Source: Deltaproteobacteria bacterium (GTDB lineage: Bacteria; Desulfobacterota; Desulfobacteria; Desulfobacterales; SURF-7). Taken from it: a DNA stretch of 38,867 nt. The stretch covers positions 1-38,867 of the forward strand of contig JAFDJC010000003.1 of assembly GCA_019307665.1 (NCBI GenBank), written 5' to 3'. Shown here one piece after another: positions 1 to 38,867 of the stretch. Under the pieces are notes generated by a model that saw only the letters and a list, made by a program, of their open reading frames with translations, ran no database searches and was not told the origin of the DNA. The translations under genes and the position numbers were made by a program. The stretch's first letter is position 1. The number at the start of each line of letters is the position of its first letter.

Positions 1-651
1 TGAAAATGTAAAGCCTGAGGTATTGTAAAGCCTGTATTTCAAATCAATCCCAACCATTAGGAGATCCAGTTCAGAATCGGCTTCCCATTTTATATCCAGA
101 GAATCAGGATCAGGCCACCAGGACACCTGAGTGTATAAAATACCCCGCTCATGCCCCTTGGCTGTTCCTGATTCTATGCCCAGGCTTTTCTTCATGCATA
201 GGCTTACTTCCCATTTTCGAGTAAACTTTAATGTATCCTTAATGGAAAGCACATATGCTTCCAAGGGCAGTTCAGTCTCCACCGAAGGGTTAAATAATAC
301 ATTACCCCCGCCTGTAATATTGGTGATGGCACCAGTACTATGTTTGAGAGTTCCGAACAACCGGCCTATTCCAAGTGATAAAATATTCCTTTTTGAATAT
401 GAAACGCCAGGAGACTCAGTCAGTTTTTTTTCTGTTTGTTTATCCAGGTTTTTTCCACCTTCATCAATAGCGACTTCCCCTTTTTTATTATCATCTCCCT
501 TATCCAGAGGTTTTCTTGTTGCAGCGCCTTCGGTCTTTAACTCAGAATCGCTCAGAATCTTTAATTGTTCATCGTTTTCAGTCTCTTGGGCCATTACCTG
601 TCCTGCAACAAGGGAAATCAGGCACAGAGCAGCAAACAGACAATATTTCAT
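1..651 (-). CDS. Putative exported/envelope protein, partial (runs off the left edge)
   Basis: Read on the minus strand: open from ATG at 651 to base 1 with no stop. N-terminus MKYCLFAALCLISLVAGQVMAQETENDEQ looks like a Sec signal peptide; GGAGAG lies just upstream of the ATG. Absent from the ORF track, presumably because its stop is outside the window. Confidence 0.7.
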   Translation of the reverse strand, partial: MKYCLFAALCLISLVAGQVMAQETENDEQLKILSDSELKTEGAATRKPLDKGDDNKKGEVAIDEGGKNLDKQTEKKLTESPGVSYSKRNILSLGIGRLFGTLKHSTGAITNITGGGNVLFNPSVETELPLEAYVLSIKDTLKFTRKWEVSLCMKKSLGIESGTAKGHERGILYTQVSWWPDPDSLDIKWEADSELDLLMVGIDLKYRLYNTSGFTFS

Positions 652-813
652 TTAACTCTCCGAAATATCATTTAAATAACCACATTAAAGCTACGTCCCT
701 TTGCCCGTCTTGAAAAAACATCCGTATTTCATAGCATAAAATCCTAAAAACTTTAAGAGATTGTTTAACTTTCTTGACCTTTGAAAAATATTTTTGGTAA
801 ACAGTAAAGATAG

Positions 814-866
814 TTTCGTAAAAAGTCCTGGTTCCGTCACTCCGGCGAAGGCCGAAGTCCAGAAGC
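814..866. repeat. REP-like intergenic element
   Basis: TTTCGTAAAAAGTCCTGGTTCCGTCACTCCGGCGAAGGCCGAAGTCCAGAAGCC; contains the CCGGCGAAGGCCG hairpin and resembles the TTCGTAAAAAGTC...GTCATTCCGGCGAAAGCCGGAATCC element recalled from many Deltaproteobacteria. Confidence 0.5.
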
Positions 867-901
867 CATTAAAGTTAAAATAGGAAAAGTTGTTAATGCC
901 C

Positions 902-1861
902 ATGAAAAATATACTGATTACCGGTGCTTCAGGCTATTTGGGGACAAGACTGGTTAAACAGATAGGGACAAAAAAAGACATTGGATGCATTGTCGGTGTT
1001 GATATTGTCCATCCCGTACAGGCAGACGAAAATCTCCTTTTTTACAAAAAAGACATCCGTGACCCAGGTATTGGAGAACTGATGTCTGAACACAACATAG
1101 ATACGGTCTTTCATCTTGCATTTGTGGTTAAACCGATACATGACCTTAAACTAATGCACGATATCGATTATAACGGTACACTAAACGTCTTAAACAACTG
1201 TCATGAAAAAAACGTCCGTCAGGTTATCGCCACGAGCAGCACACTTGCATACGGCGCGCATAAAGATAATCCCGAAATACTTACTGAAGAAGACCCGTTG
1301 AGGGGTAACAAAACCTATCCGTATGGCTATAACAAGGCACTTTCGGATATCTTGATGCAGGATTTTTCAAAACAGCATCCCGACATAATATTAACTATTC
1401 TCAGGCCATGCACGGTTTTCGGCCCCAGCGTCAACAACTATGTTTCTCGGATGCTGTTCATGCCTGTAGCCGCCAGTGTACTTGGCTATAATCCCCGTGT
1501 GCAGTTCATTCATGAAGATGATTTTGTAAATGCCTGCATGATTGCAATGGAAAAACAAGCGACAGGCGCATTTAATATTACAGGAGATGGAACACTCACA
1601 ATCCGGGATATCGCGAATATGATAGGAACCAGACTCCTGCCTGTTCCTGCATGGATATTGTATCCTAAACTGGAGCTACTGTGGCGGCTCCATTGTCCGG
1701 GAATAGAAGTTAACAGCGGATATCTTGACTATGCCAGATACCCATTTATTGCAGGAAACAATAAGGCAAAGCAGGAACTCGGGTTTTATCCTAAATACGA
1801 TTCAAAGCAGACACTTGAAATAACTGCCATAAGCAAAAAACGAGGGCGAAAAAAATGTTAA
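902..1861 (+). CDS. NAD-dependent epimerase/dehydratase (extended SDR)
   Basis: MKNILITGASGYLGTRLVKQIG Rossmann motif; ATSSTLAYG and YPYGYNKALSD (YxxxK) motifs. Start chosen at the internal ATG 902. Confidence 0.88.
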   Translation: MKNILITGASGYLGTRLVKQIGTKKDIGCIVGVDIVHPVQADENLLFYKKDIRDPGIGELMSEHNIDTVFHLAFVVKPIHDLKLMHDIDYNGTLNVLNNCHEKNVRQVIATSSTLAYGAHKDNPEILTEEDPLRGNKTYPYGYNKALSDILMQDFSKQHPDIILTILRPCTVFGPSVNNYVSRMLFMPVAASVLGYNPRVQFIHEDDFVNACMIAMEKQATGAFNITGDGTLTIRDIANMIGTRLLPVPAWILYPKLELLWRLHCPGIEVNSGYLDYARYPFIAGNNKAKQELGFYPKYDSKQTLEITAISKKRGRKKC

Positions 1862-2340
1862 GACCTAACAGAAAAGACAGACTCCATGCTTTTGACATTA
1901 AAAACAATTTTCTAACCGTCCTTTTGCTTACCGCCGTTTTCTTTGCAGGATTTATTATCAGCCTGAATCTCAAAATTCCGGGTGCGGTATCGTACATCCT
2001 TTGCTGGGGCATATCCTATCTGATTTTATTTATGGGCACATGCAGAAACTGTGTCTACTATGGCAGGAAATGTCCAATCCCGCTTGAAGGAAGCTGTGTC
2101 AGTTATTTTTTTAAAAAAGGCGAAAACCAGTTTGGTTACATTTCACTTTTGTGGGCAACAATAGCATATATTTTTCGTGTTTGTATACCGGTTTATATAA
2201 TTTTCACGGAGCAAATGATAACGTTTGGTGCTTTCTATTTTTTTATGCTTGCCATGTTCTGGATTGTCCACCTTTGTTTTACAGGATGTCCTAACTGCGT
2301 AAACTATCAATGCCCTTTAAACCCCGAACAGGAGAATTAA
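1855..2340 (+). CDS. Small multi-TM membrane protein with two Cys motifs
   Basis: 161 aa, hydrophobic segments, motifs CRNCVYYGRKCP and GCPNCVNYQCP; overlaps the upstream stop by 7 nt. Confidence 0.7.
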   Translation: MLRPNRKDRLHAFDIKNNFLTVLLLTAVFFAGFIISLNLKIPGAVSYILCWGISYLILFMGTCRNCVYYGRKCPIPLEGSCVSYFFKKGENQFGYISLLWATIAYIFRVCIPVYIIFTEQMITFGAFYFFMLAMFWIVHLCFTGCPNCVNYQCPLNPEQEN

Positions 2341-2409
2341 TACGCCAAACAGGAGAATTAATATGCCAAACAGGAGAATTAATATGCCAAACAGGAGAAT
2401 TAATATGAA
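2326..2409 (+). repeat. Four tandem copies of a 21-bp unit carrying an RBS (AGGAGA) and, in three copies, an ATG
   Basis: Unit AAACAGGAGAATTAATATGCC; copies at 2326-2346 (ATACG variant, contains the upstream TAA stop), 2347-2367, 2368-2388, 2389-2409. Confidence 0.95.
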
Positions 2410-4555
2410 TGATAACATCTGGAGAGACAAGTACGGTGTATGCCATGTAGAAGGAAAAGAAAAGAAAGACGTTTTCGGCCTGATGGGATATGCACACGGC
2501 AGAGACAGGGGAATGCAGCTGCTTCTAATGCGTATTTTAGGAAAAGGCCGTGCCTCAGAGCTTCTCGATTCCAGTGATGAAGTACTTGAAATCGATAAAT
2601 TCTTCCGTAGAATGAACTGGGCGGGCTCTACTGCTTCAGAAATCGATAATTTATCTCCGGAAGCAAAAGAAGTAACCGACGAATACTGCAAAGGCGTCAA
2701 CAGGGCTTTTTCAGAAAAAGTCCCTTGGGAGTTTAAACTTTTTGGTTATCAACCGGAGCCGTGGTGTACAGAAGATATTATTCTGATTTCAAGGATGATA
2801 GGATATCTGACACTTGCACAGTCTCAGGGTGAAATGGAAAGGCTTTTGATCGAGTTTGTCCAGGCAGGAATGGATGAAGCGAGGCTGAACGAACTGTTTC
2901 CAGGGATATTAGGGGGGTTAGACATTGACCTCATTAAAAAGATAGAACTGCAGGAACGAATCGTATCGCCGGTATCTCTCTGGAACTTAGCTGCTCCTGT
3001 GATGATGGCATCAAACAACTGGGCGGTATCAGGCAAAAAAACGGTTTCCGGAAAACCTATCCTTGCCAATGATCCTCATCTGGAAGTAAACAGGCTCCCT
3101 AACGTCTGGTATGAAATAGTGTTAAAAACAAAAGACAGTTACGCCATGGGTGGAACAATGCCCGGTATCCCGGTCCTTCTTATCGGCAAAACTCCGAACC
3201 TTGCGTGGAGTGCAACTTACACATTCATGGACGGAACAGATTCGTGGATTGAAAAATGTAAAGACGGTAAATATATGCGTGAGCCCGACCAGTGGATACC
3301 ATTTACCGAAAGAGAAGAAATAATAAAAAGAAAGAAAAAAGATCCGGTCAAAATAGTTTTTTATGAAAATGGTCATGGTGTCCTTGAAGGCGACCCGAAT
3401 AAAGAAGGGTACTATATTACAACTGCATGGGCGCCCTCTATGTCAGGCGCCGTAACCTTGAATAATATAACAAAATTGTTAGATATAAAAACGGTTGAAC
3501 AGGGCATGGATATTGTCAGCCGGATAGAAACATCCTGGAATCTCATCCTGGCGGACAGCCAGGGCAATATCGGTTATCAAATGTCGGGTCTGATGCCGAA
3601 AAGGAGAGAAGGTATAAGCGGGTTTGTTCCTCTTCCCGGATGGGAAGAGAAAAACGACTGGCAGGGATTTGAAAAACCTGAAGACCTTCCAAGATGTTAT
3701 AACCCTGAATGCGGTTACTTTGTTACATCTAACCAGGATCTTAACGAATACGGCAATGTGAACCCGATTAATGTTGTTATGGGGCCATACCGTTCAGACA
3801 GAATCGGAAAACTTCTTTCAGAAAAAAATGACATCACATGTGAGTACATGTATCAACTGCACTATGATGTCTTTTCAACACAGGCAGAATCATTCATGAA
3901 GATTCTTGCGCCGCTTCTTCCCGACACAAAACAGGCTGAGATATTAAGGAACTGGAATCTTGAGTATGCAGCGGATTCCGAAGGCGCATTTCTCTTTGAC
4001 CAATTTTATAAAAATCTTTACCTTGGTGTTTTTGGCGCAAATGGTTTTGGTACAGAAGCAGTGACGTATCTTGATAAACATACAGGCATATTTAACGATT
4101 TTTACATAAACTTTGATCGCATACTCCTTTCTGAAAAATCAGTCTGGTTCGGCAACAGGACAAGGGAAGACATTTACATTCAGGCTGCTGAAAAGGCGCT
4201 GAACACCCGGCCTGAAAAATGGGGGGATGATAGAAAAGTCATCATGAAAAACATCCTTTTTGACGGAAAACTTCCAAAGTTCTTAGGATTTGACCGCGGG
4301 CCTATAACCATTATCGGAAGCCTGGCCACACCACACCAGGGACAGATTTTTGAAAGTGTGGGCAGGCAAACCAGCTTTGCGCCGTCATTAAGGATGGTTA
4401 CTGATCTTTCATCAGATGCTATCCATACCAATTTGGCAGGCGGCCCTTCTGATCGAAGGTTCTCAAAGTGGTACTGCTCGGATCTTGAAAACTGGATATC
4501 CGGGAAATACAAAAAACTTAGTCCAAACGATTCTGAAAAATGCTATAAGTTCTAG
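2405..4555 (+). CDS. Penicillin acylase (Ntn hydrolase) family protein
   Basis: ORF 2363-4555; MASNNWAVSGKKTVSGKPILANDPHL is the conserved SNNW nucleophile region of the family. Start could be 2363, 2384 or 2405 because of the repeat. Confidence 0.88.
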   Translation: MNDNIWRDKYGVCHVEGKEKKDVFGLMGYAHGRDRGMQLLLMRILGKGRASELLDSSDEVLEIDKFFRRMNWAGSTASEIDNLSPEAKEVTDEYCKGVNRAFSEKVPWEFKLFGYQPEPWCTEDIILISRMIGYLTLAQSQGEMERLLIEFVQAGMDEARLNELFPGILGGLDIDLIKKIELQERIVSPVSLWNLAAPVMMASNNWAVSGKKTVSGKPILANDPHLEVNRLPNVWYEIVLKTKDSYAMGGTMPGIPVLLIGKTPNLAWSATYTFMDGTDSWIEKCKDGKYMREPDQWIPFTEREEIIKRKKKDPVKIVFYENGHGVLEGDPNKEGYYITTAWAPSMSGAVTLNNITKLLDIKTVEQGMDIVSRIETSWNLILADSQGNIGYQMSGLMPKRREGISGFVPLPGWEEKNDWQGFEKPEDLPRCYNPECGYFVTSNQDLNEYGNVNPINVVMGPYRSDRIGKLLSEKNDITCEYMYQLHYDVFSTQAESFMKILAPLLPDTKQAEILRNWNLEYAADSEGAFLFDQFYKNLYLGVFGANGFGTEAVTYLDKHTGIFNDFYINFDRILLSEKSVWFGNRTREDIYIQAAEKALNTRPEKWGDDRKVIMKNILFDGKLPKFLGFDRGPITIIGSLATPHQGQIFESVGRQTSFAPSLRMVTDLSSDAIHTNLAGGPSDRRFSKWYCSDLENWISGKYKKLSPNDSEKCYKF

Positions 4556-4600
4556 AAATGCCTTATCAGTAATTTATAAAACAGGAGAAAGGGAATAAGA

Positions 4601-6625
4601 ATGAGTCGATGCTTGATAACCGGAGCCAATGGCCTTTTAGGAAAACACTTGGTGGACAGGCTGATACAAAATGGTCATGACATTACCCTTCTACTAAGAA
4701 ACCCTGAATGTTCCAATAAGAAACTGCTAATTGACCGATGGCACCATCAAACAACCACAGTTCAACACGGCGAGCTTAACGCAAACATCAGGATTTGGAA
4801 CGGTGATATCACAAAAACAAATCTCGGTGTTGATGCTGAACTCACATTGACTGATTTTGATCATATCTACCATCTGGCCGCAATTTATGATCTTGGAGCC
4901 GATGAAACCCTTACCCTGGATACCAACGTAGGCGGAACCGAACGTCTCCTGAAAAAACTGGATGATGACAATTTTGGCGGTTGCCTGCATTTTGTGAGTT
5001 CAATCGCGGTAGCAGGCGACTTCCAAGGTGAGTTCAGCGAACGTATGTTTACAGAAAGCCAAAAACATGATCACGTTTATAATCGCAGCAAGTATCTATC
5101 CGAAAAACTGGTTAGAAATAAACGCTCAACCCAGGATCACTACGACATTCGTATTTACCGTCCTTCTGCAATCGTAGGCGATTCAAAAACTGGTGAGATG
5201 GACCGCATTGATGGACCATATTATGGTTTTGTTGCGATTGCCGCCATGAAAAAGATCCTGCCGTCATGGTTGCCTCTCGTTGCGCCCAAAAGCAAAACAC
5301 TCATGGATATGGTGCCGGTGAATTATGTGGCTGAAGCGATTTACACCTTGAGTATGATTGAACGAACTGCGTTACCGGACGGTTTGTTCTGCTTCCACCT
5401 GACAGATCCTCATGCGCCAACAATGACAAAAGCCTTTAAGCTGATACTGAAAGCCGCAGACGGACCCCAAATACAATTTACATTTTCAACCAGCCTGGTT
5501 AAGGCTTATCTTAGTTTAATAAAGCAGGCATCCAATCTGAAAAGTGTTGAAATGGTGAAGAATGGGCTGTTAAGCAGCTTGAATATCCCTCCGGAAATTT
5601 TCGGCGCAATGATGCCCAACGTACGTTTTGTAGCAGGAGAAACCACCCGGTTGTTAAAAAAACGGGGCGTGATTCTCCCAACCTTTGACACCTACGTTGA
5701 CACTCTATGGGATTACTACAATCGACATTTAGACCCCGAAAAAACCAAGGAAGAAAGAAGCAGATTGGCATTTCAAGGAAAGGTAGTATTGATTACAGGT
5801 GGATCGGGAGGCATTGGTTTTGCCAGCGCAAAAAGATGCGTTGCTTATGGTGCAAAAGTAATTCTGGTTGCCCGTAACCATGAAAAGCTGGATAAAGCGC
5901 TCCTTGAGCTTACACCCATAGCCAAGAAAAGCGGCGGCACTATCGGAATGCATTGTTGTAATATAGCAAACCTTGATGAATGCGACGATTTAGTCACCTA
6001 CATTCTAAAACAATATGGCTATGTTGATATTCTGTTTAACAATGCAGGACTTTCAATCCGACGCTCCATTAGTAAATCTCTTGAGAGATTTCATGATTTT
6101 GAACGCACCATGCAGACCAATTACTTTGGCCCTCTCAGAATTATCTTTGGCCTGTTACCCTCCATGGTAGAGAGAAAAAGCGGGCACATCCTGTATTCGT
6201 CCACGATGGGTACACTTGCACCTACCCCTCGATTCGGTGCTTATGTGGCAAGCAAGAGCGCCATGGATGCTCTAAGTGATTCACTTGCTGCAGAGTATAC
6301 AGATAGAAATATCCACTTAACGTCTATCAAATTTCCGTTGGTTAAAACAGAGATGCTTGCACCGACAAATGATTATGATGACTTACCTGCTGCAAGCCCT
6401 GAATTCGCAGCACAAATGTTCGTGGATGCGGTCTTGAACAAGCCCCGCAAACAGATGACAGGTACCGGCGTGATGATCGGAATCTCGAACATTCTCACAC
6501 CAAAAGTCATGACTCAACTTTATAATTACGCCTATAAAATTTGGCCGGATGATAAAGGGGACTTCCCGGAAATGGATCTGGACCGATCGATTATAAAAAA
6601 GCTGATTCCGGCAACACCGATATAG
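4601..6625 (+). CDS. Two-domain protein: extended SDR / fatty acyl-CoA reductase-like N-terminus plus classical SDR C-terminus (AcrA1-like)
   Basis: N-terminus MSRCLITGANGLLGKHLVDRL; second Rossmann GKVVLITGGSGGIGFASAKR with YSSTMGTLAPTPRFGAYVASKSA catalytic S...YxxxK. Confidence 0.85.
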   Translation: MSRCLITGANGLLGKHLVDRLIQNGHDITLLLRNPECSNKKLLIDRWHHQTTTVQHGELNANIRIWNGDITKTNLGVDAELTLTDFDHIYHLAAIYDLGADETLTLDTNVGGTERLLKKLDDDNFGGCLHFVSSIAVAGDFQGEFSERMFTESQKHDHVYNRSKYLSEKLVRNKRSTQDHYDIRIYRPSAIVGDSKTGEMDRIDGPYYGFVAIAAMKKILPSWLPLVAPKSKTLMDMVPVNYVAEAIYTLSMIERTALPDGLFCFHLTDPHAPTMTKAFKLILKAADGPQIQFTFSTSLVKAYLSLIKQASNLKSVEMVKNGLLSSLNIPPEIFGAMMPNVRFVAGETTRLLKKRGVILPTFDTYVDTLWDYYNRHLDPEKTKEERSRLAFQGKVVLITGGSGGIGFASAKRCVAYGAKVILVARNHEKLDKALLELTPIAKKSGGTIGMHCCNIANLDECDDLVTYILKQYGYVDILFNNAGLSIRRSISKSLERFHDFERTMQTNYFGPLRIIFGLLPSMVERKSGHILYSSTMGTLAPTPRFGAYVASKSAMDALSDSLAAEYTDRNIHLTSIKFPLVKTEMLAPTNDYDDLPAASPEFAAQMFVDAVLNKPRKQMTGTGVMIGISNILTPKVMTQLYNYAYKIWPDDKGDFPEMDLDRSIIKKLIPATPI

Positions 6626-6712
6626 GTTGAGGCAAAGTGTAAAAAAAACTGCGCCTTTTTTCTTTTTATCCCCTTGTGACCTTAATGCCGTTTACTGATC
6701 CATCATTCCTAT

Positions 6713-7558
6713 TTAAAAATTGACAACCGGATTTAATTCAAGCTTTGGATAAATCTGGCCATGGCACGGCGGCATGGAATTATATACCCAGTCTATATCA
6801 ACCATTCCGGTTTTAATGCCCCTCGATCTCTTAAATCCATTGAATGTTCCCCTGACAAGCACATCTTCCATACCCATTGTAATACCGAAAACAGCCACGG
6901 TAGTATTGTTTTTAATTTTTGACAATTCTTCCCCAAACGCAAGAGAAGAAAAAGTGAGTCGTTTTGAATCCGATGCCTGGCATTGAAGTACGGGAAACAG
7001 CACCGGCCATCCATCTTCACCGATATAGGATATAAATTTGAGAGCACTAAGATCGTTGAAAATGTTTTCCGCAAAAGACTTTAAAATTCTATTTTCAGTA
7101 TTATGCTTCAGGCTGCCCTTGGCTAATTTGGTTAAAAGAGCGGCAAGGACAATTTTTCCTAAAGGGAGGCTCTCTTTGCCCCCTGTTTCAATAAGATCAA
7201 GATAATGAACGGTATTGATGCCGAAATATGCATTATATCGAAACATAGGAGTATTGTTGTATTCTTCGTACTCAGGGCCGTCATTTTTCAAATGCGTCCA
7301 TTTCGCCCTTCCACGCCACATTTTTTTATCCATTGTCATGATAATAAATGCGATATCCGGACTTTTCTGTATATATTCTTTGCTTTTCCCTTTACAAAAT
7401 TCTCCAAGGGTCATCTGGGACGGGCCGGATGCCTGTATCGACGTGATAAGGGTAATATGAGGGAGGCCCTGAGGATTTTTTAAGGCAACCACGCCTATTT
7501 TTTCAGCAGGTTTGAACGCCTCTATTTCAGATTGGTTGAACGATGTCTTCCTTTGCAT
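6713..7558 (-). CDS. Pyridoxamine 5'-phosphate oxidase-like (FMN-binding split barrel) protein
   Basis: 281 aa; AEKIGVVALKNPQGLPHITLITSIQA N-terminal pattern; AAGGAGAA upstream of the ATG. Confidence 0.6.
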   Translation of the reverse strand: MQRKTSFNQSEIEAFKPAEKIGVVALKNPQGLPHITLITSIQASGPSQMTLGEFCKGKSKEYIQKSPDIAFIIMTMDKKMWRGRAKWTHLKNDGPEYEEYNNTPMFRYNAYFGINTVHYLDLIETGGKESLPLGKIVLAALLTKLAKGSLKHNTENRILKSFAENIFNDLSALKFISYIGEDGWPVLFPVLQCQASDSKRLTFSSLAFGEELSKIKNNTTVAVFGITMGMEDVLVRGTFNGFKRSRGIKTGMVDIDWVYNSMPPCHGQIYPKLELNPVVNF

Positions 7559-7572
7559 AGAATGTTCTCCTT

Positions 7573-8622
7573 TTATTTGTCAGGTTTACCGTCTATGACA
7601 CGCAACCTGGAACGATTATGCCCCTCTTTTTTATTTTTTCCATCAAGCCTTGTTGCTCCACTCCAAAAAACAACAGCAGGGTCAACACCCGATTTTCGTG
7701 CAACAGATGCCAACTCTTCCATCACATCTTCGGTTATCAGTTTACTTTTACTAAAATCCCACTCTCCACCCAGACGCAGGTATTTGTCCTGGCAAAGATT
7801 GTTGAATGCACAAAGCTCCCAACGGTTCACAGTGCCTTGTAATGAGGCGGCAATAAATTCACCGATCTTTGCTATATTTTCTTTAAATGCTGTTGCACCG
7901 GGGATTACAGGCGTCCTGATCCAAAGCTCTTTAGGATAAAGGTGGTTTTTTATATAGTCAGCAACATAGACAAGATTATCAAGAATCTTCCGGTTATCGC
8001 TTCCTGTAAATTTTTGGTGCTTTTCCGGGTTTATAATTTTTATATCAAAAAGAACCATCGCAGAATGGGGAAGAAGTGCATCAAATGCTTCCTTCTTGCA
8101 CAAGCCGCAAGTGTCAAGAGCTGTATGGATACCCATTTCACGAAAGCGCTTTAAATAGGCTTCAACAAACCCGGCCTGCATCGTTGGTTCACCTCCTGAT
8201 ACTGTGATGCCTCCTCCCGACTTTTCAAAATACGCCTTGTCTTTGATTGTTTCGGCAACAAGATCATCAACCGACCATTTTTCTCCTAAAAGCGCCATGG
8301 CGGTTGAAGGGCAAGCGTCAGCACACTCACCGCAGTTGATGCAATTTTTCCGGTCAATTATAATTGTTCCGGATTGCGAAACAGACAACGCGTTGTTTTG
8401 GCATGTATCAATACAGCTTCGGCAGCCAACACACCTGGTTTCAAGCCAGTGAACCTGCTGGTGGGAAGGAATACTTTCAGGGTTGTGACACCATGTACAT
8501 TTTAAGGGACAGCCCTTGAAGAAAACCGTTGTTCTGATACCGGGGCCGTCTTCAGTTGACAACCTTTGTATTTCTAAAACCAGTGCATCTGGATTTATCG
8601 GGTCTTTTTTAGAATCCTTCAT
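7573..8622 (-). CDS. Glycyl-radical enzyme activating enzyme (radical SAM, PflA-like)
   Basis: FFKGCPLKCTWCHNPES (CxxxCxxC) and inserted ferredoxin-type Cys clusters CVGCRSCIDTC, CINCGECADAC; overlaps the GRE by 14 nt. Confidence 0.93.
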   Translation of the reverse strand: MKDSKKDPINPDALVLEIQRLSTEDGPGIRTTVFFKGCPLKCTWCHNPESIPSHQQVHWLETRCVGCRSCIDTCQNNALSVSQSGTIIIDRKNCINCGECADACPSTAMALLGEKWSVDDLVAETIKDKAYFEKSGGGITVSGGEPTMQAGFVEAYLKRFREMGIHTALDTCGLCKKEAFDALLPHSAMVLFDIKIINPEKHQKFTGSDNRKILDNLVYVADYIKNHLYPKELWIRTPVIPGATAFKENIAKIGEFIAASLQGTVNRWELCAFNNLCQDKYLRLGGEWDFSKSKLITEDVMEELASVARKSGVDPAVVFWSGATRLDGKNKKEGHNRSRLRVIDGKPDK

Positions 8623-11125
8623 GACTCACGCGCTCAATAATCTCGTTCTGCAGTTCTCTCCCCACAGTTGTAAAATACGCATTGTATCCTGTCACCCGCA
8701 CCAGAAGGTGACGATAATCGCCCGGATTATCCTGTGCGTCTTTTAACATCTCGGGGTCAAGTATGTTAATCTGGAGTGCCGTTCCCCCGTTTTCAGTATA
8801 TCCTTTCAAGAAAGCCTTGAACTTTTCTCTATGTTCAGGGTCTTTTATTATTGAAGGATTAAAGGTAATGGTATGGCTTGAACCGTTCGGAAGCATATTG
8901 ACATAATCCTCCCAGTCGCCTTCACCGTTTTCAACCCTTCCACCAAGTGCTTTGCCTGCAGAATTTGCGTTTGCCGTAGGCCCGTTTATGTCCGCACCAT
9001 TTGTGGGGCAGATGGCATTTGAAAGAAATTTGCCCTTTTCTCTTCCATCCGCACTTGCAGCCATTATATACCCATCACCGACCCAGTAGTTCCAGCTGAG
9101 CATTCCGGGTCTGAACTGCCTTCCGGTCGATTTGGTTTTATGCTTCCATGTTTCATCGCACCAAAGTGCCATTACCTCGGCAGCCATTTTGTCGGCTATA
9201 TCATCATCCCTGCCGTATTTCGTGGCCCTGTTTTTTGCCATTGCCTGAAGGACATCAAAACCTTTCCAGTTTGCCTTTAGAGCTTTCACAAGTTCCGCCA
9301 TGGTGCATTTCTTTTCATCAAAAACCAGGTATTTTACGGCAAGAAGGGAATCAACGGTCGTTGCAAAGGTAACCGCCTCAAGCGTTGTAAGGCTGATTTC
9401 CGCGCCGCCCTTGGTGATATCAATACCCTTTTCCGCGCATCCTTTTACAAGGCATGACAGGTAGGGTGTTGGGAAATATTCAGCCCTGATACTTTCAGAT
9501 CGTTCATAAAGGTCTGCACATCTTTTAATGATATATTCGGTTTGAACCCTGTATGCGTCCCAAAATTCCTCCCATGAAGCAAAATTTGCGGCATCGCCGG
9601 TTTCAGGACCATCCTGCAGTATTTTTTCCGTCTTTCCCGTCATGAGGTTGTTGAAGGGAATAAGGTCCCTGCCGCCTGTCAGTGCCAGTTCAACCGCCTT
9701 AAGGAGGTTCAGGTTGTTATCAACGGTTCCTGAGCGGTCGTTTCCCACCATTGTGTTTTCAAGGCATCCAACAGGTGCGTATTCAAAAACATTATCCTCA
9801 TTAATAAGATGGGAAAGTCCTGCAAATTTGGCTTCCCGCATCATCCCGGCCATTGAACGTTCATCAAAATTCAAAAGAAACGGCGCGCCCTGGCTCGATG
9901 CTATCATATCAACCAGTTTATCAAGGAGTTCTTCAGGCGAATTCCGGTGAAGTCTCACATTTGGTTTGGGCTCAAGAATTGGTGTCATATCATCAATAAC
10001 TTCAAGCATTGCGTATGTCAGGTCATTTGTCATGTCGGCACCGTTTTTTCCGATACCTGACAACGTGATAAGCTGACCAAAGCCTGCATTTATCCCCTGA
10101 TGGCCGTTTCTGATCATTGCGTCATAGGCTGTATTGCAGTGCATCCAGAAGCATTTCAGTATTTCCTTGCCAAATTCCCTGTCCATACCGTTATTCAATG
10201 AATATTCCCAAAAAGGAAGCAGGTACTGGTCTATCCGTCCAAAAGAAATGCCAGGCCCGGGATAGTTCTCATCACTCATAATGAGCATATGAGTAATCCA
10301 CAGCGCCTGTACTGCTTCCCAGAATGTTTCAGGAGGTTCCCACAGCACTTGATCAAGGTTTTTGGCCATGTTTGACAGTTCTTCCCTGCGGTCATCCTGC
10401 TTCTCTGATGATGCAAGTTCCCTACATAAACCCGCATATCCTGCAGCAAGCTCGCCCGGCATTTTAGCTGAAGTCATCATGGCCCTCAACTGTTCTCCCA
10501 TATAACTATCCTTCTGTTCTTCCGACAGGCTTTGATACTTTGATTCCAGGTCTTGATATATGCCTTTCCACCCGATCTTCAGAGCCCTTTCATGGCCCGG
10601 CACCAGGTGACCGCTTGTTGCGCCGGCATTTCCATAACCATGATCATGAAACCATTTCACCGCACCCCTGACACCGTCTTTTCCTGCAATCATCTTGTTA
10701 TATGTTTTCTGTTCATCCTCATTCAGGCACATGGAGGTTTGAAGGTTAAACCTTCCGCCACAGATAAGGTCGCCCGGCAAAATCTCTTTGGGCAGGTGGT
10801 TAACCATCACCTCTTTTACAAAGAACGCCCTTCTCTCCGGAATGCTTTTTGACCAGAAATCATTGGAAAGCTTAATATCACGGGCAGCCTGACGAAAAGA
10901 CCCCCCCAATGCCTGGATTAACAGATAGGCTTCCGGAACAATATAATATGTCATTTCGTTAAACTGGATATCCCACGCAGTACCGGTTGACCAGGCAGTA
11001 AATTGATTATTCCAGGCTCTATCATTGCCCTTGAAATAATAATCCCTGAGCCATTGAACTCGAGCCGAGAGACCTTTTGGTTCCTTGATTCTTTTTTCGA
11101 CTGATTTTTTCTGAGTCTTGCTCAT
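8609..11125 (-). CDS. Glycyl radical enzyme (PFL/dehydratase/decarboxylase superfamily), substrate unassigned
   Basis: 838 aa; C-terminal glycyl radical loop LVRVTGYNAYFTTVGRELQNEII; active-site APVGCLENTM (Cys-x-Glu); SD AAGGAGG before the ATG. Confidence 0.93.
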   Translation of the reverse strand: MSKTQKKSVEKRIKEPKGLSARVQWLRDYYFKGNDRAWNNQFTAWSTGTAWDIQFNEMTYYIVPEAYLLIQALGGSFRQAARDIKLSNDFWSKSIPERRAFFVKEVMVNHLPKEILPGDLICGGRFNLQTSMCLNEDEQKTYNKMIAGKDGVRGAVKWFHDHGYGNAGATSGHLVPGHERALKIGWKGIYQDLESKYQSLSEEQKDSYMGEQLRAMMTSAKMPGELAAGYAGLCRELASSEKQDDRREELSNMAKNLDQVLWEPPETFWEAVQALWITHMLIMSDENYPGPGISFGRIDQYLLPFWEYSLNNGMDREFGKEILKCFWMHCNTAYDAMIRNGHQGINAGFGQLITLSGIGKNGADMTNDLTYAMLEVIDDMTPILEPKPNVRLHRNSPEELLDKLVDMIASSQGAPFLLNFDERSMAGMMREAKFAGLSHLINEDNVFEYAPVGCLENTMVGNDRSGTVDNNLNLLKAVELALTGGRDLIPFNNLMTGKTEKILQDGPETGDAANFASWEEFWDAYRVQTEYIIKRCADLYERSESIRAEYFPTPYLSCLVKGCAEKGIDITKGGAEISLTTLEAVTFATTVDSLLAVKYLVFDEKKCTMAELVKALKANWKGFDVLQAMAKNRATKYGRDDDIADKMAAEVMALWCDETWKHKTKSTGRQFRPGMLSWNYWVGDGYIMAASADGREKGKFLSNAICPTNGADINGPTANANSAGKALGGRVENGEGDWEDYVNMLPNGSSHTITFNPSIIKDPEHREKFKAFLKGYTENGGTALQINILDPEMLKDAQDNPGDYRHLLVRVTGYNAYFTTVGRELQNEIIERVSHEGF

Positions 11126-11135
11126 AACCGCCTCC

Positions 11136-11858
11136 TTATTTTGAAATAATTTCTCTCAATCTCTCTTCACCGTGAATAAGCATCCTGTGCATTACGTCAA
11201 CCGATTTTACGCCATCTTTTTTTTCAAGAGCATCTACCATCTCTTTATGAAAACTAAATACTTCCGGTATCACGTCCGGATCCTGAAAAAACTGGCCGGA
11301 CATGCTGGTATATACGGGTCTGAATGAATTTAAAAGCATCGGATAGCTCAAATTATCAGTTGCCATGGCCACCAGATGATGAAAATCAAAGTCGATCTCG
11401 GTTATCTGTGCAATATTCTTATGGTCGACCTCTTCTTCCTGCTTAATAATTTTCTTGAATTGAAGCATCTGTTCCGAAGTTCGATTACTTGCCGCAAGTT
11501 TTGCATTCTCTTTTTCCATAAGCATGCGCATGGCAAGAAGACTCTCGAGTAGCTTGGGATCCAGCATTCCGTTGTGATAACTGATTAATGAAGTCAGAAT
11601 TGCAACCGAGCCTTCCCTTCGATAGTCATTGACAACCGTTCCGATTCTGGGAATCATGGATACCAGGCCTTTTGCGGCAATTTCAACGAGCGCTTCGTGA
11701 ACAACCGGCCTGCTGACGCCCAGTTGCACCGCCAGTTCCCTTTCAGGCGGCAATTTTTTACCCACAGGCAGCTTTCCGGACAATATAAGTTCCTCAAATC
11801 GTCTGATGCAGACTGCTTTTAAACTTTCTGTTCTTACTGGCTTGATCATATCGAGCAT
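11136..11858 (-). CDS. GntR/FadR-subfamily transcriptional regulator
   Basis: wHTH: RFEELILSGKLPVGKKLPPERELAVQLGVSRPVVHEALVEIAAKGLV; FCD-like C-terminus. Start taken at MLDMIKPV. Confidence 0.9.
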   Translation of the reverse strand: MLDMIKPVRTESLKAVCIRRFEELILSGKLPVGKKLPPERELAVQLGVSRPVVHEALVEIAAKGLVSMIPRIGTVVNDYRREGSVAILTSLISYHNGMLDPKLLESLLAMRMLMEKENAKLAASNRTSEQMLQFKKIIKQEEEVDHKNIAQITEIDFDFHHLVAMATDNLSYPMLLNSFRPVYTSMSGQFFQDPDVIPEVFSFHKEMVDALEKKDGVKSVDVMHRMLIHGEERLREIISK

Positions 11859-11882
11859 AAATATTGATTCCTTTTTGGCTGG

Positions 11883-11922
11883 TGGTAATACCAAATATAT
11901 AACGGTAGAATATGAATGTCAA
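11883..11922 (-). promoter_or_regulatory. Promoter plus GntR operator for the regulator/GRE cluster
   Basis: Minus strand: TTGACA (11917-11922), 17-bp spacer, TATATT (11894-11899), directly followed by the palindrome TGGTATTACCA (11883-11893), about 25 bp before the ATG at 11858. Confidence 0.75.
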
Positions 11923-11979
11923 GTGAATTTTATAAAGATGGTTAATTTGACAGCTGACACATCATCGTTATTTCTGTTT

Positions 11980-12780
11980 TTATCGTGTCGTGAATTCATT
12001 AATCGGAGGCCAATAGCTCTTTTTGTATTTTGTTGATAAGTTGTTATGGCTTGCGCCTTCAATTTTAACGAATAGTTTCTCTGTTTTTATTTTGGTGTAT
12101 ATCCTTTTCCCCATTTCGAATGGAACTACATTGTCCTGTGTCCCGTGAATTATCAAAACCGGGCATGATATATTGACGATTTTGTCAATATTATTGAACG
12201 AGTTCCCGGCAAAAACTGAAGCAAGACCAAACCCTGCTGCTTTGGCAAAATCTTCTCCGCTTGTTAAAGGAGTGACGAGAATAAGCCCGGCAATATTTAA
12301 ATTTTGAGAAGTATTTATTGCAACGGCAGTTCCGATTGAGCGTCCTAAAATAGTTACATTGCTTACTGAGAAACCAAGGCTTTGGACAGCATAGGTGAGG
12401 GCTGCTTTGCCGTCAGTGTATATCCCCTTTTCGCTTGGTTCACCCTGGCTCTTTCCGTAGCCACGGTAACTGACACCCAGTACATTGATTCCTAAATTGT
12501 TAATTTGCATTAAGTCAGGCAAACGACTAGAAATATTACCTCCGTTTCCATGAAAGTAGATAAGTATTTTATTTGATGATTTGTCTGGGATGAAGTAACT
12601 TTGAATTTTTACCCGGTCTTCAGTTTCAATGAAAATTTCCTGTACGTTTAACGGGAGTTGGCCCGTTAAAATTACATTTTTTTTATCCGGGTGAAATGCC
12701 ATTTTGTTAACAACAATCTTACACCCATACAAAAATAAAATACTCAGTAATGCCGTTAATATTAGCGCTGTTTTTTTCAT
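11980..12780 (-). CDS. Alpha/beta hydrolase, predicted lipoprotein
   Basis: Lipobox LFLYGC; YFHGNGGN oxyanion region; GRSIG nucleophile elbow; VLIIHGTQDNVVP. Confidence 0.85.
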   Translation of the reverse strand: MKKTALILTALLSILFLYGCKIVVNKMAFHPDKKNVILTGQLPLNVQEIFIETEDRVKIQSYFIPDKSSNKILIYFHGNGGNISSRLPDLMQINNLGINVLGVSYRGYGKSQGEPSEKGIYTDGKAALTYAVQSLGFSVSNVTILGRSIGTAVAINTSQNLNIAGLILVTPLTSGEDFAKAAGFGLASVFAGNSFNNIDKIVNISCPVLIIHGTQDNVVPFEMGKRIYTKIKTEKLFVKIEGASHNNLSTKYKKSYWPPINEFTTR

Positions 12781-13147
12781 AATTTATTATGTGAATGCGG
12801 CAAATAACGTATATTGCTTTCAATTTAAATTATTAATAATGGCAGCATAACATTAAGATATTTTGGAATCAATGCTTAGAAATTCCGGCTTTTCACCAAG
12901 ATCTATCATGTTTAAAAAAAAATAACTACAGCATATAGAAGAAGGTAATCAGAGGGATTATATGCCCAAAAATTGCAATTGGTCGATAGCCGCACCCGGG
13001 TTTGGCTGCAAACAATTCCCCAAAGGGGATAAGGAATATAGCCTCGGGTTTCAACCGTGGTGGCAGGGCACCAAATCGTATTAAGCCCTGAACAGGGCGA
13101 TGAAAAAATTAGACGAAAATATCTTCCGGTCATAATATTATCTGTAC

Positions 13148-13293
13148 TGTCAATGTTAAGCTGTCTATATTCTTGTTCACCTGTCTATATTCTGTAGAAA
13201 ATCAAAGGGCCGCCTATCCGGCCTTAAAATAAAAATATGACATTCTAAAGGATTCTTTGCATATTTTATTAAAGTGAGCTAAATTTGTTGACA
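13148..13293. mobile_element. Possible IS remnant / MITE-like element (IS21-like ends)
   Basis: TGTCAA...at the left, ...TTGACA at the right; subterminal direct repeats CTGTCTATATTCT at 13161 and 13181 (20-bp period); AAAGTGAGCTA at 13271. No transposase. Confidence 0.4.
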
Positions 13294-14531
13294 TGAGTAC
13301 TTTTAAAAATTTTTTCAAAGTAAAAAACATTGAAGAGGTTCTGTCCCTGGAATCATTATTTCCTCAACTGGGAACTGAAGAGATTCCTCTTCTCAATGCA
13401 TCGGGAAGAGTTCTTGCCTCAGACATTATATCAGATGCCGACCTCCCGGGTTTTGACCGCTCTACCATGGATGGTTTTGCTGTGGTCGCCTCATCAACAT
13501 TCGGTGCAAGCGACGGCAGCCCTGCCTTTCTCAACATTAAAGGCACTGTCCCAATGGGTGAGGAGCCTGACTTTTCTATCAGGCCTGGGGAGGCGGCAAG
13601 AATGCCAACCGGAGGTATGCTGCCGGAAGGCGCTGACAGCGTCATCATGATAGAACTGACTGAAGCGATCGATGACGATTCCATTGAAATATATAAAAGT
13701 GTCGCCCCCGGAAACGATATCATTAAAAGAGGTGAGGATTACAAGGCCGGAGATACCATAATATCGGCCGGCTGCAGATTGCGTCCCCAGGATGTGGGAC
13801 TGCTGGCGGCGTTTGGACAAGATCCTGTCTCCGTATTTAAACAGCCGGTTGTCGGGATCATATCTACAGGAGACGAGATTGTTCCGGTCAATAAAAATCC
13901 CGGATCGGCGGAAGTAAGAGATACCAATACGTATTCACTGGCGGGCTTTGTGAAAGATGCAGGAGCAATACCCGTGACATTTGGGATAGCGAAAGACAAC
14001 TTTGATGAACTGCTCAAAATGTGCAGCAAAGCAATAGAAGAGACCGATATGGTGATCCTATCGGGTGGAAGTTCTGTTGGAACACGTGACTTCACAATAG
14101 AAGTCCTCTCTTCATTGCCTGAATCAGAAATACTGGTTCATGGCATATCGATCAGTCCGGGCAAGCCGACCATTCTTGCGAAGACACGCGGCAAGGCGGT
14201 CTGGGGACTTCCAGGCCACGTCGTATCATCAATGATTGTTTTTAAAGTAATCGTCAGGCCTTTTATTGAACATATCGGAGGAGTCTCTCTAACAAACAGA
14301 AAACAGCAATGGACTAAAGCAAAGATGACACGCAACATATCGTCAGCCCAGGGAAGAATAGATTGTATTCGCGTAAAGCTCTCTAGGACCAACAGAACAC
14401 TTTTTGCAGAACCTGTTTTGGGAAAATCCGGCCTTATCAATACAATGGTAAAGGCTGACGGAATTGTCATGGTCGACATTAATTCAGAAGGAATTGAAGA
14501 GGGAGCTGAGGTTGATGTCATACAGATATGA
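13293..14531 (+). CDS. moeA: Molybdopterin molybdotransferase MoeA
   Basis: FDRSTMDGFAV, GIISTGDEIV, ILSGGSSVGTRD, ISPGKPT motifs. Confidence 0.93.
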   Translation: MSTFKNFFKVKNIEEVLSLESLFPQLGTEEIPLLNASGRVLASDIISDADLPGFDRSTMDGFAVVASSTFGASDGSPAFLNIKGTVPMGEEPDFSIRPGEAARMPTGGMLPEGADSVIMIELTEAIDDDSIEIYKSVAPGNDIIKRGEDYKAGDTIISAGCRLRPQDVGLLAAFGQDPVSVFKQPVVGIISTGDEIVPVNKNPGSAEVRDTNTYSLAGFVKDAGAIPVTFGIAKDNFDELLKMCSKAIEETDMVILSGGSSVGTRDFTIEVLSSLPESEILVHGISISPGKPTILAKTRGKAVWGLPGHVVSSMIVFKVIVRPFIEHIGGVSLTNRKQQWTKAKMTRNISSAQGRIDCIRVKLSRTNRTLFAEPVLGKSGLINTMVKADGIVMVDINSEGIEEGAEVDVIQI

Positions 14532-14579
14532 CTACAGACAACAAATAAATTTTTTGACTTATTACGGAGTTGCCATTAA

Positions 14580-16520
14580 ATGACCTTAAAAAGAAATATT
14601 TATCTTGATATGAAGACACTTGAGAAGGCAAGGGAAATTCTGTTCACATCGTTTCCTTTGTCTTCTTTTCTGACAAAAGAGTCCGTACCGGTTGCAGATG
14701 CTGTCGGAAGGGTTTTGGCAGAAGCTGTTTTTGCCAAGATTTCTTCACCGCCATTCCATGCCGCAGCAATGGACGGCATTGCAATAAAAGCTTCAGATTC
14801 ATTTGGTGCAGCAGAAAACCATCCGATTGAGTTTATATCCGATAAAAATGCATTCTATGTAAATACAGGCCATGTCCTGCCTGAAAATACCGATGCGGTT
14901 ATTATGATAGAGTACGTAAATCGGAAAGATGATAAAAGACTTGAAATTGAATCCCCTGCATATCCCTGGCAGAATATAAGAAAGCTCGGGGAAGATATTG
15001 TGGCCACAGAACTGCTTTTTCCTGTAAATCATAAGGTGACACCATACTGCATAGGCGCACTTCTTTCAGCAGGAATCACATCTGTTGAAGTCAAGAAGAA
15101 GCCAAAGGGCCTTATTGTTCCAACAGGTTCAGAGTTGATAGATGCAGACAGTGCACTATCCGTCGGATTAAAACCAGGGCAGCTAATAGAATCGAATTCC
15201 CATGTACTCGCCAAACTGATTGAGTCATATGGCGGTGCATTTGAAAGAAAAGGCATAATCCGGGATGACATAGGGCAAATTGAGAAGATCATATCTGATG
15301 CTGCAGAAGATAAAAACTGTAACTTTATTCTAATCTGTGGCGGTTCTTCCGCAGGCTCTCACGACTTCTCCAAGGCATCAATCAACAACCTGGGAACAAT
15401 TCTGGTTCACGGCGTTACGATAATGCCCGGCAAACCGGTTATCATTGCGGATGTAAATGGGAAGCCTGTTTTTGGGGTTCCCGGTTATCCGGTATCGACA
15501 ATCATAGCTTTCGAGCAGTTTATCGGCCCCATGATCGCAATGATGCTTGGGCAATCTGACAAGGAAAAAACAACCATCAATGTTGAACTGACCCGGAAAG
15601 CAGCTTCCAAGCTTGGTATCGAAGAATTTCTTCGTGTCAAACTTGGCAAAATAGGCAAAAGGATTGTCGCCACATCCCTGCCCCGTGGTGCGGGAAGCAT
15701 TACCACCATTACCGAAGCTGATGGTATCATAAGAATTCCCAATCATATTGAAGGACTGAACGCACACGAACCTGTAAAAGCCGAACTCTTGCGCCCTCTT
15801 GCTTCTATTGAGAACACTATAATTGCCACAGGAAGTCATGACAACACCCTTGATGTTCTTGCAGACCTTCTGAAAGCTTCGGGAACCGGGATCACTCTTT
15901 CGTCAAATCATGTCGGCAGCATGGGTGGACTTATGGCGATTAAAAAAAAAGTCTGCCATATTGCAGGTTCGCATCTTCTAGATACTGAAGACGGCTCATA
16001 TAACATCTCATGGATTAAAAAATACCTGCCGGGTATTAATATAAAACTTGTCAACCTTGTATCAAGGGAACAGGGTCTGATAGTAAAGTCCGGGAATCCA
16101 AAAAATATTCGCAGTCTCGAAGATATCGCAAAAGATGATATTATGTTTATAAACCGCCAGGCTGGCTCCGGAACAAGAATTCTACTTGATTACAGGCTGA
16201 AAAACTACGGCATCGACCCTTCCAAAATAAAAGGTTATGAAAACGAAGAATTTACACACATGTCTGTTGCAGCAGCTGTTTTAAGCGGTGCCGCCGACAC
16301 AGGGCTTGGAATACATGCGGCAGCGACAGCACTTGATCTGGACTTTATCCCGGTTGTTACAGAGCAGTATGATCTTGTCATCCCAAAAGAGCACTTTAAA
16401 ACAGAGATGATCCAAAAGCTTCTTGATATTATCAACACAGATACCTTCAAATCGCGCGTTCGCGCTCTTGGAGGGTATGGAACTGAGAATACCGGAAAAC
16501 TGATAAATGAAATTACATAA
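14580..16520 (+). CDS. MoeA domain fused to C-terminal periplasmic-binding-protein-like domain
   Basis: FHAAAMDGIAIKAS, VPTGSELID, ICGGSSAGSHDFSKAS then a ~220-aa segment (TGSHDNTLDVLADLLKASGTGITLSSNHVGSMGGLMAIKK...) typical of the PBP_like fusion. Confidence 0.9.
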   Translation: MTLKRNIYLDMKTLEKAREILFTSFPLSSFLTKESVPVADAVGRVLAEAVFAKISSPPFHAAAMDGIAIKASDSFGAAENHPIEFISDKNAFYVNTGHVLPENTDAVIMIEYVNRKDDKRLEIESPAYPWQNIRKLGEDIVATELLFPVNHKVTPYCIGALLSAGITSVEVKKKPKGLIVPTGSELIDADSALSVGLKPGQLIESNSHVLAKLIESYGGAFERKGIIRDDIGQIEKIISDAAEDKNCNFILICGGSSAGSHDFSKASINNLGTILVHGVTIMPGKPVIIADVNGKPVFGVPGYPVSTIIAFEQFIGPMIAMMLGQSDKEKTTINVELTRKAASKLGIEEFLRVKLGKIGKRIVATSLPRGAGSITTITEADGIIRIPNHIEGLNAHEPVKAELLRPLASIENTIIATGSHDNTLDVLADLLKASGTGITLSSNHVGSMGGLMAIKKKVCHIAGSHLLDTEDGSYNISWIKKYLPGINIKLVNLVSREQGLIVKSGNPKNIRSLEDIAKDDIMFINRQAGSGTRILLDYRLKNYGIDPSKIKGYENEEFTHMSVAAAVLSGAADTGLGIHAAATALDLDFIPVVTEQYDLVIPKEHFKTEMIQKLLDIINTDTFKSRVRALGGYGTENTGKLINEIT

Positions 16521-17940
16521 ATTAGATGATTACAGATGGGAAGTGCCAAAAACCGGCAATATGAATACATGCGGCCGAATTTATTCAAATGAAGCAATGA
16601 TAAAGGCAGTCAAACAGGAAGAAGCTTATCAACAGGTTGCAAATGTTGCATGTCTGCCCGGAATACTCGGCGCATCTCTTGGAATGCCTGATATCCACTG
16701 GGGATACGGATTTCCCATCGGAGGTGTCGCGGCATTTGATCTGGATTCAGGTGTCATATCTCCGGGTGGTGTCGGCTACGACATAAACTGCGGTGTAAGA
16801 CTCGCTGCTTCCTCCCTCTCAATCAAGGATATAAAGAACAGGTTGGAAGATCTCGCAAACGCACTTTATCGTAATATACCCTGTGGCGTCGGTTCTACAG
16901 GCTCTTTGAGGCTTTCAAAAAAAGACGAAAAAACAGTGCTGCGCGAAGGCAGCAGATGGGCTGTGACCCAGGGATTCGGTGAAGATACGGATATAACCCA
17001 TACAGAAGACAGCGGATGTATGAAGAATGCAGATCCTTCAGAGTTAAGCGACAGGGCGCTTGAAAGAGGACTTCGTCAATTAGGCACATTGGGAGCCGGC
17101 AATCATTTTATTGAAGTCGGAAGAGTCGAGACAATCTACAACAAGACTGTTGCCGACCGCTTCGGTCTTTTTGAAGGGCAGGTAACACTCATGATCCATT
17201 CAGGATCAAGGGGCCTCGGTCATCAGGTATGTGATGATTTTCTTGCGCTTATGACAAAGCATTCAAAAAGGCTCGGCTTTGATCTTCCGGACAGGCAGCT
17301 CTCCTGCGCCATGATCAAATCTGACGAAGGTGAAAGGTATTTCAATGCAATGGCATGTGCTGCCAATTATGCATGGACAAACCGTCAGATTCTTCTTCAC
17401 AGGGCAAGGAAAGTGTTTTATGAAGTCTTTGGAATCGGACCAAGGGATCTCTCCATGAATCTTGTCTATGATGTCTGTCATAATATAGCCAAGAAGGAGG
17501 AGCATATTGTCGACGGGATCAAACGTGTTGTCTGTGTGCATAGAAAAGGCGCAACAAGATCTTTTCCTCCCGGCCATCCTTCGATTTGCGATGAATACAG
17601 GGATATAGGACAGCCGATCCTGATACCCGGAGATATGGGTACTGCATCATATGTTCTTGTTGGTACTCAGAAAGCCATGGAAGAAACATTCGGTTCTACA
17701 TCCCACGGTGCAGGCCGTGTATTAAGCAGAAAAGCCGCCAAAAAGACAAGTAGAGGAAGGGCTATACACCGCGAACTCGAAGATAAAGGGATATTCGTAC
17801 GATGGACCGGTAAAACGACACTTGCTGAAGAAATGCCTGAAGCTTACAAAGACATTTCAAAAGTTGTCGAGGTTGTGCATAATGCAGGAATATCAGAAAA
17901 GGTAGCAAAGCTTAAACCCCTTGTTGTCATCAAAGGTTGA
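16507..17940 (+). CDS. rtcB: RNA-splicing ligase RtcB
   Basis: MPDIHWGYGFPIGGVAAFD, GVGYDINCGVRL, LGAGNHFIEV, HSGSRGLGHQV, SHGAGRVLSR motifs; overlaps the upstream ORF by 14 nt. Confidence 0.95.
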   Translation: MKLHKLDDYRWEVPKTGNMNTCGRIYSNEAMIKAVKQEEAYQQVANVACLPGILGASLGMPDIHWGYGFPIGGVAAFDLDSGVISPGGVGYDINCGVRLAASSLSIKDIKNRLEDLANALYRNIPCGVGSTGSLRLSKKDEKTVLREGSRWAVTQGFGEDTDITHTEDSGCMKNADPSELSDRALERGLRQLGTLGAGNHFIEVGRVETIYNKTVADRFGLFEGQVTLMIHSGSRGLGHQVCDDFLALMTKHSKRLGFDLPDRQLSCAMIKSDEGERYFNAMACAANYAWTNRQILLHRARKVFYEVFGIGPRDLSMNLVYDVCHNIAKKEEHIVDGIKRVVCVHRKGATRSFPPGHPSICDEYRDIGQPILIPGDMGTASYVLVGTQKAMEETFGSTSHGAGRVLSRKAAKKTSRGRAIHRELEDKGIFVRWTGKTTLAEEMPEAYKDISKVVEVVHNAGISEKVAKLKPLVVIKG

Positions 17941-17986
17941 CGGCTTTGTAAAAAGTCCAATTAAGGAAAGCTATATATGGGTGATT

Positions 17987-20900
17987 TTAATCTGCATATT
18001 TTTTCTTTAATTGTTTAAACCTGTTGGAGTCCCTGATGTTTGCTATATCCGTATCGGACATAATATGTTTCCAGTTGTTGAACCCTTTCTTTAACGCCTC
18101 TTCAAACCAGACGAGTGCTTCTTCCGATTTGTTTTGAACGGCAAACAAACAAGCAATATTATAGTAGGCAGAGAAATAGTCCGGCTGGACATCAATGATT
18201 TTTTTAAAAAGTGATACCGATTTTGAATAGTTTTTATTACGCATATAGATAAAGGCCAGGTTGTTCAGCGCCGGTACGAAATCGGGTCGAATCGACAGCG
18301 CTTTTTGATAGTTATTTAATGCTTCATAAGGATCCTCTCTGTTCTCATTTATAATGCCCATCTGATAATAGAGAGCATAGTTTTCCGGTCCAACCTTTAG
18401 TTGATGACGGACTTTTTCTGCGGCATCTTCAATCGAAAAGGAAGTCAAAATTTGTTTGAGAGTCAGGTTTAGCGTTTTATCTTGAGGTTTTATGTGAAGT
18501 GCCCTGAAAAAACAGTCGGCTGCTTTTACCGGATCTTTGTTTTCATAGTAAAGCCATCCCATATAGGAATAAATATCTGCGTTTTGCTTTTCAGTTGCAA
18601 GGTTTTTAGCAACTGCATCGAGACCGGCACGAATGCATCTTTGCTTTAAATCTCCATCATTGATAAAAGAAAAGTCGCTCACAATATATTCAGCACAGTA
18701 ATTTTCCAGCACCCCGGCCAGCCGTTCTCTCTGATCCGGGGAAGCCCGCGTGAGGTCGATCTGATTTTTTTCGTATTCATGAAATGAAAGGGTAAAGGCG
18801 GCAAGATCTATCTGTTTTTCAATATCGATCAAATAGCTTTGGATGATCTCCATCGATCGTTTGCTTAACCAGCTTTTTGACTGCAGCTTTTCCTCTATTT
18901 TCGACTCACCAATATCAACATGCATCAGTTCAGGTGCAGCAAATTCCAGTCGCGGTCGATTGTCTGTATTGATCAAGCCGTCACCGAAAAATCGCCGCAG
19001 ATCTTCGCTGATGATTAGATTAATAAACAGGCTGTGATTGGACAGGATTATATTTTTAGACTTCTTCGAATAAGTAAAATTTTTCGCCGCAACATCGATA
19101 TCCATTATGGTTTCGTCTTTGAACCCGACCAGTAGAAAATCAGGACCGATTCTCCCGGGATTGGTGCTTATCAACAGGCTGTTGGGAAACACGCTTGAAA
19201 ACGTGCGCCCGACCAAGGCAAATGTGGGCCAGTCCATTTGATAGGAATGGATCCACTGTACATTTATGCCTCCTTTGTTCAATCGCTTTTTAGCCAGTTG
19301 CATATATTCTTGAGTGTACAACGCGGCTATCCCTGCCATCCAGGGATTCGACGGCACGGAAATAATCACGTCATATGTTCGGTCGGACAATTCAAGATGC
19401 GCCCGGCCGTCTTGTACTATCAGGTTTGTTTTGGGATGCGATAGAACATGATTGTTCCAAGGGGTGAAAAATCGGCTGGCCGCAACAACCTGCTCGTTGA
19501 TTTCAACCACGTCCAACCTGTCAACGGGATAGTGGAGCACTTCACCCGCGGTAATACCGCTTCCTAAGCCTACGACAAGAACCTTTTTGGGATCTGGATG
19601 AAAAATCAAGGGGAAGTGGGCTGAAACGGTCTGGGTGCACATATCAATGCTGGTGGTTGCATCTGCCTTGCCGTTGTTTAGCATTATATAATCCGTATGC
19701 CCCAGCACATTGGGTCCCGATTGCCAGACGGTAGTAAAACCACCGATGCCATCCCCGAAAAAAACGAGTTCATCCGTTTCAAACTCGGCAAATATTTCCA
19801 TCCCGGAAAACAGGGCCTCTACCCATCCCACTTGTTTTTCACTGAATTTTTGAAAGCGATGATATTTTCCGCTTGCCAGCATATTCCGATTCCAGTGAGG
19901 GAAATAGGCGGTTAAAATAAGTCCAAAAAGGACCGGAAGAATTAATAATGTCCATTGAATACGCCGTTCCCGTAGCTGCCATCGGATATGGCCGCCCGCA
20001 AGAAGTGCGCTAAATAACTGCACGAATATCACCAAACCCAGGGCGCTCTCCTTACCGATCATCGGTATCAGTATAAATCCGGCAAAGAAGGATCCTGCTA
20101 CAGCGCCGACAGTGTTTATAGCATAGATGGACCCGATGGATCTTCCCGTGTACCGAAGGGAGCGGGCGCATATTTTAATCGTCAACGGGAAGGCGGCACC
20201 GAGGAAAAAGGTCGGTATAATCATAAACAGAAACAGAATTACCCCCTTTAGCAAAAGGAGCTGGGTAAAATGATCCTTGAAATCATAAATCAATTTTGCA
20301 AAGAATATCTGGCTATTCCCAAGAATCTGACTGACCGCCAGTGCAGACAGGGCGGCAAGAACTTGGGTAAGAATTAGCACCAGTGTTAAATCTGTCTTTT
20401 TGATATAATCAGATATTCTTCCAAAGAAGAAACTACCCATGGCAAGGCCGACGATAAATGTTGTAAGGACAATCGTAAAGGAATAAGTAGTCGGGCCCAC
20501 AATCAGACCGAGCAGTTTGGTCCAGATAACCTCGTAGGCCATTGTGCAAAAACCAGAGACGGCAACGATTATCAAGGCATGAAGATGGAATCTGTCTGTT
20601 GCCTGCGACATATCGTGGATGGATTCTGCCTCTGCTCCGGAATCGTTTGCGCCGGATCCGCTTTCCGGTCGGTATCCCTTTGAAGAAAGGCGATGGCTGG
20701 CCAGGATGCAAACAAGGCCTATCCCCATGTTGACCGCGGCAGCAATTCCCGTGGTTCCCCATATGCCGAAGTTTCTGATCAGCAGGAAACCGCATAATAT
20801 TGAACCGCAAGCGGCGCCGATGGTATTTAATCCATACAGACGCCCTACCCGGGTGCCCACATGGGAAAGTCTGATTACAAAAAAACGGCCAAGTACCGGT

Positions 20901-21373
20901 AGGGTGGCTCCCATGCAGATTACCGGTATCAGCATGAGAAAAGAGCAGGCGATGAAGGTCAGCACGTTATAACCCAGGAAATATTGGAACAGGTGATTAT
21001 AAAAAACGACACACATAGGTCGAAAGAGAATAAGCAGTACCGGCAAAAAAAGTCCGTATGCCGCGATGATGAGTTCCAAAATTCCGTAGACTCTCACCAA
21101 CATTGGCGGATTTTGGATGCGGTCAATCACTCTACCGGCCAGATAGCTGCCTAACCCGAGACCCATCATGAAAACAGTCAGAACGATACTGACTGCAAAG
21201 GGCGCATTCCCGATTATTTTTACAATCATCCGAGTCCAAAGGATCTGATATATCAATCCCGTCATACCGGAGAGAAAGAAGCAGCCGAGTATTATGGTGG
21301 AAAGCAGCCCACCTTTATGTCCGACCGTTCTTTCAACAGCTATTACAACTGGTTGTTTTTTAGTGCTTGTCAT
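17987..21373 (-). CDS. Membrane-transporter-like/spermidine synthase-like fusion with C-terminal TPRs
   Basis: Many TM segments, then VLVVGLGSGITAGEVLHYPVDRLDVVEINEQVV (SAM-binding) and TPR repeats (NADIYSYMGWLYYENKDPVKAADCFFRALHIKP). Start taken at MTSTKK. Confidence 0.85.
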   Translation of the reverse strand: MTSTKKQPVVIAVERTVGHKGGLLSTIILGCFFLSGMTGLIYQILWTRMIVKIIGNAPFAVSIVLTVFMMGLGLGSYLAGRVIDRIQNPPMLVRVYGILELIIAAYGLFLPVLLILFRPMCVVFYNHLFQYFLGYNVLTFIACSFLMLIPVICMGATLPVLGRFFVIRLSHVGTRVGRLYGLNTIGAACGSILCGFLLIRNFGIWGTTGIAAAVNMGIGLVCILASHRLSSKGYRPESGSGANDSGAEAESIHDMSQATDRFHLHALIIVAVSGFCTMAYEVIWTKLLGLIVGPTTYSFTIVLTTFIVGLAMGSFFFGRISDYIKKTDLTLVLILTQVLAALSALAVSQILGNSQIFFAKLIYDFKDHFTQLLLLKGVILFLFMIIPTFFLGAAFPLTIKICARSLRYTGRSIGSIYAINTVGAVAGSFFAGFILIPMIGKESALGLVIFVQLFSALLAGGHIRWQLRERRIQWTLLILPVLFGLILTAYFPHWNRNMLASGKYHRFQKFSEKQVGWVEALFSGMEIFAEFETDELVFFGDGIGGFTTVWQSGPNVLGHTDYIMLNNGKADATTSIDMCTQTVSAHFPLIFHPDPKKVLVVGLGSGITAGEVLHYPVDRLDVVEINEQVVAASRFFTPWNNHVLSHPKTNLIVQDGRAHLELSDRTYDVIISVPSNPWMAGIAALYTQEYMQLAKKRLNKGGINVQWIHSYQMDWPTFALVGRTFSSVFPNSLLISTNPGRIGPDFLLVGFKDETIMDIDVAAKNFTYSKKSKNIILSNHSLFINLIISEDLRRFFGDGLINTDNRPRLEFAAPELMHVDIGESKIEEKLQSKSWLSKRSMEIIQSYLIDIEKQIDLAAFTLSFHEYEKNQIDLTRASPDQRERLAGVLENYCAEYIVSDFSFINDGDLKQRCIRAGLDAVAKNLATEKQNADIYSYMGWLYYENKDPVKAADCFFRALHIKPQDKTLNLTLKQILTSFSIEDAAEKVRHQLKVGPENYALYYQMGIINENREDPYEALNNYQKALSIRPDFVPALNNLAFIYMRNKNYSKSVSLFKKIIDVQPDYFSAYYNIACLFAVQNKSEEALVWFEEALKKGFNNWKHIMSDTDIANIRDSNRFKQLKKKYAD

Positions 21374-21458
21374 GTCCAATTTTTCCCAGGTGAAGAAACC
21401 ATCCCTGAGATATGGTTTCCTCTGTGAAAAAGAAAAATACAAGATCAAACTTTAACGT

Positions 21459-23072
21459 TCACAATTTATTCCTGAAATATTCAATCAGATTATTGGTAGA
21501 AGAGTCGTGTTTTAAATCAACCTCTTTTTCATGATAAAGCTCGGGCAGTATATTATTTGCAAGAATTTTTCCAAGCTGTACACCCCACTGGTCAAAGGAA
21601 TAAATATTCCAGATCACACCCTGCGCAAATATTTTGTGTTCGTACATGGCAATTAGTTTTCCAAGGATTTCCGGCGTAAGCTTCTCTGCCATAATTGTCG
21701 TAGTCGGCCGGTTGCCCTCAAATGTCTTAAATTGTACCAGGTAATCATCCTTTTCTTCTTTTTCAACTTCTTCCCTGCTTCTTCCAAACGCAAGTGCTTC
21801 TGTCTGCGCAAAAAAATTAGACATCAGCTTCACATGGTGGTCGCCCACAGGATTTTGGGATTTGGCAAAACCGATAAAATCGCATGGGATCAGTTTTGTG
21901 CCCTGATGAATCAGCTGGTAAAACGCATGCTGACCGTTAGTTCCCGGTTCGCCCCATATCACAGGACCTGTCTGGTAGTTTACCCTGTTACCGTTTTTGT
22001 CCACAGATTTTCCATTGCTCTCCATGTCACCCTGCTGAAAGTATGCCGGAAAACGAAGAAGATACTGATCATATGGAAGGATTGCATGACTCTCTGCGCC
22101 AAAAAAATTATTATACCAAATGCTTATAAGGCCAAGGATTACAGGCATATTTTCTTCAAGTCTGGTATTCAGAAAATGGTTGTCCATTGCGTGAAAACCG
22201 GAAAGCATTTGGTTAAAATGATCAGGACCTACTGAAATCATAACGGGCAAGCCTATTGCCGAACAAAGCGAATACCGCCCCCCCACCCAGTCCCAGAATT
22301 CAAACATGTTGTCGGAAGAAATGCCGAATTGTGTTACCGCTTCCGTATTGGTAGAAAGAGCAACGAAATGCGATGCCACGGCTTTCTCATCTTTTAGAGT
22401 TTCAATAAGCCATCTTCTCGCTGTATGAGCATTAGTCATCGTCTCCTGGGTCGTAAATGTTTTTGAGGCGATAATAAAGAGTGTCTCTTCAGGCGATTTG
22501 TCTCTAAGGCACTCCGATATATGTGTTCCGTCAATGTTGGAAATAAATTCAACCGACAATTGCCTGTCCGAATATGCCCTCAGGGCTTCGCAAGCCATAA
22601 CAGGGCCGAGGTCTGATCCGCCTATTCCTATATTCACAATATTTTTTATTTTTTCCCCTGTATATCCCTTCCAGGTGCCATTTCGGACTTTTACTGAAAA
22701 ATTCGTCATTTTCTCAAGCACCCTGTTCACTTCCGGCATAATATTCTTGTCGTCAACAAATATCGGTGTGTTGGATCGATTTCTGAGAGCGGTGTGCAGC
22801 ACTGCCCTGTCTTCAGTTTGGTTAATTCGTTTTCCTGAAAACATGTCTGATATTGCGTCAGGCAAACCTGAAGCCTTAGCAAGATCGAAAAGAAGCTTCA
22901 TTGTCTCCTGCGATATCCGATGCTTGGAATAATCTACATAGAGATCTTCTTTTACTATTTTGAACTTATCTCCCCTTAAAGAGTCCTGATCAAACAATTC
23001 CTGAATAGTAATATGTTTTACTTTTTGAAAATGTTCCTGTAGTTTTTTCCATTCCTTTTTCTCTGTAAGCAT
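21459..23072 (-). CDS. pgi: Glucose-6-phosphate isomerase
   Basis: [57 protein letters not shown]. Start taken at MLTEKKEW. Confidence 0.95.
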
Positions 23073-23159
23073 TGTCATTCTCCTTATACCAGGTAATTGC
23101 TGAAATTTGGCATGGCGGGGCATTCGTCGATTAGGTAAAAAAGGCATAGCTGAAAATCA

Positions 23160-23400
23160 GCTATGTGTCAATAAAATCAGGGAAATCATAAAACTTGTAT
23201 ACAATTCAAAGCGTGAGCGAAACAAGCAAGTTAAATGGCTACATATTAATTAGCTAAGAATAGTCGCTTCTGAAAAATATCAAGGACTCGGACGCGGTCA
23301 TATCAGCAGGATCAAAGACAAAGTCAGAAAAAGGAAAAAAAGGGTGTAATAGGTTTTTAAAGTGAGCTAAAATTTCAATTGCCTAAAGTGAGCTATAGTG
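23160..23400. mobile_element. Possible degraded IS relic (non-functional)
   Basis: In-frame residues NKIREIIKLVYNSKRERNKQVKW... interrupted by a stop, then ...KYQGLGRGHISRIKDKVRKRKKRV; followed by AAAGTGAGCTA at 23359 and 23385. Confidence 0.35.
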
Positions 23401-23425
23401 GAAGGGGCTTGCAAGGCTGATGAGA

Positions 23426-24325
23426 TCAGACGATAGATTCGATGTCGTAAGGGGTGAGGCTATCGTAGCCGGTTTCGGTGATAAGAACGGTCTGCTCAAA
23501 CTGAGCGGAAAGCGACTTGTCAACCGTCAATGCGGTCCAGTTGTCATCCAGGATATGAAGATTCCTTTTGCCGATGTTAATCATCGGTTCAATTGTAAAA
23601 ACCATCCCGGGGATGAGTTCAACCCCCTCTCCCTTTCTCCCGAAATGCGGTACCTGCGGCGGTTCATGAAACTCAAATCCAACGCAGTGTCCAACAAATT
23701 CGCGCACCACCGAACACCCGCGGCTTTCTGCAAAGTCCTGAATTGCCCATCCGATATCGCCTATCCTGTTGCCGGGCTTCACCACGGACAAAGCAGCCAG
23801 CAGGCTCCCTCCTGCGACCCCCACGATTTTTTTTGCCTCAGAACCCGGGGAACCCACAAAAAAGGTTTTATTGGCATCGGCAAAATACCGGTCAAGCACT
23901 GATGTAACGTCCACATTGATGATATCGCCATCTTCAAGCGCTCTGTCACCGGGAATGCCGTGGCAGATCACTTCATTGACTGATGTGCAAACGCTTTTCG
24001 GAAATCCTTTATAATTCAGACAGGCAGGAACTGCATTGTTTTTTATTGTAAATTCGTGGACCAGTGTGTTGATATCATCCGTTGTGATGCCCGGCCCGAT
24101 CTCTTTTTCCACCATATCGAGGGTTTCAATAACAAGACGCCCGGCCCTCTTTATCCCCTCAATATCTTTCAGGTTTTTAGTCCGAATACCATATCTTTTA
24201 TAATACTCTCCCGCGATATCAAATTTTGCCTTTTTTTGATTCACAGCACAGCACTTTTTATACTTTTTCCCACTTCCACACGGGCACGGGTCATTCCGAC
24301 CTGCCTTGATTATTTTTTGTTTCAT
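23426..24325 (-). CDS. map: Type I methionine aminopeptidase with N-terminal SEC-C zinc motif
   Basis: [65 protein letters not shown]. Start 24325 overlaps the upstream stop (TAATG). Confidence 0.93.
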
Positions 24326-24798
24326 TAATAACACCTGTCGACATTTACAACTTCTTCCACCAAGCTGAAAACAGCCCTGTAAATTTTTTCATTCTTGCTA
24401 GCCCGTGGTCCTGCGACATTCAGTACTTGAATCATATGTTTCCTCAACCAGGCAATAGTACACTCAACCGCGCCGGACATGCCTTGGTTATTCAAATCAA
24501 TGTGAAGACATGGCTTGTTATGGTTGCGAGCCATGGCCATGGTGTATCCGGAGCCCCCGATCAACTTTCCGTAGGAGATGATCATGGTGCCGTCGGACTC
24601 AACAACATTCTTTTCAGTCCGCTCACTGTATCCACATCCGATCATTTCCTCCATCTCATATTTTTTTGATAGCGGGCCCTTCTCGGTCAATCTTCCTTCA
24701 GGCACCCAGCCCCCATGAGGCGTTCCTGTAACAATAGCCGCATCAAGGGCTGCCTGGTCAGCCCCTGTCTGCCCTCCTGAAATTATTTTTATTATCAT
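24325..24798 (-). CDS. Putative molybdenum carrier protein (MoCo_carrier-like Rossmann fold)
   Basis: [18 protein letters not shown]...[16 protein letters not shown]...YSERTEKNV...[18 protein letters not shown]. Confidence 0.85.
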
Positions 24799-24831
24799 TG
24801 CTTTATAAACACCTCACAGAAAGACACACCA

Positions 24832-25413
24832 TTAATCTGAATATATTTTTTCTTTTAGAATCTTTTTCTGCTGTTTCCGGGCAGTTCGCTTTTCTTTCTT
24901 TTTTACAAGTTTAATTTTTATATCATCCTGATACTTTTTTAAAGCTGAAAATGAAAAAAAATATCCTGTTATTGCAATGGGGATGCCGATTATTATGCCG
25001 CCAAAGATCATGGCCATCAAAATTTCAGGTGTGCTCTGCAATAAATTAATGACTGTAATTTCAGGACTTCCGGCAGGATTGCATGAAGGGGTCAGACCAG
25101 TCATTTTTGCACCGACAAAGTAGGTAATGCCATAAAGTACAGGCGCTGTTACAGGGTTTGATATCCAAACACCTGCTGCTGAAGATATTTTATTCCATTG
25201 GAAAATGGCTGCAAAAAAAACCGCGATAGGGGTCTGAAATCCCATGAAAGGGGTCATTCCCACAAACAGGCCAAGGGCAAAGCCGAGCGCAATTTCATGG
25301 GGATTACCCCTTATCTTTAGAAATCTCCGATAGGCTCTCAATAAAAATGCAGTAATAACATTCCTGCTCTTTTTCCGACTATCATCTTGTTCTGTAACCA
25401 TTCTATCCTGCAT
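24832..25413 (-). CDS. DUF2062 membrane protein
   Basis: GNPHEIALGFALGLFVGMTPFMGFQTPIAVFFA...NPVTAPVLYGITYFVGA. Confidence 0.88.
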   Translation of the reverse strand: MQDRMVTEQDDSRKKSRNVITAFLLRAYRRFLKIRGNPHEIALGFALGLFVGMTPFMGFQTPIAVFFAAIFQWNKISSAAGVWISNPVTAPVLYGITYFVGAKMTGLTPSCNPAGSPEITVINLLQSTPEILMAMIFGGIIIGIPIAITGYFFSFSALKKYQDDIKIKLVKKKEKRTARKQQKKILKEKIYSD

Positions 25414-25498
25414 CCCGATGTTATGATTGCTGAAGATACCAGCTATAATATATTGAGGGACGTGTCAATATGATTGAGCCCGGTCCAAACGCTTTCTA

Positions 25499-26206
25499 TT
25501 ATGAAAATCTGCTTAAAAAACCTGATACAACCGATACAACAAGAATAACGGCGGTAAATCCTATACAGCCGGCCCCGATAAAACGATGGAATACATTTTC
25601 TCTGGTTTTTTGTTCATACCCCAAAATATAACCCAAAACTATTCCGGCAGCAATTCCTCCACCATGCGCCCAATTATTAATTCCAGGTATAATCAGACCG
25701 AAAACAAACAATCCGATCACCCAACCCCTGACCTGCCTGAAAAGGCTGTTTCCAAATACATCGCCCCGGCTTTTTCCATAATACAGCAGGGTTCCGATCA
25801 GACTGCACACCGAAGCTGATGCTCCTATTGTAAAAGCCACTCCAGCAAGATTTGACAGAAAAAATCCTGCGATGCTCCCAAGAATGTAAATGGCAGACAT
25901 TCTCCATATGCCATACACCCTGACAACAAACGGCGCAATCTGTTTGAAAGCGGCCATATTAAAAAAAATGTGCAGTATTCCGCCATGAAGGAAGCCGGCT
26001 GAAACAAGCGACCACCAGCGATGGTAGCTTCCTACAGGTATTGACCCGGTAGCGCCCATGGCAAAAAGGCTATCGCTCCCGGGCGATAAAAAGGTTAAAG
26101 GATTAGCGGACAGCCCGGGAATCTTTCTACTGAAAACAATCGACACGATAAACATAAATATGTTTACACAGATCACTCCTTTAATAAATTTGTCGTTATT
26201 TTTCAT
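25499..26206 (-). CDS. Rhomboid family intramembrane serine protease
   Basis: HGGILHIFFNMAAF, TIGASASVCSLIG (Ser), INNWAHGGGIAAG (His). Confidence 0.88.
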   Translation of the reverse strand: MKNNDKFIKGVICVNIFMFIVSIVFSRKIPGLSANPLTFLSPGSDSLFAMGATGSIPVGSYHRWWSLVSAGFLHGGILHIFFNMAAFKQIAPFVVRVYGIWRMSAIYILGSIAGFFLSNLAGVAFTIGASASVCSLIGTLLYYGKSRGDVFGNSLFRQVRGWVIGLFVFGLIIPGINNWAHGGGIAAGIVLGYILGYEQKTRENVFHRFIGAGCIGFTAVILVVSVVSGFLSRFS

Positions 26207-26235
26207 TACTTGTTGTTATTTTTAATTAAGACCGG

Positions 26236-26370
26236 CTACTCTTCAAAACAAAATTCCATAGTAAAATCGCCATTGTCGGTTTTATATGACATGACAATAA
26301 CCGGACGCCCTGGGATATGGTCCAGTGAATGCCCGCTTCCAATAAGAACATTTACATGTTTTGCATCCAT
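26236..26370 (-). CDS. 44-aa small protein of unknown function
   Basis: MDAKHVNVLIGSGHSLDHIPGRPVIVMSYKTDNGDFTMEFCFEE*; RBS within TAGAGGATTGATATG that includes the stop of the upstream cyclophilin gene. Not in the ORF track (below length cut-off). Confidence 0.65.
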   Translation of the reverse strand: MDAKHVNVLIGSGHSLDHIPGRPVIVMSYKTDNGDFTMEFCFEE

Positions 26371-26379
26371 ATCAATCCT

Positions 26380-26952
26380 CTAAAGCTGGCCGCAATTTTC
26401 AATCACAACCTTTGCTTTGGGCCGGCCGTTCTGCGAGCCAACGGTTTCTATCTTTCCGACGATATCCATTCCTTTAGTCACACGCCCGAATACGACGTGT
26501 TTGCCGTCGAGCCACGGTGTTTTTATTGTAGTAATAAAAAATTGCGAGCCGTTGGTGCCGGGTCCGCTATTGGCCATTGACAGCATCCCCACATCCGTAT
26601 GTTTAAGTTTGAAGTTTTCATCCGAAAATTTCATCCCATAAATTGACTTCCCTCCGGTACCATTGTGGTTTGTAAAATCACCGCCCTGAATCATAAAACG
26701 GGGAATGATTCTGTGAAACGTACTGCCTTTGTAACCGAAACCTTTTTCGCCAGTGCACAGAGCACGGAAGTTTTCTGCAGTTTTAGGCACAATATCGGCC
26801 TGCAGTTCGATCTCAATTCGTCCTGATGGTTTCCCATCAATACTAATATCCAGAAAGACGTTCGGGTTTTCTGCAAAGGCGCTAAAAGCGATTAAAAAAT
26901 AAATCCCCAATAAATAAAATATAACCCTTGGTATTCTTAAAGCAAAACGCAT
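26380..26952 (-). CDS. Peptidyl-prolyl cis-trans isomerase, cyclophilin type, exported
   Basis: [59 protein letters not shown]; signal peptide. Confidence 0.95.
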
Positions 26953-26987
26953 AGTTATCTCCTTTCATCAAGATTTGAATTTTCTAT

Positions 26988-27746
26988 CTATAGCATATAC
27001 CGATAGGGATGGAAATGGATAGGAACCCTAACCTTGCTGCTGGCCTTATTTTTAAAAAGAAGAAATCCATTATCTTTACCAAAAAGAAAGATGTCTTTCG
27101 TGATCTCAACGTCTATTCTGCAGTAATCTATTATCTCTCTTATTCTTCCCTGCTTCCACCATCTAAGCGCCTGGAGGCCGTCCGCGCTTTTTTTTATACC
27201 GAGTGTTTCTGTGGCCAGATGATCAAGGGAAAGTCTATATCCAAGCCTTTAATGAACTTTTTCAAGGATGTCGATGGTATTGATATTATTAAAATTAAAG
27301 TCAGAGTAGCCGCCCAACACTTTATAATCAAAACGTTTGATATTAAAGCCGACAACTGCATCAAATTTTGACATGTGTTCAATTAGATCGGAAACCTGGT
27401 TTTCAAGAAATTCAAAATATGTATCAGCCCTGGAATCATTGTTAATCAGCATTCGCTCCATTACCGGAAGGTTGTAAATAAGTGTTTTACCGCTTGCAGT
27501 GGGCGTTGCAACAACAACATTTTTTCCTGACCTGATAAGATCAATCGCTTCAGCCTGATGCCGGTAGAGACCGTCTCCACCTGTTTGATGTATAATGTTC
27601 AGCACATCTTCCGGCAACGGCTTTTGTGTATCGGCAATTGCTCCTTCATGCCCGTCAATAACCTTGTGATAAGCCACCTGGTGAGACATCCGCTTGGAAT
27701 TGATAAGTGATTCTATATATTCTTTGATATCCGGCTTTCTGTTCAT
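26988..27746 (-). pseudogene. Decayed DEAD/DEAH helicase with YprB-like RNase H C-terminus (internal deletion plus in-frame stop)
   Basis: GLYRHQAEAIDLIRSGKNVVVATPTASGKTLIYNLPVMERML (Q region/motif I) runs directly into FEFLENQVSDLIEHMSKFDAVVGFNIKRFDYKVL; TAA at 27249-27251, after which the same frame continues RLGYRLSLDHLATETLGIKKSADGLQALRWWKQGRIREIIDYCRIDVEITKDIFLFG to TAG at 26988. Confidence 0.82.
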
Positions 27747-27919
27747 GCTATTTTTTTTCCTGTCTGCATGGGCATACGTGTTTTTTTTAAATAAAGCAAT
27801 CGATGGGAAAAAGATGGGCGTAATTCTCACACGTATAATTGCATACAATACATGGAAAAAACTTGAAAAATATTCTGCATTATATATATTGAGATTCCAT
27901 GCATCATTTTCTTATTATA

Positions 27920-28930
27920 ATGAAACGATATTTCCAAATTGCACGCAGGGAAAACGCCCACAAAATCATCCTGCCGATTCTGCTGGTTTTTTTTATCGGA
28001 AGCGCTGCATTCTTCTGGTTTGAAAAAGAGGCAGGCTTAACAGACTCATTCTGGTGGTCCATCGTCACCATGACAACCGTAGGATATGGTGATATTTCAC
28101 CCATGACAATCGGGGGCAAAATTACCGGTGTGCTGGTGATGATTTTCGGCATCGGTTTTTTAGGTGTATTTACAGCTGCAATAGCAGGTTTTTTTATTGA
28201 AAACAGGCTTCTGGAGAATAAAGGAATGAAACCAACCAATTTTACCGATCATTTTATCATCTGCGGATGGAATTTCAGGGGAGATGATATTGTGGCAGAA
28301 CTCCGCGCAGACCCCAAAAGCGCTGATCTTCCACTGGTCATTATCGCAGATATTCCTGAAAAACCACTGGATGACATTCAAATCCATTTTATTCGGGGAG
28401 ACGTCAACCCGGACACACTCGAAAAAGCTAATATTTCCAAGGCAGGGGTTGCCTTCATCCTCTCTGATGATAAGCTTGACTCTCATTCAGGGGATGCAAA
28501 AACGATTCTCAATACCATGACCGTTAAAAATATCTGTCCTGACGTGTATACATGCGTGGAGTTAATGGACCCTAAGAACATGGACCACTGCAGGATGATA
28601 AAAGCGGACGAAGTGATCATTGTTGGAGAACTCAGCACAAACCTTCTGGTGCAGGCAGCCCTTGATCATGGCATCACAAGAATGATCAGTGAGCTTGTCA
28701 GCAATAAATATGGTGAAGACCTTTACAAAATAGGACTTCCGTCTTATCTTACGGATAAAGATTTTTTTTCAGTGATGTGTGAGTTAAAAAAACAGCATAA
28801 TATACTCTGCATCGGCATTGAGGACAAATCAGGACAAAACCTGATTGCCAATCCGGACACAAGTTACAGACTTAAGGCTGATGATATGCTGATCGTTATT
28901 GCAAAGGACAGACCTGATAAAAATATTTAA
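27920..28930 (+). CDS. Potassium channel with TrkA-N/C (RCK) domains
   Basis: Selectivity filter TMTTVGYGD; HFIICGWNFRGDDIVAEL Rossmann-type RCK. Confidence 0.92.
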   Translation: MKRYFQIARRENAHKIILPILLVFFIGSAAFFWFEKEAGLTDSFWWSIVTMTTVGYGDISPMTIGGKITGVLVMIFGIGFLGVFTAAIAGFFIENRLLENKGMKPTNFTDHFIICGWNFRGDDIVAELRADPKSADLPLVIIADIPEKPLDDIQIHFIRGDVNPDTLEKANISKAGVAFILSDDKLDSHSGDAKTILNTMTVKNICPDVYTCVELMDPKNMDHCRMIKADEVIIVGELSTNLLVQAALDHGITRMISELVSNKYGEDLYKIGLPSYLTDKDFFSVMCELKKQHNILCIGIEDKSGQNLIANPDTSYRLKADDMLIVIAKDRPDKNI

Positions 28931-28959
28931 TAATCGCAACAACATAATGGGGGACATAT

Positions 28960-29352
28960 ATGAAAGAAAAATTTGAAACAGTTAAGGCGTATCTTCATGA
29001 AATCGACATTGCCATTGTTGATGAAAATACGGATGAGGAACTGGTGGTGGTTGAAGACGAGGAAAACGGCATTAAAAACCTGATCATTGACTGCGAAGAG
29101 CCTATTATTGTTCTTGAACAGGTGATAATGGAGGTCCCTGGTGACGCAAAAGATCTTTTTAAGCGACTTCTTCAGATGAACCGAAATCTTGTTCACGGCG
29201 CATTTGTCCTGGATGAAGATGGAAAGGTTGTCATTTTTCGTGACACGCTTCAACTCGAAAATCTGGACAGAAATGAACTTGAGGGTTCAATTCATGCACT
29301 AAGTCTTGCACTTTCAGAATACGGATCGGAACTGCTGGAGTATGCAGCCTAA
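28960..29352 (+). CDS. YjfI/DUF2170- or YbjN-like small protein
   Basis: 130 aa acidic protein with FKRLLQMNRNLVHGAFVLDEDGKVVIFRDTLQLENLDRNELEGSI; position before a PspA paralog. Confidence 0.6.
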   Translation: MKEKFETVKAYLHEIDIAIVDENTDEELVVVEDEENGIKNLIIDCEEPIIVLEQVIMEVPGDAKDLFKRLLQMNRNLVHGAFVLDEDGKVVIFRDTLQLENLDRNELEGSIHALSLALSEYGSELLEYAA

Positions 29353-29429
29353 AACAAGTCAAAATTGACAGTGTCGTAAAAAAAACAGAGTTCATTTTTT
29401 AAAGTTTTTAACCACAGGAGGTATGACCA

Positions 29430-30137
29430 ATGTCATTATTCAACAGAATTTTCAAGCTGGGACAGTCCCATGCCCATACAGTTATTGATAAAATGGAAGA
29501 CCCGATTAAAATGACCGAACAGGGAATCCGAGACCTTAAAAAGGATCTCCAAGGCGCAATGCAGAGTCTTGCCGAAGTTAAAGGTGTCACCATCAGGACG
29601 AGGAAGGAGTCGGAAAACAATAAAAAACTTGCTGCAGACTATGAACGGAAAGCAATGCTTCTTCTTCAAAAAATGCAAAATGGTGAGCTCGATGCTTCGG
29701 AAGCGGAAAGGTTGGCCACTGAAGCACTTTCTAAAAAAGAGAGTCATGCAAACGAATCAATAAAAATGTCCCAGGAAGCGGAAAATAACCGGAAAATGTC
29801 AGACAGCCTTCAGTCAAATGTGAACAAACTGAAATCAACTATCTCCACCTATGAAAATGATCTTATCACCCTGAGAGCACGCGCCCGAACAGCAGCCTCC
29901 ACCAAGAAAATCAACAAACAGATCGCAAAAGTCGATTCCTCTGGGACTATCGCCATGCTTGAAAAAATGAGAGCAAAGGTGGAAGAAGATGAATCGCTTG
30001 CCCTGGCATACGGAGAAATGGCAACTGCTGATAGGAGTGTTGACGATGAGATAAATTCAGTGCTTTCCAGCGGGAAAAGTGTCACGTCTTCCGCCAGTCT
30101 GATAGAACTCAAACAAAAAATGGGCATTGCTTCATAA
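29430..30137 (+). CDS. PspA/IM30 family protein (YjfJ-like)
   Basis: MSLFNRIFKLGQSHAHTVIDKMEDPIKMTEQGIRDLKKDLQGAMQSLAEVK, long coiled coil. Confidence 0.92.
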   Translation: MSLFNRIFKLGQSHAHTVIDKMEDPIKMTEQGIRDLKKDLQGAMQSLAEVKGVTIRTRKESENNKKLAADYERKAMLLLQKMQNGELDASEAERLATEALSKKESHANESIKMSQEAENNRKMSDSLQSNVNKLKSTISTYENDLITLRARARTAASTKKINKQIAKVDSSGTIAMLEKMRAKVEEDESLALAYGEMATADRSVDDEINSVLSSGKSVTSSASLIELKQKMGIAS

Positions 30138-30138
30138 T

Positions 30139-30684
30139 ATGGGCTTTAAAGACTTTTTTAAAAAGAAAAAAACAGAAGACATCGACCCTTTGAAAGACCT
30201 TACACTTGTCAATCTCAGGGTCGGCTCGTATGTTGACTGGGATATGAATACCTGGGAAGTAACCGCATATAACCATTACGATTGGGGTTCCGGTGACGTA
30301 ACCCGCGAGTGGCAACTCACATCAAGTGATGAAACAATATACCTTGAACAGGAAACAGATGATGATATTTTCTGGAGCATAAACCGAAAGATATCTTTTA
30401 ATCGCTTAGGAACTGGTATCCGAAACCATATCCTTGAAAACGAAAACCCGCCTGATGAAATCGAATTTGAAGGAACACGCTATTTTCTTGAAGATTCAGC
30501 AGGGGGAAGTTTCTTCAAGGATGGAACCGGGACCGGACGTGAATTGATCAAATGGGAATACGAGGATGATTCGGGAAAAAAATACCTTTCAATCGAGCAA
30601 TGGGGAGAAGAAAGTTTCGAGGCATCTGTCGGCAAAGAAGTAGAAGAATACCAGTTTTCCAATATTCTGCCGCCTGCGTCATAA
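30139..30684 (+). CDS. DUF4178 domain protein
   Basis: LTLVNLRVGSYVDWDMNTWEVTAYNHYDWGSGDVTREWQL...; start one nt after the PspA stop. Confidence 0.8.
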   Translation: MGFKDFFKKKKTEDIDPLKDLTLVNLRVGSYVDWDMNTWEVTAYNHYDWGSGDVTREWQLTSSDETIYLEQETDDDIFWSINRKISFNRLGTGIRNHILENENPPDEIEFEGTRYFLEDSAGGSFFKDGTGTGRELIKWEYEDDSGKKYLSIEQWGEESFEASVGKEVEEYQFSNILPPAS

Positions 30685-30937
30685 GTATCCGTTTTACGCT
30701 TGGAGCATTTGTTGCAGCCTGATTTTCTATGACTGGACAACCAAATATATATCCAACTCTGCACTTCGCAATTGACATCAAATAGTTTTATTTTAGAATA
30801 ATTGTCAGTGGTCAAAGGGACTACAGAACCGAAGATTTGTTTCAACTGTGCATCGGTAGTTACCATGATTACCGAATCAAAATAAAAAGCCGCATAAACT
30901 TAGATGGGGCGAAGTTTTTTGATCCCAAATTTTCAAT

Positions 30938-31396
30938 TCATCTGTTCAACACTTTACGTATAGTTTCAGCGATTTCTTGTATTGAAATGGGTTTCATGAC
31001 AAAGGCGGCAATACCCAGTTTTTTGGCTTTTTCTTCATCTATAATGGCACTATGGCCCGTGCAGACAATTACAGGAAGGCCGGGACGAATTTTCACTATC
31101 TTTTCAAATAAGTTAAAGCCGGTCATATGCGGCATGGTCATGTCGGTCAATATCAAATCGAAATGATCGGGTTTCGACTGAAAAAGTGCCAATGCTTCAG
31201 ACGCACTCCCCTTGGTTTCAACCTGGTATCCGAGTCGTTCCAACATCCGCCGGACCACTTTAACGATTGCTTCATCATCATCCACAAAAAGTATTTTTTC
31301 ATTGCCGGTTGGTATTTTTTCAGGCGTTGCTTTTTTAACCTTGTCTGTGAATTCAACGTGAGCAGTATCCGTATCAGAAAAATATTTCACTTTCAT
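30938..31396 (-). CDS. Response-regulator receiver domain fused to a truncated DUF2283-like N-terminus
   Basis: MKVKYFSDTDTAHVEFTDKVKKA (DUF2283 start) then GNEKILFVDDDEAIVKVVRRML...LILTDMTMPHMTG...FVMKPIS receiver. Confidence 0.82.
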   Translation of the reverse strand: MKVKYFSDTDTAHVEFTDKVKKATPEKIPTGNEKILFVDDDEAIVKVVRRMLERLGYQVETKGSASEALALFQSKPDHFDLILTDMTMPHMTGFNLFEKIVKIRPGLPVIVCTGHSAIIDEEKAKKLGIAAFVMKPISIQEIAETIRKVLNR

Positions 31397-31399
31397 GTT

Positions 31400-31635
31400 T
31401 TATTCCTCCTTGTATGATCTGTCGAAAAATGCGTTATGAATCGTTTCGCCGTCTTCGAGCGAGATAACCCTCAAATATTTTTCTGCTTCTGATATTTTGG
31501 CCCATTTCCTGATCCTGCCATCAGATTGGATTCTGCCTTATCAGGTTTCTCAACAACCGATTTTATCCAATCCTCTTTGGCCTGAGCACGATCCGGGCGT
31601 TTCCTCGTATAATCAAAATATTGCGTGGTTTTCAT
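31400..31635 (-). pseudogene. Frameshifted DUF4258-like gene upstream of DUF2283
   Basis: MKTTQYFDYTRKRPDRAQAKEDWIKSVVEKPDKAE then a frame change to QSDGRIRKWAKISEAEKYLRVISLEDGETIHNAFFDRSYKEE*; stop lies 3 nt before the next ATG. Confidence 0.65.
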
Positions 31636-31790
31636 TTATCATATTCCAGATATATTATTTGATAGTGCCGAACATTATTAATGTACAGACCGGTCTCGAA
31701 CACACGCCTTTTTCTCAACTTTTTCGCATAATATTGAATATGACGAATTGTCCAACATTTTTTTATTTTTTTGTCAATAGCATTTTAAAC

Positions 31791-31824
31791 TGTCCGGTTT
31801 TCATAGCAAGTGAAATGTCCGGTT
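31791..31824. repeat. Direct repeat TGTCCGGTT x2 at 25-bp spacing
   Basis: Copies at 31791-31799 and 31816-31824 in AT-rich non-coding DNA. Confidence 0.6.
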
Positions 31825-31956
31825 ATAGAAAATTTCAATCGCACTCCGTTTATAGTGATTATCATAAATATTTTCCGATTAGTTTTTGGAAATATAAACA
31901 GAGAAGGCAACTATGGTTCTTTGAAATTCATATATTTTCAATAGGTTGTAATGGGG

Positions 31957-32105
31957 GTGGCCCAGACAACTTGTTGTCTGGGTGCAAAGCACAAGAAGCT
32001 TTGAATGGGCGTAAATTTTGAGAACAGCACAAGAAGCTTTGAATGGGCGTAAATTTTGAGAACAGCTTCTTGCCTTTCGGGCACCGGCAACGAGTTGCCG
32101 GTGTT
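31957..32105. repeat. Composite element: two perfect hairpins flanking a 38-bp tandem duplication
   Basis: CCCAGACAAC-TT-GTTGTCTGGG near 31961-31982; AGCACAAGAAGCTTTGAATGGGCGTAAATTTTGAGAAC at 31988-32025 and 32026-32063; CACCGGCAAC-GA-GTTGCCGGTG near 32081-32102. Confidence 0.8.
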
Positions 32106-32172
32106 ACCCAATGCATAAATCCCTTTCATGGAAACGGAACGTTATTATGACAACCACTATAAATAAAAAATA

Positions 32173-32697
32173 TTACCCTTCAGACTGGTAAGATATGAAG
32201 TGCGCCTGATTGCGCCCCATCTCTTTTGCTTTATAAAGTGCCTTATCTGCGCCGGCAATCAGCGCCTCAGGCTTATTATTAATATTTTGTTTATGAGCAA
32301 ATCCCCATGAAAATGTTAGACCAAATTTTTCCGCTCCACCTATTCGAACCGCTGCATGAAAAGCAGAAGCGCACCATTCACTCATATCTGCCTTGGTCAC
32401 CAGGTTGCTGAAAAATTTTAAGTCCACCCGCTTTCTCTCGATTTCATTTCCCTGCTCCCCATAACCGTAGCAAAGGTCGTGTGGCAAACAGCATTTGTAA
32501 GTAATATCCTCCCAGTTACAACCAGTGAATAAACCCATTACTTCATCCGGCAAGCCCGAACATCCATCGAACTTCCAATTCTTATAGCTTTCCGAATCGT
32601 GTTCAATTCGTTCAACCAGATAATCCAGGCCGAAATATCGACATAGTTCTAATGCCTCGCTTGCGGTTATAATATCGCCGATTTCAGGTAACTTCAT
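32173..32697 (-). CDS. Phospholipase A2-like protein with a GGDEF-tail-like C-terminus
   Basis: KCCLPHDLCYGYG (CCxxHDxCY PLA2 signature); DGCSGLPD; last ~30 aa ALIAGADKALYKAKEMGRNQAHF match the end of a GGDEF domain. Confidence 0.75.
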   Translation of the reverse strand: MKLPEIGDIITASEALELCRYFGLDYLVERIEHDSESYKNWKFDGCSGLPDEVMGLFTGCNWEDITYKCCLPHDLCYGYGEQGNEIERKRVDLKFFSNLVTKADMSEWCASAFHAAVRIGGAEKFGLTFSWGFAHKQNINNKPEALIAGADKALYKAKEMGRNQAHFISYQSEG

Positions 32698-32713
32698 TTT
32701 TTCTCCCGTTTTT

Positions 32714-33643
32714 TCAATAGCTCTTTAACATATCCATAACCATAACGAAGTGCGCTTTGGCAGCTAACTGAAATTTGTACCAATGGGTGTTTTCAAAATT
32801 TGCAGAGGCCTCAAGATCTTCTCCTTCTCGATCTTTAACGGCCCCATCAACCCATTCATCTTTGTTGTAGCCGAGATCTGGTTTGTTCACATATTCTTTA
32901 ACCTTATTGACTCTGTCATCATAATCTTCAGAATTAATTATTCTTCTGAAGTCTTTTTCGACATGCATCCAGTAAATTTTCCCTTTTCGTGAAGTCCTAA
33001 GTTCCTGAAAAATTCGCTTGCAAGCCTGAATCGCTATTTTCTGATTGTTTCTTTTACGATATGGTTTATCAAAGCGATAGTCATTCCAGGTTGTGGATAT
33101 TTCATCCGGCAAATGACCAACATCAGCGTGACCGATATTCAGTGCTAAAGACCGAAATGGATTACGCCAGTGAAAAACGGAGTTCCAATCTTCCTCATAC
33201 CCTGTAAAATTTTGATGAGACCATGTATCAGCAAACGTATGAATGGCAATCCCGGTTCTATAGAGATCGCCTGTGTTCAGTGCTGTTTTTATAAGTTTTC
33301 GGGCATTTTGGGAGTCAGGGGTTGTGCTGTATTTATTATGTACGCCTTTAATTGGCCGAATATTATCGCCAGGCAAGAAATGAAACGGAACATAAACAAA
33401 TTTTTGAATCTCATATACAAGAGATTTCACCGACATGGACTGCGTCATAACGGGCCGGTAGAATCCGCGATTAGTCTTTATGCCAAATGGAAATTGTGGT
33501 GGACCATCTTTTTTGGGATACTGACTTTCATTATTGTCATCTACATACTGAGAGGCATAAGCAATGACATATGATTCATCGTTGCTGAAACCTGCCTTGT
33601 TGGCCAATGCATAGGTTACATAAAAATGAAAATCCTTTTCCAT
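32714..33643 (-). CDS. DUF6765-like / zinc-dependent phospholipase C-like protein
   Basis: IAIHTFADTWSHQNFTGYEEDWN and NIGHADVGHLPDEIS His/Asp motifs; MEKDFHFYVTYALANKAGFS start. Confidence 0.72.
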   Translation of the reverse strand: MEKDFHFYVTYALANKAGFSNDESYVIAYASQYVDDNNESQYPKKDGPPQFPFGIKTNRGFYRPVMTQSMSVKSLVYEIQKFVYVPFHFLPGDNIRPIKGVHNKYSTTPDSQNARKLIKTALNTGDLYRTGIAIHTFADTWSHQNFTGYEEDWNSVFHWRNPFRSLALNIGHADVGHLPDEISTTWNDYRFDKPYRKRNNQKIAIQACKRIFQELRTSRKGKIYWMHVEKDFRRIINSEDYDDRVNKVKEYVNKPDLGYNKDEWVDGAVKDREGEDLEASANFENTHWYKFQLAAKAHFVMVMDMLKSY

Positions 33644-33846
33644 TCATCACCTCCTGCTGATTTTTTATACCTGTTTAACTTACCATAATACAAGCCAGTG
33701 AAAAGTAAAGTTGCGATAGGAGCGATATTTTTAACTGTACGAGTTGATATATCTTGTTAAATGCCTAAAGTCTGCTTATGATACACACTTGTATGTGTCA
33801 AGCGAAAATCGCATTATAATATAGAGGATCGGGTTTTAAAAAGGCG

Positions 33847-33887
33847 AAAAAAAGGGCGTTCCGAATCATTTCGGAACGCCCTTTTTA
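33847..33887. terminator. Rho-independent terminator (downstream of dsrP, possibly bidirectional)
   Basis: AAAAAAAGGGCGTTCCGAATCATTTCGGAACGCCCTTTTT; 12-bp stem, TCAT loop. Confidence 0.95.
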
Positions 33888-33913
33888 AAACTATATCACT
33901 GTATGTTGGCTGA

Positions 33914-35071
33914 CTATGCCGCCACTTCTCTCTTAACCGATACAGCAATTTTAAAAAGGATTGTAAGTATCAAAAAACCGGCACACCATATACCGGCTGT
34001 AATGATCAGTTCCGGAATTGACGGTACATATTCGTTTACCTGGTGGAGTGGAGACGGTACAAACCCGCCTGCGATCATGCCCAGTCCCTTGTCTATCCAT
34101 GTCCCAACAAACACACATATCAATGCAACAATTAATGTAGTCTCGTTGTTCCTTGTTACAGGTGGAACAAGCAGAATAATAGCGATCACCATCAGTATCA
34201 TCGAAGTCCACATCCAGGGGACAAGCACGCCATGTCCGTGCAAACCAAAAAACAGATACTTCAAGTGGTCGATATGCTCGGGAATGCCGCTGTACATGGC
34301 AACAAAAACTTCACAGATAAAGAAAAAGACATTGGCAATAATGGCATAGGTCACTATTTTTGAAACCGTCTGGATCGCTTTTTTGCCCGGATCAAAATCG
34401 GTTACTTTTCTTATGATAAAACAGATGAGAAGCAGGAAGGCAGGTCCTGCGGCAAATGCTGAAGCAAGAAACCGTGGTGCCAGAATTGCTGTGAGCCAGA
34501 ACCCTCTTCCCGGTAGGCCGCAGTACAACCATGCTGTAACCGTATGGATACCGAATGCCCAGGGAATCGACAGATAGATAACCGGTTTTATCCATTTAGG
34601 GGGTGCCACCGCATTCCGTTCCGCTTCAAGGACTATCCAGCCTATGATTATATTCAAAAACAGATAGCCGTTCAGCACAATCATGTCCCAAAACAGCATT
34701 GAATATGGTGTCGGGTATAGCAACACATTAAATGCACGCATCGGCTGCCCCAGGTCGGCAATGATAAACATCAGGCACATACTGACTGCAGCTATCGCAA
34801 GAAATTCACCCAGGATGGTAATCTTCCCAAAGGCCTTGTGGTCATGTAAATAATAGGGAAGAACCAGCATCACGCCTCCTGCCGCAACACCGACAAGGAA
34901 TGTAAACTGTGCAATGTAGAACCCCCAGGAAACATCACGGCTCATGCCCGTCAAACCCAGACCAAAGCTGAGCTGTTTCAAATAAACGGCAAAACCGACG
35001 CTTACGACACCGAGGAGTGCCAGCACCCATATCCAGTACTTTTTGGTTCCTTTTAACGCAAGTTCAAGCAT
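33914..35071 (-). CDS. dsrP: DsrP, NrfD/PsrC-family membrane subunit
   Basis: About 10 TM segments, NrfD-like sequence, position in dsrMKJOP. Confidence 0.92.
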   Translation of the reverse strand: MLELALKGTKKYWIWVLALLGVVSVGFAVYLKQLSFGLGLTGMSRDVSWGFYIAQFTFLVGVAAGGVMLVLPYYLHDHKAFGKITILGEFLAIAAVSMCLMFIIADLGQPMRAFNVLLYPTPYSMLFWDMIVLNGYLFLNIIIGWIVLEAERNAVAPPKWIKPVIYLSIPWAFGIHTVTAWLYCGLPGRGFWLTAILAPRFLASAFAAGPAFLLLICFIIRKVTDFDPGKKAIQTVSKIVTYAIIANVFFFICEVFVAMYSGIPEHIDHLKYLFFGLHGHGVLVPWMWTSMILMVIAIILLVPPVTRNNETTLIVALICVFVGTWIDKGLGMIAGGFVPSPLHQVNEYVPSIPELIITAGIWCAGFLILTILFKIAVSVKREVAA

Positions 35072-35078
35072 AATAACC

Positions 35079-35870
35079 TCACACTATGTAATAAACCGAA
35101 GGCCCTGTTCCCAGGCCCTGTTTCCGCCGAATGGAATAATTTGACGCCAGAAGCTTCCTGACTCCTGATTCCGGATCTCCCAGGTCACCGAATGCAATAA
35201 TTCCGTTTGAAACCTCAACACATGCCGGCTCTTTGCCAACCGCAAGCCTTTCAGCGCAAAAATTGCATTTCTCCACAACACCTTTCATTCTTGTTGGAAA
35301 CCCGGGGTCTGTTTCTTCTATAAAAGGTCTTGGATCCCTGAAATTAAAACTTCTTGATCCATATGGACATGCTGCCATACAGAATCTGCAGCCTATGCAC
35401 CTGTGAAAGTCCATCAGGACGATCCCGTCTTCCCGCTTAAACGTCGCCTTGGTAGGGCATGCCTGCACGCAGGAGGGTTCCTCGCAGTGATTACAAAGCA
35501 CCAGGAACGGCAGGTCTTTTATCCTATCGTTGAGATATTTATTCTCCTTACCTGGAAAGGCGTTTTTATATTTTGTACCCCAGATCCATTTTATTTCATG
35601 GCGCACGTTTTCAAGTTCAGGAACATTATGGATTTTATGGCATGCACTGATTATCGGATAGAGATCATCTTCAGAATTGATCTTTCGGGTATCGATAACC
35701 ATGCCCCAATGTTTTGCTGTCCTGCTGTTTTTACCTTGGGATGTTGCCGGTTCTGCCTTTTCTACATGCTCTTCCGATGAGGCAAACGCATTAAAAACAG
35801 GTTTTGCGCCGATGCCAAGGGCTGAAATTCCAGCTATTTTCAAGAAGCTTCTTCTGCTTTTTTCCATCAC
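35079..35870 (-). CDS. dsrO: DsrO, periplasmic Fe-S ferredoxin subunit
   Basis: CNHCEEPSCVQACPTKATFKREDG, CIGCRFCMAACPYGSRSF; Tat-like RRSFLKIAG signal. Confidence 0.93.
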   Translation of the reverse strand: MMEKSRRSFLKIAGISALGIGAKPVFNAFASSEEHVEKAEPATSQGKNSRTAKHWGMVIDTRKINSEDDLYPIISACHKIHNVPELENVRHEIKWIWGTKYKNAFPGKENKYLNDRIKDLPFLVLCNHCEEPSCVQACPTKATFKREDGIVLMDFHRCIGCRFCMAACPYGSRSFNFRDPRPFIEETDPGFPTRMKGVVEKCNFCAERLAVGKEPACVEVSNGIIAFGDLGDPESGVRKLLASNYSIRRKQGLGTGPSVYYIV

Positions 35871-36262
35871 TTCTTCTCCTTTGGGTCAATATGGCAATCC
35901 CAGCAGTAAGGGTCCACCGAAGCATAATTGTGACACCTGTCACAAAATTCGGCTTTGTTTGAATGACATCCCAGACATGATTCTTCCCCGGTGGAAAGGC
36001 TCATGTTATAGACTCTTCCGCTACTGCTAGTATAAACTCTTTCGCCTTCTCTTACGACCGCATTTCGCCAGATATCAAGAATCTGCATGTGTCCGCCCTT
36101 CATTTCCGCTTTGGGCAAAACACAATATTTTGCAGCCTTTGCCCTTTTGGAAAGTTCCGGTTCAGGCGCTGGTGCCGCCTTTCCGAAATTAAACCAGAAC
36201 GGCGTCAAAGCTGCTGCAAAAAAGATAATCAGACCGGCAATGATAAATTTTTTATCATTCAT
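35867..36262 (-). CDS. dsrJ: DsrJ, triheme cytochrome c
   Basis: CLGCH, CDRCH, CWDCH motifs; N-terminal anchor MNDKKFIIAGLIIFFAAALTPFWFNFG; start overlaps the dsrK stop. Confidence 0.92.
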   Translation of the reverse strand: MNDKKFIIAGLIIFFAAALTPFWFNFGKAAPAPEPELSKRAKAAKYCVLPKAEMKGGHMQILDIWRNAVVREGERVYTSSSGRVYNMSLSTGEESCLGCHSNKAEFCDRCHNYASVDPYCWDCHIDPKEKK

Positions 36263-37886
36263 CAGTATCATCCTCCATTCCAGGGAGCGTTTCCCCGCGC
36301 AGGTCCATTGTTGTCTCAGTCCTATCAGGATGCACAAGGGCATTTGCTACCATTTCGTGCAGTCCTGTGACATCTACTTCAGGAACCCAGTAATTCATCA
36401 AATCAGGAAATACCGCCCTGTCAATCGCGCATATGGTCACGAGCATATTCACACCGTGTTTTTCGTGAACATGTTTGACGGCATTAGCTCTCGGAAGGCC
36501 GCCTGCCATCCTTAACTCCATATCTTCACCGGCATTCAGACCTGCTCCGCTTCCACAGCAGAATGTCTGTTCCCGGATCGTGTTCTCCGGCATCTCGTAA
36601 AAATTATTGCATACATTTTGAATGACGTACCTTGGTTCATCAAGCAAACCCATTCCGCGGGCTGGATTGCATGAGTCGTGAAACGTAACGCTCAAATGAT
36701 CGTTCCGGCTCGGATCAAGTTTCAGCTTGTTATGTTTGATAAGGTCTGCTGTAAATTCTGCGATATGAACCATTTTTGTCGACTTTGCATTCTCAAATTT
36801 GGTTCCGGTAATCGGAGAAACCGGTTCCTCGAGAAAATCAGCAGGGCCGTTCATTGTATCCATGTACTGATTGATGACCCGCCACATATGGCCGCATTCG
36901 CCACCCAGAATCCATTTAACACCAAGGCGCTTGGCTTCCGAATACATCTTGGCATTGAGCCGTTTCATTGTCTCATGAGATGTAAAAAAACCGAAATTAC
37001 CGCCCTCCGAAGCATACGTACTCCAGGTGACATTAAATCCATATTCCTTTTCCAGGTAGTCGAAAAGAAGCATGTACCCCATGCAGGTATAGGTCCCGGG
37101 ATCTGCAAAAACATCACCCGACGGTGTTATAAAAAGAATATCAGCTCCTTTTTTATTATACGTCGAATTAACTTTTATGCCGGTGACTTCTTCTATGTCT
37201 TCCTCGAAAAAATCGAGCATATCTTTAAATGCGTGGGGCTGTATGCCAAGATGGTTGCCTGTCCTGAAACAGTTTGCCACCGGAGTCGCAATCCAGTCTA
37301 TATTGAGCCCGATGAGATTTAGAAGTTCCCTGCCCATAATCGTTATCTCTGCCGTATCGATTCCATACGGACAGAAAACCGAACATCTGCGGCACTCAGA
37401 ACACTGAAAAAAATAGTACCACCATTCTTTTAAAACATCGAGTGTCAAGGGCCTGGCGCCTGCAATCTTTCCTAAAATTTTGCCGGCTTTTGTAAAATCA
37501 TTTCTGTATACCGACCGTAATAGTTCGGCACGAACAACCGGCATATTTTTGGGATCGCCTGTTCCAATAAAATAATGGCATTTATCGGCACATGCCCCGC
37601 ACCTTACACAAATGTCCATAAAGACTTTGAATGACCGAAATTTATCCAGCCGCTCCCTGAAGCCTTCGTAAATAATCTCTTTCCAGTTTTCAGGAAGTTT
37701 CCAGTCTTCATCCAGCGGGTTCCATTCCCTTGGATTTGGAAGGCCCAGATACTCAACGCTCTTGGGATTTGACGCGTAGCAGTACATCCCTTTCCTGATG
37801 TTTATCGGCGTATCCATCCACCCTGTTGAAGGCGTATTGTGATCAACCTGAATCAACTCTTCTGCTTTTGGAAGTTCTTCTGACAT
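36255..37886 (-). CDS. dsrK: DsrK, HdrD-like Fe-S subunit
   Basis: CVRCGACADKCHYF, CSECRRCSVFCPYGID, CCG-type motif FCCGSGAGLNAGED. Confidence 0.94.
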   Translation of the reverse strand: MSEELPKAEELIQVDHNTPSTGWMDTPINIRKGMYCYASNPKSVEYLGLPNPREWNPLDEDWKLPENWKEIIYEGFRERLDKFRSFKVFMDICVRCGACADKCHYFIGTGDPKNMPVVRAELLRSVYRNDFTKAGKILGKIAGARPLTLDVLKEWWYYFFQCSECRRCSVFCPYGIDTAEITIMGRELLNLIGLNIDWIATPVANCFRTGNHLGIQPHAFKDMLDFFEEDIEEVTGIKVNSTYNKKGADILFITPSGDVFADPGTYTCMGYMLLFDYLEKEYGFNVTWSTYASEGGNFGFFTSHETMKRLNAKMYSEAKRLGVKWILGGECGHMWRVINQYMDTMNGPADFLEEPVSPITGTKFENAKSTKMVHIAEFTADLIKHNKLKLDPSRNDHLSVTFHDSCNPARGMGLLDEPRYVIQNVCNNFYEMPENTIREQTFCCGSGAGLNAGEDMELRMAGGLPRANAVKHVHEKHGVNMLVTICAIDRAVFPDLMNYWVPEVDVTGLHEMVANALVHPDRTETTMDLRGETLPGMEDDTDE

Positions 37887-38867
37887 TATACTTGCTCCTT
37901 TTCAACCGGGAGTCCAACCTCGATCATTTTCTCCCTGAACTCATCTTCATACTCTTCATATGTATGTGTCTTAACCGGGTAGTTCCAGGGATTAACATGC
38001 CTGTTCATACGTGTATCCGTAGTCATATTTCTTGTAGGACTTAGGAAAATACCTCCCATATGCATGAGCTTGCTGAACGGAAAATAGATAAGAAGGGTGC
38101 TGACGAGAAACAGATGAACATAGAAAAGCCCTCCAATACCTTCGGTAACAACCGGTTTCAACGTGACAAGGCTCATGGCAAAGGCTTTTGCACCGACAAC
38201 ATCGATTTTAGTAAAATAGCGCATCAAAATTCCGGTAAAAGCGATTCCCATGATAAGAAAAAGCGGGAAAAAATCAGAGGCAAGGGATATATACTTTATC
38301 CTTGGACTTAATACTCTTCTCAGAAATAAAAAGGAAACCGCTCCCAGGAGGACAAGTCCCGACATAAAGAAACCCGGCAGTCCAACCTGTATCACACTGC
38401 TCATAAATTCTATCCTGAAAAAACTGTCAAGATATTCGAGCATCCGAATGCATACCGGCACCGGCTCAAAGAAAAACCTGAGATGCCTCACTATGACCAC
38501 GAGAAAGGAATAATGAAATGCCAGGGCAAAGACCCACAACCATATTTCCCAGCGATAGGAAATCTTTTTACCGCTGTCTGTGTTCTTGAATGACATCTGG
38601 GTATTCCTGAATAAAGAACGGAAGCAGAGAACTTCAAGAAGCATCCGTACCACAACACCGCCTTTTGTAAACGGATTGTCAATGCTGTTCGCTTTTATCC
38701 ATGGTAATGATTTCTGCTGACCACATGTTGTGGGTATCCTGAAAGGTACCGGTGAACGGGCCCAGCCCATTACACGGTAAATGAAGCCTGCAACAAATAC
38801 CAAGACCGCAAAATACGGAATAACAATCCCAAAAAGAGATTGCAGCCCCAGGACTTCAACACCCACA
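37886..38867 (-). CDS. dsrM: DsrM, NarI-like cytochrome b subunit, possibly truncated at the window edge
   Basis: Multi-TM protein upstream of dsrK; start at or beyond the right edge. Confidence 0.88.
   Translation of the reverse strand, partial: VGVEVLGLQSLFGIVIPYFAVLVFVAGFIYRVMGWARSPVPFRIPTTCGQQKSLPWIKANSIDNPFTKGGVVVRMLLEVLCFRSLFRNTQMSFKNTDSGKKISYRWEIWLWVFALAFHYSFLVVIVRHLRFFFEPVPVCIRMLEYLDSFFRIEFMSSVIQVGLPGFFMSGLVLLGAVSFLFLRRVLSPRIKYISLASDFFPLFLIMGIAFTGILMRYFTKIDVVGAKAFAMSLVTLKPVVTEGIGGLFYVHLFLVSTLLIYFPFSKLMHMGGIFLSPTRNMTTDTRMNRHVNPWNYPVKTHTYEEYEDEFREKMIEVGLPVEKEQV

Follow-up and report, generated by a model that had tools for sequence, protein, structure and literature searches.

A tandem array of translation initiation regions at the start of a penicillin-amidase-family gene in an uncultured Desulfobacterales bacterium

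In an uncultured Desulfobacterales bacterium, the start of a penicillin-amidase-family (acylase) gene lies within four head-to-tail copies of a 21 bp unit, each with an SD sequence and three with an in-frame ATG. The array probably arose in this lineage when the junction of two neighbouring genes was duplicated in tandem; it would then have grown to four copies through replication slippage and been kept because it is of little harm. The DNA analysed (the window, 38 867 nucleotides) is contig 341 of metagenome bin G000, which comprises 3.46 Mb in 434 contigs and is 91 % complete with 7 % contamination.

Structure of the repeat array

In its best register the unit is CCRAACAGGAGAATTAATAYG and the array occupies positions 2324–2407, between the ORF at 1855–2340 and the acylase gene. 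Tandem Repeats Finder reported 2327–2407, with a period of 21 bp, 3.9 copies and 98 % matches. An earlier, sequence-only reading had described four near-identical tandem copies at 2326–2409. This is the same array with the register shifted by 2 bases, and both Tandem Repeats Finder and direct reading bear the description out. Four copies at 98 % cannot be due to chance. The features referred to below are:

1855..2340, + strand, upstream gene, a 161 aa cysteine-containing, membrane-protein-like ORF
2324..2344, + strand, repeat copy 1, CCGAACAGGAGAATTAATACG, comprising the upstream gene's native 3′ end (CAG GAG AAT TAA in codons) and an SD; ACG at the start position
2338..2340, + strand, TAA stop codon of the upstream ORF, within copy 1
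2345..2365, + strand, repeat copy 2, SD and ATG at 2363; would add MPNRRINMPNRRIN, 14 residues
2366..2386, + strand, repeat copy 3, SD and ATG at 2384; would add MPNRRIN, 7 residues
2387..2407, + strand, repeat copy 4, SD and ATG at 2405, the ancestral acylase start; all readable homologues start here, with a single SD
2405..4555, + strand, gene of the penicillin amidase family (Ntn hydrolases), 716 aa when read from the ancestral start, with a conserved SNNW nucleophile region

Copies 2–4 are mutually identical (CCAAACAGGAGAATTAATATG), and copy 1 differs from them at two sites, with CCG for CCA and ACG for ATG. AGGAG is present in all four copies and is followed 7 bases downstream by ATG in three. 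As the sequence-only reading had stated, the ATGs at 2363, 2384 and 2405 have correctly spaced SDs and lie in a single frame, the unit is exactly 7 codons with MPNRRIN as the added peptide, and the first copy contains the stop of the upstream gene. No stop interrupts the shared frame of the ATGs.

The size and identity of the array (21 bp, 3.9 copies, 98 %) are those of a minisatellite or variable-number tandem repeat (VNTR), for which units of about 10–100 bp and high identity are expected. With a 21 bp unit and all ATGs in the same frame, it falls outside the frameshift type of phase-variable locus, where the period is not a multiple of three. The array is absent elsewhere in the genome, where two other sites, both single, match one unit with 2 mismatches. 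A dispersed repeat family was ruled out, as the array has no second copy in the genome. Elsewhere in the window, a rhomboid-like gene (25499–26206) has a 20 bp tandem duplication across its start codon (26190–26228, − strand, 89 % identical, no SD), and a perfect 38 bp repeat is present in 2.1 copies at 31988–32066.

The acylase gene and its native start

The gene had been called penicillin-acylase-like and is a genuine member of the penicillin-amidase family. It matches PF01804 (E 5.7e-144) over residues 18–720 of 730 and profile positions 3–667 of 675, i.e. over the full length. The stretch from residue 217 on lines up with solved beta chains from their residue 1, with serine at the beta-chain start and the SNNW context conserved. 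Only about 4 residues separate the native start at 2405 from the Pfam domain, so that any extra residues fall outside the conserved domain.

Acylase homologues were obtained by protein search, and those with a readable start were compared. More than 20 of them (61–83 % identical proteins) have a single SD and a single start that aligns with 2405, and the array is in none; their proteins have a few residues and then IWRD, as in the form starting at 2405. The sequence-only reading had proposed counting repeats across strains. The count does differ between lineages, and it does so in that the array is absent from the relatives. The extension was rejected as a signal peptide, MPNRRIN being polar and basic and the homologues shown beginning directly with the conserved domain. 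One homologue (L027) has an unrelated, perfect four-copy array of a 21 bp unit (TGAAAGGTGAAAGCTCGAAGC) at 3871–3955, a short distance upstream of its SD.

The upstream gene and the ancestral junction

The 161 aa upstream ORF had no match in Pfam or NCBIfam. The gene is rare in the order, being found in 5 of 146 genomes; besides the window's own genome, four genomes of the order carry orthologues, and it is missing from the family relatives examined. Three of the orthologues have the C-termini CPLNPEHK, CPLNPDYADN and CPLNPDYQGIS, against CPLNPEQEN for the gene in the window. Because the upstream orthologues stop at the same place as the gene in the window and the acylase homologues start at 2405, the upstream gene was taken to have its native end in copy 1, and the acylase its native start in copy 4. 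The ancestral junction was thus probably ...CAGGAGAATTAATATGAATGAT... (CCGAACAGGAGAATTAATATGAATGAT), in which the final codons of the upstream gene contained the SD; 63 bp would have been inserted later. From the same ends and starts, we infer that the ancestor had TAA one base before ATG (TAATATG). With stop and start adjoining in this way, translation of the acylase was probably coupled to that of the upstream gene.

Tandem arrays elsewhere in the genome

To assess placement, Tandem Repeats Finder was applied to 1.04 Mb of this genome, and the arrays were compared with random placement within the same coding class. There were 87 tandem arrays, 44 of them non-coding. Initiation regions were covered by 4 arrays against a mean of 2.8 under random placement, and 34 % of trials reached four (P = 0.34); as genes were called by a simple ORF rule, these values are approximate. 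A preference of tandem arrays for initiation regions was therefore not found in this 1.04 Mb, and the proposal of the sequence-only reading that the array is a tuning device gains nothing from its location. Besides the acylase array, the four on initiation regions are:

L121 (G000:C336) 2739–2851, 36 bp, three copies, 85 % matching, SD and in-frame ATGs at 2777, 2813 and 2849, before a phasin-like gene
L205 (G000:C277) 15066–15097, out-of-frame 16 bp duplication GGAGGAGTGAAYAATG in two copies, at a gene start
L110, 20 bp, two-copy array on an initiation region

L121 is apparently an older array built on the same plan as the acylase array, and the neighbouring paralogue of the phasin-like gene starts at the position of its last ATG.

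Survey of initiation-region arrays across the class

A single strict pattern was searched in 391 genomes of the class, namely two AGGAG–ATG pairs that share one spacing (6, 7 or 8) and are separated by 3–33 bases. At spacings 6 and 7 the identity between the two spacers was bimodal, with a chance peak at 1–3 and, separately, a spike of fully identical spacers (21 of 84 at spacing 7 and 18 of 76 at spacing 6). This spike indicates that real tandem duplications of initiation regions recur. The arrays found sit on unrelated genes.

For the frame count, inspection of the flanks was used to exclude coding repeats, TGCTAAAATGAAATTTTAGCA-type hairpin repeats and arrays that lacked an ORF. This left 23 gene-start arrays, including the acylase array, with a period divisible by three in 11 and not divisible in 12. 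The in-frame share was compared with one third (P = 0.11, one-sided); a stricter identity cut gave 9 of 17 (P = 0.075). Selection for the 7-codon period was therefore not significant among these 23 arrays. Arrays of at least three copies occur out of frame (22 bp × 5 in G047, 19 bp × 3 in G327 and 28 bp × 3 in G295) as well as in frame (18 bp × 3 in G164 and the acylase array), and an in-frame length is thus no general requirement. The G047 array (L226, G047:C40:4746–4847) has five 22 bp copies of AGGAGGATATTATGTCTGAATC before an ORF of >500 aa, and every upstream ATG opens a 9-codon ORF that terminates inside the array.

A family of hairpin repeats, (A)AGGAGTGCTGAAATGAAATTTTAGCAC, whose letters include ATG and an SD-like stretch, forms arrays of 36–44 bp in the large genomes G172, G295, G389 and G162 (L170, L171, L173 and L181), and looks like an intergenic palindromic element. 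In a family relative (L189, G009:C6), a three-copy array of the 15 bp unit GGAGTGATTNNATGT at 3030–3076 lies upstream of a gene start.

Origin and effect of the array

The ends of the unit have no homology to the flanks, and the first duplication, of the junction between the neighbouring genes, would therefore have been illegitimate. Later enlargement may have occurred by simple slippage between the 21 bp repeats. With the 63 bp added, the native start would have come to lie 64 bases beyond the stop and two more starts would have arisen in frame, while the start in copy 1 decayed to ACG. Because copy 4 retains the original start and the other starts are in frame, the array could be tolerated. 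Ribosomes could begin at each of these ATGs, and the enzymes made would be almost alike, differing in whether they carry 0, 7 or 14 additional residues of polar, basic character.

Given their good spacing, AT-rich surroundings and low predicted opening cost, each of the three ATGs should be usable; in the four-copy form this cost is 3.5–6.1 kcal/mol, whereas it is 8.0 for the ACG copy. An initiating ribosome covers about 30 nt. Starts 21 nt apart are closer than this, and neighbouring starts would compete rather than add. Any gain in output from the repeated starts is probably small, 21 nt being too close for two initiation complexes. Judged from the sequence, coupling to the upstream gene is probably looser with the array in place, and N-terminal forms with 0, 7 or 14 extra residues would be possible; the net effect, looser coupling together with mixed N-termini, is likely to be modest.

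A role as a variable-number repeat for tuning acylase output, with slippage adding or removing initiation modules, more SD–ATG pairs raising 30S capture and yield, and isoforms differing by multiples of 7 residues, is unlikely. The identity of copies 2–4, the 7-codon period without a stop and the presence of L121 (12 codons, three in-frame ATGs) in the same genome are all in keeping with such a role, as is a predicted opening cost at the last start of 3.5 kcal/mol in the four-copy form against 5.6 in a single-copy form. However, copy number alters the predicted accessibility of the last start by only 1–2 kcal/mol and without a monotonic trend, half of the arrays elsewhere are out of frame, as is a third array of this genome with its 16 bp period, and location is at chance level. 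What speaks for tuning is the anatomy of the array; the placement and frame tests fit chance and lend it no further support. A wider proposal is that initiation-region arrays in Desulfobacteria are expression rheostats driven by slippage, a class not yet described, in which each copy adds a start site and thereby either extends the N-terminus in frame or opens a short ORF upstream. The acylase, the phasin-like gene and the five-copy G047 array would be examples, but the proposal is improbable.

We also think it doubtful that the insertion was favoured because its own initiation sites free acylase translation from termination upstream. The reconstructed junction TAATATG fits this, as does the loss to ACG of the coupled start in copy 1 while the uncoupled starts are intact, but the argument turns on one substitution in one copy, and the other relatives, with different upstream sequence and no such junction, offer no comparison. 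Mis-assembly of the copy number, conceivable in a fragmented bin of 434 contigs with 7 % contamination, is very unlikely, as an ordinary read is longer than the 84 bp array, two sites set copy 1 apart, and the array runs into native gene ends on both sides. Two points weigh against the preferred explanation, a tolerated junction duplication: the in-frame share is slightly over one third, so that there may be some selection for frame, and the identity of copies 2–4 could reflect recent turnover, as in an active variable repeat.

Relationship to known repeats and significance

Like bacterial minisatellites and VNTRs, the acylase array has short identical head-to-tail units, is lineage-specific and was likely enlarged by slippage; unlike them, its unit is a complete initiation region, and it is known here from one genome of the genus. 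Repeats engineered into ribosome-binding sites by Egbert and Klavins in 2012 were synthetic and reportedly varied the spacing between SD and start. They share with the acylase array a repeat near the SD whose length could act as a tunable element, whereas in the acylase array that spacing is constant and whole modules are repeated.

The 5′ UTR of Moraxella catarrhalis uspA2 contains 6–23 copies of AGAT (cited in PMC4679880). This too is a tandem repeat upstream of a start codon whose copy number could set expression, but AGAT units have neither SD nor ATG and precede one start, while the acylase units carry both, so that the N-terminus changes as well. In marine Beggiatoaceae, TAACTGA heptamer repeats precede start codons (PMC4679880). 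These are likewise direct repeats at gene initiation regions of an environmental sulfur-cycle bacterium; however, they constitute a single heptamer family spread across the genome and bear little resemblance to an SD, and the Desulfobacteria arrays are unrelated single cases.

No described case of a natural repeat of a whole initiation region, with tandem SD and start sites, was found in the open-access literature searched. The underlying process, tandem duplication in tolerant DNA, is ordinary. For annotation, caution is needed, as the longest ORF (start 2363) carries 14 residues that are absent in relatives. Duplication of a start site is a simple route to a new N-terminus or to lost coupling to a neighbouring gene, and the survey provides a catalogue of natural repeated start sites, in 2 to 5 copies and both in frame and out of frame, whose effect would be directly measurable.
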